NCBI RefSeq assembly: GCF_014334325.1
Contig: NZ_JACSET010000003.1
Span: 248,001 to 312,000 of the forward strand
Length of the DNA: 64,000 nt
Direction: 5' to 3'
Source of the DNA: Treponema sp. Marseille-Q4130
GTDB taxonomy: Bacteria > Spirochaetota > Spirochaetia > Treponematales > Treponemataceae
Below the pieces are notes generated by a model. The model saw nothing but the letters and a program-made list of their open reading frames with translations. It searched no databases and was not told the DNA's origin. Both the position numbers and the translations under genes were made by a program. Below, piece after piece: positions 1-64,000 of this stretch (position 1 is its first letter; each line of letters begins with the position of its first letter).

Positions 1-102
1 ACGATTGCGCTCGCCGGCAGCGTTTCCGACGGCCTTATCTTCGATTTATTAAAAAAGAGCCGTGCGCTCGTGTCGCCCCGCCCTTGTCGTACGCGCTCAT
101 AA
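1..102 (+). CDS. 3' end of an upstream protein-coding gene (partial)
   Basis: An open frame runs from the first base to a TAA at 100-102 and encodes about 33 residues ending in ...PCRTRS. It begins with a stretch resembling IALAGSV, which recalls the class of glycerate kinases, but the rest of that family's C-terminus is not visible, so the family is only a guess. The gene ends 17 bases before the next ATG, and the promoter of the next gene overlaps its last codons. Confidence 0.4.
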   Translation, partial: TIALAGSVSDGLIFDLLKKSRALVSPRPCRTRS

Positions 103-113
103 ATACGTATATT
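84..113 (+). promoter_or_regulatory. Promoter of the thioredoxin-reductase-like gene
   Basis: A -35-like TTGTCG (84-89) and a -10-like TATATT (108-113) are separated by 18 bases. The -10 ends 6 bases before the ATG at 120, and there is no Shine-Dalgarno in between, so the transcript would start at or next to the start codon. Confidence 0.5.
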
Positions 114-119
114 TAAAGC

Positions 120-986
120 ATGGAACGATACGACATCGCGATAATCGGGACGGGGCCGGCAGGTTTGTCCGCCGCGCTCACCGCAAAAATTCGCAATAAA
201 AATTTCGTACTTTTGGGCAGCAAGCGTTTAAGCGAAAAAATCGAAAAAGCGCATACGGTACAAAATTATCTCGGTTTGCCGAATATTACCGGAAGCGATA
301 TGCAAAAGGCGTTTTATGCCCATCTCGATGCGATGGGGATCGAGATTACGGAAGCTCGCGTGCAGGCGGTATATCCGATGGGCACTTATTTCGGCTTACA
401 GACGTCGATCGGTATGCTCGAAGCGGATGCCCTTATTTTGGCGACGGGCGTCGTCGCAGCAAAACCCTATCCGGGAGAGGAGCGCTTTCTCGGCAAAGGC
501 GTAAGCTACTGTGCCACCTGCGATGCGCCGCTGTATAAAAATAAAACAGTTGCCGTCATCGCGTTCGGCACGAATGAAGAGAGCGAAGCGAATTTCCTCG
601 CCGACCTTGCGGCGAAAACGTATTATGTTCCGATGTACAAAGGAGATGTGCGCGTGTCGGATAAAATCGAAATCGTGCGCGAAGTGCCGAAATCGATTGA
701 AGGCGATACCTCCGTGCAAGCGTTGGTAACCGACGCGGGAAAGATCCGCACGGACGGCGTCTTTATTTTGCGCGAAGCGATTTCTCCGAGCCGGCTCGTA
801 TCGGGCATCGAAGTCGACAACAACCACGTGCGCGTAAACCGCCGCATGGAAACGAGCGTCGCCGACTGCTTTGCGTGCGGCGATCTTGTCGGTCCGCCGT
901 ATCAGTACAGCAAGTCGGCGGGCGAGGGGACGATCGCAGCTCTTTCTGCGGTAAGCTATCTCGATGCGAAAAAAAGGGGCGCGTAA
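120..986 (+). CDS. Thioredoxin-reductase-like FAD oxidoreductase
   Basis: 288 residues. The N-terminus has the FAD-binding Rossmann motif GTGPAGLSAAL (residues 10-20). A redox-active CATC pair sits at residues 131-134, as in thioredoxin reductases. The C-terminal FAD motif appears as FACGDLVGPPYQYSKSAGEG. The domain between them, which in the classical enzyme binds NADPH, has VAVIAFGTNEESEANFL where a GGGxSA motif is expected, and the HRRxxxR phosphate-binding loop is missing. The protein is also about 20 residues shorter than usual. It therefore probably reduces a thioredoxin-like partner in the cytoplasm using a donor other than NADPH (for example ferredoxin) or a small thiol protein; that is inference. 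It stands alone, downstream of an unrelated gene end. Confidence 0.8.
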   Translation: MERYDIAIIGTGPAGLSAALTAKIRNKNFVLLGSKRLSEKIEKAHTVQNYLGLPNITGSDMQKAFYAHLDAMGIEITEARVQAVYPMGTYFGLQTSIGMLEADALILATGVVAAKPYPGEERFLGKGVSYCATCDAPLYKNKTVAVIAFGTNEESEANFLADLAAKTYYVPMYKGDVRVSDKIEIVREVPKSIEGDTSVQALVTDAGKIRTDGVFILREAISPSRLVSGIEVDNNHVRVNRRMETSVADCFACGDLVGPPYQYSKSAGEGTIAALSAVSYLDAKKRGA

Positions 987-1088
987 ATCGTACTGTTTTT
1001 CGACGCGGATTTCGATATATATCGGCTGTTCGGGAAAATGAAATTAAAAAATATTTTTAATTACAGAGAGGCGATATGACCTCTGCGA

Positions 1089-2099
1089 CTATTCGGTACG
1101 GGACGTGAACGGGGACGATATTCCGCTCGATTCCCGCACGATCATCGACGGTGCGTACACGGTGCCCGTTTGCACATCTTTTTTCGAGATGATGTCGAGG
1201 AGTTTTTCCGCAGCGGTTTCTCCGATCCGGGATGCGTTTTGCGAAACTGTCGTCAACGCGACTTTGCACAGTTTTGCGAGCTTTATGTCGTCGTAACCGA
1301 TGACGGAAACCTGTTCGGGGATCCGTATGCCGCTTTCGATCAGTTTGTGCAGCGCTCCGATCGCAACGTTGTCGTTCGTGATAAAGAGCGCGGTTTTTAC
1401 CGTATCGATGCGATTCTTTTTTATTAAAATCGGAACGAGATTTTCTCCGTTTTCAAATGTACTTATGTGTTCATAACGGACGGCGCGCTTCGATTTCAGC
1501 GCGGCAAGGCAGCCGTTTACTCTGTCCGTAATCGTTTGGTGTTCGAAGCCCGATACGACGATGTACTGCTTTACGCCGAGTGTGTTCATGTATTCGCCTG
1601 CGAGTGCGCCTCCTGCAAAATTGTCGGATGCGACGTAGGGGCATCGGTGCGAATCCGGGATGCAGTTGAATACGACGAGCGGTATCTTCGCTTTTAACAG
1701 CATATTGATGCTTTTGCTCGAACTCGAAAGCGGGGCGAGCAGCACGCCGTCCGCACGTTTGCTTATGAGCGAGCGTATCTGCGCGCTCTCTTTTTCGGCG
1801 ATCCATTGTGACGAATGGATTTCGAGCGAATATCCGTGTGCGGAAAGTACGCGGTCGACTCCTTCGAGAATTTCGACGAAAAAGAAATTCGCCATTTCGT
1901 TGATGACGATGCCCACGGTTTTTGTCGGCGTACCGCTGAGGTTTTGTGCGATCGTACTCGGCACGTAATTTTTTTTGCGGATGACGCGCTGTACTTTTTC
2001 TCTCGTTTCCGCTTTGACGATCGACGGATTCGTCATAACGCGGGAAACGGTCGATTTCGATACGCCGGCTATGTGTGCAACATCGTTGATGGTGATCAT
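1089..2099 (-). CDS. LacI-family transcriptional repressor
   Basis: 336 residues. The N-terminal helix-turn-helix reads TINDVAHIAGVSKSTVSRVM, followed by the hinge helix region VPSTIAQNLSG that inserts in the operator minor groove. The rest is a periplasmic-binding-protein-like effector domain (VGIVINEMANFFFVEILEGVD... near the start, VSVIGYDDIKLAKL near residue 270). It is divergent from the kinase/importer cluster on its right, and two near-identical palindromes lie on the promoters of that cluster, so it is very likely their repressor, released by the imported sugar or a metabolite of it. The start at 2099 is set by the leaderless promoter just upstream, with -10 six bases before the ATG. 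Confidence 0.9.
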   Translation of the reverse strand: MITINDVAHIAGVSKSTVSRVMTNPSIVKAETREKVQRVIRKKNYVPSTIAQNLSGTPTKTVGIVINEMANFFFVEILEGVDRVLSAHGYSLEIHSSQWIAEKESAQIRSLISKRADGVLLAPLSSSSKSINMLLKAKIPLVVFNCIPDSHRCPYVASDNFAGGALAGEYMNTLGVKQYIVVSGFEHQTITDRVNGCLAALKSKRAVRYEHISTFENGENLVPILIKKNRIDTVKTALFITNDNVAIGALHKLIESGIRIPEQVSVIGYDDIKLAKLCKVALTTVSQNASRIGETAAEKLLDIISKKDVQTGTVYAPSMIVRESSGISSPFTSRTE

Positions 2100-2105
2100 A
2101 GAATT

Positions 2106-2134
2106 ATTATCACCCGTATTTTGCCGTTTTGCAA
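2106..2134 (-). promoter_or_regulatory. Promoter of the LacI-type repressor gene
   Basis: Read on the minus strand: TTGCAA (2134-2129), a 17-base spacer, GATAAT (2111-2106), then 6 bases to the ATG at 2099. There is no Shine-Dalgarno, which suggests a leaderless mRNA. It lies back to back with the promoter of the plus-strand operon. Confidence 0.6.
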
Positions 2135-2148
2135 CTTAAAATTTTTTA

Positions 2149-2177
2149 TTGACAGACGGCCGGACATGCCCTATGAT
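2149..2177 (+). promoter_or_regulatory. Promoter of the kinase/phosphatase operon
   Basis: A near-consensus promoter: TTGACA (2149-2154), a 17-base spacer and TATGAT (2172-2177). The last base of the -10 touches the palindromic operator, so a bound repressor would block open-complex formation. Confidence 0.85.
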
Positions 2178-2200
2178 TTAATGAAACCGGTTTCATTAAA
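2177..2200 (+). promoter_or_regulatory. LacI-type operator (perfect 24-bp palindrome)
   Basis: The core TAATGAAACCGGTTTCATTA (2179-2198) is a perfect palindrome that extends two further base pairs each side. The central CG flanked by AAAC/GTTT-type arms is typical of LacI-family operators. It overlaps the end of the -10 and the predicted start of transcription. A close variant occurs at 5417-5438. Confidence 0.85.
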
Positions 2201-2211
2201 AAGGTGAAAAT

Positions 2212-4098
2212 ATGACCCTTTCGTTTTTGGATCAATTCGATGAAGCGGCTTTGGCGTCCGCATCCGTTGCCGTTATCGGCGATATCTGTATCGATCATTA
2301 TTATTTTACCGATTCGGCGGTATCCGAAATTTCCGTAGAAACGGGGCTCGAAACGGTATCGGTTAAATCGAGCGAGTATTATCTCGGAGGCGCGGGCAAT
2401 GTTGCCGAAACGCTTCGGACGCTCGGCGTCGGCAAAGTCGATCTCTACGGCGTTTCGGGCTCGGATGCCGAAGGCGCGATTTTGGAAGCGCTGTGCAAAG
2501 AACGCGGAATTTCGACTTCCGGCATCATCGTACAAAAAACGGACTGGCAGACGAACATGTACCACAAAATTATTAAAGACGGAAAAGAGCTGCCCCGTTT
2601 CGATTTGGGAAATTTCAATGTCGTTTCCGAAGCGACGCAAAACGAACTGCTCGAAAAACTCGATGCGTCGCTTTCCGAATACCGTTGCATCATCGTAAAC
2701 GAACAGCTGCTTTCCGGTTTGACGACCGACCGTTTTATACGCGAACTCAATAAACGTATCGCTTCGACTTCGGGAAAAATCATGTGGCTCGTCGATACGC
2801 GGCACCGCATCGGAAGTTATGAAAACGTCGTCTACAAGATGAACGAGCGTGAAGCGCTCGCGTATTATAACGGAAAAGCCGGAAGCGAACGCTCGGTCGA
2901 AAAAGCCGCCGCCTCTCTTTCGGCGCGCTGGATGCAGCCGATCGCCGTAACGCTCGGCAAAGAAGGCGCGCTCGCAGTGCAGGACGGCAAAAGCCGCCGT
3001 GCACTCGGCATAGATTTTACGCAGCCGATCGATACGGTCGGAGCGGGAGATGCGTTTATTGCTTCGATGGCCGCGGCCCTCGTTTCGGGGCTTTCGTTTT
3101 TCGATGCCGTCGATGCCGCAAACCTCGGCGCATCGGCAAGCGTTTTGACGATGTATCGGACGGGGCATCCTTCGCTTTCCGATATGCGTTCCGTCGCGCA
3201 CAATGCGATGTTTCGCTATCATCCGGAAATTGCGAGTTATACGGAAAAGCCGCGGACGCTTCCCGATTCGTACATCGAAATTATCGACGAAGCGGCATTC
3301 GAAAATCGCCGTGTCTATCCGCAGGTTGCGATCTTCGATCACGACGGAACGATCAGCGTACTGCGGCAGGGCTGGGAAAGTGTCATGGAAGCCGTCATGG
3401 TCGAAGCGGTGACGCAGGATGCGAGCGCGGATGAAGGTATGCGGAAGCGCATCACGGCGGACGTCAAAGAGCTTATCGATAAAACGACCGGTATTCAGAC
3501 GATCATTCAAATGCAACTGCTCATCCCGATCATAGAAAAATACGGGCTCGCAAAGACAGTCCGTTCTGCGGAGGAGTATAAAGCGATATTCGTCCGGCGC
3601 TTAAAACAATCGATGCAGGAAAAAGTCGGTGCGCTGCGTCGCGGTGAATTGAATGCCGACGACGTAACGATAAAAGGAGCTCGGGATTTTTTGCAAACGC
3701 TTTTTGAAGCGGGGACGAAATTGTATTTGGCGAGCGGCAGCGATCACGACGACGTCGTGCGCGAAGCGGAACTGCTCGGCTATGCGCATCTGTTTACCGG
3801 AGGCATCTTCGGTTCGGTCGGCGATCCTGAAAACGATCCGAAAAAAATCGTCATTCAAAAAATTATTAAAGAGCTTGCAGGGCGGGGTATCCGTCCGGAA
3901 GGCTGCGCGGTTTTCGGTGACGGGCCGGTCGAAATGCGCGAAGCGCACGAAAACGGATTTTTTGCAGTCGGCGTTTTGTCCGACGAAAAACAGCGCTTCG
4001 GCGTCAATCGGGCAAAGAGAGCGCGCCTCGTGCTTGCGGGGGCGGACGTATTGATTCCCGATTTTTCGCAGATACGCCGCATTTACGGCGGGGCGTAA
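2212..4098 (+). CDS. RfaE/PfkB-type sugar kinase fused to a HAD phosphatase
   Basis: 628 residues in two domains. Residues 1-340 form a PfkB-family kinase most like the RfaE (HldE) kinase domain: VIGDICIDHYY near the N-terminus, LGGAGNVAETLRTLG, and the catalytic motif DTVGAGDAF at 274-282 with Asp280 as the base. Residues from about 370 are a haloacid-dehalogenase domain: FDHDGT with Asp376/Asp378, the SGSDHDD second motif and a C-terminal FGDGPVEM metal-binding motif. The nucleotidyltransferase domain of HldE is absent and a phosphatase stands in its place. The pair could phosphorylate a heptose-like sugar at one position and remove a phosphate at another, as in heptose activation, or serve catabolism of the sugar imported by the neighbouring ABC system. 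First gene behind the operator-controlled promoter. Confidence 0.8.
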   Translation: MTLSFLDQFDEAALASASVAVIGDICIDHYYFTDSAVSEISVETGLETVSVKSSEYYLGGAGNVAETLRTLGVGKVDLYGVSGSDAEGAILEALCKERGISTSGIIVQKTDWQTNMYHKIIKDGKELPRFDLGNFNVVSEATQNELLEKLDASLSEYRCIIVNEQLLSGLTTDRFIRELNKRIASTSGKIMWLVDTRHRIGSYENVVYKMNEREALAYYNGKAGSERSVEKAAASLSARWMQPIAVTLGKEGALAVQDGKSRRALGIDFTQPIDTVGAGDAFIASMAAALVSGLSFFDAVDAANLGASASVLTMYRTGHPSLSDMRSVAHNAMFRYHPEIASYTEKPRTLPDSYIEIIDEAAFENRRVYPQVAIFDHDGTISVLRQGWESVMEAVMVEAVTQDASADEGMRKRITADVKELIDKTTGIQTIIQMQLLIPIIEKYGLAKTVRSAEEYKAIFVRRLKQSMQEKVGALRRGELNADDVTIKGARDFLQTLFEAGTKLYLASGSDHDDVVREAELLGYAHLFTGGIFGSVGDPENDPKKIVIQKIIKELAGRGIRPEGCAVFGDGPVEMREAHENGFFAVGVLSDEKQRFGVNRAKRARLVLAGADVLIPDFSQIRRIYGGA

Positions 4099-4236
4099 TC
4101 GGTGCGCGATTTTCGCTATCCGTTTCGTACATCGATTGAATAGCATGGTTTGAAAATAAATAAAATTATGCGGAGACAGCGTTGTATCGATTGGGATGAT
4201 ATTTTTATCGGTTAATAATTTTTGATAAGGAATGCC

Positions 4237-5343
4237 ATGAGTGCGATGAAATTGTTCGACAGGTCGGAGATGCGCTATTTCCCGCTGTCGGAAAGGAAAA
4301 ACAAAGTTTTCATCGAACGCGATTACGTCGATGAAAAAACGTATAAAAGCAACGCATCTCCCGAATTGCGCCTTCGCGCCGAATGCATTGCGGACGAATT
4401 GCGGAAAGCGAAAGAGGCGGGCGCTTCCCGTATGTGCGCATTCGGCGCGCACGCGATCAAAAACGGGCTCGGTCCGCTGCTTTCGAAATTCGTTGCGGAA
4501 GGATGGTTTACGCACCTTGCAACGAACGGCGCCGGCGTCATCCACGATTGGGAATTTGCGTTTCAGGGACAAAGCAGCGAAGACGTCCGCGCGAACGTCG
4601 TGCTGGGACAGTTCGGCACGTGGCAGGAGACGGGCTTTTCGATCAACGCGGCGATCGCCGCAGGCGCATACGAAGGGCTCGGTTACGGAGAAGCCGTCGG
4701 CAAAATGATTTCGAAAGGCGGCATCGATATTCCGTCGTCCGAAGTGCTTGAAAAGGTCGTCTGCGATAAAAACGCTCCGCTTTCAAAACGTGCGGCGGCC
4801 GCCGATTTTCTCGATGAGATACGTTCCCTCGATCTGCCGGAAGGGCGCTTTTTGGCGATAGCGCATCCGTATAAGCGTTTCAGCGTACAGGCTGCCTGCT
4901 ATGAAAACGGCGTGCCGTTTACCGATCATCCGATGTTCGGCCACGATATCATCTATACGCACAAAGCGAATAAGGGAGCTGCGATCGGGAGGACGGCGGA
5001 AGTCGATTTTTTACGCTATGTTGCATCGGTGAGCGGTTTGCAAAACGGCGTGTATTTGTCGATCGGATCGGCGGTGATGAGTCCGATGATTTTTGAAAAA
5101 GCGCTGTCGATGGCGAGGAACGTTGCGATTCAAAACGGGCAAGAGATCCGGGACGCCGCGATCCACGTATTCGATTTGCAGCGCGAAACATGGGATTGGG
5201 GAAAGGGCGAGCCGCCTGCGGATAATCCCGCGTATTACCTGCGCTTTATGAAAACGTTCAGCAGGATGGGCTGCCCCGTCGATTACACGTCGGCCGATAA
5301 TCGCGACGTATTGGTCGAGTTGTACAGGGCGCTGCACCGGTAG
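4237..5343 (+). CDS. Deoxyhypusine-synthase-like enzyme of unknown substrate
   Basis: 368 residues from the ATG at 4237, which has AAGGAA at a proper distance; a TTG at 4222 would lengthen it by 5 residues. The sequence recalls the deoxyhypusine/homospermidine synthase fold: LATNGAGVIHDWE corresponds to the glycine-rich NAD-binding segment, a block ENGVPFTDHPMFGHDI resembles the substrate region, YLSIGSAV resembles the second glycine-rich strand, and WDWGKGEP (321 onwards) matches the position of the catalytic lysine (Lys323). No eIF5A substrate is expected in a bacterium, so the protein more likely does NAD-dependent, lysine-assisted chemistry on a small molecule. It is 138 bases downstream of the kinase/phosphatase and upstream of the importer, so its substrate is probably sugar-derived. 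Assignment is by eye and uncertain. Confidence 0.5.
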   Translation: MSAMKLFDRSEMRYFPLSERKNKVFIERDYVDEKTYKSNASPELRLRAECIADELRKAKEAGASRMCAFGAHAIKNGLGPLLSKFVAEGWFTHLATNGAGVIHDWEFAFQGQSSEDVRANVVLGQFGTWQETGFSINAAIAAGAYEGLGYGEAVGKMISKGGIDIPSSEVLEKVVCDKNAPLSKRAAAADFLDEIRSLDLPEGRFLAIAHPYKRFSVQAACYENGVPFTDHPMFGHDIIYTHKANKGAAIGRTAEVDFLRYVASVSGLQNGVYLSIGSAVMSPMIFEKALSMARNVAIQNGQEIRDAAIHVFDLQRETWDWGKGEPPADNPAYYLRFMKTFSRMGCPVDYTSADNRDVLVELYRALHR

Positions 5344-5388
5344 CCGGCGATTTGTTTTCCGGCCGCCGATTCGATGTAAAAAAATTCT

Positions 5389-5417
5389 TTGACTTTTCGA
5401 AAATGAAGCCGTATAAT
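5389..5417 (+). promoter_or_regulatory. Promoter of the RbsABC-type importer operon
   Basis: TTGACT (5389-5394), a 17-base spacer and a consensus TATAAT (5412-5417). The operator starts on the last base of the -10, the same geometry as at 2149-2200. Confidence 0.85.
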
Positions 5418-5438
5418 TTATGGGAACGGTTTCATAAA
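5417..5438 (+). promoter_or_regulatory. Second LacI-type operator
   Basis: TTTATGGGAACGGTTTCATA followed by AA is an imperfect palindrome. Its core ATGGGAACGGTTTCAT differs from the core of the operator at 2177-2200 at two positions, both in the left arm. The shared site and identical placement indicate one repressor for both promoters. Confidence 0.75.
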
Positions 5439-5470
5439 TCGGAGACTGTTTCAGAGAACGAGGGGCTCTT

Positions 5471-7003
5471 ATGAATCAAAAAGTAATTGTGGATATGCAA
5501 CATATCTACAAATCGTTTTTCGGCGTGCATGCACTCGACGATGTGTCGTTCGAATTGCGAGAAGGCGAAGTGATGGCGCTGCTCGGCGAAAACGGAGCAG
5601 GAAAATCGACACTTGTCAAAATCATCTCCGGTGTCTACACGCGCGACGAAGGCAGCATGAAGCTTTTCGGCAAAGACACCGAAATAAATCTTTCGCCGAA
5701 AAAAGCGCAGGAACTCGGCGTTACGATCATCCATCAGGAACTAAATATGTGCGGGCATCTGACAGTCGCGCAGAATATTTTTTTGGGACGGGAACTGTGT
5801 AGAGGTTCCGTGCTCAACGAACGGGAGATGAAAAAGCGCACGCAGGAAGTGCTCGACGAATTGCAGATGGACGACATCACGCCGGATACGGTTGTCGGCA
5901 ATCTTCAAGTGTCGAAGCAGCAGATGGTCGAAATCGCAAAAGCGTTTCACACGAATGCGAAGATTTTGATCATGGACGAACCGACGTCCGCGTTGACGAG
6001 CAAAGAGATCGATCGGCTGTTCGGTATTATTAAATCGCTGAAAGAAAAGGGTGTCGGCATCATCTATATATCGCACCGCCTCGAAGAACTGCAGGATATC
6101 GCCGACCGCGTGACGATCATGCGTGACGGAAAATTTATCACACGCGGTAATTTTAAAGATATGCGCATGGACGAAATTATTAAAAATATGGTCGGCCGCG
6201 AAATCAAAGAAAAGTTTCCGCGCATATCGACGCCGAAGGGCAAAAAAATATTTTCAATTAAAAATCTTTCGTCGGGTAAAATGGTGCGCGACGTATCGTT
6301 CGACGTATACGAAGGCGAGATTCTCGGCATTGCGGGGCTTATGGGAGCGGGACGGACGGAGTCGACGCGCGCGCTGTTCGGAGTCGACGCGAAAGACGGC
6401 GGCACTATCGAACTCGACGGCAAAGAGATCTTCGTCAACTGTCCGACCGATGCGATCAGGCAGGGCGTCGTGCTTGCTCCCGAAGATAGAAAAAAAGACG
6501 GACTGTGTACGAAGCTTTCGATCAAAGAAAACATCGCGCTGCCGAATCTCGATATTTTGTGCAACCGCTTCGGCATCATCGACCGGAAAAAAGAAGCGGC
6601 GATGCTCAACAATGCGGTAAAGCGGCTGTCGCTGAAGATGGCAGGCGGCGATAAAGACGCGGCATCCCTTTCCGGCGGCAACCAGCAAAAGCTCGTTGTC
6701 GCGAAGTGGCTGTTGCGGGAAAGCCGCGTTATCATATTCGACGAGCCGACGCGCGGTATAGACGTTGCGGCAAAAGTCGAAATATACAATCTTATGAACA
6801 AGCTCAAGCAGGAAGGAAAGGGCGTCGTGTTCGTGTCGAGCGAACTTCCCGAAATTTTAGGCGTGGCGGACAGAATCGTCGTTCTGTGCGAGGGACGTGT
6901 GACGGGAGAGATGCCCGCATCGGAAGCGACACAGGAAAAAATATTATATCTTGCGACGCGTTTTCTTAATAAAAAAAGCGAAAAAGAGGAAAAAGCAGTA
7001 TGA
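5471..7003 (+). CDS. Sugar ABC importer ATPase, RbsA type (two ATPase domains)
   Basis: 510 residues with two ABC domains. The first has Walker A GENGAGKST, signature LQVSKQQMVEIAKAF and Walker B ILIMDEPTSAL. The second has the degenerate Walker A GLMGAGRTE and the signature LSGGNQQKLVVAKWL with IFDEPTRGID, the usual asymmetry of RbsA/MglA/XylG proteins. The enzyme energises uptake through the permease encoded next, whose start overlaps its stop by 4 bases. The ATG follows a GAACGAGGGGC ribosome-binding region. The substrate is not readable from the sequence; the neighbouring kinase suggests a pentose, hexose or heptose. Confidence 0.93.
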   Translation: MNQKVIVDMQHIYKSFFGVHALDDVSFELREGEVMALLGENGAGKSTLVKIISGVYTRDEGSMKLFGKDTEINLSPKKAQELGVTIIHQELNMCGHLTVAQNIFLGRELCRGSVLNEREMKKRTQEVLDELQMDDITPDTVVGNLQVSKQQMVEIAKAFHTNAKILIMDEPTSALTSKEIDRLFGIIKSLKEKGVGIIYISHRLEELQDIADRVTIMRDGKFITRGNFKDMRMDEIIKNMVGREIKEKFPRISTPKGKKIFSIKNLSSGKMVRDVSFDVYEGEILGIAGLMGAGRTESTRALFGVDAKDGGTIELDGKEIFVNCPTDAIRQGVVLAPEDRKKDGLCTKLSIKENIALPNLDILCNRFGIIDRKKEAAMLNNAVKRLSLKMAGGDKDAASLSGGNQQKLVVAKWLLRESRVIIFDEPTRGIDVAAKVEIYNLMNKLKQEGKGVVFVSSELPEILGVADRIVVLCEGRVTGEMPASEATQEKILYLATRFLNKKSEKEEKAV

Positions 7004-8019
7004 GTGAAATGCAAAAAGAAAATCCCGTAAAGCGTCTTTTTGAAATTCGCGGCATGGGACAAGTGCTCACCGTCACGGCGGGGCTTATCGTGCTGAGTAT
7101 CGCGTTCGGCATCGTAAACCCCGTATTTTTCAGCAGCCGCAACGTCGGAAACCTTTTGCGCCAAATCGCACCGATACTGCTCATCGGTATAGGGCAGTCG
7201 TACGTACTCATTACCGGCAACATCGATTTGTCGATAGGCTCGCTTATCGGCATGAGCTGTATGATCAGCGCGACGCTTATGACCAAAGGTGTGAACCCGT
7301 GGGCGGCTGTCGTGATCACGCTCGTGTGCTGCCTCGCCATAGGTGCCGCAAACGGATTGCTCGTCGCGCTGTGCAAGCTGCCTCCGTTTATCGCGACACT
7401 CGGTACGATGACGATCGCGCGCGGCATTGCGCAGATCGCGAACGGCAACTACAATACCGATTCGATCGGAGAAGCGGCGGAAGGCTTCCGCAATTTTTTC
7501 TATTACGGAAAAACGCTCGGCTTTTACAATACGATTTGGATAGCGATCGTACTGTGGTTCGCTTTTAATTTTATATTGACGCGGACGCGGACGGGCCGCC
7601 ATATCTACGCGATCGGATCGAATGTCGAAGCGGCGCGGCTTTCGGGCGTCAACATCGTGTCGACGACGCTGAAAGCGTATCTCGTGTCGTCGTTCGTTTC
7701 GTGTGTAGTCGGCCTTATCACGTGTGCGACAAGCGGCATGGGTACGATGGACAGCGGAAACGCGTACGAATTGTATGCGGTCGCGGCGTCCGTTATCGGC
7801 GGCGTATCGACGCTCGGAGGACAAGGACTTTTGTTCGGTACGGTTATCGGCGCGTCGATTTGGGGCGTGCTGCAAAACGGATTACAGTTTGCGGGTGCAC
7901 CGGTCGCGATCAGAAATATCGTTATCGGCATTATCGTTATCCTTTCGGTATTGCTCGATATCATCGTGCGTACCGGTCGTCACGTCGGCAAAAAATCGGC
8001 AAAGAATTCCGCTGCATAA
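7000..8019 (+). CDS. Sugar ABC importer permease, RbsC type
   Basis: 339 residues, strongly hydrophobic with 8-10 membrane segments. It carries family marks of BPD_transp_2 permeases: ITGNIDLSIGSLIGMS early, the GANGLLVALCKLPPFIATLGTM region in the middle, ARLSGVNI and ASVIGGVSTLGGQG later. It would form the inner-membrane channel with the preceding ATPase and accept substrate from the binding protein that follows. It overlaps the ATPase gene by ATGA, indicating translational coupling. Confidence 0.93.
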   Translation: MSEMQKENPVKRLFEIRGMGQVLTVTAGLIVLSIAFGIVNPVFFSSRNVGNLLRQIAPILLIGIGQSYVLITGNIDLSIGSLIGMSCMISATLMTKGVNPWAAVVITLVCCLAIGAANGLLVALCKLPPFIATLGTMTIARGIAQIANGNYNTDSIGEAAEGFRNFFYYGKTLGFYNTIWIAIVLWFAFNFILTRTRTGRHIYAIGSNVEAARLSGVNIVSTTLKAYLVSSFVSCVVGLITCATSGMGTMDSGNAYELYAVAASVIGGVSTLGGQGLLFGTVIGASIWGVLQNGLQFAGAPVAIRNIVIGIIVILSVLLDIIVRTGRHVGKKSAKNSAA

Positions 8020-8040
8020 AATGCAGAGAATATATTATTA

Positions 8041-8058
8041 ATTATTATTAATAATAAT
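8041..8058. repeat. AT-only 18-bp palindrome between permease and binding-protein genes
   Basis: ATTATTATTAATAATAAT is a perfect palindrome made only of A and T, inside a longer TAT/TAA run (8030-8060). It precedes the AGGAGG ribosome-binding site of the binding-protein gene. A weak RNA hairpin or processing site that lets the binding protein be made in excess is possible but unproven. Confidence 0.4.
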
Positions 8059-8077
8059 AGACAATCAGGAGGAAATT

Positions 8078-8983
8078 ATGAAAAAAGGTATTACCTTTAT
8101 CATCGCAGCGCTTCTTTTGGCGGGATCCGTATTTGCAAACGGCAAACAGGATGCGGGTTCGAAAAAAGTTTATTTGATCACGATGGATCAAATGGACCAG
8201 CACTGGGTCAACGTCAATCAGGGTTGCGAAAAGGCGGTAAAAGAAATCGGCGGCATCACGTACAAGTGGCTTGCTCCCGATGTAAAAGACGACAACAAAC
8301 AGATCGAGTGCATCAACAATGCGGTCGCCGACGGTGCGAATGTTATCCTGCTTGCGGCAAACGGTCCGACGGCGGTGCAGTCCGCGTTGAAAGAAGCGGT
8401 CGCGGCGGGCGTTAAGCTCATTTATGTCGACAGCCCTGCGAATTTTCCCGGAGAGCAGACGCTCGCGACGGACAATAAAGCAGCAGGCGTAACGGCGGGC
8501 AAAGAGCTTATCAAAGCGCTTTCGGCAAAGGGTATTACGTCTGGCTCGATCGGCATCATCAACACGAATGCAGCAACGACGTCAACGCTCGACCGCGAAA
8601 ACGGATTCCGCAGCGCGTTTGTCGGAACGCAGTTCAAAATCCTTGCAACGCAGTACTGCGAAGGCGACGCAGCGCGTTCGAAAGATGCCGCGTCGAATTT
8701 TATCGCGCAGGGTTGTGTCGGTCTTTTCGGTGCGAACGAAGGTTCGACGGTCGGTGTGGGAAGCGCGATCGCCGAGTCGAACGGCGCTGCAGTCGGCGTC
8801 GGTTTCGATAAATCCGATATGATCATGAATTTGATCCAGCGAGGTTCTCTCATTGCGACGATGGCGCAGAACCCCGACGTGATGGGATACGAAGGTATGA
8901 AGAGCGCTGCAAAAGTACTCAACGGTGAAAAGGTCAGCCCCGCCTACTATGATACGGGCGTTTCCGTTTTGACGAAAAAATAA
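8078..8983 (+). CDS. Periplasmic sugar-binding protein, RbsB type
   Basis: 301 residues. The N-terminus MKKGITFIIAALLLAGSVFA is a cleavable signal peptide with no lipobox, so the mature protein is probably periplasmic. The mature part is a Peripla_BP_4 fold: VYLITMDQMDQHWVNVNQGCEKAV, ADGANVILLAANGPTAV and IGIINTNAATTSTLDRENGFRSAF are the usual strand/loop blocks. It captures the substrate for the RbsAC-like membrane part. AGGAGG lies 5-10 bases upstream of the ATG. It is the last gene of the operon; a strong terminator follows. Confidence 0.92.
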   Translation: MKKGITFIIAALLLAGSVFANGKQDAGSKKVYLITMDQMDQHWVNVNQGCEKAVKEIGGITYKWLAPDVKDDNKQIECINNAVADGANVILLAANGPTAVQSALKEAVAAGVKLIYVDSPANFPGEQTLATDNKAAGVTAGKELIKALSAKGITSGSIGIINTNAATTSTLDRENGFRSAFVGTQFKILATQYCEGDAARSKDAASNFIAQGCVGLFGANEGSTVGVGSAIAESNGAAVGVGFDKSDMIMNLIQRGSLIATMAQNPDVMGYEGMKSAAKVLNGEKVSPAYYDTGVSVLTKK

Positions 8984-9035
8984 ACGTGCCGAATGAGCGT
9001 GTGAGAATTTAAAAATATCGTAATGTAATCGATCA

Positions 9036-9068
9036 GCCCCGGCGCTCTGCGCCGGGGCATTGTATTTT
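9036..9068 (+). terminator. Rho-independent terminator of the importer operon
   Basis: A 10-bp perfect GC stem, GCCCCGGCGC (9036-9045) with GCGCCGGGGC (9049-9058), loop TCT, followed by ATTGTATTTT. Confidence 0.85.
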
Positions 9069-9242
9069 AAACGCTTGCACGAATATGCGTTTGACAAGTG
9101 CCGGTTATTGTATTCCTGTTGCAAAGTGTGAACCGCTGCTCTCATCAACAGCTGCGCCCGCAAAATTGCGACAGTCGCTTCCAAAGCGCGGTATTCAAAT
9201 ACGCGGAGTTTTCTTCTCGATCCTACGCCGGATGCGGAGGGC

Positions 9243-9267
9243 GCACTCGCAGATCTGCTGCGAGTGC
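9243..9267. repeat. Hairpin in the gap between convergent genes
   Basis: The stretch 9069-9422 between the importer terminator and the ROK gene end holds no credible gene. It contains one perfect 10-bp inverted repeat, GCACTCGCAG / CTGCGAGTGC with a 5-base loop, without a T-run on either side. Short open frames here lack ribosome-binding sites and family features. Confidence 0.45.
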
Positions 9268-9422
9268 GGTGCGGTAGCACGGAAACCCCGAAGCAAGCCG
9301 GTTCTTCCGAAAGTCCCGTCCTAAAAAAATTTTTATTCGTGCGGCGACACATCCGTATCCGATCGCGTCAGTCCGCACCCGTTCGATCGGGTTGTATATG
9401 CTCCCGAACCCGAACAATTCGC

Positions 9423-10385
9423 TTATCCGTTTTTGCAAGCGGCGGCTATCGCGGCATAATCGCCGATGGCGTTTCCGAGCGCGGCGGGTACGATGCGGCA
9501 GCTTTTTCGCGGAACTTCGAGCGCTTCTCTTTCTACGGTGAGTTCCATCGAAGCGCGCAAAAGATTTTCCGAGCGTGCGAAAATGCTTCCGATGACGATG
9601 CATTCGGGATTTAATAAATCGATCAAAAGGGCGAGTCCCCGTCCGAGGTATTCTCCGGATCGCGCGTAGATGCGCCGTGCGAGCTCGTCTCCGGAATCGG
9701 CCGCCTCCGCGATCGTTTTTGCGGTGATCGCTTCGTCCGGTACGGCAAACAATACCGATCGTTCGCCCGATTTTTTTGCATCCGACACCATCGATCGACC
9801 GAGCCGCGCGATGCCGCCTCCGGAACAGAATCCCTCAAACGATCCGCGCTTTCCGTAACCGAGCGGTCCTTCTTCCGCAAGTCTGATGTGTCCCGCTTCT
9901 CCTGCGAGTCCGTTCGTACCTTCATAGAGCCTGCCGTCGAGGATGAGTCCCGCTCCGAGTCCCGTACCGAAGGTCAAAAATATGAGATTGCGCGTACCCT
10001 TTCCCGCACCGAATTTCCACTCGGCGACGGTGCATGCGTTCGCATCGTTTTGCAAAAATGCGGGAACGGAAAGCCGCGTTGAAATATAGTCTGTAATGGG
10101 GACTGCATCCCAGCCGGGAAGATTCGGCGGCGACATGACAAGCCCCGCCTTTTCATCGAGCGGACCGCCGCAGCTGATACCTGCCGCCGCCGGATGCAGC
10201 GAGTGTTCGGCGATGATGTGTTTTGCCGCAGCGATAAGCGCATCGAGCGTTTTTTGCCACGGTACGCGGCCTGTGGCGATCTGCTCCCGTGCGATAATCG
10301 TACACGCATCGTTCGCCCAATCCGCACGTGCGGCGACGACCGCGCATTTCGTTCCGCCGATATCGAATCCGATGTAATCGTTCAT
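9423..10385 (-). CDS. ROK-family sugar kinase
   Basis: 320 residues. MNDYIGFDIGGTKCAVVAA is the N-terminal phosphate-binding ATPase loop of ROK glucokinase-like enzymes; FLQNDANACTVAEWKFGAGKG contains the catalytic Asp, and LTFGTGLGAGLILDGRLYEGTNGLAGEAGHIRL is the ROK signature. The usual zinc-binding CXCGXXGC loop reads GYGKRGSFEGFCSGGG, so the cysteine cluster is mostly lost, and the protein may not bind zinc. It has no DNA-binding domain, so it is a kinase rather than an NagC-type repressor. Convergent with the importer operon, it may phosphorylate the imported sugar. Probable leaderless start at 10385. Confidence 0.88.
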   Translation of the reverse strand: MNDYIGFDIGGTKCAVVAARADWANDACTIIAREQIATGRVPWQKTLDALIAAAKHIIAEHSLHPAAAGISCGGPLDEKAGLVMSPPNLPGWDAVPITDYISTRLSVPAFLQNDANACTVAEWKFGAGKGTRNLIFLTFGTGLGAGLILDGRLYEGTNGLAGEAGHIRLAEEGPLGYGKRGSFEGFCSGGGIARLGRSMVSDAKKSGERSVLFAVPDEAITAKTIAEAADSGDELARRIYARSGEYLGRGLALLIDLLNPECIVIGSIFARSENLLRASMELTVEREALEVPRKSCRIVPAALGNAIGDYAAIAAACKNG

Positions 10386-10391
10386 AGGTAG

Positions 10392-10397
10392 AATATA
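10392..10397 (-). promoter_or_regulatory. -10 element of the ROK kinase gene
   Basis: On the minus strand TATATT ends 6 bases before the ATG, and no Shine-Dalgarno intervenes. No good -35 is visible at 16-18 bases. Confidence 0.45.
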
Positions 10398-10534
10398 ACG
10401 TAAAAAGAAAAATCGTTATATAGCCCGTACTTGCCGTATAAACGCACAAAGACGATAAGACGGTTTGCAGTGAGGCTTGCCGCTTTTGTCCGATGCCTGG
10501 TGAGAGCGTAAAGGAAGTATAGAGAATAAAATAC

Positions 10535-10567
10535 AGCCGGTATTTTAACGACTGTCAAAATCCGGCT
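10535..10567. promoter_or_regulatory. Inverted repeat upstream of the small RNA promoter
   Basis: AGCCGG-T-ATTTT (10535-10546) pairs with AAAATCCGGCT (10557-10567) with one bulged T and a 10-base loop. It ends on the first base of the -35 hexamer, so it may be an operator or the end of an older transcript. Nothing else is recognised in 10398-10534. Confidence 0.4.
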
Positions 10568-10595
10568 TGACTTCTGCAACGGAGGGTCGTATTAT
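10567..10595 (+). promoter_or_regulatory. Promoter of a small RNA gene
   Basis: TTGACT (10567-10572), a 17-base spacer and TATTAT (10590-10595). The predicted start of transcription (about 10602) falls just before the first base of the closing stem of the RNA. Confidence 0.75.
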
Positions 10596-10604
10596 TCAGG
10601 AAAA

Positions 10605-10710
10605 GGTAAGCGAAGGTAGAAGTCAATATAGGAGCGGACATAGGGTCTTCGGACATGCTACAGGCAGTGCGGTTCAACTCCCACCGCCTTTGCTTACCTT
10701 ATTTTTTTAG
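10605..10710 (+). ncRNA. Small structured RNA, family not recognised
   Basis: About 94 bases closed by a long stem: GGTAAGC-G-AAGG (10605-10616) pairs with CCTT-T-GCTTACC (10687-10698), followed at once by TTATTTTTTT (terminator-like). Inside are a C(UUCG)G tetraloop hairpin, GTC-TTCG-GAC (10645-10654), and a segment GGTTCAACTCC (10671-10681) that equals the tRNA T-loop consensus, closed by CGGT/ACCG or, alternatively, a T-arm-like GTG-c-GG/CC-CAC stem. Promoter, closed stem and T-run together make an independent RNA gene likely. It lacks the anticodon arm of a tRNA, the SRP RNA GGAAG core and tmRNA features. A cis-acting role on the permease gene 107 bases downstream is the main alternative. 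Confidence 0.65.
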
Positions 10711-10804
10711 CTTTATAATCTCATTGAATTTATTAATTTCTTTAGTGGACATAATATGATTCCTATATTGTAATTCAAAATCGCAATGGTTTCGGACAAC
10801 TTGT

Positions 10805-12148
10805 ATGAATACGGTATCGGCGAAAAAAGGCTTGTCAAAATTCGACGTCCTCAATCTCGTAATCGGATCGATCATCGGATGGGGTTCGTTTATTTTGCCG
10901 GGTACTTTTTTTCTGCCGAAAGCGGGCGTGGTGAGCACGGCAATCGGTCTTATCATCGGCGGATTTTTTATCGCGATCATTCAAAAAGCATATCAAGTGA
11001 TGCTTTCGTGTCACGTCGGCGAAGGCGGTGAATTTTCGTATGCGCTTTCGAATCTCGGAAAGGTTCACGGCTTTGTCGTCGGCTGGTCGCTGAGTCTGTG
11101 CTATTTGAGTATGATACCGCTCAACGCGACTGCCTACGTTCTGATTTTGCGCAAAATTTTCGGCAGCGCGGTGCTGTGGGGGCACCTGTATACGATCGGC
11201 GGGACGGACGTGTACGCCTCGGACATCGTTATCGCTTCAATACCCATCATCGTTTTTACGCTTGTCAATTTGCGCGGCCTGTCGCTGAGTGCCTGCATTC
11301 AAAACGTCATGAGCACATCCCTCGTCGTCATTGTCATTGCTCTCTTTTTTATCATCCTCACTAAAAGCGATTTGGAAAATTTTTCACACAATTATTTCGG
11401 GGCATCGCAGATCTCGCCCGCAAAAATCGCTCCGGTCGTCGCCATCGTTCCGTTTTTGTTCGTCGGTTTCGATGTCATCCCGCAAGTGTCGAACGATCTC
11501 CGTTTTTCGCCTGCAAAAGCGCATGCGACGGCAGTCGTCGGGATCGTGTTCGGTGTCGTCATCTACGCGCTTTTGAATATGATCGCAGGCTTGAGCTACG
11601 ACCCCGAAAAAGCGTCGAAGCTTGAATGGGCGGTTGCATCTTCGGTGACGGAAAAAACGGGGACGGTCGGTTTTGTGTTTATGTTGATCGCGCTTTTTTC
11701 GGCGGTTACCGGCGGCATAAACGGCTTTATGATCGGCAGCAGCAAACTGCTCGGCGCCATCGCAAACGAAAAATTGAGTCCCGCGTTTTTGGGAGAAAAA
11801 AACGCAAAGGGTTTGTATCCGAAGGCGATTTTATTTATCGCAGCCGTCAGCTTGATCGGACCGTGGATCGGCAGAGAAGTGATCATCCTTATCGTCGATA
11901 TGGCCTCCGTACTCGCGGCGTTATCGTACGGATACGTCGGTTTCGTCGGCATAAAAAAAAGCGTTTCCGCTTTCGATAAAGTATCGAGCGCTCTTGCGTG
12001 CGGCATCGGTTTGCTGTTTATCGCACTGCTCCTCTGGCCGACTTCTCCCGCACGGCTGAAAAACGGCTCGATCGTCTTTTTGATCGCATGGACTGTATTG
12101 GGGATATTGTTTTACCGTTTCGGTGCGAGCCGGAGATCGAAGGCATAG
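10805..12148 (+). CDS. APC-family amino-acid permease
   Basis: 447 residues with about 12 membrane segments. The first segment, VLNLVIGSIIGWGSFILPGTFF, has the glycine-rich unwound helix typical of amino acid-polyamine-organocation transporters, and FLFVGFDVIPQVSNDL corresponds to the conserved segment 6 region. It probably imports or exchanges an amino acid across the inner membrane. The start is the first ATG consistent with the family N-terminus; no ribosome-binding site is evident. It follows a small RNA gene and precedes the peptide importer, fitting a peptide/amino-acid scavenging region. Confidence 0.85.
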   Translation: MNTVSAKKGLSKFDVLNLVIGSIIGWGSFILPGTFFLPKAGVVSTAIGLIIGGFFIAIIQKAYQVMLSCHVGEGGEFSYALSNLGKVHGFVVGWSLSLCYLSMIPLNATAYVLILRKIFGSAVLWGHLYTIGGTDVYASDIVIASIPIIVFTLVNLRGLSLSACIQNVMSTSLVVIVIALFFIILTKSDLENFSHNYFGASQISPAKIAPVVAIVPFLFVGFDVIPQVSNDLRFSPAKAHATAVVGIVFGVVIYALLNMIAGLSYDPEKASKLEWAVASSVTEKTGTVGFVFMLIALFSAVTGGINGFMIGSSKLLGAIANEKLSPAFLGEKNAKGLYPKAILFIAAVSLIGPWIGREVIILIVDMASVLAALSYGYVGFVGIKKSVSAFDKVSSALACGIGLLFIALLLWPTSPARLKNGSIVFLIAWTVLGILFYRFGASRRSKA

Positions 12149-12252
12149 CGTAAAAATATCGGCCACTCATCGTGCCTTTCGGCGGGTATTTTTGCCGTGT
12201 CGAACGGCGGAGCCGGCGGATTTTCTTTTTTACAACAGCGGACATTTTTTTC

Positions 12253-12281
12253 TCGACATTTAATCAAATACTTTGTACAAT
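12253..12281 (+). promoter_or_regulatory. Promoter of oppA
   Basis: TCGACA (12253-12258), a 17-base spacer and TACAAT (12276-12281), followed by GGAGGT (12301-12306) and the ATG at 12310. Confidence 0.6.
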
Positions 12282-12309
12282 ATATCCGTAAAAGTTTTAT
12301 GGAGGTTAT

Positions 12310-13893
12310 ATGAAAAAGCTATCGGTATGGGCTCTTGCGCTCTGTGCCGCCGTGCTGTGTTTTTCGGCGTGCGGCAAAAAGACCGCTTCAGGCGCCGAGT
12401 TTATTATCAGCAACGGTGCCGAGCCGCAGTCGATCGATCCGACGCAGATCGAAGGTGTGCCCGAACATCGCATTTTTTTGGCGCTGTTCGAAGGTCTTGT
12501 CGGCTATGACGTAAAAACATGCGAAGCCGTTCCGGGCGTTGCGGAAAGCTGGGAGCGCAGCGCGGACAACACTGTTGTGACGTTCCATCTGCGCAAAACG
12601 ACATGGAGCGACGGTACGCCGATTACGGCGAAAACCTTTGTCGATTCGTGGCTCTATTATATGTCGCCGAAAACGGCTGCAGTCTACGGCTATATGCCGG
12701 CTTTGGTTATCAAGGGTGCAAAAGAATACAACGAAGGAAAGGCTCCTGCGAGTTCCGTGGGCATCCGCGCCGTCGACGATTATACGTTTGAAGTGACGCT
12801 CGTCGGTCCCGTTCCCTATGCGGTCGATATGATGGCGCACTATGCATTCTCGCCGCTTCCGATGCATGCGATAGAAAAATACGGTTCCGAATGGATTAAA
12901 AAAGAAAACTTCGTCGGCAACGGTCCTTTCGTACTCGAATCGTGGGTGCCGCAGGATAAGCTTACCGTCGTTCCGAACGATAAGTATTGGAACAAAGAAA
13001 ATATATTTTTGTCGCGCATCACGTTTTTGCCGATCGAAGACAGCGTTACCTCGTACAACAAATACAAAAACGGCGAAATCGATTGGAACTCGTCGAGCGC
13101 TCATATCCCCCCGGATTTAATCGATGAAGTGGTGCTCCGCGACGATTATCAGTGCGCACCGTATCTCGGTTCGTATTATGCGTTTTTCAACGTAAACAAT
13201 AAAACGCTCAAAGATGTCCGCGTGCGCAAAGCGCTCATCCTCGCTCTCGATACGAAAGAACTCGTCGAAAAAGTAACGAAGGGCGGAGAGCTTGCGACCG
13301 GTGCTTTCGTTCCCGAAATGGCAGGCTATACGCCGCCGAAGGGTTTTTCGTTCGACCCCGATGAAGCGAAAAAGCTGCTTGCCGAAGCCGGCTATCCCGA
13401 CGGTAAGGGCTTCCCCGTGCTTACATATATTTTCAATACGAACGAAAAGCACAAAAAAATCGCCGAATGGGTGCAGCAGCAGTGGAAGAAAAATCTCGGC
13501 ATCAACGTCGAATTGCAGAATATGGAATGGAATTCGTTCCTGACAAAGCGGCAGGCGAACGACTTCGAAATCGCGCGCGCGGGCTGGATCGGCGACTATA
13601 AAGATCCGTCGAACTTCCTCGAACTGTTGACGACGGGCAGCGGAAACAACGACGGACGCTACAACGTTCCCGAATTCGATAAGCTCGTCAGCGATGCCGC
13701 CCGTATGCCGGCGGGGCCTGAACGTATGAAAGTGCTTGAAAAGGCCGAATCGATTGCGATCGGACGGGACGCTGCGGTCATCCCGATGTACATCTACGTT
13801 TCGCAGTGCCTTATCGATTTGAATAAATGGGACGGCTGGTATTCGAATGTCCTCGATATTCACTCGTATGTGGGCTTAAAACCGAAAAAATAA
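12310..13893 (+). CDS. oppA: Oligopeptide-binding lipoprotein OppA
   Basis: 527 residues. MKKLSVWALALCAAVLCFSAC is a lipoprotein signal peptide with the lipobox FSAC, so the mature protein is anchored by its cysteine. The body is an SBP_bac_5 domain: GAEPQSIDPTQIEG, LFEGLVGYD, PGVAESWERSADNTVVTFHLRKTTWSDGTPITAKTF, then GPFVLESWVPQDKLTVVPNDKYW and a late KDPSNFLELLTTGSGNNDGRY, which matches the OppA peptide-site region. It delivers peptides to OppBCDF, encoded next. A strong SD (GGAGGT) and a terminator between it and oppB would let it be made in excess. Confidence 0.93.
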   Translation: MKKLSVWALALCAAVLCFSACGKKTASGAEFIISNGAEPQSIDPTQIEGVPEHRIFLALFEGLVGYDVKTCEAVPGVAESWERSADNTVVTFHLRKTTWSDGTPITAKTFVDSWLYYMSPKTAAVYGYMPALVIKGAKEYNEGKAPASSVGIRAVDDYTFEVTLVGPVPYAVDMMAHYAFSPLPMHAIEKYGSEWIKKENFVGNGPFVLESWVPQDKLTVVPNDKYWNKENIFLSRITFLPIEDSVTSYNKYKNGEIDWNSSSAHIPPDLIDEVVLRDDYQCAPYLGSYYAFFNVNNKTLKDVRVRKALILALDTKELVEKVTKGGELATGAFVPEMAGYTPPKGFSFDPDEAKKLLAEAGYPDGKGFPVLTYIFNTNEKHKKIAEWVQQQWKKNLGINVELQNMEWNSFLTKRQANDFEIARAGWIGDYKDPSNFLELLTTGSGNNDGRYNVPEFDKLVSDAARMPAGPERMKVLEKAESIAIGRDAAVIPMYIYVSQCLIDLNKWDGWYSNVLDIHSYVGLKPKK

Positions 13894-13934
13894 AAAAAAT
13901 AAATTGCAGAAAATGTAATTTTCTGGTACAATAG

Positions 13935-13970
13935 ACGGAACGGTCTAAAACGGCTGTTCCGTTTTTTTTT
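13935..13970 (+). terminator. Terminator between oppA and oppB
   Basis: ACGGAAC (13935-13941) pairs with GTTCCGT (13956-13962), with extra pairs in the loop, followed by nine T. Since oppB-F have no clear promoter of their own here, it is probably a partial terminator setting the binding-protein excess. Confidence 0.85.
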
Positions 13971-13987
13971 ATACCGGAGTACTGTAT

Positions 13988-14917
13988 ATGGGAAAATTTA
14001 TTATAAAACGTTTACTCGGTCTCATTCCGACGCTTTTCGTTATCATTACACTGAGTTTTTTTATCACTCGGCTCGCACCGGGCGGCCCCTTTGCAAGTGA
14101 AAAAAAAGTTCCTCCGGAAATCCTCGCAAATCTCGAAAAGCAGTATCACATGGACGAACCGCTGCTTAAGCAATATATCCGTTATGTTGTCAGTGTCCTC
14201 CACGGCGATTTGGGACCGTCGTTCAAAAACAAGGATTTTACGGTCAATCAGCTTATCGGCTCAAGTATGCCGAACTCTCTTCTGCTCGGCGTCATCGCGC
14301 TTGCCCTCGCTATGCTCTTCGGTATTACGTTCGGACTCATTTCCGCAGTAAAACAAAACACGTGGGTCGATTACACGACGATGTCCTTTGCGAGCGTAGG
14401 TCTTTCGGTGCCGCTTTTCGTCGTGGGGCCGGTCGCGGTGTTTGTCTTTGCGCTTACGCTCAAATGGCTTCCGACCTCGGGCTGGATCACGGGGCGCTAC
14501 GGATGGAAAACGCTCATCATGCCGGCTTTTACACTCGCTCTTCCCCGCTTTGCGTCGATTGCCCGGCTCACGCGCGCGAGCGTGCTTGAAACACTGCGCT
14601 CCGATTATGTGCGTACCGCTCGTGCAAAGGGTTTGAAAAATTCGGTTGTCATGGTAAAGCACGTACTCAAAGGCGCGCTGCTTCCGGTCGTGAGCTACCT
14701 CGGTCCCGCCTTTGCCGGTATCGTTACTGGTTCGGTCGTTATCGAACAGGTGTTTCTCGTGCCGGGTATCGGAAACTTTTTCGTCAAATCGGCGCTCAAC
14801 CGCGATTATACGCTCATCATCGGTACGGTCATCGTGTATTCGGGTATCCTCATCGTTATGAACCTTATCGTCGATATTTTGTACGGATTCCTCGATCCGA
14901 GAATCTCTTATAAATAA
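13988..14917 (+). CDS. oppB: Oligopeptide importer permease OppB
   Basis: 309 residues with six membrane segments. The N-terminus MGKFIIKRLLGLIPTLFVIITLSFFITRLAPGGPF and the cytoplasmic EAA-type loop VLETLRSDYVRTARAKGL are typical of OppB/DppB. The C-terminus, NLIVDILYGFLDPRISYK, is the standard OppB ending. It forms the translocation pathway with OppC. GGAG precedes the ATG. Confidence 0.94.
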   Translation: MGKFIIKRLLGLIPTLFVIITLSFFITRLAPGGPFASEKKVPPEILANLEKQYHMDEPLLKQYIRYVVSVLHGDLGPSFKNKDFTVNQLIGSSMPNSLLLGVIALALAMLFGITFGLISAVKQNTWVDYTTMSFASVGLSVPLFVVGPVAVFVFALTLKWLPTSGWITGRYGWKTLIMPAFTLALPRFASIARLTRASVLETLRSDYVRTARAKGLKNSVVMVKHVLKGALLPVVSYLGPAFAGIVTGSVVIEQVFLVPGIGNFFVKSALNRDYTLIIGTVIVYSGILIVMNLIVDILYGFLDPRISYK

Positions 14918-14935
14918 CGGGAATATTAAAACGCT

Positions 14936-15985
14936 ATGATTAAAAAACAAAAAAAAGCGACAAACGAATTCAATCAGGAAATGAAATCGGTGTCGCTGAC
15001 GGCGGATGCGTGGAACCGCCTGCGAAAAAATAGAATGGCGTATGTGAGTTTTTGGATAGTCGTCGTCTATGCGCTCGTTGCACTTTTTGCGCCTGTGCTG
15101 CCGTTTTATCCGTATGCGCAGCAAAATCTCAATCATACGAATCTTCCGCCGTCGTTTCAAAAAGCGGGAGCCGTCGAACTCGTAACGCGCAAAGCGTATT
15201 TTGCAAAAGTGATGGCAAAGGAAAAGCGCAGCGAATACAACGCTGAAGAACGGGCGGCGATCGCTGCGATTGAAGAGCGCAATAAAACCGATCCCGAACA
15301 GAACCGTCGCTATATTTTGGGTACCGATTCTCTTGGCCGCGATATGCTGTCGCGCACGGTGTACGGGGGACGCATCTCCATGATGGTCGGTCTTATCGGT
15401 ACGGTGACTGCGCTTCTCATCGGCATCGTCATCGGTGCGATCGCGGGCTACGCCGGCGGAAAAATCGATTCGTTTCTCATGCGCTTTGTCGATGTCATGT
15501 ACGGACTGCCGTATATGCTCGTCGTCATCATTATGATGGCGATTGTCGGGCGAAACGTCGCCATCCTCTTTATCGCGATCGCGCTCGTGTCGTGGCTCAC
15601 GATCGGCCGCGTCGTGCGCGGACAGGTGATGAGTTTGAAAAACATGGAGTTCGTCCTTGCCGCCCGTTCGATGGGAGCCCGTCCGTGGCACATCATCATG
15701 CATCATCTTATTCCGAATACGGTCGGCATCATCATCGTGTATACGGCGCTGTCGCTTCCGTCTTTTATCATGAGCGAAAGTTTTTTGTCTTTTCTCGGAC
15801 TCGGCATTTCTGCACCGCTTGCGTCGTGGGGTTCGCTCATTGCGGACGGCGTGCAGGGTATGGCGCTCTATCCGTGGTGTCTGCTTGTGCCGGCAGTCGT
15901 CATGACGGTGTTTTTGTTTGCGATGAATTTTTTGGGCGACGGCGCACGCGATGCATTCGATCCGCAGTCGAAAAACAGGGTGTGA
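14936..15985 (+). CDS. oppC: Oligopeptide importer permease OppC
   Basis: 349 residues. After a soluble N-terminus there is LRKNRMAYVSFWIVVVYALVALFAPVLPFY, then a periplasmic stretch and the GTDSLGRDMLSRTVYGGRISM motif diagnostic for OppC/DppC. The EAA loop is EFVLAARSMGARPWHIIMHHLIPN. It ends NFLGDGARDAFDPQSKNRV as usual. The periplasmic segment between residues 70 and 115 is longer than in many homologues and rich in Lys/Glu. It lies 18 bases after oppB. Confidence 0.94.
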   Translation: MIKKQKKATNEFNQEMKSVSLTADAWNRLRKNRMAYVSFWIVVVYALVALFAPVLPFYPYAQQNLNHTNLPPSFQKAGAVELVTRKAYFAKVMAKEKRSEYNAEERAAIAAIEERNKTDPEQNRRYILGTDSLGRDMLSRTVYGGRISMMVGLIGTVTALLIGIVIGAIAGYAGGKIDSFLMRFVDVMYGLPYMLVVIIMMAIVGRNVAILFIAIALVSWLTIGRVVRGQVMSLKNMEFVLAARSMGARPWHIIMHHLIPNTVGIIIVYTALSLPSFIMSESFLSFLGLGISAPLASWGSLIADGVQGMALYPWCLLVPAVVMTVFLFAMNFLGDGARDAFDPQSKNRV

Positions 15986-15992
15986 GGCATAT

Positions 15993-17009
15993 ATGACGGA
16001 CGAAGTGATTCTACAGGTAAAAGACCTCCGCACCTATTTTTACACCGACGCGGGAGTCGTAAAAGCCGTCGACGGTTTGACTTTCGACCTGCACAAAGGC
16101 GAAACGCTCGGACTTGTCGGCGAGTCGGGTTCGGGAAAGAGCGTTACGAATCTTTCCATTATCAATTTGATTCAGACGCCGCCGGGAAAAATCGAAGGCG
16201 GGGAAGTGCTGTTTAACGGCGAAGATTTGTTAAAGATGAGCGATGCGCGCTTGAGGGAAATACGAGGCGACAGGATCGCGATGATCTTTCAGGATCCGAT
16301 GTCATCTCTCAATCCGTATCTCCGGATTTCGACGCAGATGATCGAAACGATATGCCTGCATCAGGGGTTGAACAAAAAGGCTGCAAAAGAAAAAGCGATC
16401 GAAATGCTGAAGCTTACCGGCATCCCTGCGGCGGAAAAACGTATCGACGGATACCCGCATCAGTTTTCAGGCGGTATGCGTCAGCGCGTCATGATCGCAA
16501 TGGGGCTGTCGTGCAATCCCGACATACTCATCGCGGACGAACCGACGAGCGCACTCGATGTGACGATCCAGGCGCAGATACTCGATTTGATGCAGGATTT
16601 GACCCACCGTCTCGGAACCGCCGTCATTTTGATAACGCATTCGCTCGGCGTCGTTGCCGGAGTGTGCGACACGATCGTCGTCATGTACGCCGGCCGCATC
16701 GTCGAACGCGGTACGACCGAAGACATCTTTTACGACACGAAACATCCGTATACGCAGGGGCTTATCAAATCGGTGCCTCGTCTTGACCGCGACGACGAAG
16801 GCAGGCTCTTTTCGATCGACGGGCAGCCGCCGAACGTCGTCGATTTGCCCGACTGTTGTCCGTTTTATCCGCGCTGCCATAAGGCATTGCCCGTGTGCAA
16901 AAACCGCTATCCGCCCGTAGTGGACTTTTCCGGTACGCACCATGCGGCGTGTTGGCTCTATGCGCAAAAAGACGGCGGAACGTTTACCGCAGAGGACACG
17001 ACCAAATGA
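15993..17009 (+). CDS. oppD: Oligopeptide importer ATPase OppD
   Basis: 338 residues from the ATG at 15993, 7 bases after the oppC stop; an ATG at 15951 lies inside oppC and adds residues unlike the family. Walker A GESGSGKS, signature FSGGMRQRVMIAMGL, Walker B ILIADEPTSALDVTIQAQIL and the C-terminal oligopeptide-type domain with Cys-rich CCPFYPRCHKALPVC, which in relatives holds an iron-sulfur cluster. Works with OppF on OppBC. Confidence 0.93.
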   Translation: MTDEVILQVKDLRTYFYTDAGVVKAVDGLTFDLHKGETLGLVGESGSGKSVTNLSIINLIQTPPGKIEGGEVLFNGEDLLKMSDARLREIRGDRIAMIFQDPMSSLNPYLRISTQMIETICLHQGLNKKAAKEKAIEMLKLTGIPAAEKRIDGYPHQFSGGMRQRVMIAMGLSCNPDILIADEPTSALDVTIQAQILDLMQDLTHRLGTAVILITHSLGVVAGVCDTIVVMYAGRIVERGTTEDIFYDTKHPYTQGLIKSVPRLDRDDEGRLFSIDGQPPNVVDLPDCCPFYPRCHKALPVCKNRYPPVVDFSGTHHAACWLYAQKDGGTFTAEDTTK

Positions 17010-18007
17010 GCGACAATATCCTTGAAGTACATGATTTGAAAATGCATTTTTCCGACGGGAGCGAAGGACTTTTCGGCGGCAAAAAAAAATATATCTACGC
17101 GATCGACGGCATCAGTTTTGACATAGCGAAGGGCGAAACGCTCGGACTTGTCGGCGAATCGGGCTGCGGAAAATCGACCGTCGTGCGGACGGTCGCGCAT
17201 CTGTACAAGCCGACTGCGGGAAAAGTAATGCTCGACGGAAAAGATTTGACGAAGATGAAAAAGTCGGAAATGATCGCAGTCCGGCGCGATATGCAGCTCG
17301 TGTTTCAGGATCCCTATTCGTCGCTCGATCCGCGCATGACGACGTCGGAAATCATCGCCGAACCGATGCGCATTTACAAAAAATACGGACTGCTCGATAT
17401 AGCCGAAGCCGACATAACGTCCCGCGTCGAACACCTCATGGAACTCGTAGGTCTTTCGAAATTTTTCAAAAACAGATTTCCTCATGAATTTTCAGGCGGT
17501 CAGCGGCAGCGCATCGGTATCGCACGCGCGCTTGCGCTGAAACCGCGTCTCATACTCGCCGACGAACCCGTTTCCGCACTCGACGTTTCGATCCAAGCGC
17601 AAGTGTTGAACCTTTTTAAAGACATTCAAAAAGAGATGGAGCTGTCGTATCTGTTTATCGCGCACGATTTGGCGGTCATCAAATATATTTCCGACAGGAT
17701 CGCCGTCATGTATCTCGGCAAGATCGTCGAAACGGGCGGCTATAAAGACCTCTATGCGAATCCGCTCCATCCGTACACGAAAGCGCTGCTTTCCGCCGTT
17801 CCGATCCCCGATCCGAAAGTCGAACGGCAGCGCCAGCGCATCATATTGAAAGGCGACGTGCCTTCTCCCGACACGCAGCGTCCGGGCTGTTATTTTTACG
17901 ACCGCTGCCCGAACCGCATGGAAAAATGCAAACAATGCCAGCCGAAATTCGTAAAACCCGCACAAGCGGCGTCCGGGCACTCCGTTGCGTGCTTTTTGTA
18001 CGAGTGA
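17006..18007 (+). CDS. oppF: Oligopeptide importer ATPase OppF
   Basis: 333 residues from the ATG at 17006, which overlaps the oppD stop as ATGA; the longer frame upstream is inside oppD. Walker A GESGCGKST, signature FSGGQRQRIGIARAL, Walker B LILADEPVSALDVSIQAQVL, and the Cys-rich C-terminus (CYFYDRCPNRMEKCKQC). It completes the oppABCDF operon. Confidence 0.93.
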   Translation: MSDNILEVHDLKMHFSDGSEGLFGGKKKYIYAIDGISFDIAKGETLGLVGESGCGKSTVVRTVAHLYKPTAGKVMLDGKDLTKMKKSEMIAVRRDMQLVFQDPYSSLDPRMTTSEIIAEPMRIYKKYGLLDIAEADITSRVEHLMELVGLSKFFKNRFPHEFSGGQRQRIGIARALALKPRLILADEPVSALDVSIQAQVLNLFKDIQKEMELSYLFIAHDLAVIKYISDRIAVMYLGKIVETGGYKDLYANPLHPYTKALLSAVPIPDPKVERQRQRIILKGDVPSPDTQRPGCYFYDRCPNRMEKCKQCQPKFVKPAQAASGHSVACFLYE

Positions 18008-18013
18008 GAAGAC

Positions 18014-18057
18014 GGGAACACCCGCTTTTTGCGCGGCGGCTGTTCCGGTTTTGCCGG
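18014..18057 (+). terminator. Hairpins after oppF
   Basis: GGAACA (18015-18020) pairs with TGTTCC (18041-18046) around a GC-rich inner segment, followed by a second small hairpin CCGG-TTTTG-CCGG. The T-run is weak, so this may be an inefficient terminator or a stabiliser of the mRNA end. Confidence 0.45.
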
Positions 18058-18184
18058 AAGCGATGTCCGTCCGCATGTTAAAAGCGGGCAGAAAACGCTG
18101 CTGTTTTTTACGACGATGTGCATCGGTATGCTTTGCGACACGATTGATAGTTTTTAATAATTAATAATTTTTCGGAGGACTGTA

Positions 18185-19315
18185 ATGAGTGTAGCGATTA
18201 CGGTAGAGCATGCGCTGAAAAAGTTTGAAGACGGTAGCGTCGTCATCCCCGATCTTTCGATCAAAGTCCGTAACGGAGAATTGTTTACGCTGCTCGGTCC
18301 GTCGGGCTGCGGCAAAACGACGCTTTTGAGGATGATTGCCGGTTTCAACAGCATTGAAGGCGGCAAAATTTATTTTGACGATCGGGAGATAAACGATGTC
18401 GATCCCGGCAAGCGCAATATCGGTATGGTGTTTCAAAACTATGCGATTTTTCCGAATATGACGGTGCGTAAAAACGTTGCATTCGGACTGCGCACTCGGA
18501 AGCTTCCGCCCGAGCAAATCAAAAAAGAAACCGATAAGTTTTTAAAACTCGTGCACGTCGATCAATACGCCGATCGAATGCCTGACAGATTGTCGGGCGG
18601 ACAACAGCAGCGTGTCGCACTTGCCCGGGCTCTTGTCATACAGCCCGATGTTCTGCTTATGGATGAGCCCTTATCGAATCTCGATGCGAAGCTGCGGGTT
18701 GAAATGCGTTCCGTTATAAAAGAAATACAAAAAAATGTCGGTATAACAACGGTTTATGTAACCCACGACCAGGAAGAAGCTATGGCTATTTCCGACAGAA
18801 TTGCCGTTATGAAAAGCGGTGTCATACATCAGTGCGGCCGTCCGCAGGATATCTATATGCGTCCTGCAGATACTTTTGTTGCGGGTTTTATCGGAAAGTC
18901 GAATATGATGGAAGCTTCGCTGAGCTGGAGCGGAGAAGACGCGCGGCTGGAATTTGCCGGCGGTTACGCCGTTTCCGTTAAAACGATCGATCCCGCGAAA
19001 AAGCTGAAGGGCAAAGTTCTCGTTTCCTGCCGCCCTGAAGAGCTGATCATCAATCAGAATAAAGACGACAGCGGCATACCGGCGGAAATCGTCGACAGCG
19101 TATTTCTCGGATTGAACACGCATTATTTCGTGCAGTTTGCGACGGGAGAGCGTACCGAAATCATCCGCGAATCCGATGTCAATAAAATGATTCCGGTCGG
19201 AACGAAAATATCGCTGAAAATCAATACCGAAAAAATCAATATTTTCGATGCGGATTCCAAAGAAAGCATTATGCAAGGCGTAAAACGAATAGACGAAGGA
19301 GATATGCATGCATAG
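18185..19315 (+). CDS. ABC importer ATPase, FbpC/PotA type
   Basis: 376 residues. Walker A GPSGCGKTTLL, Q-loop MVFQNYAIFPNMTVRKNV, signature LSGGQQQRVALARAL, Walker B VLLMDEPLSNLDAKLR, H-loop YVTHDQEEAMAIS, then a C-terminal TOBE-type regulatory domain (residues 250-350). This architecture is shared by ferric iron, polyamine, thiamine and phosphonate importers. Its stop overlaps the permease start by 8 bases, so the two are co-translated. GGAGG precedes the ATG. The substrate cannot be fixed from the sequence; the binding protein's type (Fbp-like) favours a ferric or small anionic ligand. Confidence 0.9.
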   Translation: MSVAITVEHALKKFEDGSVVIPDLSIKVRNGELFTLLGPSGCGKTTLLRMIAGFNSIEGGKIYFDDREINDVDPGKRNIGMVFQNYAIFPNMTVRKNVAFGLRTRKLPPEQIKKETDKFLKLVHVDQYADRMPDRLSGGQQQRVALARALVIQPDVLLMDEPLSNLDAKLRVEMRSVIKEIQKNVGITTVYVTHDQEEAMAISDRIAVMKSGVIHQCGRPQDIYMRPADTFVAGFIGKSNMMEASLSWSGEDARLEFAGGYAVSVKTIDPAKKLKGKVLVSCRPEELIINQNKDDSGIPAEIVDSVFLGLNTHYFVQFATGERTEIIRESDVNKMIPVGTKISLKINTEKINIFDADSKESIMQGVKRIDEGDMHA

Positions 19316-20954
19316 ACGGAAAGTGTTCGAGTTTTGGAATATTATTGCGGTCGTCATATTTTTCCTTTTTGTTTTATTTCTTATCTATCCGATCGGAGGA
19401 TTGCTTCGTGAAGCGGCTTACGTAGACGGCAGCCTTTCGTTCGATGCGTTTGCCCGTTTTTTTGCCAAAAATTATTATTATTCGACCGTATTCAACAGCT
19501 GTAAAATTGCTGCGGTAGTCATGCTGTGCTGCCTTTTGCTCGGCATACCCTTCGCGTACTTTTATACGTTTTTCAATTTACGCGGCAGGAAATTTCTCTT
19601 TGTGATGAGCCTGCTCTGTACGATGTCCGCGCCTTTTATCGGCGCATACGCATGGATTTTGCTTATGGGCAATAACGGACTCGTAACGCGCATACTGCAA
19701 TCCTTCGGCATTCCGCACGTTACGATTTACGGTTTCGGCGGCATCGTGTTCGTACAGACTTTGAAGCTTTTTCCGCTCGTGATGATTTATATGAACGGCG
19801 CTTTCCGCGATATAGATCGCTCGCTTATGGAAGCTGCGGAAAGCATGGGCTGCAAAGGAGTCGATCGCTTTTTCCACGTACTCATGACGCTGACCATGCC
19901 GACTATTTTGGCGGCGGCGCTCATCGTGTTTATGCGCTCTTTTGCGGACTTCGGCACTCCGCTTCTTATCGGGCGGGGATATACGACTTGTCCCGTTTTG
20001 ATTTACAACGCGTACCTCGGCGAAAACGGTGCGGACAATCACTTTGCTGCGGCGATCAGCGTTCTCGTCGTGCTTATAACGGCGGTCATTTTTCTCATTC
20101 AAAAACTTGCGACGAATAAATTTAAATTCACGATCAGCGCGATGCACCCGATCGAAGTGAAAAATTGCCGCGGCGTCAAAGGCGTGCTCATGCATATCTA
20201 TTGTTACGTGCTCGTTGCGATCGCCATGCTGCCTCAGTTTTACATCATCTACATATCGTTCAGAAATTACAACAACAGCATTCAGCTGCCGGGTTATTCG
20301 CTTATTAATTATCAAAAAGCGTTCCAAAAAAATTTGTTCCGCGCGACCGGCAACACGCTGGTAGTCGGTTTTTTTACACTCGCGATCATAATACTTATTG
20401 CGGTGTTGATTGCGTATCTTGTGGTGAGACGCAGCAATATCATGAGTCACACGCTTGATACGATTTCGATGCTGCCGTATATCATGCCGGGTTCCGTAAT
20501 CGGTATTGCGCTTGTCATTGTGTTTTCCAAGCCTCCGTTTGCCATTGCCGGTACGCTCGGCATTATGATTGCGGCTTTGGCTATACGAAGGCTGCCCTTT
20601 ACGAGCCGATCCGCCGCCGCCGCCATGATGAAGATAACGCCGAGTATCGAAGAGGCGGCGCTGAGTCTCGGAGCGACTAAAGTAAAAACATTTGCGGGAA
20701 TTACCGTGCCCATGATGTCGAGCGGCATCATTTCCGGTGCGGTTTTAAGCTGGGTATCGATTATTACCGAAATGTCGAGCGGCGTCATTTTGTACAATAA
20801 CAGAACGATGACGCTTACGATCGGGACCTATGTACAGATCAATAACGGCGTTTACGGAGTGGCTGCCGTGTTTGCGTCCGTTACTACGATTTTAACAATT
20901 ATTTGTTTGGCGGTATATTTGCGTTTTACGAAACTCGAAGACGTGCAGGTGTAA
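19308..20954 (+). CDS. ABC importer permease with two fused membrane domains, FbpB type
   Basis: 548 residues with about 12 membrane segments arranged as two BPD_transp_1 domains. Each has an EAA loop: MEAAESMGCKGVDRFFHVLMTLTMP in the first half and IEEAALSLGATKVKTFAGITVPMM in the second. Such tandem fusions are characteristic of FbpB/ThiP-like permeases, where one protein supplies the whole channel. It partners with the preceding ATPase and with the binding protein 162 bases downstream. Confidence 0.9.
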   Translation: MHRRKVFEFWNIIAVVIFFLFVLFLIYPIGGLLREAAYVDGSLSFDAFARFFAKNYYYSTVFNSCKIAAVVMLCCLLLGIPFAYFYTFFNLRGRKFLFVMSLLCTMSAPFIGAYAWILLMGNNGLVTRILQSFGIPHVTIYGFGGIVFVQTLKLFPLVMIYMNGAFRDIDRSLMEAAESMGCKGVDRFFHVLMTLTMPTILAAALIVFMRSFADFGTPLLIGRGYTTCPVLIYNAYLGENGADNHFAAAISVLVVLITAVIFLIQKLATNKFKFTISAMHPIEVKNCRGVKGVLMHIYCYVLVAIAMLPQFYIIYISFRNYNNSIQLPGYSLINYQKAFQKNLFRATGNTLVVGFFTLAIIILIAVLIAYLVVRRSNIMSHTLDTISMLPYIMPGSVIGIALVIVFSKPPFAIAGTLGIMIAALAIRRLPFTSRSAAAAMMKITPSIEEAALSLGATKVKTFAGITVPMMSSGIISGAVLSWVSIITEMSSGVILYNNRTMTLTIGTYVQINNGVYGVAAVFASVTTILTIICLAVYLRFTKLEDVQV

Positions 20955-21013
20955 TATACCGCGATTTGTTTTTTGTTAATCGATCGGAAGTTTTCCGATT
21001 TATTATAATAAAC

Positions 21014-21090
21014 GGATGTTGATTCGAAGTCCGCGAAAGCGGACATGTAGAATCGGTTCTTTACAGAACGAGCCGCAGGCTCTAACATCC
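21014..21090. repeat. Four-helix structured intergenic element
   Basis: In 77 bases nearly every base pairs: outer stem GGATGTT/AACATCC (21014-21020/21084-21090); GATTC/GAATC (21021-21025/21050-21054) enclosing GTCCGC-GAAA-GCGGAC; then GTTCT-TTAC-AGAAC (21056-21069) and GAGCC-GCA-GGCTC (21070-21082). It sits between the permease and the SD (AGGAGG) of the binding-protein gene. The architecture resembles the tandem elements at 62284-62583 although the sequences differ. It could be an RNA regulatory or processing element or a small non-autonomous mobile repeat. Confidence 0.7.
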
Positions 21091-21115
21091 TGCAAAAGTT
21101 TTTATAGGAGGTTTT

Positions 21116-22180
21116 ATGAAAAAAACATTGTTCGCTTTTATGCTGCTTGCAGCGGGAATGTGCGTGTATGCACTGGGTTCGAACGATTCGAAGGCGGCGG
21201 AAAGTGCAGGGCCTCGCCCCGCATGGGCAAAGAGCGCCGACGAAGTCACCGGTGTCGTAACGATCTATACGACCTTTGAAGAAACGCAGCAGCAGATCAT
21301 TCTCGATCTCTGGAACAAACTCTATCCGAAATGCAAAGTCGAAATCGTAGCCGATTCCGTCGGTACGCTTGTAACGAAGATACGCGCGGATGCGTCGAGC
21401 AAGGCGGACTGCATCGTCGGCGGTATGTTCGCCGCGGACGGAACGAAGTATCACGATGTGCTTCAGCCCTATACATCGACCGTCGAAAACGAACAGCTCT
21501 TTCATGACAAGTCCGGCTACTATACGTATTGGGACGTTCAGCTCATGTGCCTCGTCGTGAATCCGAAGATCTTAAAAAATTTGGGTGTTACGGTAAAAGG
21601 TTATCAGGATTGTCTCAATCCGAAGCTCAAGGGTAAAATCATCCTGGCAGACCCCGCCGCCGCTTCATCCGGCTGGCGGCAGCTTCAGACCATGCTTGCG
21701 TGTATGGGAGATACTTTTGACGATGCGAAAGGCTGGGCCTATGTCGAAAAAATTATGGGGCAAAGCTTTAAAACCAATTCTTCAAAGGACGTGTTCAATC
21801 TTGTAAACGAAGGCGAATATGCGGTAGGACTTTCCTACGAATCGACGCCGGCGGGTATCATTTCGCTCGGCGGCGCGGTTATGGAAATCGTCTATCCCGT
21901 CGAAGGAAATACGGCGATGGCGTCCGGCGGTGCCGTGTGCAAAAATTCTCCGAACCTTACGGCCGCAAAAGCCATGATCGATTTGTGCGCATCGAAAGAA
22001 TTCCAAGATGAACGTGCAAAGATCTTCGGCCGCCCGACCAACAGCAGGTGCAAGCCGACGAATATGCCCCCGACGGACAGCTTTAAGCTTATCGAACTCG
22101 ATCATGCTTACTTGAGTAAAAACAAAGATAAAATGCTCGAGCACTGGAACGATTTGTGGGCAAAGGTAAAAGGCCGTTAA
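21116..22180 (+). CDS. Periplasmic binding protein, FbpA type
   Basis: 354 residues. Signal peptide MKKTLFAFMLLAAGMCVYA without a lipobox, then a SBP_bac_6/8-type fold: VVTIYTTFEETQQQIILDLWNKLYPKCKVEIVADSVGTLVTKIRA is the standard FbpA-like start and CIVGGMFAADGTKYHD follows. The conserved domain-crossing region reads GLSYESTPAGIISLGG. It supplies ligand to the ATPase/permease pair upstream. The ligand (ferric ion, phosphonate or another) is not determined. A GC-rich hairpin ends the unit. Confidence 0.88.
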   Translation: MKKTLFAFMLLAAGMCVYALGSNDSKAAESAGPRPAWAKSADEVTGVVTIYTTFEETQQQIILDLWNKLYPKCKVEIVADSVGTLVTKIRADASSKADCIVGGMFAADGTKYHDVLQPYTSTVENEQLFHDKSGYYTYWDVQLMCLVVNPKILKNLGVTVKGYQDCLNPKLKGKIILADPAAASSGWRQLQTMLACMGDTFDDAKGWAYVEKIMGQSFKTNSSKDVFNLVNEGEYAVGLSYESTPAGIISLGGAVMEIVYPVEGNTAMASGGAVCKNSPNLTAAKAMIDLCASKEFQDERAKIFGRPTNSRCKPTNMPPTDSFKLIELDHAYLSKNKDKMLEHWNDLWAKVKGR

Positions 22181-22189
22181 TTACATACT

Positions 22190-22218
22190 GCCGCCTCCGA
22201 TAGATTTTCGGAGGCGGC
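22190..22218 (+). terminator. Terminator-like hairpin after the binding-protein gene
   Basis: GCCGCCTCCGA pairs perfectly with TCGGAGGCGGC around TAGATTT (11 bp). The downstream sequence GCATAAAATC has only a weak T content. Confidence 0.65.
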
Positions 22219-22236
22219 GCATAAAATCGGTATCCT

Positions 22237-22269
22237 GGACAAATTCACTTTTGAAAAGTGAATTTGTCC
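22237..22269. repeat. 33-bp perfect inverted repeat
   Basis: GGACAAATTCACTTTT and its exact complement flank one central G. A 16-bp uninterrupted arm with a one-base centre cannot form a normal RNA loop without opening 3-4 bp, but is a strong cruciform or a possible end-to-end junction. It lies right next to the remnant permease fragment and direct repeat that begin the next module. Confidence 0.75.
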
Positions 22270-22277
22270 GCCCTGTC

Positions 22278-22328
22278 CGAACCTTTATAGTTGCGTCTTT
22301 GAGAATGTGTGCGGGCATCAAAGGATAA
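22278..22328 (+). pseudogene. Remnant of a MalG-type permease 3' end
   Basis: The frame ending at TAA 22326-22328 reads RTFIVASLRMCAGIKG, which resembles the usual MalG-type ending (aromatic-hydrophobic-VxGLxxGAxKG). The last four codons (GIKG) and the stop are identical in position to the end of the intact permease gene at 29784-30620. The rest of that gene is missing here. Confidence 0.5.
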
Positions 22329-22437
22329 TGCGACCGTACCCGGCTGTGTGATCTGCCGGGTCTGTCGATTGACACGAGTTCGCTTCGCCGATACCATTCG
22401 TTCATGATGCACGAAAAACTGCCGCGGAAAAAACTTG
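22313..22437 (+). repeat. 125-bp direct repeat, left copy
   Basis: Aligns without a gap to 30605-30729; by hand count 104 of 125 bases match. It covers the last permease codons, a hairpin (ACCCGGC/GCCGGGT, 22338-22361), a promoter and the first codons of an ORF. The outer pair of the hairpin is A-T here and G-C in the right copy, a compensatory change. The two copies flank the 22.5-30.6 kb sugar module. Confidence 0.85.
22369..22397 (+). promoter_or_regulatory. Promoter of the sensor-kinase operon
   Basis: TTGACA (22369-22374), 17-base spacer, TACCAT (22392-22397), then 6 bases to the ATG of the leader ORF. Both hexamers and the spacing are conserved in the right repeat copy. Confidence 0.6.
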
Positions 22438-22496
22438 ACGTATCGGATTTAAACAATGCGAACGGCATCCTCCCCGATTTTTTCGACGTTATATGA
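22404..22496 (+). CDS. 30-residue leader ORF coupled to the sensor kinase gene
   Basis: ATG at 22404, six bases after the -10, so probably leaderless. The first residues, MMHEKLPRKKL, match the start of the HAD phosphatase at 30696 (MVHEKLPHGKL), then the similarity ends. The TGA at 22494-22496 overlaps the ATG of the sensor kinase (22493) as ATGA. It therefore looks like a truncated copy of the HAD gene start that now serves as a coupling leader for the kinase, which has no convincing Shine-Dalgarno of its own. Confidence 0.5.
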   Translation: MMHEKLPRKKLDVSDLNNANGILPDFFDVI

Positions 22497-24217
22497 GCGG
22501 GCTGATACTGCGTAAATTTTATCGGCTGCGCGTATACGCGCAGGAATTCACTGTCTTTTTGTTACTGTCGATCCTGCCTATTATTATCATTACCTGTTTG
22601 ATTTACGGATTATTTTATCGCAAAATGCAGGAACAAATTGTACGCGATGCTTCCAACAGTGTTTCTCAGGCATCGAACAGTATAGATATGATAACCGAGC
22701 GGATAGAGGCGCTATCGACTACAGTGATCTATACGGAACGGGTACAAAATTATCTGCATAACGTATATGCGGGGATAAAAAATTCAAGGGCCGAGCTTTT
22801 TGCCCTCGAACAGGGGCTTGCCGTATTTTACGACAATGCATTGATGCGCTCTATGACGCTCTACGATACCGCCGGTAATTATACGCATTATCCTATCGGA
22901 AGTGAAAACAATTTTTACGGTGATATCAGGAATGCAGCAGATTTCGGATATCATGCGAAGTGGATCGGCGATACCGATACTCATCTCATGCACCTTATCA
23001 GACCCATAGAAAGTTCGCGGAATTTCGATCGGTTGGGTTTTTTCGATATCGTACTGTATGCTGACGTATTTGCGCAGCCGCTGAAAGAGCTCGATTTCGG
23101 ACGGGACGGCATGTTTGCCGTTTTTGACGAAAACATGCAGTGCATAACCGGAAATGCGAATATGATTTCACCGTTGCTTATCGATGATATTGCAGCACGG
23201 CGGAATAATTCGGTTATTAAAATCAAAGGACGCGATTATTTTGTCTTTTATCGAACGTCCGATTCGACACGCTGGACTACGGTCGGATGTATTTCGCGAA
23301 GCGTGATTTATGACGGTATTCAAAAAATCATGCTTATAGTTTTCTTGCTGGTATTCGCCATCATCGTTGCAGCGATGTGGATATCGTTTTTGTTTTCGCA
23401 GTATTCGGTACGGCGTATCAATCGTTTGATATCTGCAATGCATGCCTTTTCAAACGGAGATCTCTCGGTACGTATTATGCCCGATGAAAATCCCGAGTTT
23501 AAAGAATTGGGCAGTTGCTTTAATGATATGGTAAAACGGATCGAAAGCCTGATCGATTCGGAGTATCGTGTAAAGCTTTTAAAAAACCAGGCCGAATTGA
23601 GGATGCTTGAGGCGCAGATCAATCCGCACTTTTTATACAATACGCTGAACGTGCTGTATTGGAAAGCGCAGATGACCGGTCAGGACGATATTGCGCAGAT
23701 AACCGTTTCGCTGGCAAATCTCTTCCATGCCAGTATCGATCGCGCGATCGATTTTATTACCCTGGGTGAGGAACTTAACAATATCGACGATTACATATAT
23801 ATACAAAAAATGCGGTTTCGGGATAAAGTGCAGGTACGTATCGCCGTTTCGGATGTGCTGAAATCCTATCTTGTGCCGAAACTCGTGTTGCAGCCGATCG
23901 TCGAAAATGCTTTTATTCACGGTATGGAACCGAAAGCGGGCAACGGAATTATCAGTATTGCGTTTGAAGACAGGGGATGCGATGTGGTCGTTACCGTTTC
24001 CGATGACGGTGTCGGAATGGATGCCGAAACTGCGGGGCGTGTGCTTACCGAACGGCAAGGGAAAAAGTTTCAGGGTTTGCTCAATGTTCATAAACGCTTG
24101 CAGTTATATTACGGACAGGATTACGGATTATCCGTCGTATCGACAGCCGGCGTCGGAACGGTCGTAACGATGCGGCTTCGGAAGGAAAACGAACATGTAC
24201 CGCGTAATGATAATTGA
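22493..24217 (+). CDS. Sensor histidine kinase, YesM type
   Basis: 574 residues. Membrane segments near residues 19-43 and 275-300 enclose a large extracytoplasmic sensing domain. Then a HAMP segment (RRINRLISAMHAFSNGDLSVRI...ELGSCFNDMVKRIE), the His_kinase box EAQINPHFLYNTLNVLYWKAQM with phosphoacceptor His379, and a HATPase domain (VLQPIVENAFIHGMEPK, VSDDGVGMD). YesM kinases with an AraC-type partner commonly sense extracellular glycans or sugars presented by a binding protein. Its stop overlaps the response regulator gene by 23 bases. The neighbouring GH32 hydrolase suggests a fructan-type signal. Confidence 0.92.
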   Translation: MSGLILRKFYRLRVYAQEFTVFLLLSILPIIIITCLIYGLFYRKMQEQIVRDASNSVSQASNSIDMITERIEALSTTVIYTERVQNYLHNVYAGIKNSRAELFALEQGLAVFYDNALMRSMTLYDTAGNYTHYPIGSENNFYGDIRNAADFGYHAKWIGDTDTHLMHLIRPIESSRNFDRLGFFDIVLYADVFAQPLKELDFGRDGMFAVFDENMQCITGNANMISPLLIDDIAARRNNSVIKIKGRDYFVFYRTSDSTRWTTVGCISRSVIYDGIQKIMLIVFLLVFAIIVAAMWISFLFSQYSVRRINRLISAMHAFSNGDLSVRIMPDENPEFKELGSCFNDMVKRIESLIDSEYRVKLLKNQAELRMLEAQINPHFLYNTLNVLYWKAQMTGQDDIAQITVSLANLFHASIDRAIDFITLGEELNNIDDYIYIQKMRFRDKVQVRIAVSDVLKSYLVPKLVLQPIVENAFIHGMEPKAGNGIISIAFEDRGCDVVVTVSDDGVGMDAETAGRVLTERQGKKFQGLLNVHKRLQLYYGQDYGLSVVSTAGVGTVVTMRLRKENEHVPRNDN

Positions 24218-25721
24218 CGACGAACCGATTGTCTTGGAGGGTATGCGGATGTTTCCGTGGGAGAACGAAAACTGCACCCTTGTCGGAGAAGCCCCTGACG
24301 GAGCGGACGGGCTGGCTTTAGCGAAAAAATTAATGCCCGATATCGTTTTTACCGACATCAGAATGCCCGGCATGAACGGTTTGGAATTCGCCGATGCGTT
24401 TCGCGAGATACACAGTAATGCCCTGATCATCGTATTTACCGGTTATTCCGAATTTTCGTATGCACAAAAAGCGCTGCGTATCGGCGTATTCGATTTTTTG
24501 GTAAAGCCGGTGAGCGTCGGTGCGCTGCGTGCGGTTTTAAAGAAGGCGGCGAAATTTTTGGATGTGCGGTGCATGGAAGGACGGCGAACACGGGAGCTTA
24601 CCGATACCGTAAAGCGTATGAAATTCGCGGTACAAGAACAGCTTCTGTCCGACGCTTTGCGGGGAGTTTTTAAATTTGATAAAAATACCGTTTCGGCCGA
24701 CGATTTGAACGTCGGTCATTTTGTCGTCGCCGCCGTTTCGGGAGACGGCGAAAAAAAATTGGAAACCTATGTGCTTCGGGACAGCTTGTTAAAGGTTGTC
24801 AAAAAAGCGAACGAATGCAATCTTTTGCGATTCGAATTTGAACGATATGTGTTACTGTTTTGTTTTCCCCGTGAAATCGAAGCCGAGCGGTGCCGGAAAT
24901 ACGTCCTGCAAACATTGGAAGAAGCACAGCTTTCGGTATGGAAGCGATTTAATTTCTCTTTTTCCGCAGGCATCAGTCTTGCGGACGATGATATTTTCAG
25001 TCTGCCGCAACTGAAGCGACAGGCATTGCATGTATTACGGAACAATTTGCTGCACGGAAAAAACAGTGTTTCCCGTTTTGAGCGGAAAGATACGGCGCCG
25101 ATCGTTTTCGCCGATTTTGAAACGCAAAAGATACAAATCCTTTCTGCAATCCAGGCAAGAGATCGCGTTCTGCTGGTGAGTGAATTCGAAAAATTGGTTA
25201 TGACGCTTACAACGAATACCGGCAACAGTGAGCAGATATGTGAAAATATCCGTGATGTATTGGTTGAAGTAGCGTTTTTAACCAACAGCGATATGCCTAT
25301 CGGTGATTATGTCGGCAAAAAAGCTGCGGATTACGTTTGCGAAGTGAAAGATGAGCTGTTGCGTATCTTCCATCGTCTGCAAGTGCAGGACGGTGAAATG
25401 AAACGGGATATTGCAACTATCGTTGAAAATTATATCAAAGAGCACTATGCCGAAAATATTTCTTTGACAACGCTTTCCGAGCGGTTGTGTTACAATACAG
25501 CATACCTTTCTAAATTGATACGTAAAAATTGTAAACGAAATTTTATGGACATGCTTATACGTACCAGAATGGAAAAAGCAAAAGAACTGCTGCGTACCAC
25601 GGAAGAAACGATCGCGCGAATTGCGGCAAAAGTCGGCTATAATGATGAAGGTTATTTTATTACCGCTTTTAAAAAAGAGACCGGCTGCAGTCCCGCCGAT
25701 TTCCGCTTACGGCGGTTTTAA
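24195..25721 (+). CDS. AraC-type response regulator, YesN type
   Basis: 508 residues. Receiver domain at 1-120 with acidic pair Asp8-Asp9, phosphoacceptor Asp54 (FTDIRMPGMNG), and Lys in FLVKPVS. A middle region of about 270 residues of unknown fold follows. The last 100 residues are a double helix-turn-helix AraC domain (ISLTTLSERLCYNTAYLSKLIRKNCKRNFMDMLIRTRMEKAKELLRTT...VGYNDEGYFITAFKKETGCSPADFR). It probably activates the binding-protein/GH32/permease genes downstream after phosphorylation by the kinase encoded before it. Confidence 0.92.
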   Translation: MYRVMIIDDEPIVLEGMRMFPWENENCTLVGEAPDGADGLALAKKLMPDIVFTDIRMPGMNGLEFADAFREIHSNALIIVFTGYSEFSYAQKALRIGVFDFLVKPVSVGALRAVLKKAAKFLDVRCMEGRRTRELTDTVKRMKFAVQEQLLSDALRGVFKFDKNTVSADDLNVGHFVVAAVSGDGEKKLETYVLRDSLLKVVKKANECNLLRFEFERYVLLFCFPREIEAERCRKYVLQTLEEAQLSVWKRFNFSFSAGISLADDDIFSLPQLKRQALHVLRNNLLHGKNSVSRFERKDTAPIVFADFETQKIQILSAIQARDRVLLVSEFEKLVMTLTTNTGNSEQICENIRDVLVEVAFLTNSDMPIGDYVGKKAADYVCEVKDELLRIFHRLQVQDGEMKRDIATIVENYIKEHYAENISLTTLSERLCYNTAYLSKLIRKNCKRNFMDMLIRTRMEKAKELLRTTEETIARIAAKVGYNDEGYFITAFKKETGCSPADFRLRRF

Positions 25722-25914
25722 AAAAATTGTCATTTTTTTTGTAAAGAAGACAAAAAATTAAAATACCAATATATAAGAATATCCCGTAAAATAATAGCGA
25801 TAAAAGCGCATGGCATCGTGTTGTATTTTACTTGTCGAGCTTTACCGATACGCGGTCTGCTTTGCGCTTTTATCGCATTACAATTCTTTGTCGGATTTTT
25901 CTATAGGAGGCATT

Positions 25915-27207
25915 ATGAAAAAAATGTTGTGTTTGTGCACAGCGCTGTCCGTTACCGCGATGATGCTGTTTGCAATGGGAACGAAAGAAGATTCGCCTTC
26001 AAGCGGAAGTACCGGTATACAAGAAATTACCATGTGGTACCAGGAAAACAAATCGATGATTCCCGCATTTGATAAGCGTGTCGCCGATTTTAATGAAGCT
26101 TATAAAGATAAGTATCATCTGACGATCCAGTATATTCCGCGCGGTTCGTCGTATGCGTACGAAGATAAAGTCAATTCGGCTGCTTTTACGAATCAACTTC
26201 CCGATCTCTTGGCGCTTGACGGACCGAATGTCGCGAATTATGCGGCAAACGGTATTATTATTCCGATCGACGATTACGTTTCGGCGGAAAGCAAAGCCGA
26301 TTTGATGCCGTCGATCATCATACAGGGAACGTATAATAACCGCCTCTATGCCGTCGGGTTAAACGAATCGTCGTGCGCGCTGTTTTATAACAAAGAAATC
26401 TTTGCCGCCAACGGTTTTCGAATTCCGAAAAGTATCGAAGACGCTTACACGTGGGACGAAGTGTATGCCATGGCAAAAAAGATTTCCACTCCGAGCTGTG
26501 TCGGCATCAAATTGATCATGAATAAGGGTGAAGGCATCCCGTATGTTTTGTCGCCGTTTTGGGATATGAATAATTCCGCTTTTACAAGTCCCGACGGCAG
26601 CAAATGCAGCGGTTGGATCAACAATAAAGGCGGTGTCGAAGCGGCTGCATATCTGCAGCGATTTTTCAAAGAAGGGCTCGCAAATATCGATCCGTCGCCG
26701 ACTGAATTTCAAGACGGAAAAAGCGCGATGTGGATTACCAATTCCGGACAGCTGCGCGGTATCTTAAAAAATTATCCGAATTTTCCGATCGGCGTAACGT
26801 ATTATCCGGTCACAAACAATAAATCTTCCGCATCTCCGTGCGGCAGCTGGGCGTTGGGCATCTCCAAAAACGCAAAGGATAAAACCGCCGCCGCCGTCGC
26901 GCTTGAGTTTATGACAAACAGCGATTCAACGCTGGCGTACAGCACGGAAGGCGGATATCCTCCGTCGCGACGTTCCAATTATACGAATAATAAGATGTGG
27001 AATACGATGCCGTTCAAAGTGTTTTCGGAAGAATTGTTTGCGTGTGCGGTACCGCGTCCGAGAACGCCGGTCTATACCGTTTTGTCGCCGAAGTTTTCCG
27101 AGATTTTCCTCGATATCTGTTCCGGTTCCGATCCGAAAAAGAGCCTGGATGAATTGGCGTCCTTTGTCGATGCGGAGTATTCTCGTTTTAAAAGCTCGCA
27201 TCGGTAA
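25915..27207 (+). CDS. Sugar-binding protein, extracellular solute-binding family 1
   Basis: 430 residues from the ATG at 25915, which has AGGAGG 4 bases upstream; a longer frame from 25810 has no ribosome-binding site. Signal peptide MKKMLCLCTALSVTAMMLFA, no lipobox. The mature protein has the SBP_bac_1 pattern: ITMWYQENKSMIPAFDKRVADFNEAY, LPDLLALDGPNVANYAANGIIIPIDDYV and NRLYAVGLNESSCALFYNKEIFAANG. It would bind an oligosaccharide, probably a fructan fragment given the GH32 gene next to it. The 193 bases upstream are AT-rich and likely hold the regulator's target site; I see no clear repeat pair there. Confidence 0.9.
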   Translation: MKKMLCLCTALSVTAMMLFAMGTKEDSPSSGSTGIQEITMWYQENKSMIPAFDKRVADFNEAYKDKYHLTIQYIPRGSSYAYEDKVNSAAFTNQLPDLLALDGPNVANYAANGIIIPIDDYVSAESKADLMPSIIIQGTYNNRLYAVGLNESSCALFYNKEIFAANGFRIPKSIEDAYTWDEVYAMAKKISTPSCVGIKLIMNKGEGIPYVLSPFWDMNNSAFTSPDGSKCSGWINNKGGVEAAAYLQRFFKEGLANIDPSPTEFQDGKSAMWITNSGQLRGILKNYPNFPIGVTYYPVTNNKSSASPCGSWALGISKNAKDKTAAAVALEFMTNSDSTLAYSTEGGYPPSRRSNYTNNKMWNTMPFKVFSEELFACAVPRPRTPVYTVLSPKFSEIFLDICSGSDPKKSLDELASFVDAEYSRFKSSHR

Positions 27208-27222
27208 TTAAAAATATATTTG

Positions 27223-27256
27223 CCTTACGGAACGAAGATCCGTTCCGTAAGGTTTT
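27223..27256 (+). terminator. Terminator after the sugar-binding-protein gene
   Basis: CCTTACGGAACG (27223-27234) pairs perfectly with CGTTCCGTAAGG (27241-27252), loop AAGATC, then TTTTG. As the hydrolase and permease genes follow on the same strand, it probably attenuates and gives binding-protein excess. Confidence 0.88.
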
Positions 27257-27291
27257 GTAATTTTAATAATTGTTAATTAATAAAGGAAAAG

Positions 27292-28896
27292 ATGAATTCC
27301 ATAAAGTTCGATTCAAACGGATATGCCGGTATCTCCGTATTCGGGCATAAAACCGTATCTCACGGTAATATGACGGTGCTGCTGAAAAACGGTGAAATGC
27401 CGCAATCGTCTGCGGAGATTGCGACGGAAACGTTTGTGCTGCATTTTTCTCTGCGCTGCAATACGGCGTATCGTCTGGTTTTGGACGGCGGCGATTTCGA
27501 TCTCGTATACTTGGATACGGGAGAAAATACATTGCATGACGGTATCCGTTTTTTAACGGATGTCCGCTATGATCAAGCCTATCGTAATCGATGTCATTTT
27601 TCTCCTCCCGTCGGATGGATGAACGATCCGAACGGCTTGTGCGTATACAAGGGTTATATTCATCTGTTTTATCAATTCAATCCGTTCGCTCAGGTATGGG
27701 GAAATATGCATTGGGGGCATGCGGTCAGCACCGATTTGATGCATTGGAAACACATGCCTGTCGTATTTTTTCCGCAGAGAGAATTGCAAGATCGCCGCGA
27801 TTTGCGAGGCGGCGCTTTTTCCGGAAGTGCGCTTGTCAAAGACGATGCGATGCACGTATTTTTTACACGGCATTACGGAGCCCATGATCGTTCATGGGCG
27901 AAGGAGCGGCAAGTAAAAGCGTCGAGTGTTGACGGTGTGGAATTTGCCGGCGAACACGACGTTTTAGATGACGATGCGGGCAATTCTCGCCGCAATTTCC
28001 GCGATCCGAAGATATTTGAATTTAATAATTATTATTTTATGGTTATCGGCGGCGATCGAAACGCCGTTCCGACGGTATTTTTATACCGTTCGAAAGATAC
28101 CGAACATTGGGAATTCGTTTCGGATATGTATACGGAGTCCGATAAAAAATACGCCGTCGCCGAATGTCCAGATCTTTTTTTTCTTGACGGAAAGTGGGTT
28201 TTGATTATCGGTTTTATCAACAGTGATCCGGTATCCGATATTCAACGCGACGTAAAATACATGATTGGGACATTCGACGGAGAAAAATTTATTCCCGAAT
28301 CTTCAGGTCTCCTCGATTACGGTAAAGATTTTTATGCCGTACAGACTTTTTTATATCGATCAAGGCGAATCTGTTTCGGCTGGAACAGCGATCAGTTGAA
28401 ATCGTATCGACCGAAGCGAGGGAGTGCAAACGGTACCTTATCGTTTCCGCGGGAACTCCATGTGGCGGACGGCACTCTCGTACAAACACCTGTCGAAGAG
28501 TTGTATTCATTGGAAACCGAAGGAGATGCGCTGCCGGTACGCGTACCGTTTTTAATAAAAATGGAATCTGACGGACAGCGTGAATTTGTTATCGATTTGG
28601 TTTCTTCGCCCGAAGGAAATCTTTCCCTCGTATATCGAAACGGTGTGCTTTCGGTAACGGTTGCAGGGATCATTAAGTGTACAAAGCCGATCGCGTATCT
28701 CAAAGATATGGAAGTTATCGTCGATGCATCGCTTGTCGAGCTCTTTGTAAACGGGGGAAGCGCCGTGATGACGGCGCGGTATTATCTGGAAGGCGATCAA
28801 ACGGCGATGCCCGGAATGGAAACGAGTCAAATAAAAGAATTTATTAAATTATATCGTTTGAATGGCATTTGGGAGAATTACGATGAACGAAAATAA
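27292..28896 (+). CDS. GH32 beta-fructosidase (sucrose/fructan hydrolase)
   Basis: 534 residues. About 95 residues form an N-terminal extension, then the five-bladed catalytic domain: WMNDPNG with nucleophile Asp112, FRDPKIF with transition-state Asp238, and ECPDLF with acid/base Glu291. All three catalytic residues are present. A beta-sandwich domain follows from about 420. No signal peptide is visible, so the enzyme acts in the cytoplasm on imported sucrose, sucrose phosphate or fructo-oligosaccharides. The first permease gene overlaps its 3' end by 14 bases. AAAGGAAAAG precedes the ATG. Confidence 0.92.
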   Translation: MNSIKFDSNGYAGISVFGHKTVSHGNMTVLLKNGEMPQSSAEIATETFVLHFSLRCNTAYRLVLDGGDFDLVYLDTGENTLHDGIRFLTDVRYDQAYRNRCHFSPPVGWMNDPNGLCVYKGYIHLFYQFNPFAQVWGNMHWGHAVSTDLMHWKHMPVVFFPQRELQDRRDLRGGAFSGSALVKDDAMHVFFTRHYGAHDRSWAKERQVKASSVDGVEFAGEHDVLDDDAGNSRRNFRDPKIFEFNNYYFMVIGGDRNAVPTVFLYRSKDTEHWEFVSDMYTESDKKYAVAECPDLFFLDGKWVLIIGFINSDPVSDIQRDVKYMIGTFDGEKFIPESSGLLDYGKDFYAVQTFLYRSRRICFGWNSDQLKSYRPKRGSANGTLSFPRELHVADGTLVQTPVEELYSLETEGDALPVRVPFLIKMESDGQREFVIDLVSSPEGNLSLVYRNGVLSVTVAGIIKCTKPIAYLKDMEVIVDASLVELFVNGGSAVMTARYYLEGDQTAMPGMETSQIKEFIKLYRLNGIWENYDERK

Positions 28897-29773
28897 AAAA
28901 ACGTTGAAAAAAACGCCGACAGGCTATGTTGCATTTTTTATCGTGCCGGCGATTGCTTTGTTGTGCTGTTTTTTGCTCGTGCCGGTATTATTATCGTTCG
29001 GCTTCAGTTTTATGAATTTCAACATGCTGCAGCCGGAAGCGGCATTTTTTTCTGGTCTTGAAAACTATAAACGGCTGTTTACCGATCCGACATTTTATAA
29101 GACGTTGCGGAATACGGTTTACTTTACGCTCGTCGTCGTCGTGTATCAGGACTCGCTCGCATTTGCGTTGGCGCTGCTCGTCAGAAAAAATATTAAAGGC
29201 GTCGGTATTTTCCGCGCGATGTATTTCACTCCGCTGGTAACTTCGATCACCGTCGTTTCCATTTTGTGGACGTTTATCTACAATCCGAATCCGACGCAGG
29301 GTCTGCTCAACGCGCTGCGCGTTAAAGCCGGTTTCCAACCGAGTATGTTTTTACATGATCCCGCGACTGCAATGAATTCGATTATTTTTATGTCGGGCTG
29401 GCATTCGGCCGGCTATCACATGATGATTTTGCTTGCGGGGCTGCAGGCGATTCCCGAAGAATTGTACGAAGCGGCGGAGATTGACGGTGCAGGTCCGGTT
29501 CAGCAATTTTTTCACGTTACACTGCCCGGAGTGAAGAACGTACTGATATTCGTCGTGCAGGTGACGATGATATCGGCTATGAAATTATTTACGCAGCCTT
29601 ATGTGATGACACAGGGCGGTCCGAAAGAATCGACAAAAACGCTGACGTATTATATTTATCAACAGGGATTTCAATTCAGAAATATCGGTTATGCGTCGGC
29701 GATTTCCGTTTTGTTTTTTATCATCGTCGTAACGCTTTCGCTTACGCTGAAACGAATCATCAGACAAAAATAA
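28883..29773 (+). CDS. Sugar ABC importer permease, MalF/UgpA type
   Basis: 296 residues from the ATG at 28883, preceded by GGGAGA; the ATG at 28862 lies deeper in the hydrolase gene. Six membrane segments; the EAA loop is LYEAAEIDGAGPVQQFFHVTLPGVKN, and the segment NTVYFTLVVVVYQDSLAFALALL is typical of the CUT1 family. It pairs with the next gene product. No ATPase gene is in the cluster, so a shared MsmX-like ATPase encoded elsewhere must energise it. Confidence 0.9.
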   Translation: MNENKKTLKKTPTGYVAFFIVPAIALLCCFLLVPVLLSFGFSFMNFNMLQPEAAFFSGLENYKRLFTDPTFYKTLRNTVYFTLVVVVYQDSLAFALALLVRKNIKGVGIFRAMYFTPLVTSITVVSILWTFIYNPNPTQGLLNALRVKAGFQPSMFLHDPATAMNSIIFMSGWHSAGYHMMILLAGLQAIPEELYEAAEIDGAGPVQQFFHVTLPGVKNVLIFVVQVTMISAMKLFTQPYVMTQGGPKESTKTLTYYIYQQGFQFRNIGYASAISVLFFIIVVTLSLTLKRIIRQK

Positions 29774-29783
29774 AGGAATTATT

Positions 29784-30620
29784 ATGATACGCAAACAAAA
29801 AACTACGACAATGATTTATACCGTTAATACGATTTTAGGATTGCTGTATGTGGCGCCGCTTCTGTGGATGATCGTTTCATCGTTTAAACCGGAAAGCCGT
29901 ATCTTTGCCGATATGAATCACGTTCTCCGTGCGTTTATTCCGTTGGATTTTACACTCGAAAATTACCGTGAAGTTTTCGTGCGCAGCAATTTGATCCGCT
30001 ATATCGGTAACAGTTTGTTTTACGTAAGTGTGCTTGTTTTTTTGAGTATGCTTATCAATTCTATGTGCGGATATGCGCTTGCAAAATTTCGCTTTAAAGG
30101 AAAAAATATCATCTTTACAATCGTCATTGCGCTTTTCGTACTGCCGCTTGAGAGTATTATTTTAGCGCTCTATTGGGTCGTCAATCAGATCGGATGGAAC
30201 GATTCGTACCGTGCGCTTATCATTCCGTTTGCGGCGAAGTGTTTCGATATTTATCTTTTTCGGCAATTTTTTCTCGATGTTCCCGATGATTTTATCGAAG
30301 CGGCGGCTATCGACGGCGCGGATCCCATCAAAACGTTTTTCGCTTTGATAGTTCCGATCTCCGGACCCGTGTTCGCGACGGTTTTAATTCTCGACTACGT
30401 TGCCTATTGGTCTGATTTTATGTGGCCGCTTCTTGTGACGCTGTCTCCCGGAAAGCGTACCGTACAGTTGGGCTTGCAGGCATTCTTTACCGAGCCGCCG
30501 ATCTATTATGGACCGATCATGGCTGCCCTCGTGGTTTCCGTTATCCCGATGGTAGTGATGTTCGTGTTTTTCCAAAAGTATTACGTGCAGGGTATTGCTG
30601 CGACGGGCATCAAAGGATAA
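29784..30620 (+). CDS. Sugar ABC importer permease, MalG/UgpE type
   Basis: 278 residues with six membrane segments. The EAA loop reads DFIEAAAIDGADPIKTFFALIVPISGP; the C-terminus KYYVQGIAATGIKG is standard for MalG. It starts 10 bases after the first permease with AAGGAA as SD. Its last codons lie in the 125-bp direct repeat shared with 22313-22437. Confidence 0.9.
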   Translation: MIRKQKTTTMIYTVNTILGLLYVAPLLWMIVSSFKPESRIFADMNHVLRAFIPLDFTLENYREVFVRSNLIRYIGNSLFYVSVLVFLSMLINSMCGYALAKFRFKGKNIIFTIVIALFVLPLESIILALYWVVNQIGWNDSYRALIIPFAAKCFDIYLFRQFFLDVPDDFIEAAAIDGADPIKTFFALIVPISGPVFATVLILDYVAYWSDFMWPLLVTLSPGKRTVQLGLQAFFTEPPIYYGPIMAALVVSVIPMVVMFVFFQKYYVQGIAATGIKG

Positions 30621-30628
30621 TGCGGCCG

Positions 30629-30654
30629 TGCCCGGCTGTGTGATCTGCCGGGCA
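30629..30654 (+). terminator. Hairpin between permease and HAD genes
   Basis: TGCCCGGC pairs with GCCGGGCA around a 10-base loop. No T-run follows, but the stem is preserved with a compensatory change in the left repeat copy, which argues for function as a terminator or stabiliser. Confidence 0.55.
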
Positions 30655-30660
30655 TATTGA

Positions 30661-30689
30661 TTGACAGAAGCCCGCATCGCCGCTACCAT
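30661..30689 (+). promoter_or_regulatory. Promoter of the HAD phosphatase gene
   Basis: Consensus TTGACA (30661-30666), 17-base spacer, TACCAT (30684-30689), 6 bases to the ATG at 30696. It fixes the start codon because an ATG at 30657 would be outside the transcript. Confidence 0.65.
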
Positions 30690-30695
30690 TTGCGC

Positions 30696-31538
30696 ATGGT
30701 GCACGAAAAACTGCCGCACGGGAAACTTGTCGTCAAACTCATCGCACTCGATTTGGACGATACGCTTTTAAACCGCGATTTGACGATTTCGCCGCGCACG
30801 GTTTCTGCGCTGCGCGCCGCCGCTGCACGGGGCATCTTTGTTGTCATCTGTTCCGGACGCGCGGAAAGCGGCATCCTTCCCTTTGTCAGACGGCTCGACA
30901 TCGCGGGCTTACAGACGGGCAGATATGTCATCGCGCTCAACGGAGCTGTCGTATTCGATTTGCACACGCGAGAGCCGCTCTTTTCAAAAAAGCTTGACGG
31001 CAACGTACTCTTGGAAATATTTCGCGAAGCGGAAAAACGCGGACTTTGTGCGCAAGTGTACAGTGCTTCTACGATCTATGCTTCCGTCGATACAAAATGG
31101 TCTCACCTCGATTCGGACATTTCGGGACTTCCGCTGAAAGTCGTCGACGATTTTCCGTCGTTTTTAAAGCGCGGATATGCAAAGATGCTGATTTCCGCGG
31201 ATCCGAAAGACATCGATGACTTAATTCCCTTCCTGCGCGAAAAATTTCGCGGCAAAGCCGACTTCTTTATCAGTAAGCCGTTTTTTCTCGAAGTGATGCC
31301 GCCGGACTGCGGCAAGGGCGAAGCCGTGCTCTACCTTGCGCAAAAGCTCAGCATAGAGCGAAGCGAAACGATGGCGTTCGGCGACAGCATGAACGACGAA
31401 TCGATGCTTCGCATGACGGCGCACGGAGTCGCGATGTCGAACGGTCTTCCGCAGATTCGGGAAGCGGCCGTGTACGTGACGCGCAAAAGCAACGACGAAG
31501 ACGGCATCGCCGATTTTCTCGAAGCCTTTGTATTGTAG
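30696..31538 (+). CDS. Cof-type HAD sugar phosphatase
   Basis: 280 residues from the ATG at 30696. Motif I is ALDLDDTLL with Asp19 and Asp21; motif II SGRAES; the cap domain lies between about residues 85 and 195; motifs III/IV are KGEAVLYLAQKLSIERSETMAFGDSMNDESML. This is the Cof/YidA family acting on sugar phosphates in the cytoplasm. The gene has its own, probably leaderless, promoter inside the direct repeat, so it is not simply the last gene of the sugar module. Confidence 0.88.
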   Translation: MVHEKLPHGKLVVKLIALDLDDTLLNRDLTISPRTVSALRAAAARGIFVVICSGRAESGILPFVRRLDIAGLQTGRYVIALNGAVVFDLHTREPLFSKKLDGNVLLEIFREAEKRGLCAQVYSASTIYASVDTKWSHLDSDISGLPLKVVDDFPSFLKRGYAKMLISADPKDIDDLIPFLREKFRGKADFFISKPFFLEVMPPDCGKGEAVLYLAQKLSIERSETMAFGDSMNDESMLRMTAHGVAMSNGLPQIREAAVYVTRKSNDEDGIADFLEAFVL

Positions 31539-31676
31539 CAGGTTTCTCCGTGATCGCTGTAGCTCGGCGAAAATCGACAAACGCGCCGCAGAGTGCCGGA
31601 ATAATTTACCGCTCCGCGCGAATAAATCGAAGCGGGTATCTAAAAGCCGAGCTGTTATCCTTTGTTCAAAACGTGC

Positions 31677-31682
31677 TATACT
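31677..31682 (+). promoter_or_regulatory. -10 element of the zinc-ribbon membrane protein gene
   Basis: TATACT ends 6 bases before the ATG at 31689, with no Shine-Dalgarno. The -35 is not clear. Confidence 0.45.
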
Positions 31683-31688
31683 TTCCGT

Positions 31689-32093
31689 ATGCTCGATTAT
31701 GTTTTGATCGGATGCGCGGCGCTTATTATTATCTTTGCGCTGCAGTATTTTATTAAATTGACGGAACGCGATAAGCGTAAAACGACCGGTACGCGACAAA
31801 AGATGTATTCGTTTGCGAATTGTCCGCTTTGCGCTTCGCCGTTATACAAAGAAGATTTGTATTCGCGCGTGTTCCGGCCGATGACGGTAAGCGATCAGCG
31901 CTGCATCATCCTCGGCTGTCCGCACTGCTATCCGAAAACCGAACCGGGTGTAAAACGGCTATGTCCCGTATGTCATAAAGAAGTTCCGCCGGAGGGACAC
32001 CTCGTCGCACGGCTTTTTAATAAAACGAAGGACGGCAAAAAACACGTCATCGTTACCGGCTGCTCTGTGTGCTGCAAATACGAACGGTCGTGA
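31689..32093 (+). CDS. Membrane-anchored double zinc-ribbon protein
   Basis: 134 residues from the ATG at 31689. One N-terminal membrane helix (YVLIGCAALIIIFALQYFI), then a cytoplasmic part with four CxxC pairs: CPLC, CPHC, CPVC and CSVC. These are spaced as two treble-clef or zinc-ribbon units. No enzyme family is recognised. The motif pattern suggests a structural zinc site and perhaps binding of protein or nucleic acid at the membrane. It is monocistronic between a HAD gene and the Ig-repeat surface gene. Confidence 0.7.
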   Translation: MLDYVLIGCAALIIIFALQYFIKLTERDKRKTTGTRQKMYSFANCPLCASPLYKEDLYSRVFRPMTVSDQRCIILGCPHCYPKTEPGVKRLCPVCHKEVPPEGHLVARLFNKTKDGKKHVIVTGCSVCCKYERS

Positions 32094-32227
32094 AGCGGAT
32101 GCATTGTCCTTGATAACGCAGTGTCCCGAGCTAAAGCTTTCAAAACGATATACCGATAATGAAGGGAATAGATGGCTTTGTCGGTCAATATTGTTTAAAA
32201 ACCGTCGTTTTAAAATCGTTTATCGGT

Positions 32228-32233
32228 TATAAT
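32228..32233 (+). promoter_or_regulatory. -10 element of the Ig-repeat/barrel protein gene
   Basis: TATAAT 20 bases upstream of the start codon, followed by AAGGGAG as ribosome-binding site. The rest of 32094-32227 holds no visible gene. Confidence 0.5.
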
Positions 32234-32253
32234 TAAATATATAAGGGAGTTTT

Positions 32254-35200
32254 ATGAAAAAAATTATATTCGCCGCCTGCTTTTACTGCGTATTAGTAGG
32301 TGTATACGCAGCCGGCTCCAGAGATATAACGAAAACCGAATTTAGCGCTCCGGAAAGCTGGCAGGAAACGGTCGATATTTCGGCGAAAAAAAAGGGAAAA
32401 TACAATATCCTCGTGACGGCTCGCGATATTGCCGGAAATGTCGGCTATGCGGGGCCTTTTAATATGTATATAGATCCCGCTTCGGATTTACCCGTAACGT
32501 CGATCGCGTTTCCGAGTTCGGGCGCGGCCGTAAACGGCAATGTGGATATCGTCGGAACCTGCTATGATGACGATAAGGTTTCGCAGGTTTCGCTGCGTAT
32601 CGACGGCGGCGAACAAACGTATACGGCAAAGGGCACCGAATTTTGGTCGTACTCTCTCGATACGGCGTCTTTAGACGAAGGTCTGCATATCGTCGAAGTA
32701 TGGGGTGTCGATGTAAACGGTGTTCAGGGGAAAAGCGTAAAGACTTCGTTTAATTTGGACAGGCGGCAGCCCGTCACAAATGTTACGAATACCGGAGCAG
32801 GTTCTTTGGTATCGGGTACCGTACAGCTGGAAGGAACGGTTGAAGACGGCAACGGTATAGAGCGCCTTTTTTATTCGTTCGACAACGGGAACAAATTTGA
32901 AGAAGTGCGCCTTTCATACAATAAAAAACTGAACCGCTCAAATTTCAAACTTCCCATAAAAACGACATTGCTTTCCGACGGACCCAACGTATGTTGGTTT
33001 AAAGCGATCGATAAACAGGGTTCGACGGGAATTTATACCTTTTTGTTTTTCGTAGACAATGTTGCGCCGACACTTTCGTTTATCTATCCGGACGATGAAA
33101 ACGAAACCTTTCCGAGCGTTTTTTCCGTTGCGGGAAAGGTCGCCGACAGTACGGAACTCGAGTCTCTTTCGTGGGTATGCGGCAAAGCGAGCGGTGACAT
33201 TCCCGTAACGCCGGGCAACGTTTATTGGGTTAAAGAATTCGATTTCAGCGGCACGAATACAAAATCGGTTCTCATCGAATTCGTTGCAAAAGACGTTGCG
33301 GGAAACGTCGTGCGCGCGAAAAAGAAGATCGCAATCGATAAAGCGAAAGACAAGCCCGGTTTGGAAATCGTCAGTCCGAAAGCGGGCGAAAAGATAGACG
33401 GTGCTCTTTTTGTCGCCGGTTTGGGATACGCAAACGCATCGGAAATCCGTTATCGAATCGATAAGGGTGAAGAAAAAACCGCTGCTGTCTCCGGATCGTC
33501 GGGTACATTCACCGCAACCGAAGACGAACTTCCGGCCGGAAACCATACGCTTGTCGCATACGCCGTACGTGCCGACGGAACGGTGGGAAATGTGCATACC
33601 GTTCAATTCTCTTCAATAGGAAAAGCTCCCGTCATCTCGTTTGAATCGGGCGGCTCCGTTATCCCCCTGTACGGCGCGCAAAATAAAGTATCGACAAGCG
33701 TCCGCATCAAAGCGGAAGCGGGGTTGCACGAAGTACTTGTCGGTTTTAACGGCGAAGAAGAAAAAGCGCTTAGCGTTAAACAAGGTCAAACCGAATTTAC
33801 CGTGCGCCCGCCCGTAAACGAAAAAATGCCCGGGGGAATATATTCGATATCCGTCAGCGCAACCGATACGGCAGGCCGCGCCGTCCGCCAAAAACTGCTC
33901 ATAGGCATTGCCGGTAACGCCGCTTCAAGCGATTCCGCCGCGTTTGTGTGGGCGGGAAGGAGAATCGGAAATGCTGCCGTTCTTGAAGCGGGCGAGTCTT
34001 TGACCGGTTTGTATTATTCGAACGAAGGCGCCCGGATCGAAAGCGCCGAATTGACCGGCTCTGCGGAGCTTAGTTGCGAAGCTGAAGGCAACGTCGTAAA
34101 AATCAGTGCGGCGAAAGACGGCACCTATAACGGCATACGCTTAACGATACGTACAAGCGACGGTAAAGAAATGACGAGCGAAAGCATCGATGTGCTGGTC
34201 GATACGGCTTTTCCGAGTATAACGCTCGAACGAGCCGCGTCATCGTCATATGTAAAGGATTCGATCGTGTTTTCAGGAAGCGTGAGCGGTACCCTGCTCC
34301 CGCCCGAATATCGCCTGTCGTCCGCATCTTCGGATGAAGTCTTAACGGGAACGCTCGAAAGCCGTTTCGAAAAAACGCTCGACGTAAAAGGCTTTCCCGA
34401 CGGAGCGCTCCTGCTCACCGTCGTCGCCGTGGACAGCGTCGGTAAAAGAACTGCAGAGCACGGAATTTTTATAAAAGACACCGAAGCGCCGGACGTGCGT
34501 ATGGTGATGCCCGCATCGGGCGATAAGGTAAACGGTTCGGTAACGGCGGCTTTTAAAGTCGATGAAAAATTCGGCGGCGTAAAAGCCGAATATAAATCCG
34601 ACGATAAAAATTCCGCGTGGAAAGAATTTCCGTATGCATCGCTTTCGAACGTCGTTATCGGCACGGCATCGGAACCGATAAGCAAAAACATGCAGTTCCG
34701 CTTTACCGACGATGCGGGAAACGCGAGGCTCATCGATACATACGACTTCGATATCGATACGGCTGCGGATGCGCCCGTCGTCGAAATACATTTGCCGTTT
34801 GAAAATGAGATTATTGTCAAAGATTTCGAGATTTCGGGTATCGTATACGACGACGACGCTCCGGCGAAAATTTATTATAAAATCGATAATGCGCCGTATA
34901 CGGCGATCGACGTTACGCATACATTTTCGATCCCTGTCGCCCTTTCGTCTTTAACCGATAACGAGCACACGATCAGTATATACGGCGAAGACATTTACGG
35001 CGTAAAAGGTACGCCGGTCGAACGCAAAATCAGAGTGTCGCTCGAAAAGCCGTCGGCGCAGATGGCTTCGCCCGATATAAGCGAAACGGTAAAGGGTCTC
35101 ATAACGATACGCGGTACGGCTTCCGATGCGAACGGCATCAGTGAAGTGTACATTTCGGTGAATAACGGAAACAGTTTTTTGCTTGCCGAAGGCGCGGAAA

Positions 35201-36930
35201 AATGGAACTACTCGCTCAACACTCAGGTTATCGGCGACGGTACCCACGTCGTGCTTATCAGGGCGATCGACAAATACGCTCAGGAATCGGTAGCGTCGAC
35301 TCTCATCAATATCGACAACACTCCGCCGTCATTGGAAATCGAATATCCTTTGGCGGGTTCCGCGCTCGATAAAGATTTATTTATATCGGGGCAGGCATGG
35401 GACAATATTTCACTTGAAGGCGTAACGTTGAAAATAAAGAGCCTTTCGAATACGACCGTTCCCGCATCTCTTGCACAGATAAAATTGAAGACGGAATTGC
35501 TTATCGCCGAAAGCATCGATATCGCTTCGCTGCCTGAAGGGCGCTACAATTTGGAGATATCCGGCATCGACAAAGCGGGCAATACGAACGAAGCCGCCGT
35601 AAACTTCGACGTGTCACGAAAAGCCGATAAAAATAAAATCGAACTGCTGTACCCTCTGAACGGACAAACGCTCTGCGGCGAGTTCAACGTGTACGGTCGC
35701 GTAGACCCTGCGTCGAACATACAACAGATATCGCTGTTTATAGACGGGAAACAGATAGCGACGACCGATGTGTCCCCGACGTATTATTCGTCGTTCCGGC
35801 TGAATCCCGAACTCATAAGCGACGGCACGCACACGATTGAAATAAAGGGAATTCTTCCGGCAAGTCAAACCGTTATTTCAAGCGGCGTTTCCGTGCAGTA
35901 CAATGAAAACGGACCGTGGATCACGATCGACAATCTCGGCATGGGAGACTTTGCGGTAGACCGTCCGTATCTGAAAGGCAGTGTCGGCTATTCCGTTTCG
36001 CAAGAGGAAAAAGATGCCGTCTTTGCAAAGGGCGCATCCGCCGATGCGAAACGAATTTTTGCGGGAAAGCGTCTCAAATCGGTTGAAGTGAGTTTCAATA
36101 ACGGACGAACCTTTGCACCGGCGAAACTCAAGAAAAAAGGCTGGCAGTACCGTATCGAAACGGAAGATATGATCGAAGGCAATCATTTTTTACTCGTCCG
36201 TGCCGTCATGGAAAATAAAGAAGTCGCGATATGCAGGACGATCGTAAAAATCGATAAAACAGTCCCGAATATAACGCTTATCTCTCCGGGTGCAGGCGGC
36301 CGCTATAACGGGGCTATAACCTTTACCGGTTTAACGTCGGACAATATCGCAGTGCAGGGTGCAGAGGCCGCGCTGCGCAAAGGCGACAAAGCGACCTACG
36401 GAGTGCCGAAGTTCATACAGGGGCTGCATTTCGAAGCGGGCTTTTGGGGCGCGACGCTGTGGAACGTCGGCGTCGGTTTAAGCTTTTTCGACGACAACGT
36501 AAAACTCCAGCTGCATTACGGGCAGTTTACGCAAAATCAATTCGACGAGTTTTATAAAACGCAGGATCGTTCGCTGCGGCAAATCCGTTACGGCGGACAC
36601 GTCGGGTCTATAAAACTTTTGGCGAACGTATTCGAACTGCCCTTCGGTTATTATTTCGGCCCCGATTGGCATTGGCTGTATTTGAACATAGCTGTCGGCG
36701 CACAGTTTTCGCTGTTCAGCGCAACCCAGAGCGGAAGACCGCAAGTGCTTTCCGCCGGTTTGGTGCAGCTCGAATTCCCGCGCGTAAAACTGTACAAGCG
36801 GAAATACCTCGGTTCGTTTTCGTTCTTTACCGAAGGTCAGCTGTGGTTTATTTCGACCGACATTGAAGGACCGGCGATCAAATCCGTTCTGCCGCATATA
36901 TCAGGCGGTGTACGCGTGAATGTATTTTAA
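32254..36930 (+). CDS. Large Ig-like-repeat protein with C-terminal outer-membrane beta-barrel
   Basis: 1558 residues. Signal peptide MKKIIFAACFYCVLVGVYA, then roughly a dozen Ig-like repeats of 85-100 residues, each marked by a phrase such as P...SG..V.G.V.I.GT..D...VS.V...DG followed by W.Y.LDT..L.DG.H.V.V...D..G. The last 170 residues or so differ: short alternating hydrophobic strands rich in Tyr, Phe and Gly (LHFEAGFWGATLWNVGVGLSF, LLANVFELPFGYYFG) ending in VRVNVF. A terminal phenylalanine is the usual BAM recognition signal. The layout is a long repeat region followed by a small barrel, so it is probably exposed at the outer membrane. The related lipoprotein is encoded 1.5 kb downstream. 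Confidence 0.75.
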   Translation: MKKIIFAACFYCVLVGVYAAGSRDITKTEFSAPESWQETVDISAKKKGKYNILVTARDIAGNVGYAGPFNMYIDPASDLPVTSIAFPSSGAAVNGNVDIVGTCYDDDKVSQVSLRIDGGEQTYTAKGTEFWSYSLDTASLDEGLHIVEVWGVDVNGVQGKSVKTSFNLDRRQPVTNVTNTGAGSLVSGTVQLEGTVEDGNGIERLFYSFDNGNKFEEVRLSYNKKLNRSNFKLPIKTTLLSDGPNVCWFKAIDKQGSTGIYTFLFFVDNVAPTLSFIYPDDENETFPSVFSVAGKVADSTELESLSWVCGKASGDIPVTPGNVYWVKEFDFSGTNTKSVLIEFVAKDVAGNVVRAKKKIAIDKAKDKPGLEIVSPKAGEKIDGALFVAGLGYANASEIRYRIDKGEEKTAAVSGSSGTFTATEDELPAGNHTLVAYAVRADGTVGNVHTVQFSSIGKAPVISFESGGSVIPLYGAQNKVSTSVRIKAEAGLHEVLVGFNGEEEKALSVKQGQTEFTVRPPVNEKMPGGIYSISVSATDTAGRAVRQKLLIGIAGNAASSDSAAFVWAGRRIGNAAVLEAGESLTGLYYSNEGARIESAELTGSAELSCEAEGNVVKISAAKDGTYNGIRLTIRTSDGKEMTSESIDVLVDTAFPSITLERAASSSYVKDSIVFSGSVSGTLLPPEYRLSSASSDEVLTGTLESRFEKTLDVKGFPDGALLLTVVAVDSVGKRTAEHGIFIKDTEAPDVRMVMPASGDKVNGSVTAAFKVDEKFGGVKAEYKSDDKNSAWKEFPYASLSNVVIGTASEPISKNMQFRFTDDAGNARLIDTYDFDIDTAADAPVVEIHLPFENEIIVKDFEISGIVYDDDAPAKIYYKIDNAPYTAIDVTHTFSIPVALSSLTDNEHTISIYGEDIYGVKGTPVERKIRVSLEKPSAQMASPDISETVKGLITIRGTASDANGISEVYISVNNGNSFLLAEGAEKWNYSLNTQVIGDGTHVVLIRAIDKYAQESVASTLINIDNTPPSLEIEYPLAGSALDKDLFISGQAWDNISLEGVTLKIKSLSNTTVPASLAQIKLKTELLIAESIDIASLPEGRYNLEISGIDKAGNTNEAAVNFDVSRKADKNKIELLYPLNGQTLCGEFNVYGRVDPASNIQQISLFIDGKQIATTDVSPTYYSSFRLNPELISDGTHTIEIKGILPASQTVISSGVSVQYNENGPWITIDNLGMGDFAVDRPYLKGSVGYSVSQEEKDAVFAKGASADAKRIFAGKRLKSVEVSFNNGRTFAPAKLKKKGWQYRIETEDMIEGNHFLLVRAVMENKEVAICRTIVKIDKTVPNITLISPGAGGRYNGAITFTGLTSDNIAVQGAEAALRKGDKATYGVPKFIQGLHFEAGFWGATLWNVGVGLSFFDDNVKLQLHYGQFTQNQFDEFYKTQDRSLRQIRYGGHVGSIKLLANVFELPFGYYFGPDWHWLYLNIAVGAQFSLFSATQSGRPQVLSAGLVQLEFPRVKLYKRKYLGSFSFFTEGQLWFISTDIEGPAIKSVLPHISGGVRVNVF

Positions 36931-36934
36931 CGTT

Positions 36935-38221
36935 TTAATCCGCGCTCATATACGCGCGGATTTCTTCGGCGAAAGCGGCGATTTTCGCCTGTGATGCGAA
37001 TGCCGCCTGCCCCAATTCCGTTACCGGGCCGTCCGTGCACGATGCCGCCCAAAACCGCACGTCATCCGCCTGTAGGTCGTGGGCTTCCGCCCTGCCGGAC
37101 GTCGGCGCAAGCTTTGTTTGCAGGGAAAGAAATGTCTGCACATCCGTGTGCGCAAGACTTTCGAGTATGGAAATCTGCGACGCATTGTTGCGGAACGCCA
37201 TACCGACAAGGGCAGGAGCTATGAGCGTGTGCCGTGTGCCGTCTCCTTTCGGAAACTGTACGGCATCGTAATATTTGATAAGGATGAGCGGTTTTTGCCG
37301 ATGTTCCGACAGCGGCATAAAAATCGCACCGAGACGATGTTCTTCCATATAGTTTTCGATATCTTTTTCCGTAACATTGTACCAGTGCGGATGGATAAGT
37401 CTATCGCGCTGCCATCGCTTGATCGTTCCGAGAACGGAAGAAAGCGAGATACCGTTTCCGAGCGGCACATCAAGCAGATCGGATAAACCGTTTGCGTTCG
37501 CCGCCGCTTTGACGAGAGCGGCATATCCTTCGCTTCCTGCAAGCGATTCCGTAAGAGCGCTCACAAAAGCGGTCAGCGTTGCATCCGTTTTTCCGGCGCA
37601 AATCAGCGGATAATCGGCATAGCTTTTGACGATTTGCAAATAGGATTCAAAGTCGGCAAAAGTTTCCGGCAGCGCAAGCGCCGCATTGTTTCGATACGTG
37701 CGGTAACAGGCGAGCTCGTAATGGTTGAGCAGCAGCGGAAGCATTTTGTATGCGCTGTCGACTTTTCCCGCATTTCTGACGGACACCGGAAAAAGATTGT
37801 ACACGTTTTCCGGAATCGAAATCGCTTTTCCTGCCGCATCCGTAGCAAGTATGCCGTTCCACATAAAGAGCAGATCATATGTTTTTGCGATACGCTTTGC
37901 ATTCCGTATATCCTTTTCCGTGAGCTGCACAGTCCGTACCCGCGAATAGTTTTTTTGCAGCATTGCGTTATCGGGATTTTCGAACGTTTCCCCGATCGCC
38001 TTTACAATGTTTTCGGAAATTCCGTAATACGCAACGTCGAGTCTGCGGTCGTCCTTATAGCGTGCTATGCCGAAAACGCCTGCAGCAGCGGCAAAGAGCG
38101 CAAATATGACGACGATAAGCGACCGCCGCTTTTCGGACAATCGCTTCGGTTTTGCCTGTTGCCGTTTTGCTTGCGGCCGATTTTTGCCGCCTCTCGATTT
38201 TTTCGATATATTTCCACCCAT
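36935..38221 (-). CDS. Membrane-anchored solute-binding-protein-like protein
   Basis: 428 residues from the ATG at 38221, which is fixed by a leaderless promoter; an ATG at 38251 lies inside the -35. The N-terminus is very basic (about 40 residues of Lys/Arg/Gln), followed by one uncleaved membrane helix (SLIVVIFALFAAAAGVFGIA). The periplasmic part resembles extracellular binding proteins of the SBP_bac_1 type (DLLFMWNGILATDAAGKAISIPENVYNLFPVS; TFADFESYLQIVKSYADYPLICAG) but no importer genes are near. It may sense or tether rather than transport. It ends 5 bases from the convergent Ig-repeat gene and is divergent from the giant lipoprotein gene. Confidence 0.65.
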   Translation of the reverse strand: MGGNISKKSRGGKNRPQAKRQQAKPKRLSEKRRSLIVVIFALFAAAAGVFGIARYKDDRRLDVAYYGISENIVKAIGETFENPDNAMLQKNYSRVRTVQLTEKDIRNAKRIAKTYDLLFMWNGILATDAAGKAISIPENVYNLFPVSVRNAGKVDSAYKMLPLLLNHYELACYRTYRNNAALALPETFADFESYLQIVKSYADYPLICAGKTDATLTAFVSALTESLAGSEGYAALVKAAANANGLSDLLDVPLGNGISLSSVLGTIKRWQRDRLIHPHWYNVTEKDIENYMEEHRLGAIFMPLSEHRQKPLILIKYYDAVQFPKGDGTRHTLIAPALVGMAFRNNASQISILESLAHTDVQTFLSLQTKLAPTSGRAEAHDLQADDVRFWAASCTDGPVTELGQAAFASQAKIAAFAEEIRAYMSAD

Positions 38222-38227
38222 AAAAGT

Positions 38228-38256
38228 ACTATACCATCTTGTCAAATTCATTCCAA
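38228..38256 (-). promoter_or_regulatory. Promoter of the membrane-anchored binding-protein-like gene
   Basis: On the minus strand TTGGAA (38256-38251), a 17-base spacer and TATAGT (38233-38228), then 6 bases to the ATG at 38221. There is no Shine-Dalgarno. Confidence 0.65.
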
Positions 38257-38357
38257 GCGGATGTAAAGCGGATGTTCATTTCCGGCGGATCCTTTCAAGC
38301 GGATAGTCCGGAAGGAAACGCCGCTGCTTTTTTTTAGGAATTTTTGTTTTTTTATAT

Positions 38358-38363
38358 TATAAT
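38358..38363 (+). promoter_or_regulatory. Probable -10 element of the giant lipoprotein gene
   Basis: TATAAT in an AT-rich run about 120 bases upstream of the start codon. The -35 is not clear. The divergent gap 38257-38484 holds no gene. Confidence 0.35.
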
Positions 38364-38484
38364 ATATATTGGGAAAATTGGATATTTTAGAAATATGATC
38401 TATACGGGATCATATCAAGTTGATAACGAATTCTGCCGATACTCTTACGGTGGAACTGTGTTTAAAAGGCAGGCGGAGACGAAT

Positions 38485-41400
38485 ATGAGTTTTTTAAAGA
38501 CAAAAAAAACAATTTCAAAAGACTATGGACTATTGACTGCAGCTTTTATTGCAATGGCGATATATATGCTGACGGTGCTCTCATGCGAAGTGAGCCTCGG
38601 CGGGTCGGTGGATGCGGCACCTCCGTCGAACACTATTACGTACCCGCCGAAAAATGCCGTGGTGCGCAGTACCTTTGTGATTGCAGGAACATGCAGCGAC
38701 GACACGAGCGTTGCATCCGTTACGCTGAGCATCACAAATACCGGTACGCAGACATCATACGGTCCCTTTCAAGCGGATTTGGCGGACGATAAAAAATCGT
38801 GGTCGATCAGGCTCAACAAAGAAAAACGCAACGTACCGAATCATCCGTACGCGGGATGGGATTTTCCCGACGGAAAATACAGCGTTACCGCGTATGCGAC
38901 CGACGCTTCGGGCAGAAACTCCGATACTACGGCAAATGCGTTTACGATAGACAATACGCCTCCCGTTCTCATTTTGACGTCCCCTTCATCATCCGGCACG
39001 CTTGAACCCGATAAATCGGGACGGACGATTTCGTTTACGGGCACGTATGCGGAAGATACCGACAATCAAATTGCCGAAATGAAAGTGCTCCTTTTTAAAA
39101 AAGCGGACGCATCGAAAATAGGCGAGATAACATTTAATAACATCGATCACATGGCGGAAAACAACAAATACGTCATTGCGCAGTATTTTTCAACAAGCCC
39201 TTCAAACCCTGATGATCAGAGACTCTTCGACAATTATAAAGCGATATTCGGTGAAACTAATGTTAATAACTATACAAACAATATCGGTACGACAGTAGAT
39301 TTACCCGTGTACATGACGCTGCTCCTTTCCGACGGAGCGCGAGTGTACGACGACCCGTCGAATCCTGCGGGAAGCGGCCCCGGCAACCGAACGACGCACT
39401 ACTACCGAAATACCGACGGCATCATCGATAACTTTACAAAGGAAAATGCCGCTTATCCGATGAGCATTTTGGAAATCAAAGATTTTCTCAACGGTACGTC
39501 GATAAAATACACCGACGATACGGCCGTTACGACGATCATAACTGCTTTGAATGGAGCCAAGTCCGCCGAATACAATGCTGCGGACACGACACTTGCCGCC
39601 GCCGATAGACCGAATGCGACGACGCTGTCGGTAAATCCCAAAGCGAATCCGACCTTTATCGTCTCCGGTTATGCGAAAGATACATCGGGAATAACTTCGT
39701 CAAGTTACGATTCGCACGGATTTTATTACTATACGAACGGTGCCCCCTTCAGCATCGTTATTTCATCGGGTGCCGACAACGTGCCGGTAAAGTATACGGA
39801 CAACAATGTTACGATTTATGCCGTCCCTGCTCAGACTAACGGTGAATTTACTAATCCGCTGCCGACCGATTGGTCGTCGACTCTGCCGAATCCGGTTCCG
39901 TCCGGATGGGTTGAAGTAGAAAGAATAGAAAATCAAGGAAATAAAACATCGCATACGATAAATAAAGCGCTTTCCGGTTTGGTTCCAAATCTGCGCTATC
40001 GGTTCGCCGTATGGGGTAAAGACGTAAACGGAATGCAGATCGAACAGGATAAAAACGGCCCCTACGTGTTCGTCGTACAGTCGAGCGGCAATAAGCCGGT
40101 AATTTCGATCGGAGCTCAGGATATAAGCGGCGGAAAAAATACGAACCTCGAAGAAGGAAGTATCGCATCGGGAGCCATTCTTGCCTCTTCATACACTCCT
40201 GCAAATAAATTGATCTTCAAGGGTACGGCAACTCCTGCCGGTTCGCCGATTGCATCGGTAACGGCGGCTGTCGAGTCGATCGAAAATGTAGACACATCGG
40301 CAACGGTGCCGTCAAATTCGCTTTCGGTATCGGTTCCTTCCGTTGCGACGCTGCCCAACTGGGAAACCGTCGTCACGGAAGCTACATCTCTTCCCGACGG
40401 CAATTACAAAGTCAAATTCAAGTTTACGGTAGAAGACAATGCGTACGCGGAAAGCTCCGTTACGCGGAGTATATATATCGACAAAAAAGCGCCTGTTATC
40501 ACCGTTGAAAATATTCATAACGGTGATCTGATAACGGAAGAAAACAGCTATATTCAAACGATAAAAGATTCCGGCGGCAACATAACCGGTCGTCGTTACA
40601 GCTTCCGCGGCAAGTGGAGCGATGTAAAAGGAAAAGGTACAAAAACACTCGAATACAGTACAGACGGCGGCGCACATTGGCATATCGTTACCGATTCGGT
40701 AAACGGAAGCGCCGTTCCCCAAGTAACGTCGGAAGCGTCGTGGACGGCGAATATCGATGTAACCGAAACAGAAAATTATAGTATTAAATTCCGCGCAACC
40801 GATGCTGCGGGATTGCAGACGGAATTTTCCAATTATACGGGCATCAAATTCGATTTCAGTGTGCCGACAATCACTCCGCTTGAAGCGAAAGTCAATACTA
40901 CTCCTACCGATACGGATGTTGCGGGTAAATACGTCAATAAGTCGATGCAGGGAAAAACGCTTACGGTAGAAGCAAGTGTTTCCGATAATCTTTCGCTCGG
41001 CATCAGCAATGCGGCTGTTGAGGCAAATATAACCGCGACTGTTCAGCATAATGGAACCCCTTATACCGGCTCCGACTTGACGGTTACGAAAGAACCGTCT
41101 TCGGATAAAAAATCCGCTGTTGTAAAATTCAGGCTTACGATTCCTTCGGATAATACGAAAGACGGCTCCTGGACATTTACGGTAAGCGCGAAAGACGCAG
41201 CCGGAAGAGATGTTGTCACGGAACAGTCGGTCGGCGTAACGGTAGATACGACAGAGCCGGCATGGAAAACCGACAATACGCCAAACAAAGTGCCGTATAT
41301 TTCTCCCGAAAATACCGGCGGCTGGTATAACAGAACAGCTCTTTTGATAAAAGCACTCGCCGAAGATGGCGGAAGCGATGTAGATAAACTGCAATATAAA

Positions 41401-44400
41401 TTAAGCACAGAGTCCAATTGGAATGATGTGGGTAACGGTAACTTTACATTTACGGTAAGCGATACGTTTAACGGAAATATTATCGCGCGTGCGACGGACA
41501 AAGCCGGAAATTATATCGAATCGATACATACGGTAAAAATCGATACGGCAGCACCCGATACCTGTACACTCGGTACGGTAGACGGACAAAGCGGCGTTAC
41601 GACAAAGCTCGTAAACAACGATACGGCTCAGGTTGAATTTACATTTACTGCAAGCGATGCTTCCGGCGGCAGCGGTTTGAATCCGGCCGAAATCAAAGTT
41701 ATCAAAATCGGGAACACGGTTTTGTCTCCGGCAATTGTGCCGACGGAAAGCGGCGGTACATATACGGCAATCATTCCGCAGGCGAGTCTTGCGGACGGAG
41801 CGGTAACGGTACGCCTTACTGACAATGCGGGAAATACGGCCGACTTTGCGCTCTTTACGCTGCAAAAGGATATTGCGCCGCCGACAGTCAGAATAAATAC
41901 GCCGGCATCAGAAGTGACGGTAAACAAAACGATTACGGTTTCGGGAACGGCGTCAGACAACAGAGAAATTGCAAACAAGGTCGAAGTGTTTATTAAAACG
42001 GGAAGCGGCACGAACGATTGGGAAGTCTACAAGACGACACCGGTCGATACATTGATTACGGACGGTGTTTGGACATTTGACCTCGACACGAATAACATAA
42101 CAGCGCCGTCGGCGGGCGGCATCGATACCTACGATTCTGACGGCAACACGGCAAACGGCAGACAGCTGACGTTTAAAATTACGGCAAAAGACGCCGCCGG
42201 AAACGTAAAATCGGAAGAAAGAACGGTAACGGTCGATCAAAACGCCGACCGGCCTGTCATTAGATTTACAAACCTGTCTCTTACCGGTATGACATCCTCA
42301 ACCCCCGTCTGGTTTAAAGGCTCCGATACGATTTACGGCGGCATCACCGATGACGACGGAGAAGTGAAGTCGGACGGAGCGGAGCAACGGTTTAAATACA
42401 GCACCGACGGCGGTGTAAACTGGACGTATATTCCGGTTTCGGGCGGATCATGGAATTTAACGCTTCCCGATGGTCCGAAGACGATATTGTTTAAAGTTAC
42501 GGATCCGGCGGGTAACGAATTTACTTCGTCGGATGCGGACTCGACAATGAGACCTAAGCTTAACGACGGGACGACAACATTCAGCGAAGATACGAAATTG
42601 TATCTGAAAGTCGACACGCACGCGCCTGAAATGCAGAACATTCAGATAAGCAGCGACGGTACAAATTGGTCGGATGATTTTAAAACGGTAGGCGGAAATC
42701 CGCTTATGCTCGGCGGTACGACCGATAAATTCTTTATCAGGTTTGAGGCAAAGGACGCAAACGATATAGACGAAAATAATTTATTCGTTAAAGTATCAAA
42801 TCTTTGGCTCGATAGCGGAACAGAGATAGCAGCCCACAAATATACGACGGCCTCCGCCGGTGCGAATGAAACCCATGTCAACGTTACCTCCGTTCCGATG
42901 GCGGACAGATGGAAGCAATACACATTCAGCAATATTTCTTGCAAACCGGGAAGCGGTACGATGAAATTGGAAATCGTCGCGACCGATACGGCAGGCAATA
43001 CGTCTCCAATCATGCGCGAAGTAAAGGTTGACAACACTGCGCCGAAGGTCGATTTTTCAAGTCCTACAACCGAGACAGGTTCGGGAATATCTCCGACAAA
43101 GGGCGACACGCGAGTTTCCGGTGAAATCGATGACAGTACAGCGCAAGTGTGGTTTGCCGTATCTCCGAGCGGAACGGTTTCCCCCGAAAGCGACACCGCT
43201 TCGAATAATTCGTATACCTATGTCGATGCGGGCGGTAATGAGCATACGGCTAGTATTTCTTCCTTTGATCCGAGCAAAACCGTTTACAAGCCTGTTGAGG
43301 ATGTTTCGGCGCGCTGGTACATTATGTTTGATGCCGACACGGATGCTGCCGCAACAGGAACGCACAGCCTGACGCTGAACAAATGGCTCGTCAAGCTCAA
43401 GATTACGACGGATGCCGATATTACCAGTACTGCATACGACAAAATTACCAAACTTTACGTTTGGATAAAAGCGACCGATGCGCACGGCAACACGAAAGAA
43501 TATAAGTTCCCGATATGGCACGATCCGCAGGGCGACCGTCCGTCTGTAACGATAGACTATCCTGCGAACAACGCAAAACTTGGCGGTACCGTCCGCCTTG
43601 CAGGAAATGCTACGGACAATAACGAACCTAAAGCGGTATTCGTGCAGATACTTCGTGATGAAAATAATATACCCACAGGAGCTCCGACACCAGCCGATCT
43701 CAACTATTGGCAAAGCAAAGGCTATGGCGTATACCTCATGAGCGGAAGCGGAAGCAGCGGTACCGCGTGGACAGGTACGCCCGCGTCCGGTAAAACAGCG
43801 GCCGACTACGGTATTCTTGCGACGCTTACCGGCGGCAGCTGGAGCTTACCGATAAACGGAAATGGTGAGCTTAATCCATCCGGGAATACGCCGAATAACG
43901 TCAAAATTACCGCCTACGCGTATGACGCTTCGCATAACAAGAGTTTGCCGAAAAGCGTCAACGTTACGTTCGATAAAAACAACCCTGTATTCGGAAGCAT
44001 ACAGCTCGTTAAATCGGCTAATGAAAATCTTTCGACTCCCAACAGCGCACAGCAAACCACCGCTTCCGGCGGCACCTACAGCGTTAAAGACACATGGTAC
44101 ATTTACGGCAGCGTAACGGATGCCGACTCGATAAAAAGGCTGACGATTAAAGACGGCAGTACGACGCATGCGCTCATAACCGGCGGTACTGCAACTTCGA
44201 GCTCTGGCTCGTGGAATGTAACGAACACGGGCAATACCGCGACATTCAAATACAAGCTCGATACCGCAATCGGCGTCGGTGAATGTCCGATAGAAATCGA
44301 AGCGTACGATGCAACATCGCAGGAGTACAGCTCAAAGTATACCCTTACGATAAGGTACGATAATGAACCTCCGGTACTGCTTGCGTCTTCGGAAACGGGT

Positions 44401-47400
44401 TACAATATCGATGTGAACGTTTCTCAGTCCGACAGCTTCTATACGTTCGGTTCGAAAGTAAAGGAAAATCCGGTAGGAGGCATTGCACAAAGCGGTTTTA
44501 AGCGTCTCGCATTTTACTTTATGCGGCACATCGGCGGCAACTTTGTCTACGATCCGATGCTCGTAAAGACCGACCCGAAAAATAAACTCACTATCGGTGG
44601 TAACATCTCCTACGATTCGGGACTCTACTGGAAAGAATACAGCGGCGTATCGTGGAACAGCAGTAATCCGGCAGCCTTAACCTTTTCCACAGATGCAAAC
44701 GTGCATGCGGGCGGTCTGGTGCAGGCGAACGGCGCCATATACCGCATACAATCGGTAACCGGTTCCGGCATAACGCTCGATACGGCACTTGCCGCAAATC
44801 CGGGTGTAACGGTAAAAGTCGCACTCGCACTCGTTGTGGATCACCTCAGTTCGGAAGGCGGTGTAACATCCGCTTCACTTGAAGCGGACGGCTATTATTC
44901 CGCTGCAAACCTCTTCAATGACGACGGTGACCGCATGATAGAATCGGTTTCGAAAACCGGCAGCGTATGGACATGGGAAGCGAGTATCTGCTCGCGGAAT
45001 ATTCCCGACGGCCCGATAGAACTGCACTATGTCGCATTCGACGAAGCGGGCAACTACCAAACGGGTGTCGTAAGCAATGCAAAGGTCAGCAATAACCGGC
45101 CGCGCATTGCAGGTGTTACCTTCGGTACCGACTACAACGGCAACGGAGCGATCGAAGAAAGCGAAAAAGTTAAGGCATACAGAGCTCCGAAAACGAAAGC
45201 TGAGTACGATGCGGATAACGGCGATCACGTGCCCGGCATAACATCGCTTACGGGATTTATCGGAGCCGACAAAGCAATATACGACCCAAGCGGAAAGCAA
45301 TATAAATACCCAGGACGGAAAGCGGTACAGCTTACAACCGATCTGACGCTCGATGTAAAGGCCGATATGACGGTCAGGGGCTATACGGAAATTACGCCCG
45401 AAATCGTCGGCGGCAACGGTGCGATTTACTATCAGTATGACCTGCCCGGAATCGGAGCGGGAGTAAATACGACGGCGTTTATCGCTTCGGGTACGGACAA
45501 CTATACGATAGCTGAAGGAACGATTAAACTGCAGTTCGGCGATATCCTCAAGCTGAGCGACAATACGGCGCAAAGCGAGAAGACGCTTTCGTTTAGGTTC
45601 TGGGATTCTACGGAAGGTGCGGCACTGATCACAACACCCGGCACCGGCTGGCAAGCGGGCAGACAGAGTGCAGATTTAAAAGTGAAAATGACGCTTGCTC
45701 GCAAAACGCCGACCGAGCCGAAAACGACGATAGCGCCGTTCTACTGGAACAAGGAAAACGATAACAGCCTGTACGATAACAGCAGAGAAAACGGACACCT
45801 CGAAGTCGAAAACGGTTTGCCGGCAGCCTTTAGCGGCAGTACCGGCGTTATGGATAGAGACCCGAAAGTGTCGGGACAAATCGTTATGCGCGGTACGGCA
45901 CACGACGACAGCTTTATCGAAGGGCTGTATATACGCGTACCGGGCATGGAAAGCGTCTTTACAAGTGCAGGGCTTACTGTAACGCAAACGGTGGATTCCG
46001 TTACGTATTACAGGATAGCAGACGGTTCAAGCGGACACTTGACGGGTACGAACAGGTGGAGTACTCACGGATTTAAATTTGAAGCTTACGATGAAACAAT
46101 CGGCAAAGGCGGACACGATGCGAAGTGGACCTTCTCGTGGGATACGTCAAAGATAATCAATGCCGCAAAAGCCGACGTCGAAGTACATGTACTTGCATAC
46201 AACAAGGGTACTCCGACCTGTGCGGAAAGTACATCGCATAACGCAACGTATAAGCATGCAAGTGTTGACGGCAAAAACTACTATGCGGATGCTGCATACG
46301 CAACTCCCATAGGCAGCGCACCCTCTACAGTGCAGACGACGGCAGGTACGCCTACAAATCGCTACCGCATGGACGTGGTACCGTTTATTACGGAGATAAA
46401 AACGGGATTAACAAGTGCCGACGGCGGATTCAAAGGCGCTTTTTCGCGTGCATCTACGGGTGAATATCCGGTGCAGGAAGGTGAAAGGATACAAATATTC
46501 GGCTTTAATATCGGTACAAATGCGGCAAAAGTCAGCATTCCCGGTATGACTCCCGATACGCAGCTCGCAGCTTCCGGTTCTCTTGCTAACACGATACTTC
46601 TAACAGGTGCGACGTCCGGCGATATTGTGCTGAAAGTAAACAATATTACAGCGATTAACAATATGATCGATGAAAGGAAGGCGTATAACATTGAAGCGAA
46701 TAACATGAATAACAACAAGCTTACCGTGAAGCGTAAGCTCTTTGTGTGGAAAAACGTAGAATTGATCGATAATGCGGCGTTGGAAAGCCCGCAGTTTGTG
46801 ATGGACAAAAATTCAAAGTACTATTTGACATACGGGAATTTAAAGAGCTTCGGTAGTGGCAGCGATGCTATGAGATTGTCAACTAAAATTAACGGCGCAG
46901 AAAACAATGACTGGGAAAAGTGTTACAGCAAATACCATAACACAGTTATTGCCTATGATGAAAGCGGAAATCCTTATCTCGGAGCCACGAATACGGACAG
47001 ATCCGGTCAGAGTACGGCCTTTACGCTCTTTTTCCAGGAAGCGCAAATAGGAGCATACGCTTATTCTACTAATTCAAAAAAACGCCGTCTTGAAAACTCT
47101 GATAATGCAATTAGAGGAGTATATGATGTAAATCGTGTACAGATTCCGAAAATGGCCGTAAGAGGCAGCGGAACCTTAACTGATCCTGCAAGGTTGGCGC
47201 TCGTGTATTTTGATAAAAACGTTGCAAATGATGCTCCTGTGAAATTCCGTTACGGTACGGTAAAATCGCCAACCAATATTTCAGGCGGATTGCAGTACAA
47301 TATTCAACCGAGTGGCGGTGATGGAGATCCGGATTCTTCGGGTTCTGCCAAAGGCTACGAAGTTGTTGCGAATACCGCTTCCGGACATCAGGGTGGCGGT

Positions 47401-48084
47401 TATGCTGCGGTGGGACTTACGTCTACCAACCGTGCCGTCGTTGTATGGTACGATGCGGCGAATTCTCAGTTGGTATACAGCTACCGCGATATGGGTACAA
47501 GCTACACGGCGCCGGGTATCGGAGCAGATCGGAAAACGACCGACTGGCAGAATCATGCCGTTGTTATCGACGACGGTGCTCCGCTCTATGTAGACCTTGT
47601 TATAGACGATGAGGACGGTTTACATATCGGCTATTATTCAAGCGGTAACGGCGGCGTGCGCTATGCGTATCTTGCTCCGGACAAAGTAACGGGGACGGCT
47701 AAGCCGGACACAAGCGACTTTAAGATTGCTACGGTAGATACCTACATGAATCCGGGTACATTCCTTAAAATGGGAGTGCGCAAAGAAAACAACAAGCAGG
47801 TTCCGTACATCAGCTACTACCATAACGGCTTTTACGGTTCCAAAAATGCCGCCCGCATAGCGTGGCTCAAAGACGGTATTGCCTCTACAGATGACGTTAA
47901 AAACGGTGTGTCAAACAATAAGTTCACCGGCGACTGGGTTGTTATGACGGTTCCTGCAAGAAGCGGTATTCAGCAGTATACGATTTGCCAAGGTGTACCG
48001 ACAAACGGCATCTATGCAAATAAGGTTATCGCAGCGTACTTTACGAATAAGAATTATGAAATGGCAGTGCTGACGAAGAATTGA
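38485..48084 (+). CDS. Giant Ig-like-repeat lipoprotein
   Basis: 3199 residues from the ATG at 38485, which has GGAG 7 bases upstream. The first 34 residues form a lipoprotein signal with lipobox VLSC (Cys34). From about 50 to 2600 it is built of Ig-like or bacterial-adhesin repeats marked by ...ITYPPKNAVV..TFVIAGTCSDD..VA.V..., DNTPPV, IDTTAPD, DKKAPV and KDAAGN phrases. Near residues 2650-2750 an IPT/TIG-like segment (GERIQIFGFNIGTNAAKVSIPGM) occurs, and the final 450 residues form another domain with repeated Y-x-G and D-x-G turns that recalls a sialidase or beta-propeller fold, not assigned. It shares repeat phrases with the 1558-residue protein, so the two probably act on the same surface, in adhesion or as a sheath. 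Confidence 0.75.
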   Translation: MSFLKTKKTISKDYGLLTAAFIAMAIYMLTVLSCEVSLGGSVDAAPPSNTITYPPKNAVVRSTFVIAGTCSDDTSVASVTLSITNTGTQTSYGPFQADLADDKKSWSIRLNKEKRNVPNHPYAGWDFPDGKYSVTAYATDASGRNSDTTANAFTIDNTPPVLILTSPSSSGTLEPDKSGRTISFTGTYAEDTDNQIAEMKVLLFKKADASKIGEITFNNIDHMAENNKYVIAQYFSTSPSNPDDQRLFDNYKAIFGETNVNNYTNNIGTTVDLPVYMTLLLSDGARVYDDPSNPAGSGPGNRTTHYYRNTDGIIDNFTKENAAYPMSILEIKDFLNGTSIKYTDDTAVTTIITALNGAKSAEYNAADTTLAAADRPNATTLSVNPKANPTFIVSGYAKDTSGITSSSYDSHGFYYYTNGAPFSIVISSGADNVPVKYTDNNVTIYAVPAQTNGEFTNPLPTDWSSTLPNPVPSGWVEVERIENQGNKTSHTINKALSGLVPNLRYRFAVWGKDVNGMQIEQDKNGPYVFVVQSSGNKPVISIGAQDISGGKNTNLEEGSIASGAILASSYTPANKLIFKGTATPAGSPIASVTAAVESIENVDTSATVPSNSLSVSVPSVATLPNWETVVTEATSLPDGNYKVKFKFTVEDNAYAESSVTRSIYIDKKAPVITVENIHNGDLITEENSYIQTIKDSGGNITGRRYSFRGKWSDVKGKGTKTLEYSTDGGAHWHIVTDSVNGSAVPQVTSEASWTANIDVTETENYSIKFRATDAAGLQTEFSNYTGIKFDFSVPTITPLEAKVNTTPTDTDVAGKYVNKSMQGKTLTVEASVSDNLSLGISNAAVEANITATVQHNGTPYTGSDLTVTKEPSSDKKSAVVKFRLTIPSDNTKDGSWTFTVSAKDAAGRDVVTEQSVGVTVDTTEPAWKTDNTPNKVPYISPENTGGWYNRTALLIKALAEDGGSDVDKLQYKLSTESNWNDVGNGNFTFTVSDTFNGNIIARATDKAGNYIESIHTVKIDTAAPDTCTLGTVDGQSGVTTKLVNNDTAQVEFTFTASDASGGSGLNPAEIKVIKIGNTVLSPAIVPTESGGTYTAIIPQASLADGAVTVRLTDNAGNTADFALFTLQKDIAPPTVRINTPASEVTVNKTITVSGTASDNREIANKVEVFIKTGSGTNDWEVYKTTPVDTLITDGVWTFDLDTNNITAPSAGGIDTYDSDGNTANGRQLTFKITAKDAAGNVKSEERTVTVDQNADRPVIRFTNLSLTGMTSSTPVWFKGSDTIYGGITDDDGEVKSDGAEQRFKYSTDGGVNWTYIPVSGGSWNLTLPDGPKTILFKVTDPAGNEFTSSDADSTMRPKLNDGTTTFSEDTKLYLKVDTHAPEMQNIQISSDGTNWSDDFKTVGGNPLMLGGTTDKFFIRFEAKDANDIDENNLFVKVSNLWLDSGTEIAAHKYTTASAGANETHVNVTSVPMADRWKQYTFSNISCKPGSGTMKLEIVATDTAGNTSPIMREVKVDNTAPKVDFSSPTTETGSGISPTKGDTRVSGEIDDSTAQVWFAVSPSGTVSPESDTASNNSYTYVDAGGNEHTASISSFDPSKTVYKPVEDVSARWYIMFDADTDAAATGTHSLTLNKWLVKLKITTDADITSTAYDKITKLYVWIKATDAHGNTKEYKFPIWHDPQGDRPSVTIDYPANNAKLGGTVRLAGNATDNNEPKAVFVQILRDENNIPTGAPTPADLNYWQSKGYGVYLMSGSGSSGTAWTGTPASGKTAADYGILATLTGGSWSLPINGNGELNPSGNTPNNVKITAYAYDASHNKSLPKSVNVTFDKNNPVFGSIQLVKSANENLSTPNSAQQTTASGGTYSVKDTWYIYGSVTDADSIKRLTIKDGSTTHALITGGTATSSSGSWNVTNTGNTATFKYKLDTAIGVGECPIEIEAYDATSQEYSSKYTLTIRYDNEPPVLLASSETGYNIDVNVSQSDSFYTFGSKVKENPVGGIAQSGFKRLAFYFMRHIGGNFVYDPMLVKTDPKNKLTIGGNISYDSGLYWKEYSGVSWNSSNPAALTFSTDANVHAGGLVQANGAIYRIQSVTGSGITLDTALAANPGVTVKVALALVVDHLSSEGGVTSASLEADGYYSAANLFNDDGDRMIESVSKTGSVWTWEASICSRNIPDGPIELHYVAFDEAGNYQTGVVSNAKVSNNRPRIAGVTFGTDYNGNGAIEESEKVKAYRAPKTKAEYDADNGDHVPGITSLTGFIGADKAIYDPSGKQYKYPGRKAVQLTTDLTLDVKADMTVRGYTEITPEIVGGNGAIYYQYDLPGIGAGVNTTAFIASGTDNYTIAEGTIKLQFGDILKLSDNTAQSEKTLSFRFWDSTEGAALITTPGTGWQAGRQSADLKVKMTLARKTPTEPKTTIAPFYWNKENDNSLYDNSRENGHLEVENGLPAAFSGSTGVMDRDPKVSGQIVMRGTAHDDSFIEGLYIRVPGMESVFTSAGLTVTQTVDSVTYYRIADGSSGHLTGTNRWSTHGFKFEAYDETIGKGGHDAKWTFSWDTSKIINAAKADVEVHVLAYNKGTPTCAESTSHNATYKHASVDGKNYYADAAYATPIGSAPSTVQTTAGTPTNRYRMDVVPFITEIKTGLTSADGGFKGAFSRASTGEYPVQEGERIQIFGFNIGTNAAKVSIPGMTPDTQLAASGSLANTILLTGATSGDIVLKVNNITAINNMIDERKAYNIEANNMNNNKLTVKRKLFVWKNVELIDNAALESPQFVMDKNSKYYLTYGNLKSFGSGSDAMRLSTKINGAENNDWEKCYSKYHNTVIAYDESGNPYLGATNTDRSGQSTAFTLFFQEAQIGAYAYSTNSKKRRLENSDNAIRGVYDVNRVQIPKMAVRGSGTLTDPARLALVYFDKNVANDAPVKFRYGTVKSPTNISGGLQYNIQPSGGDGDPDSSGSAKGYEVVANTASGHQGGGYAAVGLTSTNRAVVVWYDAANSQLVYSYRDMGTSYTAPGIGADRKTTDWQNHAVVIDDGAPLYVDLVIDDEDGLHIGYYSSGNGGVRYAYLAPDKVTGTAKPDTSDFKIATVDTYMNPGTFLKMGVRKENNKQVPYISYYHNGFYGSKNAARIAWLKDGIASTDDVKNGVSNNKFTGDWVVMTVPARSGIQQYTICQGVPTNGIYANKVIAAYFTNKNYEMAVLTKN

Positions 48085-48112
48085 CATCCGTGTTAATTCT
48101 TGGACGCGAGGG

Positions 48113-48142
48113 GCTGTCCAAAAACTTCAGTTTTTGAACAGC
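48113..48142. repeat. Hairpin with CAAAAAC/GTTTTTG stem
   Basis: GCTGT-C-CAAAAAC (48113-48125) pairs with GTTTTTG-A-ACAGC (48130-48142) around TTCA. A related core, AAAAC-TGAA-GTTTT, occurs at 61009-61022 after another operon, so it may be a dispersed intergenic repeat used as a bidirectional terminator. Confidence 0.6.
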
Positions 48143-48217
48143 TTCCTTGATTTTATATCGCTACTGCTTAACAACAGCGCCATCCGTGGCGGGGATGACG
48201 AAGTAAAAGAAGCAGTA

Positions 48218-48250
48218 ACAGCCGGCAGGTGTCAGCTTGCCGGCTGTTTT
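48218..48250 (+). terminator. Terminator after the giant lipoprotein gene
   Basis: ACAGCCGGCA (48218-48227) pairs perfectly with TGCCGGCTGT (48238-48247), then TTTTAT. The surrounding 48143-48388 holds no gene. Confidence 0.85.
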
Positions 48251-48388
48251 ATATGCAAGGAGCAGTGTTCCAAACCTTTGAGATGAAGAAGCGGGCTCGC
48301 GAAAGCTGTAAAATATGCGAACAGGTTTGCCGTTTGCTCTTGCTGTTTTGTACAAAATAATGTACATTATAAGTAATAGGAGGTTTTT

Positions 48389-48661
48389 ATGATTACAACT
48401 ATGACGATAACAGAAACAAGAAAGAAAATCACATCACTTGAAAATACGATGAATTATGATGATACAATCTCCATTACTAATCATGGGAAAGAAGTATTTG
48501 CTTTGATTCGCTGGGATACCTATGAATGTATTCAAGAAACATTGGAAATACTTGCAGACGAGCAATTGTCAAAAGACCTGTCTACCGGAATTAAGCAGAT
48601 AAATGAAAATAAACTTGTAGATTTTGACACATTTAAGGCGGGTCTGATGTGTACACAATAA
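48389..48661 (+). CDS. Antitoxin, Phd/YefM family
   Basis: 90 residues. MTITETRKKITSLENTMNYDDTISITNHGKEVFALIRWDTYECIQETLEIL is the Phd/YefM fold that binds DNA through its N-terminus; the acidic-to-hydrophobic C-terminus would wrap the toxin. AGGAGG lies 5 bases before the ATG. It overlaps the toxin gene by 13 bases, antitoxin first, the normal order. The pair begins the AT-rich island. Confidence 0.88.
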   Translation: MITTMTITETRKKITSLENTMNYDDTISITNHGKEVFALIRWDTYECIQETLEILADEQLSKDLSTGIKQINENKLVDFDTFKAGLMCTQ

Positions 48662-48966
48662 AATTAACCCAAATTGCCGCAGAATTTATTGCTAAATTGG
48701 ACAATAAATCTCAGCAGCAGGTATTGCAAAAGATTGAGGTATTAAAAGAATATCCTCTAAAAGTAGGCAAGCCTTTAAAAGGCAATTTACAAGATTATCG
48801 TTCTATTCGTGCCGTTGGACAACGATACAGAATAATTTATCAAGTTAAAGAGAATGAAATTGCGGTTATTATTGTAGCTGTAGGAATCAGGCGAGATGGT
48901 GACAAAAAAAGAGATATTTACGAACTAATGAAAAAATATCTGAAAATCGGTTTATTACCGCAATGA
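48649..48966 (+). CDS. Toxin, RelE/ParE superfamily
   Basis: 105 residues. The pattern IKLTQIAAEFIAKLDNKSQQQVLQKIEVLKEYPLKVGKPLKGNLQDYRSIRAVGQRYRIIYQVKENEIAVIIVAVGIRRDG is the complete RelE/ParE barrel with the central RxxRxxYRIIY core and C-terminal basic residues. It is either a ribosome-dependent mRNA interferase (RelE/YoeB) or a gyrase poison (ParE); the arginine-rich VGIRRDGDKKRDIY end favours the former. The C-terminus is about 15 residues longer than in short RelE proteins. Confidence 0.88.
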   Translation: MYTIKLTQIAAEFIAKLDNKSQQQVLQKIEVLKEYPLKVGKPLKGNLQDYRSIRAVGQRYRIIYQVKENEIAVIIVAVGIRRDGDKKRDIYELMKKYLKIGLLPQ

Positions 48967-49016
48967 CAGTAAATAAAATCTGTCCCGGAAAGCGTTTTCG
49001 GATAATAAATAACATC

Positions 49017-49325
49017 ATGAGGCCTTTGCATGCTTCCGGTTATAAAACAAAAAAAGAAACGGTTGAAGAAGCTTTAAAACTTTTAATAACATTAAAAAAT
49101 CAAGCAAGCATAAGAAATTTCCGCGGGAAACTGTTTTAGGATGGTGATTTGGAAAATTTGATTGATTATGTAAGGGGGATTTATGCACCTCATACCGATA
49201 TGTTGGATAAGGAAATTGCAATACAAGCTGCACATAATTATAGGAAATTGAGAAAGCAGGGCATCATGGTAAGAAAAACAATAGATGGGTATTTGAGCGA
49301 AAATCTATACTGTGAATACGATTGA
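49017..49325 (+). pseudogene. Fused remnant of a VapB antitoxin and VapC toxin
   Basis: One reading frame covers both parts. The first 40 codons end with SGYKTKKETVEEALKLL...ASIRNFRGKLF and a TAG at 49137, followed in the same frame by DGDLEN. VapB proteins usually read ..WxGDLxxM here, so TAG probably replaces TGG. The frame then jumps to IDYVRGIYAPHTDMLDKEIAIQAAHNYRKLRKQGIMVRKTIDG, a fragment of the second half of VapC PIN-domain toxins, and stops at 49323. The N-terminal half of VapC with its first catalytic acidic residues is missing. The pair is dead. Confidence 0.7.
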
Positions 49326-49474
49326 AAATACCGAAGACTTTCAGCGCATTTACCGATGATTGGGGGTATGATGGTGTATTTACCGGCACCCTCTGTGATA
49401 TAGAATCACTATGTTTTCACAAAGAGGAAAATTAATATAAAATGTCCGATTTGCAAGCTCGGTTCCCGGCTACG

Positions 49475-49770
49475 CTACACCCGTCCCGTTTCCGCCGCTT
49501 CGTGCTGTTCTTCTAAATCCATCATCATATTGTCGGGGGCTTCCGGATTGATGCGGAGGCAGTTACCGTTGATCGACACGAGCAGCATGACGTCGAAGAG
49601 GCGCAGATAGCTGTCGATTTCGCGCAGTCCGCGCTTCGTTTCGGGCTTACCCGGTCTGTAGCGCGTCCCGCTCGGGAATACGAGTATCGCCTGACCTCTT
49701 TTTTTGCAATCGTCCATAGCGTGCATCGCCGCCAAATTGATTTTGCGCGCGCTGTCGAAAAAAAAGAGGA
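49475..49770 (-). pseudogene. Truncated PlsC-type acyltransferase
   Basis: The minus-strand frame reads LFFFDSARKINLAAMHAMDDCKKRGQAILVFPSGTRYRPGKPETKRGLREIDSY and continues to a stop at 49475. FPSGTRYRPG is the third motif of 1-acyl-glycerol-3-phosphate acyltransferases. The first half, with the HX4D catalytic motif, is missing; the similarity stops near 49770, where sequence of the AT-rich HicAB cassette begins. It is a fragment of a chromosomal gene cut by an insertion. GC content here is higher than in the flanking toxin-antitoxin genes. 49326-49474 shows nothing recognisable. Confidence 0.6.
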
Positions 49771-49806
49771 TTACTACAGCAGCTTATAATTACAACCGGA
49801 AAACAG

Positions 49807-49835
49807 TTGCAGTTATAACATATATAGAGTATTAT
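49807..49835 (+). promoter_or_regulatory. Promoter of the hicAB pair
   Basis: TTGCAG (49807-49812), 17-base spacer, TATTAT (49830-49835), then 5 bases to the ATG at 49841, so a leaderless start is likely. Confidence 0.6.
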
Positions 49836-49840
49836 TAGAT

Positions 49841-50098
49841 ATGAGCCAAAGAGAAAAACTTATAAAAAGGCTTTTAAATAAACCGGTTGATTTTACATAT
49901 GATGAATTAAGGAAATTATTAGGAAAACTGGGCTATAAAGAAAGTCAAAGCGGGAAAACGTCAGGTTCTCGAGTAGCGTTTTTTAATGAAAAAACAGGGC
50001 ACATTATTCGGCTTCATAAACCGCATCCTAAAAATGTATTAAAACAATACCAAGTAGAGCAACTTGTAGAAGAGCTGACAACAAGGGGATTAATATGA
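49841..50098 (+). CDS. hicA: HicA-type mRNA interferase toxin
   Basis: 85 residues. Small dsRBD-like fold: FTYDELRKLLGKLGYKESQSGKTSGSRVAFFNEKTGHIIRLHKPHPKNVLKQYQVEQLVEEL. The HicA catalytic histidine lies in the GSRVxF...IxxHKPHP part, here within LHKPHP. The toxin would cleave mRNA. It overlaps the antitoxin by 4 bases (ATGA). Its own promoter precedes it. The toxin-first order is usual for hicAB. Confidence 0.88.
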   Translation: MSQREKLIKRLLNKPVDFTYDELRKLLGKLGYKESQSGKTSGSRVAFFNEKTGHIIRLHKPHPKNVLKQYQVEQLVEELTTRGLI

Positions 50099-50445
50099 AA
50101 GATATCTTACAGTATAAAGATTTTATAGGTTCCGTTCATTTCAATGCCGCTGATGAAATCTTTTTCGGAAAAATAGAAGGCATTGACGATCTGGTGTCTT
50201 TTGAAGGGAATACGGTCAGTGAATTGAAACAAGCCTTTGAAGAAGCTGTAAATGATTACATAATTTTATGTAAAGCGAGCGGTAAAAGAATAGAGAAATC
50301 ATACAAAGGCAGTTTTAATGTTCGTATTGCGCCGGAGTTGCATAAAAAGGCGAAACTGCTATCGGTAATGCAAGGTATATCATTAAATCAATTCATACAA
50401 AAAGCAGTCGAGCAAGAAGTAATACGTGAATCACTGACTAATTAA
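50095..50445 (+). CDS. hicB: HicB-type antitoxin
   Basis: 116 residues. The N-terminal partially degraded RNase-H-like fold (YKDFIGSVHFNAADEIFFGKIEGIDDLVSFEGNTVSELKQAFEEAVNDYIILCKASGK) is diagnostic, and the C-terminus (FNVRIAPELHKKAKLLSVMQGISLNQFIQKAVEQEV) is a ribbon-helix-helix DNA-binding domain. It binds HicA and likely represses the promoter at 49807-49835. Confidence 0.9.
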   Translation: MKDILQYKDFIGSVHFNAADEIFFGKIEGIDDLVSFEGNTVSELKQAFEEAVNDYIILCKASGKRIEKSYKGSFNVRIAPELHKKAKLLSVMQGISLNQFIQKAVEQEVIRESLTN

Positions 50446-50498
50446 GGATTTTTCACCCACTGTGATGGACTTCTGCTTTCACAAAGCGAAGGTCATAT

Positions 50499-50606
50499 AT
50501 GCCTTACACAGTTCTGGAAAAAGAAATAGCAGTGCTTCCTCCTGCTGCAATAAGTGAAGTTGTTGATTCGGGGATGATCGATTGTCGAAAAGTGCTAAAG
50601 ATATAA
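50499..50606 (+). pseudogene. Remnant of a DUF2281-type antitoxin
   Basis: A 35-codon frame starts MPYTVLEKEIAVLPPAAISEVVD, like the N-terminus of small DUF2281 antitoxins, then loses similarity and stops at 50604. No toxin gene follows. It seems to be the last trace of a third toxin-antitoxin pair. Confidence 0.4.
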
Positions 50607-50651
50607 TTGAGTCTAATATATGATGTAAAACTATTTGGTAAAAGATATGAA

Positions 50652-50710
50652 ACCTAACAGCCGCGCCAGCCTGACATTTGCTGTGCAATGCATCTGAGCG
50701 AATGTTATAC
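50652..50710 (+). other. Candidate integron attC site (59 bp)
   Basis: The element starts with ACCTAAC, matching the inverse core RYYYAAC, and ends with GTTATAC, one change from the core GTTRRRY. Between them TGACATTTGCT (50672-50682) and AGCGAATGTTA form an imperfect inverted repeat with a 14-base centre. Length, terminal motifs and place after the hicAB genes and antitoxin remnant on the same strand fit an integron cassette end. No integrase gene is in the window and the assignment is by eye. Confidence 0.4.
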
Positions 50711-50712
50711 GG

Positions 50713-50736
50713 ATTGCCCGGTGGGCAATTTTTTTT
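50713..50736 (+). terminator. Terminator closing the toxin-antitoxin island
   Basis: ATTGCCC (50713-50719), loop GGT, GGGCAAT (50723-50729), followed by T7-8. Confidence 0.85.
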
Positions 50737-50766
50737 CCCCCTGTAGCCTATCGTGTATTTTATCGA

Positions 50767-50772
50767 TATACT
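50767..50772 (+). promoter_or_regulatory. -10 element of lspA
   Basis: TATACT ends 9 bases before the lspA ATG, so the 5' leader would be at most about 3 bases; no Shine-Dalgarno is present. Confidence 0.45.
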
Positions 50773-50781
50773 TACACTATT

Positions 50782-51333
50782 ATGGATAATCGAACGAAGG
50801 CGGAAAGACTGTGGCCGCTCGTGCTGACGCTCGTCGTCGTTGCCGCCGACCAAATCACAAAATATATAGTCGTCAAAACGATACCGCCGTTTACAATCGG
50901 CTCGTCCTTTTTCGACGGCATACTGCGCATCGTGCACGTATCGAATACGGGCGTCGCGTTCAGCGTCGGTGACAGCTTGCCGGATACGGCGAGACGTTTT
51001 CTATTTGCGATCCTTCCGCTCATCGTCATAGGCGTCGTGTTCTCCGTCTACTTCAGAAACAATACGTTTACGAAGTTGCAGCGGTGGGCGATCTGCGGCA
51101 TCGTCGGCGGCGGGCTCGGAAATCTCATCGACCGATTTGCGAGATCCGAAGGCGTCGTCGACTTTATCGACGTCGATATCCCGAACATCACAGTGCCCGG
51201 ATTGTTTTCGCTTGAGCGGTGGCCGACGTTCAACATCGCCGACGCATCGATCGTTGTCTGCTGCGCCGTGCTCATCGTTTCGTTTATGAAAACGGCCGGT
51301 GCGGAAAACAGGGAAAGTCAAAATGGAAGATAA
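50782..51333 (+). CDS. lspA: Lipoprotein signal peptidase II
   Basis: 183 residues with four membrane segments. DQITKYIVV lies near the N-terminus, and the two catalytic aspartates occur in GNLIDRF (Asp117) and FNIADASI (Asp154). It cleaves lipid-modified prolipoproteins in the inner membrane, and lipoproteins such as OppA and the giant Ig protein here would be its clients. It starts a tight run with the next two genes (overlap of 11 bases, then 12 bases). Confidence 0.95.
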   Translation: MDNRTKAERLWPLVLTLVVVAADQITKYIVVKTIPPFTIGSSFFDGILRIVHVSNTGVAFSVGDSLPDTARRFLFAILPLIVIGVVFSVYFRNNTFTKLQRWAICGIVGGGLGNLIDRFARSEGVVDFIDVDIPNITVPGLFSLERWPTFNIADASIVVCCAVLIVSFMKTAGAENRESQNGR

Positions 51334-51724
51334 TAATTATTCGGATATCGACCGTATGGAAATCGAAGCGGAAAAAAAGCGGCGCGAAGCGATTATTAAA
51401 AAAAACGAGATAAAGCGCAATACGATTCTTTTTACGATCGCAAGCTGCATCGTTCAAGTGATCCTCATGCTTGCTCTGATGACGGCGCTGTACATCCTCG
51501 CAGCTGTTTTGAGCTATCGCGTTTTACACTTGGAATCCGCGTTCCCGATTCAAATCGCTTCTCCGCTCGTATTTATCGGCGGGATGATTTTCGGTTTTAT
51601 CCTGCATAAAAAGATCATGTATGTGATTATCGATAGATTGAATCTGTACGATAAACTGCAAAAAGGGCTCGGCGATTATTACCGTCCCCGCAAAGCGCGG
51701 GATAAAAAGCAGGTTGATTATTAA
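51323..51724 (+). CDS. Small membrane protein of unknown function
   Basis: 133 residues from the ATG at 51323, inside the lspA end, with AGGGAAAG as a plausible ribosome-binding site. A charged N-terminus with an amphipathic, probably coiled segment (MEIEAEKKRREAIIKKNEIKRN) is followed by two or three membrane helices between about 35 and 102 and a basic tail (RPRKARDKKQVDY). No family is recognised. Its place between lspA and mtnN is the only hint of role. Confidence 0.7.
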   Translation: MEDNNYSDIDRMEIEAEKKRREAIIKKNEIKRNTILFTIASCIVQVILMLALMTALYILAAVLSYRVLHLESAFPIQIASPLVFIGGMIFGFILHKKIMYVIIDRLNLYDKLQKGLGDYYRPRKARDKKQVDY

Positions 51725-51736
51725 ATCGGGGTATCT

Positions 51737-52459
51737 ATGAAAAAGATCGGCATTATCGGTGCCATGGAAGTCGAAGTGCAGACGCTTACATCTTCCATGA
51801 CCGGAGAAGACGGAACAGGCGATGCAAAATTAATAAAATCAGCACATCTTTCGTTTTACGACGGCATGCTTTCGGGTGTCCGCGCGGTCGTCGTAAAAAG
51901 CGGTGTCGGCAAAGTGAACGCGGCTCTCTGCGCCGAGCGCCTCATATCGGAATTCGGCGTAACGCATATCGTAAATACCGGTATAGCCGGTGCGGCTTCC
52001 TCGTCTCTCGACGTCTTAGACATCGTCGTTTCAACGGATGCGATGTATCACGATGTCGACGCAACTCTTTTCGGTTATAAACCCTGCGAAATACCGCAGA
52101 TGGATACGTACCGCTTTCCTGCGGATGAAAATTTAATCAGGGCTGCCGAAAAAGCGTTTGCAAAAACCGATGCGGCAAAAAAACATAGGTTGTTAAAGGG
52201 ACGGGTCGCATCCGGTGATCAGTTTATCGCGAGCGGAAAAACGAAGAGGCGCATAAAGGAACTGTGCGATCCCGCGTGTATCGAAATGGAGGGCGCCGCA
52301 ATCGCGCATACTTGCTATGTGAACGATGTACCCTTTGTGATCATCCGCGCCATGTCGGATGCCGCCGACGACAACGGCGGAAAAGCGATTGCGTTCAACG
52401 AAAAAGCGGCCGCCGAAGAGAGCGCTGCCATCGTTATTGAAATGATGAAATTATTATAA
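51737..52459 (+). CDS. mtnN: Methylthioadenosine/S-adenosylhomocysteine nucleosidase
   Basis: 240 residues. KIGIIGAMEVEVQTL start, KSGVGKVNAALCAERLI, IVNTGIAGAASSSLDVLDIVVS, the catalytic acids in IEMEGAAIAHTCY and IRAMSDAAD. It hydrolyses methylthioadenosine and S-adenosylhomocysteine, recycling methyl-cycle by-products. A 15-20-residue insertion at 25-40 (TGEDGTGDAKLIKS) lengthens the loop after strand 1. A GGGG-like SD precedes the ATG. Confidence 0.93.
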   Translation: MKKIGIIGAMEVEVQTLTSSMTGEDGTGDAKLIKSAHLSFYDGMLSGVRAVVVKSGVGKVNAALCAERLISEFGVTHIVNTGIAGAASSSLDVLDIVVSTDAMYHDVDATLFGYKPCEIPQMDTYRFPADENLIRAAEKAFAKTDAAKKHRLLKGRVASGDQFIASGKTKRRIKELCDPACIEMEGAAIAHTCYVNDVPFVIIRAMSDAADDNGGKAIAFNEKAAAEESAAIVIEMMKLL

Positions 52460-52482
52460 TCGGAGTGTGTACTTAAGCATCT

Positions 52483-53982
52483 ATGAACCTTTTTGCAAAA
52501 TTTAAAGAGACGGCATCTTCCGTGCTTCCCGTTATGGCCATCGTGCTCATACTCGGCGTCACTGCAGCTCCTCTCGGAAGCGATCTGCTTTTGCGATTTT
52601 TCGCCGGCGGCATTTTGCTTATCACGGGGCTGACGATTTTTTTGCTCGGCGTCGACGTCGGCATTCTTCCGCTCGGAGAGCAGGGCGGTTCGGAGCTGAC
52701 AAAGCGGCGGAATCTTCCGCTCTTGCTCGGCGCGTCATTTCTCATCGGTTTTCTCGTCACCGCGTCGGAGCCCGATATCCAAGTGCTCGCCGATCAGGTG
52801 CGGAGCGTTTTCCCTCTCGTAAACAAAACGCTTTTTATCTTTATGATAGCGGGGGGCGTTGGGCTGTACATCATGTTCGGACTCTTGCGCACTGTCATGC
52901 ACTTGTCGCTGAAAATAATCCTCGCGATTTCATACGTCGTTATCTTTATAATGGCGTTTGCAGCTCCGCAAAGCTTTATCGGTATCGCCTTCGATTCGGG
53001 CGGAGCAACGACGGGACCGATGACGGTGCCCTTTATCATGGCGCTCGGCATCGGCGTTTCATCCGCGCGCATGAATTCGAAAGGGGGATCGAGCGATTCT
53101 CAAAGCGATAATTTCGGACTCACGGGTATGGCTTCCGTCGGACCGATCATGGCGGTGCTGCTTTACGGTTTGGTGCTTTCTCATCACGCCGGTACCGTTT
53201 CCGAAACGGCTGCAGCGGGCGCGAGCGGAGAAGCGGTGCAGGGACTCGGCGCATTTACTGCGGTGCTGCCTCATATCGTACAGGAAGCGGCTCTTTCGCT
53301 TCTTCCCGTCGTCACTCTCTTTGTCGTGTTTCAGATTTTTTTGCTCCGCCTGCCGCCGCGTCGAGTCGCGCGTATGATCGCGGGTTTTATCTATAGCTAT
53401 ATCGGACTCGTTATCTTTCTCATCGGCGTCAACGGCGGTTTTATGACGGCCGGCCGGAGACTCGGGGAATTGCTCGGCATGCGTGCAGCTCAAAGCGGCG
53501 GACTGTGGACTGTCCTCCTTATCGGCACGGGGCTCCTTATCGGTGCGGTTGTCGTATGCGCAGAACCCGCCGTATGGGTACTCACCGATCAGGTCGAATC
53601 GATTTCCGGCGGTACGATAAAACGAAAAGCGCTCCTCGTCTTTTTGTCGGCCGGAGCTGCGATCGCGATAGGGCTTGCGATGGTACGGGCTCTTACCGGA
53701 TTCAACATCATGTACATCCTCGTACCCGGCTATGCGACGGCTCTTATATTGATGCTCTTTTGTCCGAAGCTCTTTACCGGTATCGCTTTCGATTCCGGCG
53801 GCGTCGCGTCGGGGCCCATAAGTTCGACCTTTGTACTTTCGTTCGCACTCGGCGCATCGCAGGCGGCCGGCGGCAGCTCCGATGCGTTCGGCGTTATTGC
53901 ACTTATCGCCATGACGCCGCTTATCGCGATCCAAGTGCTCGGCCTCGTATTCCATCATAAAAAGAAGAGAGGAGAAAAATGA
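52483..53982 (+). CDS. DUF1538 membrane protein, probable PII-controlled transporter
   Basis: 499 residues with about 12-14 membrane helices arranged as two repeats, each with an AP-IAFDSGGATTGPM/IAFDSGGVASGPI signature: GIAFDSGGATTGPMTVPF in the first half and GIAFDSGGVASGPISSTF in the second. SEPDIQVLADQV and AEPAVWVLTDQV are a further matched pair. This is the DUF1538 family, of unknown substrate. The next gene overlaps by 4 bases and encodes a PII-like protein, so the pair probably acts as transporter plus regulator. GGAG lies well upstream of the ATG. Confidence 0.88.
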   Translation: MNLFAKFKETASSVLPVMAIVLILGVTAAPLGSDLLLRFFAGGILLITGLTIFLLGVDVGILPLGEQGGSELTKRRNLPLLLGASFLIGFLVTASEPDIQVLADQVRSVFPLVNKTLFIFMIAGGVGLYIMFGLLRTVMHLSLKIILAISYVVIFIMAFAAPQSFIGIAFDSGGATTGPMTVPFIMALGIGVSSARMNSKGGSSDSQSDNFGLTGMASVGPIMAVLLYGLVLSHHAGTVSETAAAGASGEAVQGLGAFTAVLPHIVQEAALSLLPVVTLFVVFQIFLLRLPPRRVARMIAGFIYSYIGLVIFLIGVNGGFMTAGRRLGELLGMRAAQSGGLWTVLLIGTGLLIGAVVVCAEPAVWVLTDQVESISGGTIKRKALLVFLSAGAAIAIGLAMVRALTGFNIMYILVPGYATALILMLFCPKLFTGIAFDSGGVASGPISSTFVLSFALGASQAAGGSSDAFGVIALIAMTPLIAIQVLGLVFHHKKKRGEK

Positions 53983-54626
53983 CAGTATACAATTTAATAA
54001 TCTGTATCGTTCCGCACGACGAAGGCGAGTTTATCACAAAGACTGCGGTAAGCGCGGGAGCGGGCGGCGGAACGGTTATGATGGGGCGAGGTACGACGGC
54101 GAGCGGCGTGCTGCATGCGTTGGCTCTCGGCGATATGCCCAAAGACATCGTATACATACTCGTTCCCGCAGAAAAAAAATCCGATATTGTCGGTGCGATC
54201 GCCGCCGCATCGGAGACGAAAAAGAAAAAATTCGGCGTACTTGTTACGACCGATGCGGCGAAATTATTAAAAACCGGAAAGGTTTCGGGAGGCGACGATT
54301 ATATGGTTCAAAAGACGACACATCAAATGATCACCGTAATTGCAAATAAAGGTTATGCGGACGATATTATGGCAGCGGCGCGGAAAGCGGGAGCTGGCGG
54401 CGGCACGGTCATCAATGCGCGGGGAACGGCGACTCCGGGAGATGCGAAATTTTTCGGTATGGAAATCATCCCCGAAAAGGAGATGATATTCATCATTATC
54501 GATGCCGAAAAGCTCGACGGTGTTTTCGAAGCCGTCCGCACGCTGCCCTGCCTTGCCGAGCCCGGAAGCGGCATCGCGTTTTGCACTCCGGTCGGCGACT
54601 TTACCATCCTCGGAAAAAAATCATGA
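53979..54626 (+). CDS. PII-like regulator with two tandem domains
   Basis: 215 residues. Two repeats of about 100: VYNLIICIVPHDEGEFITKTAVSAGAGGGTVMMGRGTTAS and HQMITVIANKGYADDIMAAARKAGAGGGTVINARGTAT. Each has the PII ferredoxin-like pattern with GAGGGTV(x)ARGT, the nucleotide-binding B-loop region. No T-loop tyrosine is visible. It likely senses an adenine nucleotide or other ligand and gates the DUF1538 protein encoded just before. ATGA overlaps at both ends give a three-gene chain with birA. Confidence 0.85.
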   Translation: MTVYNLIICIVPHDEGEFITKTAVSAGAGGGTVMMGRGTTASGVLHALALGDMPKDIVYILVPAEKKSDIVGAIAAASETKKKKFGVLVTTDAAKLLKTGKVSGGDDYMVQKTTHQMITVIANKGYADDIMAAARKAGAGGGTVINARGTATPGDAKFFGMEIIPEKEMIFIIIDAEKLDGVFEAVRTLPCLAEPGSGIAFCTPVGDFTILGKKS

Positions 54627-55624
54627 AAACCGCCGATGCCGTACTGAGTGCGCTTTCAAAGCCCGAGACGGCAGACGGTTTTATTTCAGGCGAAGCGCTT
54701 GCCGAACGCTCGGGCGTCTCCCGGCAGGCAGTGTGGAAAGCGGTAAAGCAGCTGCGTTTGCAGGGGACCCGGATCGAAGCCGTGACGAACAGAGGTTATC
54801 GTCTTACGGGAGCGGGCGGTCTCCTTTCGGAAAAAGCCGTCGCTTCGCTTATCGATGAGGCGTTCGGCGCGCGCGTTTACGTCTATCAAAAAATCGATTC
54901 GACGAATACCGAAGCGAAGCGGCGTCTGGCGGAAACTTCCGACGTGCGCTCCCTCGATCACACCGTTATCGTCGCGTCTTCTCAAACGGCCGGCCGCGGG
55001 AGACTCGGACGTGCATTTTATTCGCCGGACGGTTCGGGTTTGTATCTTTCGATCATCTATGCGCCGAAGGAAAAAATCGAATCGCCTGCGCTCCTGACCG
55101 CGACGGCGGCAGTCGGCGTATGCCGCGCACTCCTTTCGGTTTACGAAGCCGATGCAAAGATCAAATGGGTAAACGATATTTTTATGCGCGGCAAAAAAGT
55201 TTCGGGCATCCTCACCGAAGGTCTTACCGATTTTGAGCGCGGCGGCATATCGTGCGCGGTCGTCGGCATCGGTGTAAATATCGCACCGCAAAATTTTCCG
55301 CGTGCCATCGCAGACATTGCAACTTCCGTCCTCGAAGACAAAGACGCGGATACGAAGCGAAGCGCGCTTGCAGCGGCGATCGTAAACGACGTGCTTTCGA
55401 TTTACGATTCCGGCAAAAAAGGTTTTGTCCGCGCGATGGAAGAATATCGAGAGCGTTCGATGCTGACGGGAAAAACGGTGACCGTACACCCTGTTGTAGA
55501 CGGAGCGGAAGCGTATGAAGCGGAAGTGTTGGATGTCGGCGAGGACGCGAAACTGATCGTAAAAACCGGAGACGGGAAAACGCGCTTTCTCGACAGCGGA
55601 GAGGTAACGCTTCATTCGCACTGA
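54623..55624 (+). CDS. birA: Biotin operon repressor / biotin-protein ligase
   Basis: 333 residues from the ATG at 54623, which overlaps the PII gene stop; the ATG at 54581 is inside that gene. Residues 1-60 form a winged helix-turn-helix (ISGEALAERSGVSRQAVWKAVKQLRLQGTRIEAVTNRGYRL). The ligase domain has SSQTAGRGRLGRAFYSP for biotinyl-AMP and KIKWVNDIFMRGKKVSGIL, with the catalytic lysine. A C-terminal SH3-like cap follows. It biotinylates carboxylase subunits and may repress biotin genes. The lengths of the linker and C-domain are ordinary. Confidence 0.92.
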   Translation: MKTADAVLSALSKPETADGFISGEALAERSGVSRQAVWKAVKQLRLQGTRIEAVTNRGYRLTGAGGLLSEKAVASLIDEAFGARVYVYQKIDSTNTEAKRRLAETSDVRSLDHTVIVASSQTAGRGRLGRAFYSPDGSGLYLSIIYAPKEKIESPALLTATAAVGVCRALLSVYEADAKIKWVNDIFMRGKKVSGILTEGLTDFERGGISCAVVGIGVNIAPQNFPRAIADIATSVLEDKDADTKRSALAAAIVNDVLSIYDSGKKGFVRAMEEYRERSMLTGKTVTVHPVVDGAEAYEAEVLDVGEDAKLIVKTGDGKTRFLDSGEVTLHSH

Positions 55625-55689
55625 CCAGGGATGCACTTCTATGATTTTAAGATCGAATCGAGCGGAATTTGTAAGCAAAGATGATGCAT

Positions 55690-56343
55690 TCACAGACTGC
55701 ACACTGCCGCCCAATTTCTGAAAAACAGTTTGTAGCCGCCGCTATCCCATAAGTCAAGAAATTCTTCATACGAATAATATCGATTTCCGCTGCGGCATTT
55801 TTTATCGATGACGGTTTTTCGCGGATTTTCGATGTTCTTTTCCTGCAGCGAGTCATACAGCATAAAGCCGTTTTCATCATATCCCAAAACCGTTACATAG
55901 TGTTGAATATGATGCACTTTTATTAAAACGATTACCGGAAAACCTTTGTCGACAGTTTGTTGAAGCCAACATATCTTTTCTTTTTCCGTCTTGTTTTTCA
56001 AAACATATTCTTTCGTTTTTATCGCATACGAATTTAATAATTTTACGACGCCGCGCGGGAATGTGAGGTTTTTATATATTCTCCACGATATTTCGCTTGC
56101 AAGCAGCTCGGGAGAAATTTTTTCGTTTTTCAAGATATTGATGACTGCCATAACCGAATACGGGCCGCAATTATTCAATGTTTGCCGATAGAGCAGATCG
56201 GCATCGAGCGGCAAATTGCGGCTTATTTCATGATGCATCGGTTTTATTATTACGCGAGATGGGAGAGCTCTTCCGAAAATCGATAAAAATATGATTAGAA
56301 AAAGAAAAGGTATGATTGCTATTACTGCGGGTTTTATCTTCAT
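55690..56343 (-). CDS. Membrane-anchored C39-like cysteine peptidase
   Basis: 217 residues from the ATG at 56343; an ATG at 56370 lies in the ackA terminator stem. One membrane segment (residues 5-25) and then a C39/papain-like core: TLNNCGPYSVMAVINIL with catalytic Cys59, HIQHYVTVLGYDENGFMLYDS with catalytic His and Asp. It resembles Peptidase_C39_2 proteins, not bacteriocin exporters, because no ABC domain is attached. The gene begins four bases after the T-run of the ackA terminator and has no obvious promoter or ribosome-binding site, so it may be expressed by read-through from ackA. Confidence 0.75.
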   Translation of the reverse strand: MKIKPAVIAIIPFLFLIIFLSIFGRALPSRVIIKPMHHEISRNLPLDADLLYRQTLNNCGPYSVMAVINILKNEKISPELLASEISWRIYKNLTFPRGVVKLLNSYAIKTKEYVLKNKTEKEKICWLQQTVDKGFPVIVLIKVHHIQHYVTVLGYDENGFMLYDSLQEKNIENPRKTVIDKKCRSGNRYYSYEEFLDLWDSGGYKLFFRNWAAVCSL

Positions 56344-56346
56344 ATT

Positions 56347-56377
56347 AAAAAACGGGATGCGGCTCGGCATCCCGTTT
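56347..56377 (-). terminator. Terminator after ackA, ending at the peptidase start codon
   Basis: Read on the minus strand, AAACGGGATGC pairs perfectly with GCATCCCGTTT (11 bp, loop CGAGCC) followed by further T. The peptidase ATG lies immediately beyond it. Confidence 0.85.
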
Positions 56378-56390
56378 GCATCTTTTTTGC

Positions 56391-57725
56391 TTACGGACGC
56401 GCGATGATGTCCGCGAGGTGCGGGCGTTTTGCCAAATCCTTCGGCAAAAGCTCTTCGCGCGCTTTGTTGACGTATTTCGGATCTTGGAAGCTGTACGTAA
56501 ACTTCGTGTGGATGTCGTACGTACCTTTCATGAGCGCGTACGCGTCTTCGGTCATGACAAGTTCTTCATCCGTCGGGATAACGAAGATTTTCGTTTTGCT
56601 GTCGTCGGCGCTGATGCACGTTTCCGCGTTTCCGGTGTTCGACCATTCGTTTTTCTGTGCATCGATTTTGATGCCGAAATCTTCCAATCCTTCGAGGCTT
56701 TTTCCGCGCACGATCGGTGAGTGTTCTCCGATACCCGCCGTAAACACGACCGCATCCACGCGACCGAGAGCGGCTTTGTATGCGCCGATGTATTTCTTCA
56801 AGCGGTACGTAAACATTTCGATCGAAAGAGCGGCGAGTTTATCGCCCGATGCCGCAGCGTCTTCGATGTCACGGCCGTCCGTGTATTTTCCGTCCGTGAT
56901 GCCGAGCAAGCCGCATTGCTTGTTGAGCGCCGTATCCATCTCTTCTGCGCTCATGCCGGTTTTGCGCATGATGTAAAACGGGAGCGCCGCATCTATGTCG
57001 CCGCATCTCGTGCCCATGACGAGCCCTTCCAGCGGCGTAATGCCCATAGACGTATCGAAACATACGCCGCCTTTTACCGCGCATACCGATGCACCGTTTC
57101 CGAGGTGGCAGATTATTAAATTCGTGTCTTTCGGCTGTTTGCCGAGCAGCACCGCAGCGCGTTTCGACGTGTACATAAATGACGTGCCGTGGAAGCCGTA
57201 GCGGCGCGCGTGATATTTTTCGTACCATTCGTGCGGGATCGCATACATATACGACGCTTCGGGCATCGTCTGGTGCCAGGCTGTATCCATGACGGCGCAG
57301 TGCGGAACCTTCGGCAGCACTTTTTGCGCGGCTTCGATACCCATGATATTTGCAGGATTGTGCAGCGGTCCCAAGTCCTGTACTTCACGGAACGTATCGA
57401 GTACGGCCGGCGTGATGATGACGGACTTTGTGAATTTTTCACCGCCGTGGAGTACGCGATGGCCCACCGCTCCGATAGCGCTCATGTCTTTGATGACGCC
57501 GACTTTTTCGTCGGTGATTTCTTTCATGATAAGTTCGATCGCTTCTTTGTGTGTCGGGCAGGGACTTTCGATTTTGTGTTTGTCGGCGCCGACGCAATGC
57601 GTGATAACCGAACCCGGGCGGCCGACACGTTCTACGATACCCGTGCACAAAACGGATTTATCGTCCCAGTCGTAAACTTGGTACTTTGCGGAAGATGAAC
57701 CGCAGTTAAGCGTTAGAATAACCAT
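56391..57725 (-). CDS. ackA: Acetate kinase
   Basis: 444 residues. [18 protein letters not shown] is the ATP/acetate-binding start, [11 protein letters not shown] carries conserved arginine/histidine residues, [39 protein letters not shown] includes the catalytic region, and [11 protein letters not shown] is the C-terminal nucleotide motif. It makes ATP from acetyl phosphate in fermentation. It is about 40 residues longer than the usual 400, mostly in the C-terminus ([45 protein letters not shown]). AAGGAAG precedes the ATG. Confidence 0.96.
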
Positions 57726-57841
57726 ACTCGCTTCCTTAATAAAAAATTGTGTGTAATATTATAAAAGTATTTGCCGTTCTCCGCAAGTCTCCATATATGC
57801 TCCTTATAAAACTGTCACGCGTCACGTGTCCGCGATATCAC

Positions 57842-57867
57842 GTGTCTTCGATCTGTGTCTTCGATCT
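57842..57867. promoter_or_regulatory. Tandem 13-bp repeats upstream of the third sugar importer
   Basis: GTGTCTTCGATCT occurs twice without a gap (57842-57854, 57855-57867) and ends one base before the -35 hexamer. Direct repeats in this place suit an activator, for instance of AraC type. Confidence 0.55.
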
Positions 57868-57868
57868 G

Positions 57869-57898
57869 TTGACAAATTTCAAATATCGGACTTATAAT
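57869..57898 (+). promoter_or_regulatory. Promoter of the third sugar importer
   Basis: Consensus TTGACA (57869-57874), 18-base spacer and TATAAT (57893-57898), followed by CTGGAGG and the ATG at 57936. Confidence 0.85.
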
Positions 57899-57935
57899 TG
57901 GTGCAATTCTCATTCGTCAATTCTGGAGGCTTTGA

Positions 57936-59201
57936 ATGAAAAAACTGCTAACGTGCATCTTTTTTTGCACATCGTTATTTGCATTCTTTTCATGTGCAAA
58001 AAAAGAGCAAAAAACGACGCTGAATTTTTTGGAAACGATGACCGCTCCCGATCGCACCGCGATTATCAAACAGATAATTGCCGATTTCGAGCAGCAGCAT
58101 CCGAACGTCACAATCAACCTTATCTCTCCGCCGTATGATCAGGCGCAAAACAGAGCATCGCTCATGCTCACAAACGAAGATCCGCTCGATATCATCGAAG
58201 TGCGCGATTACGATGTGCGGCAATATGTCAATAACGGAAAATTAACGAATCTCGAAGACATGATTGCGAAATGGGATGAAGGCAAAGATTTGCTTCCCAT
58301 CACGATGGCGTGTGCACGGACGACGGACAATACGGCCTACATTCTGCCGCAGTTTTTGTATGTCAAAGCGCTTTTCATCCGTACCGATATCCTTGCGGCG
58401 AACGGCATTACGGAAGCGGATTATCCGAAGACAAACGAAGAACTCTATGCGCTGTGCCGTAAAATCACGAACCCTGCAAAAAATCAATTCGGTTTCGATT
58501 TCAGAGGTAAAGCGAACGAATTCAAAATTTCCGATCTGCTCATCCTCGCCGATGTCGATAACATCGATCCGAACAATGTATACAAAACGCTCGACGGCAA
58601 ATTCTCATTCGCGGAACCGAGCGCACTTTCCGCATTGAAAGATTATATCGCCATGTTCAAATCAAGCGTTCCTTCCGACGGAATCAACTGGGCGTTCAAC
58701 GAACAGGTCAACTCCTTCGTTTCCGGTATAACGCCTTTCCTCATTCAGGATCCGGATACGGTCGGTTTGCTCGACACGCAGCTCGGACGCGACAAGTACA
58801 CCGTCATTCCGCTCACCGTCGGCAAGAGCGGCAAGGCCCCGATCGATTACGGCTATGCATCGCTTTCGATCCCGTCGTATTCGAAGAACAAAGAACTCGC
58901 ATGGGAGTTCATCTCGTATATGTCTTCGGCGAAAGTGAATGCCGAACTGTGCAAAAAATACGGTCCGCTGCCGACACACATTTCAACATTTAAAGACGAT
59001 CCGTATTTTTCTACGGGCGTTTACAAAGCGTGGGATGTACAGTTCAGCTCTCCGGATAAATATCTGCTCGTCAAGTTTCCGCTCGACGATGAAAAATGGC
59101 CGGGCTGGCCGCAGGCGCACGAGCAATATATGCAGTCGGCATTGCTCGGAAATATTTCAGCGGCAGATCTCATTCAAAAAAGTACAGACTACTGGAAATA
59201 A
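57936..59201 (+). CDS. Sugar-binding lipoprotein
   Basis: 421 residues. MKKLLTCIFFCTSLFAFFSC is a lipoprotein signal with lipobox FFSC. The body is an SBP_bac_1 fold: LNFLETMTAPDRTAIIKQIIADFEQQHPNVTINLISPPYDQAQNRASLMLTNEDPLDIIEVRDYDVRQYVNNGKLTNLEDMI. The later FQDPDTVGLLD-like and DYGYASLSIPSYSKNKELAWEFISYMSS segments are typical of carbohydrate binding proteins. Partner of the two permeases downstream. GGAGG precedes the ATG. The sugar is unknown. Confidence 0.9.
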   Translation: MKKLLTCIFFCTSLFAFFSCAKKEQKTTLNFLETMTAPDRTAIIKQIIADFEQQHPNVTINLISPPYDQAQNRASLMLTNEDPLDIIEVRDYDVRQYVNNGKLTNLEDMIAKWDEGKDLLPITMACARTTDNTAYILPQFLYVKALFIRTDILAANGITEADYPKTNEELYALCRKITNPAKNQFGFDFRGKANEFKISDLLILADVDNIDPNNVYKTLDGKFSFAEPSALSALKDYIAMFKSSVPSDGINWAFNEQVNSFVSGITPFLIQDPDTVGLLDTQLGRDKYTVIPLTVGKSGKAPIDYGYASLSIPSYSKNKELAWEFISYMSSAKVNAELCKKYGPLPTHISTFKDDPYFSTGVYKAWDVQFSSPDKYLLVKFPLDDEKWPGWPQAHEQYMQSALLGNISAADLIQKSTDYWK

Positions 59202-59217
59202 TTAATTGTTAAATGTA

Positions 59218-59256
59218 AACGGGAAAGGATGTCGAAAATCACCGTTCTTTCCCGTT
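59218..59256 (+). terminator. Hairpin between binding-protein and permease genes
   Basis: AACGGGAAAG (59218-59227) pairs perfectly with CTTTCCCGTT (59247-59256). No long T-run follows, so this is more likely an attenuating or mRNA-stabilising hairpin than a full stop. Confidence 0.6.
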
Positions 59257-59277
59257 AATCTATCTAAGAGGATTACA

Positions 59278-60159
59278 ATGAAATATCACAACCGCGTCTA
59301 CAGGCTTATGGTGCTGCCTGTTTTTATTATTTTGACGCTGTTTATGTACTGGCCGGTTTTACGCGGCGGTTTTATTGCGTTTCAGCATTATACGCTTTTT
59401 GATTTATCAAAAGTCAGATTTAACGGTTTCGATAATTTTTTAGCGATAATTAAGGATGCCGATTTTCCGTTTTTTCAAATTTTATTAAATACCCTGATAT
59501 GGCTTTTCGCTTCGTTGATTCTTCAATTTATTCTGGGATTTTCGCTTGCCCTGTTATTGCAAAAACCGTTTCCGCTGCGCGGTTTATACAGCGGACTCGT
59601 ATTTTATTCGTGGACACTGTCGGGCTTTGCGATCGGTTTGGTTTGGGCATGGATTTTCAACGGTCAGTTCGGTCTCGCAAACGATATACTGCTGCGGATC
59701 GGACTTATAGAATCTCCGATCGGTTTTCTTTCGAATCAAAAGATCGCGATTTTCTCCGTCGTCATAGCGAACGTGTGGTACGGCGTACCGTTTTTTGCAA
59801 TCATGCTGCTTGCCGCACTGCAATCCATTCCGAAAGAACTGTATGAATCCGCCGAACTTGACGGTGCAGGTCCCTTTGTGCGCATGTTCGGTATAACGAT
59901 TCCCTATATTTTACCGACCATCATCAGTACGACGCTTCTGCGTACCATGTGGATCATGAATTTTCCCGACATCATCTATGCGATGACGGGAGGAGGTCCG
60001 GCAAACAGCACGAATATTTTAGCCACGCAAATGATCAACAAAATTCAAAAAAGTTACAACTACGGTCAGGGTTCCGCCGTCGGTGTAATGATAATATTCA
60101 TATTATTGCTCTACGCGATAGTATATTTGAAAATCGTAAACAAAGGAGCGGACAAATGA
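59278..60159 (+). CDS. Sugar ABC importer permease, MalF type
   Basis: 293 residues from the ATG at 59278, which has AAGAGGA 6 bases upstream; a longer frame from 59206 runs through the hairpin. Six membrane segments, with EAA loop LYESAELDGAGPFVRMFGITIPYILP and the downstream FPDIIYAMTGGGPANSTNILATQMI motif of CUT1 permeases. Partner of the next gene, with which it overlaps by 4 bases. No ATPase gene is present nearby. Confidence 0.92.
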   Translation: MKYHNRVYRLMVLPVFIILTLFMYWPVLRGGFIAFQHYTLFDLSKVRFNGFDNFLAIIKDADFPFFQILLNTLIWLFASLILQFILGFSLALLLQKPFPLRGLYSGLVFYSWTLSGFAIGLVWAWIFNGQFGLANDILLRIGLIESPIGFLSNQKIAIFSVVIANVWYGVPFFAIMLLAALQSIPKELYESAELDGAGPFVRMFGITIPYILPTIISTTLLRTMWIMNFPDIIYAMTGGGPANSTNILATQMINKIQKSYNYGQGSAVGVMIIFILLLYAIVYLKIVNKGADK

Positions 60160-60998
60160 AAAAAAACGGTGTCGTGGAATTCAGATCCGCATTTCGCATC
60201 TTTGCACTGGCTCTTTTTCTCATCGTCGCAATAGCGCCGTTGTATTGGATCATCGTCACATCTCTTAAAGGACCGCGCGAAATTTATTCCAATCCGATAA
60301 AATATTTTCCGAGCCGTATCACTTTTGAAAGCTATAAAAAACTTTTCAGCTTCAGCAATTTCGGCAATTATTTTTTTAACAGCGTCGTACTGTCTGTCGG
60401 AGCGGCTTTTGCCGCGCTTATGATAAGTATGTTCAGCGGCTTTGCCCTGTCGCGCTACAAACGTCCGCGCGAACGGAACAGGATCGTTCTCGCGTTTTAC
60501 TTTACGCAGATGATTCCCAATTTTATAATCATGATGCCGCTGTACACGATGATGGCGAAGATGCACCTTACGGATAATCTGGTAACGATGGGCGTACTTT
60601 ATACCGCAACGTCGGTTGCATTCAGCACGATTATGGCAAAGAGTTTCTTTGACAATATTCCGTCGGCGTTGGAAGAAGCCGCGCTGATCGACGGGTGCAA
60701 CACGCTTCAAGCGATATTTTACGTCATCGTGCCGGTTATGTTTCCCGGTCTCGCTGCAATTTTTTCTTTCTCTTTTGTTAATATTTGGAACGAACTGTTT
60801 TTAGCGGTGATGTTTTTATCGTCGGAAACAAAAATGACGATTCCCGTCGCGCTCAATTCGTTTATTTCGAAAGCGGGCGTTTCATGGGATATACTCAGTG
60901 CGGGGATCGTGATCGCTCTTCTTCCCACGATGATCATCTTTGCCTTTACGCAAAAGTACATCGTCGCAGGGTTGACCGAAGGCAGTGTAAAAGAATAG
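60156..60998 (+). CDS. Sugar ABC importer permease, MalG type
   Basis: 280 residues from the ATG at 60156, overlapping the previous stop as ATGA, with AAAGGAG as SD; an upstream frame from 59949 lies within the MalF gene. EAA loop LEEAALIDGCNTLQAIFYVIVPVMFP; C-terminus QKYIVAGLTEGSVKE. Completes the importer membrane part. Confidence 0.92.
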   Translation: MKKNGVVEFRSAFRIFALALFLIVAIAPLYWIIVTSLKGPREIYSNPIKYFPSRITFESYKKLFSFSNFGNYFFNSVVLSVGAAFAALMISMFSGFALSRYKRPRERNRIVLAFYFTQMIPNFIIMMPLYTMMAKMHLTDNLVTMGVLYTATSVAFSTIMAKSFFDNIPSALEEAALIDGCNTLQAIFYVIVPVMFPGLAAIFSFSFVNIWNELFLAVMFLSSETKMTIPVALNSFISKAGVSWDILSAGIVIALLPTMIIFAFTQKYIVAGLTEGSVKE

Positions 60999-61054
60999 GG
61001 CATATCTGAAAACTGAAGTTTTTGGAAGTTCCCGATAAATTTGGAGGCATGATT

Positions 61055-62221
61055 ATGGAAAAGGATATCACCGAGATCCTTCATCACATGGGAGAAGATG
61101 CACTCCCGCTCAACGCGGTAAGCCCGCCGATTTTTCAAACATCGATATTCTGTTTCAAATCGTTCGACGATTTTAAGGGTGCGCTTGCGGACGAACCGTC
61201 GCACTTTATTTATTCGCGCGGAAATAATCCGACGGTCAACCTGCTCGAAGAAAAGATTGCCGCGCTTGAGCACGGCGAACGGGCAAAGCTCGTTTCGTCG
61301 GGAGTCGCAGCGATCTCCGCTGCCGTCATGGCTTTTCTGAAAACGGGCGATCATGTCGTCGCAGTGCGGGACAGTTATTCGTGGGCGAAATATTTATTTA
61401 CGACGTATTTGGCCCGCTTCGGCATCGAAACGACGTATGTTGACGGTACCGATCCGGAAGATTTCGAACGCGCCGTAAAACCGAATACGAAACTGTTTTA
61501 TCTTGAAAGCCCGACGACATTCACATTCAAATTACAGAATCTTTCCGCCGTCGCACAAATTGCCAAAAAGCACGGTATCAAAACCGTCATCGACAATACA
61601 TGGTGTACGCCGATTTTTCAAAACCCGATCGATTGCGGCATCGACCTTACCGTGCATTCCGTAACGAAATATATGGGCGGAAACAGCGACGTCGTCGCAG
61701 GCGTCATAGTCGGTTCCGACGAAGACGTCAAAAAGATTTTTGAAAGCGAATTCCAGCTGCACGGCACCGTTCCCGATCCCTTTATGGCATGGCTCGTTTT
61801 GAGGGGACTGCGGACGCTGCATATCCGTATGCCGGTGCATTTTGAAAATGCAAAGAAAGTTGCGGCGTATTTACAGAGCAGAAGCGAAGTCGAAGACGTG
61901 TTGTATCCGTTTTTGCCTTCGTATCCGCAATACGATCTTGCAATGAAACAGATGCGAGGCGGCGCCGGTCTTTTTTCGTTCAGATTCAAAACGCGCAAGC
62001 TCGATGAGATACGAAAATTCACCGATGCTCTGAAGATGTTTAAACGCGCGGTAAGCTGGGGCGGTTATGAAAGCCTCGTCGTTCCGGCAGCCGTTTCCCG
62101 GTATCCGAACGATGTTATTCCCGATGACAGGATTTCGCTGATACGGCTGCATATCGGACTTGAAACGGCGGACAGTCTCATCTCCGATCTCGATGCGGCG
62201 ATCGCGGCGATGAAATCGTAA
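61055..62221 (+). CDS. Cys/Met-metabolism PLP-dependent enzyme
   Basis: 388 residues from the ATG at 61055 with GGAGG 7 bases upstream; an ATG at 61049 is too close to it. Fold-type I transsulfuration family: FIYSRGNNPTVNLLEEKIAALEHGERAKLVSSGVAAIS, NTWCTPIFQNPIDCGIDLTVHSVTKYMGGNSDVVAGV with PLP lysine Lys205. The YSRGNNPT motif replaces the usual YSRxxNPT with an extra G-N. It could be a cystathionine gamma-synthase, beta-lyase or methionine gamma-lyase; these cannot be told apart by eye. The gap of 56 bases before it contains a small hairpin with the AAAAC-TGAA-GTTTT core. Confidence 0.88.
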   Translation: MEKDITEILHHMGEDALPLNAVSPPIFQTSIFCFKSFDDFKGALADEPSHFIYSRGNNPTVNLLEEKIAALEHGERAKLVSSGVAAISAAVMAFLKTGDHVVAVRDSYSWAKYLFTTYLARFGIETTYVDGTDPEDFERAVKPNTKLFYLESPTTFTFKLQNLSAVAQIAKKHGIKTVIDNTWCTPIFQNPIDCGIDLTVHSVTKYMGGNSDVVAGVIVGSDEDVKKIFESEFQLHGTVPDPFMAWLVLRGLRTLHIRMPVHFENAKKVAAYLQSRSEVEDVLYPFLPSYPQYDLAMKQMRGGAGLFSFRFKTRKLDEIRKFTDALKMFKRAVSWGGYESLVVPAAVSRYPNDVIPDDRISLIRLHIGLETADSLISDLDAAIAAMKS

Positions 62222-62227
62222 TACGAA

Positions 62228-62276
62228 TTTTATTCGTGCGGAGGGTTTAATACCCCGACGCACGAATAAAATATTT
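62228..62276. terminator. Terminator after the PLP enzyme gene
   Basis: TTTTATTCGTGCG (62228-62240) pairs perfectly with CGCACGAATAAAA (62259-62271), followed by TATTTTT; the A-run at the left side gives it bidirectional form. Confidence 0.8.
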
Positions 62277-62283
62277 TTCACAA

Positions 62284-62434
62284 GTTCAATTTAAACCGTT
62301 CCTTAAAATTCAACAGTCGAACAAAATATCAATTTTGGAGACTGTTGAATTGGTGCGCGTAAGCGCACAATTAATAAGCGATGTTTCGGCTTCGTCCGAA
62401 ACTCGAAGTTAAATTGAACGGCGCAATTTCAGAC
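62284..62434. repeat. Multi-hairpin structured repeat, copy 1
   Basis: Outer stem GTTCAATTTAA/TTAAATTGAAC (62284-62294/62409-62419). Inside: AATTCAACAGTC/GACTGTTGAATT (62307-62318/62340-62351), GTGCGC-GTAA-GCGCAC (62353-62368), GTTTCGG-CTTCGT-CCGAAAC (62383-62402). A second copy follows in tandem with compensatory changes. Confidence 0.8.
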
Positions 62435-62583
62435 GTTCAATTTAAACCTTCCTTAAAATTGCACAGCGAGTAAATCTTCGGATTTAGGAGCCGTGCAATT
62501 AGTGCGCGCAAGCGCACCGTTAATAAGCGATGTTTCGGCTTCGTCCGAAACTCGAAGGTAAATTGAACGGCGCAATTTCAGAC
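62435..62583. repeat. Multi-hairpin structured repeat, copy 2
   Basis: Same layout as copy 1. The first hairpin is now AATTGCAC/GTGCAATT instead of AATTCAAC/GTTGAATT, so both strands changed together. The second tetraloop is GCAA instead of GTAA (both GNRA), and the third hairpin is unchanged. Confidence 0.8.
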
Positions 62584-62600
62584 GTTCAATTTAAACCTTC
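62584..62600. repeat. Truncated third repeat copy overlapping a gene end
   Basis: GTTCAATTTAAACCTTCC repeats the first bases of copy 2. It also encodes, on the other strand, the last codons of the binding-protein gene ending at 62586. Confidence 0.65.
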
Positions 62601-63593
62601 CGTCAATTTTCCGTTTTTGTAAATATAATTCGCGCTGTCCGCATATTTTTTCGGAATCGCAATACCGCATGCGGCTGCCGCATCGACGTCGATGAGCAGA
62701 TCGCTGTCGCTCGGCTCGGTCATAAAGCGGATCGGCATATCCGCAGGTTTCGCACCGCGCAAAATCTCTACGACCATTTCGCCCGTTGCGCGCCCGGCTT
62801 TATAATAATTAAAACCGCTTGCCATAAAGATACCGCCGTTTTTCGCTCCCGTCACGTCGCCTGAAAAGATCGGTTTTTTCGCTTTGGCAAAAACGTTTAC
62901 GACGGCGGGAAGTGCGCTGAACACCGTGTTATCGGTTGAAAGATACAGACCGTCGACGCGCTTTACAAGCGTTTCGGCCGCCTGCTTTACTTCCGACGAA
63001 TTCGTAATCGCCTGCGTTACAAGCGCAAGCCCCTGTTCGGCGCATCCCTTTTTAACAAGGTTGAGCGCGCTTGCCGAATTGGCTTCATTGCTCGTGTAGA
63101 TGTAGCCTAGCGTTTTGATACCCGCGACTTCTTTAAATAATGCAATATGCTGATCGGTCGGAATCGCGTCGCTCATGCCGGTTACGTTGCGCTCTCCGTG
63201 AGCCGTCGTCGATACGAGTCCCGCGCCGACAGGATCGGTGATCGTTCCGAATACGACCGGCACGTCTTTGATCGTATTCGCAAGCGCGACGGCAACCGGA
63301 GTTGCGATACCGACGGCAACATCGACTCGCTCGTCGCGATAGCGCGATGCGATTTGGGCGGCCGTGTTTACGTCTCCGTTTGCGTTTTGCAAATCGTAGT
63401 TTGCTTTGATGCCCGATTCATTGATCACATCCATGATGCCCCGCTCGATATCGTCGAGCGCTTGGTGCTGCACGATTTTCGCAATTCCGATTTTATACGT
63501 TTTGCCTGAAGAAGGTGCATCCGCACCTCCCATCGCCGATACCGTACCCGCCGCAAACACCGCCGCCGTTAAAGCCGCACATAATTTTTTCAT
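62586..63593 (-). CDS. Orphan ABC binding protein, TrpX-like (ABC_sub_bind family)
   Basis: 335 residues. Signal peptide MKKLCAALTAAVFAAGTVSA, no lipobox. The body is the PF04392-type fold: IGIAKIVQHQALDDIERGIMDVINE, DVAVGIATPVAVALANTIKDVPVVFGTITDPVGAGLV and YIYTSNEANSASALNLVKKG. Relatives bind tryptophan or tyrosine, or other small molecules, and are normally followed by permease and ATPase genes. Here none follow: the gene runs into the tandem repeats and the convergent PLP enzyme gene. The missing partners must be elsewhere, or the protein has another role. Confidence 0.88.
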   Translation of the reverse strand: MKKLCAALTAAVFAAGTVSAMGGADAPSSGKTYKIGIAKIVQHQALDDIERGIMDVINESGIKANYDLQNANGDVNTAAQIASRYRDERVDVAVGIATPVAVALANTIKDVPVVFGTITDPVGAGLVSTTAHGERNVTGMSDAIPTDQHIALFKEVAGIKTLGYIYTSNEANSASALNLVKKGCAEQGLALVTQAITNSSEVKQAAETLVKRVDGLYLSTDNTVFSALPAVVNVFAKAKKPIFSGDVTGAKNGGIFMASGFNYYKAGRATGEMVVEILRGAKPADMPIRFMTEPSDSDLLIDVDAAAACGIAIPKKYADSANYIYKNGKLTEGLN

Positions 63594-63638
63594 ACAACGC
63601 TCCTTTTATACATCCGCACTCTGCGGATCGATTTTATT

Positions 63639-63690
63639 TGTTTCTACAAACAGTAACAACAGTATAATACTATTTATAGAAACATGTCAA
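63639..63690 (-). promoter_or_regulatory. Promoter and inverted-repeat operator of the TrpX-like gene
   Basis: On the minus strand a consensus TTGACA (63690-63685) is followed by TATTATAC-like -10 sequence at 15-17 bases. An exact 8-bp inverted pair, TAGAAACA (63677-63684) within the spacer and TGTTTCTA (63639-63646) downstream, suggests repression by looping or by one elongated regulator. A hairpin ATCCGC/GCGGAT lies in the leader, before AAGGAGCG. Confidence 0.5.
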
Positions 63691-63739
63691 GAGCTCGAAA
63701 TACCTGATAGATATGTATTGTAAAATTACATATTAGTTA

Positions 63740-63745
63740 TATAAT
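63740..63745 (+). promoter_or_regulatory. -10 element of the Wzz-like gene
   Basis: TATAAT ends 7 bases before the ATG at 63753; TTGTAA (63718-63723) is 16 bases upstream. There is no Shine-Dalgarno. Confidence 0.55.
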
Positions 63746-63752
63746 ATCCGGT

Positions 63753-64000
63753 ATGGAAAATTCTTCGGAACAAAAAAATGTATCGCAGGCTTCGCAGGAC
63801 GATGAGATTTCGCTTATCGATCTCTTTGCCGTTTTGTTGGAGTATAAAAAACTTATCATTTTAATAACGGTCTTTGTTGCCGCCGCAGCTCTTTCGTTTT
63901 CCGTTCTGTCGCTCATTCTCCCGACGGAAAAGTCTCCACTTCCGAACATATATACATCGGAAGCGCTTATGCTCATAAACGATTCGTCGTCTTCAGGCGG
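63753..64000 (+). CDS. Wzz-type chain-length/polysaccharide co-polymerase (5' part)
   Basis: The frame is open to the window end. The first 82 residues show an acidic N-terminus followed by ISLIDLFAVLLEYKKLIILITVFVAAAALSFSVLSLILPTE, the first membrane helix with the usual DL..LL...K preface of Wzz proteins, then the start of the periplasmic domain (YTSEALMLIND). It would control polysaccharide chain length at the inner membrane. The remainder is outside the window. Confidence 0.75.
   Translation, partial: MENSSEQKNVSQASQDDEISLIDLFAVLLEYKKLIILITVFVAAAALSFSVLSLILPTEKSPLPNIYTSEALMLINDSSSSG

Follow-up and report, generated by a model that had tools for sequence, protein, structure and literature searches.

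Deoxyhypusine synthase (DHS, PF01916) carries an invariant catalytic lysine within a WGK motif. Its overall fold appears to be common to the LOR/SDH-AgrE ornithine cyclodeaminase domain and to a protein encoded in the window, by which we mean the whole stretch of spirochaete DNA that was analysed (64,000 nucleotides). Other members of this fold use NAD in a redox-neutral manner. By score the window protein is a member of the GSU2086 family (NCBIfam NF052581), whose name carries no function; GSU2086 is named as hypothetical in one publication found by literature search, and no published description of a DHS-like sugar enzyme was found in the open-access literature of one library. Unlike DHS, this family has no conserved WGK lysine, scores under the Pfam cut-off and is found in a sugar-gene context. 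The ADP-heptose pathway (GmhA, HldE, GmhB) has a similar logic of isomerase, C1 sugar kinase and HAD phosphatase. GmhA and HldE are indeed the nearest isomerase and kinase families, yet the proteins described here score under the curated cut-offs, their phosphatase is fused to the kinase and is of the C1-capped beta-PGM type, a DHS-fold enzyme is added, and the window locus has no nucleotidyltransferase. Bacteroidota mannoside utilisation loci house relatives of the same genes (e.g. L033, L038, L053, L074), but the GH38/GH92 enzymes, mannose 2-epimerase and SSS carrier of those loci are all missing from the window locus itself.

What the spirochaete genome contains is a LacI-controlled sugar uptake operon centred on the DHS-fold enzyme:

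1089..2099, minus strand: LacI-family repressor, 336 aa (PF00356 and Peripla_BP matches)
2177..2200, no strand: LacI-type operator, a perfect 24-base palindrome in the gap that separates lacI from the kinase/phosphatase gene (from the sequence)
2212..4098, plus strand: fusion protein of 628 aa, with an HldE-like PfkB-type kinase for sugars at about residues 1-335 and a C1-capped HAD phosphatase at about 336-628 (PfkB 113.9 bits, HAD 45.7 bits)
4237..5343, plus strand: DHS-fold protein, NCBIfam GSU2086 family, 368 aa from ATG (NF052581 308.6 bits, cut-off 250; AF2 model; Foldseek)
5417..5438, no strand: second operator, an imperfect copy of 2177-2200, ahead of rbsA (from the sequence)
5471..7003, plus strand: RbsA/XylG-type sugar importer ATPase, 510 aa (ABC_tran, two stretches; sugar-importer equivalogs under cut-offs)
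7000..8019, plus strand: RbsC-type permease, 339 aa (PF02653)
8078..8983, plus strand: RbsB-type periplasmic sugar-binding protein, 301 aa (PF13407, 149.2 bits)
9423..10385, minus strand: ROK sugar kinase, 320 aa, convergent (PF00480, 184.1 bits)

Gene and profile matches thus agree with an earlier note, which had read the locus as a LacI repressor, a kinase/phosphatase fusion, a DHS-like gene, RbsABC and a convergent ROK kinase. The note had also tied two promoters to one regulon through matching operators. A 22-base pattern derived from the two sites, TTWATGRRAMCGGTTTCATWAA, occurs exactly at 2177-2200 and 5417-5438 and nowhere else in the whole genome (2,793,901 bases); three mismatches admit one further genomic site, and the reversed pattern, used as a control, finds none. 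A 14-base operator core with up to two mismatches is at chance level in the 64-kb window (4 observed, 3.41 expected); what makes the operators convincing is the length of the exact matches and where they lie. Of 14 loci examined, six (L004, L006, L010, L011, L017, L018) have an operator-like palindrome in front of the orthologous gene, in a scan that took the two best palindromes per locus without a chance estimate. Relatives of the repressor (40-51% identity) are found near the same genes in spirochaete loci and some others. These sequence patterns support a single LacI regulon with two promoters.

The model of the 368-residue protein (AF2, pLDDT 92.1) clearly predicts a DHS-type fold. Foldseek matches it to deoxyhypusine synthase and to LOR/SDH-AgrE structures; for the DHS structure 7cmc the match has E 5e-8 and probability 1.00, and TM normalised to the query is 0.36-0.48 among the 50 matches listed. 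An NAxxxHDxE-like stretch is shared with AgrE in alignments. The unrelated fold that could have overturned the earlier proposal was therefore not found. Family profiles gave a divided answer: Pfam DS scores 11.3 bits on the window protein, under its gathering score of 27, while NF052581 recognises it. In an alignment of the window protein with members from 42 of 80 loci (A1; L003, with an in-frame stop, and L071 were removed from the initial 45 rows), 41 of the 43 sequences match the DS profile at E 1 or better, the best at 3.4e-5. Compared with the short form (about 305 aa), the window protein has about 50 extra residues in one stretch and counts as a long form. Global hhalign to true DHS sequences, chosen by their WGK motif, gives a probability of 0.1 for the long form and 96.5 for the short form.

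WGK is present in the window protein at residues 321-323, and the earlier note had taken its lysine to be catalytic. Across 79 long forms the position holds Lys in 43, Gln in 12 and Arg in 11, and the motif is absent from all five short forms read. On this conservation we reject the lysine as a catalytic residue; this part of the claim is not supported, whereas the DHS fold is. As the lysine is not a family trait, the supported fold does not imply DHS chemistry, which is a separate and putative matter. NAD would probably be bound, judging from the modelled fold. In one genome collection, 379 pattern-matched stretches encode the family. Some open frames (up to 946 aa) suggested that the DHS-like part belongs to larger fusions; the one case read (L122) looks like an artefact, a long frame in GC-rich DNA.

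The kinase domain of the fusion passes the PfkB cut-off of 25.8 bits, and a GAGD motif is found in the aligned kinases. Its best PDB match is 4e84, a heptose-7-P kinase; against rfaE_dom_I/HldE domain I (TIGR02198) it reaches 137 bits, under the cut-off of 345. A GmhB-type phosphatase is a small HAD without a cap. The fused HAD is not of this type in its model, where a helical insert occupies the cap position, and the matches listed are C1-capped phosphatases including beta-PGM. (Of the 41 HAD domains listed, alignment A3 combines 18 with the window and two short-form loci, and A5 combines 29 with the window.) The profile, the PDB matches and the HAD model bear out the idea of an RfaE/HldE-like kinase whose usual nucleotidyltransferase part is replaced by a phosphatase. 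The convergent ROK protein belongs to its family by PF00480 and is under the glucokinase cut-off (TIGR00744, 174.1 against 260.35 bits); its nearest PDB chains are glucokinases, and relatives with 44-57% identity occur in many clusters. All three importer proteins stay under the NCBIfam ribose equivalog cut-offs (RbsA 549/745, RbsC 181/398, RbsB 84/337 bits), and the label RbsABC denotes the type of importer, with ribose or any other ligand a putative assignment. RbsABC is not an obligate partner: at related loci MalFG-type ABC, SSS or MFS carriers take its place.

Gene order and profiles show that an HldE-like kinase, a HAD phosphatase and a DHS-fold protein form a real module that recurs in many bacteria. 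In 49 of 79 loci the kinase-HAD gene is no more than two genes away from the DHS-like gene, and in 48 it is adjacent, with the window copy counted in both figures. The sample was made of the window and the best 80 of 379, less L064 and L081, whose DHS-like ORF had been missed by the gene caller; it is biased towards the nearest relatives, and many of its contigs are incomplete. The kinase-HAD gene is immediately upstream in 47 cases, in 41 of them with a spacing of 13 bases or less. Among 390 Spirochaetota genomes the HAD partner occurs in 23, all within the 29 that have the DHS-like protein (six of the 29 have no HAD), and in none of the 361 that do not (Fisher 6e-32, with genomes counted individually and kinship ignored). 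Where a fetched DHS-like gene has no kinase-HAD nearby (30 genomes), HAD is found elsewhere in 20 and absent in 10. The set was thus not split into unrelated neighbourhoods, which was the other way in which the proposal might have failed. No further recurrent operon enzyme emerged when 70 of the 116 unlabelled operon neighbours were compared with Pfam: even the most frequent families, 3-keto-disaccharide hydrolase and Gfo/Idh/MocA, matched only three of them each.

ROK kinases and GmhA-like isomerases are frequent companions of the module. The isomerases of L007 and L053 reach 145.7 and 166.6 bits against GmhA (TIGR00441), both under the cut-off of 209.45, and the GmhA motifs E-L and QExH are retained in them and in the orthologue of the window genome (alignment A4, the window-genome isomerase with 17 of 32). 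That genome has an unlinked orthologue (G000:C11), 54.6% identical to the cluster isomerases, in a phosphonate/glycosyltransferase locus; it is preferred to a second candidate on C10 (29.5%) as the missing part. The isomerase is not specific to the module, being present in 57 of the 361 Spirochaetota genomes that are DHS-like-negative.

Mannose links come from the relatives. GH38, GH92 or the 2-epimerase family is found at 23 of 49 kinase-linked loci and at 2 of 30 unlinked ones, with neighbours (up to eight genes each side) labelled through BLAST clusters whose representatives alone had been assigned by Pfam. The L053 2-epimerase scores 673 bits to PDB 8h1k, which we take to be the Runella mannose 2-epimerase. 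No match to type I phosphomannose isomerase (PF01238) was found genome-wide, a weak test with a model that is a 48-position C-terminal piece. The earlier suggestion of a heptose or amino-sugar substrate may hold, since isomerase and kinase resemble heptose enzymes, although the neighbouring catabolic genes indicate mannose.

Our main reading, to which we give a probability of about 45%, is a LacI-repressed operon for uptake and processing of a monosaccharide, a manno-sugar module with an NAD-type DHS-fold step. RbsABC would import a free sugar of manno configuration, with mannose the likeliest candidate. The ROK kinase would phosphorylate its distal carbon, the HldE-like kinase would add a C1 phosphate, and the fused beta-PGM-like HAD would take off one phosphate. 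The isomerase step in the window genome may fall to the unlinked orthologue. With NAD in a redox-neutral role, as in other members of the fold, the DHS-fold protein would then epimerise, isomerise or rearrange the phosphosugar towards central metabolism or glycan synthesis. We infer both the substrate and this last step. Several points weigh against the manno-sugar pathway. A ROK kinase with a sugar-phosphate isomerase, or a 2-epimerase with a ROK kinase, would suffice for mannose and leave the kinase-HAD and DHS-like enzymes with no necessary step, and we know of no mannose route to which they belong. The lack of mannose markers in the window locus, the DHS-like-positive genomes that have no HAD and the occurrence of the isomerase in DHS-like-negative genomes count against it as well. 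At slightly less than even odds, the DHS fold would have been recruited to carbohydrate metabolism, in a widespread enzyme with an NAD-dependent redox-neutral step on a phosphosugar supplied by the fused C1-kinase/phosphatase, within an undescribed mannose or heptose branch. The GSU2086 family, to which no function is assigned, gains a precise partner set and a testable pathway. If its enzyme acts on sugars, the fold of hypusine formation and ornithine cyclodeamination would gain a further chemistry, and spirochaetes, Bacteroidota and others would have an unrecognised branch in the use of mannose-rich glycans.

An unlikely but sizeable alternative is that the module handles a seven-carbon manno-sugar, a scavenged heptose or sedoheptulose. 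On this account, improbable to the same degree in its steps, the ROK kinase or the importer would yield heptose-7-P, the GmhA-like enzyme would interconvert it with sedoheptulose-7-P, kinase and HAD would give heptose-1-P, and the DHS-fold enzyme would epimerise. The kinases of the window and of three short-form loci are closest to HldE/rfaE models, the isomerase is closest to GmhA, and in Solidesulfovibrio the DHS-like gene is paired with an HldE-type kinase and adenylyltransferase protein and a SIS gene. In Geobacter, hldE, GSU2086 and gmhA have consecutive locus tags and fitness values of -3.1, -3.2 and -3.7 (PMC5585712). However, the kinases, the adenylyltransferase domain and the isomerases are all under the curated heptose cut-offs, the capped beta-PGM-like HAD is unlike GmhB, and mannosidases and the mannose-type 2-epimerase stand at catabolic loci.

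Less probable again is salvage of a sugar for surface polysaccharide and not for catabolism. LacI control together with an importer argues against it, as do the mannosidases and 2-epimerase of many relatives and a scan of nine window proteins that found no nucleotidyltransferase. In its favour are the glycan setting of the window genome's isomerase orthologue, a short-form relative (L150) within a NeuB/cytidylyltransferase surface-glycan cluster, and single matches to CTP_transf_3, Epimerase_2, DegT and UDPG_MGDP_dh, nucleotide-sugar-type neighbours of long forms (70 scanned). With L114-L117, which have no recognised partner nearby, these cases indicate that the DHS-fold reaction is not purely catabolic, which also counts against the manno-sugar reading. 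Finally, the protein might be a true deoxyhypusine or homospermidine synthase that lies beside sugar genes by chance; the shared fold and the WGK of this one protein speak for it. We consider it very improbable: the lysine is variable and WGK is absent from short forms, the Pfam DS score is low, and the GSU2086 family is tightly tied phyletically to the HAD. Moreover, a separate DS family protein is present in 10 of 197 Spirochaetota, and two of these (G171, G174) carry it together with a GSU2086-family protein.

The odds that the window carries a module for a manno-sugar with an NAD-type step are put a little short of even, at roughly 0.45. Pfam and NCBIfam scans covered nine proteins of the region, and the gene parts named by the earlier note (lacI, a divergent kinase-HAD fusion, a deoxyhypusine synthase (DHS)-like gene, an rbsACB importer and a convergent ROK kinase) are borne out. 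The central features are:

2177-2200: 24-base palindrome
2212-4098 (+): kinase-HAD, a 628-aa fusion of PfkB kinase and HAD phosphatase
4237-5343 (+): DHS-like protein, 368 aa
5417-5438: site related to the palindrome

The importer is RbsABC by type only, going by sequence; none of the ribose, xylose and other sugar equivalogs among the NCBIfam matches listed reached its cut-off.

Gene neighbourhood ties the fusion to the DHS-like gene. A genome collection gave 396 pattern-matched stretches, 379 of them encoding DHS-like relatives. The best 80 of the 379 were fetched; without two missed by ORF calling and with the window's own, they make a set of 79 loci. Kinase-HAD lies within two genes of the DHS-like gene in 49 of the 79 (adjacent in 48), and where it is immediately upstream the gap is at most 13 bases in 41/47. 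The gap to the ATG in the window is 138 bases.

Neighbour counts by BLAST cluster, within 8 genes of the DHS-like gene
GmhA-like isomerase: 32
ROK: 22
LacI: 21
GlcNAc-2-epimerase family: 17
SSS carrier: 15
MalFG-type permeases: 13 and 10
GH38: 12
GH92: 7
RbsA-type ATPase: 7

A phyletic test independent of adjacency covered 390 Spirochaetota genomes. The DHS-like protein exceeds the cut-off in 29, and the HAD partner (E 1e-20 or better) occurs in 23, all within those 29 (Fisher 6e-32, kinship ignored; the 23 span 17 genera). The six others carry short forms of about 305 aa (G106, G161, G174, G189) or long, window-type forms (G079, G086). Among 30 genomes whose fetched DHS-like gene has no kinase-HAD nearby, HAD is elsewhere in 20 (one a fragment only); it was not found in the other 10, all metagenome assemblies. 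In the window's genus the system is rare, the carriers found being the window's own genome (2,793,901 bases, Treponema-like) and G228. At L034, L046, L049 and L076 the DHS-like gene follows that of an 876-aa alanyl-tRNA synthetase, which looks like a housekeeping context (the synthetases form cluster 25, identified through the Pfam match of L046); HAD is elsewhere in three of these four genomes. The DHS-like frames of L108 and L003 hold one in-frame stop each, which may reflect gene decay or misassembly.

The DHS-like protein, 96% identical to its Treponema socranskii ATCC 35536 counterpart, belongs to NCBIfam NF052581, the GSU2086 family (308.6 bits, cut-off 250); nothing in Pfam exceeds its cut-off. 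At the sequence level its PDB matches are weak: the AgrE/ArgZ C-terminal domain and DHS over residues ~43-114 and, just as weak, chitoporin chains. A model predicted from 43 sequences (mean pLDDT 92.1, pTM 0.90) gives 94 Foldseek matches at E <=0.001; the 50 listed, all at probability 1.00, are DHS (7cmc, 8put, 1dhs, others) or LOR/SDH-ArgZ/AgrE (3c2q, 6lrg, others), with TM to the query of only 0.36-0.48 among the matches listed. On this model the protein is a distant member of the DHS fold, and from that fold we infer that it uses NAD. The long form aligns with the short form at 100% probability, and the short form, at 96.5%, with true DHS from its own phylum; long form and true DHS do not align at all. 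Position K323, the lysine of WGK, varies among 79 long forms (Lys 43, Gln 12, Arg 11, remainder others or gaps), and the motif is absent from the five short forms examined. Invariant residues in the 43-row alignment include H72, K75, N97, H103, D104, E106, D237, H242, K288, N295, W319, W321 and G324-P327.

What might the substrate be? The nearest match of the window kinase is heptose-7-phosphate kinase 4e84 (E 9.5e-14), and it scores 137 bits against rfaE domain I (cut-off 345). HAD has no PDB match by sequence at E 0.01; its model (pLDDT 91.6) resembles C1-capped phosphatases and beta-phosphoglucomutases (TM 0.46-0.62 among matches listed), and D14, D16, S146, K182 and D208 are invariant in 30 rows. 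The cluster isomerase, aligned with E. coli GmhA, keeps the GmhA motifs, which have a catalytic role. Heptose activation and the window module share a phosphate-shuffling logic of distal kinase, C1 kinase and phosphatase, and this logic fits a manno-sugar, which may have six or seven carbons.

The catabolic neighbours point to mannose. GH38, GH92 or the 2-epimerase family occurs in 25/79 loci, 23 of them kinase-linked: in Spirochaetota (such as L003, L004, L011, L016-L018, L024), in Bacteroidota (such as L023, L033, L035, L038, L053, L056, L060-L062, L074) and in a few others (L019, L068, L070). The L053 epimerase matches PDB 8h1k, which we take to be the Runella slithyformis mannose 2-epimerase, at 673 bits, and that of L004 is 59% identical to it. 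Work on the Runella enzyme is cited in the reference list of PMC13363691. These genes and the epimerase match make mannose the strongest candidate for what the catabolic versions handle. Yet with the epimerase followed by ROK, mannose also has a route in which kinase-HAD and the DHS-fold enzyme are not required.

Short forms sit in other contexts: beside RbsABC-type and Gfo/Idh genes in L149 (Chloroflexota plasmid, with DeoC) and L112 (G309), in a HAD-DHS-SIS-kinase-ROK run in L187, and in a Solidesulfovibrio surface-glycan cluster with HldE-type kinase/adenylyltransferase and NeuB genes (L150). No partner was recognised around those of L114-L117. HldE/rfaE models score best, all below cut-off, for the kinases of L112, L149 and L150; short-form isomerases have D-F or D-L for the E-L motif and do not keep QExH. 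Geobacter GSU2086 was placed in the window protein's family by NCBIfam name; among genes affecting electrode growth, a table in PMC5585712 gives fitness values of -3.1 for hldE, -3.2 for GSU2086 and -3.7 for gmhA. In the manno-sugar reading, the two kinases and the phosphatase would shuffle phosphates on the sugar, and the DHS-fold enzyme would act by transient NAD oxidation. Since catabolic and biosynthetic versions have this enzyme in common, its probable substrate is an early phosphosugar that both share.

The long-form isomerase orthologue of the window's genome (54.6% to that of L007) lies on another contig, C11, in a phosphonate glycan locus (L151 8095-15949) with PEP mutase/cytidylyltransferase, TPP enzyme, NTP transferase/aminotransferase and two glycosyltransferases. 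This type occurs in 25/29 DHS-like-positive genomes and also in 57/361 negative ones, and therefore has a wider role. A further GmhA-like isomerase, on contig C10 (L147 9186-12638), neighbours a permease-like gene and the ATPase gene of an ABC transporter.

The sites at 2177-2200 and 5417-5438 fit one LacI protein. A 22-base pattern built from them has no further exact site in the whole genome and one at three mismatches; a reversed control pattern has none. Its 14-base core, with two mismatches allowed, does no better than chance in the window alone, and no additional operator lies near the ROK gene at up to three mismatches. In 14 loci with LacI near the kinase-HAD orthologue, taking the best two palindromes of each, a similar palindrome lies near the kinase-HAD start in six; L005, L007, L012, L016, L039, L053 and L061 have none among their best two. 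L002 (T. socranskii) has a close form of the operator.

Palindromes related to the window operator (near the kinase-HAD start, except as marked)
L004, L006: ATGTAAGCGGTTACAT
L010: ATGTATACGGTTACAT
L011: ATGAAAGCGGTTACAT
L017: ATGAAACCGGTTACAT
L018: ATGAAAGCGGTTTCAT
L002, close form: ATAAAACCGGTTTCAA

Elsewhere in the window, 120-986 encodes a flavoprotein resembling thioredoxin reductase, whose 167.9 bits fall well under the TrxR cut-off of 343.45. Just upstream of the window, on contig C12, lies a second sugar ABC system (L148 614-6883) with a LacI-like 722-aa regulator, a solute-binding protein and two permeases of MalFG type; it also includes a 233-aa protein, metallo-beta-lactamase-like by eye.
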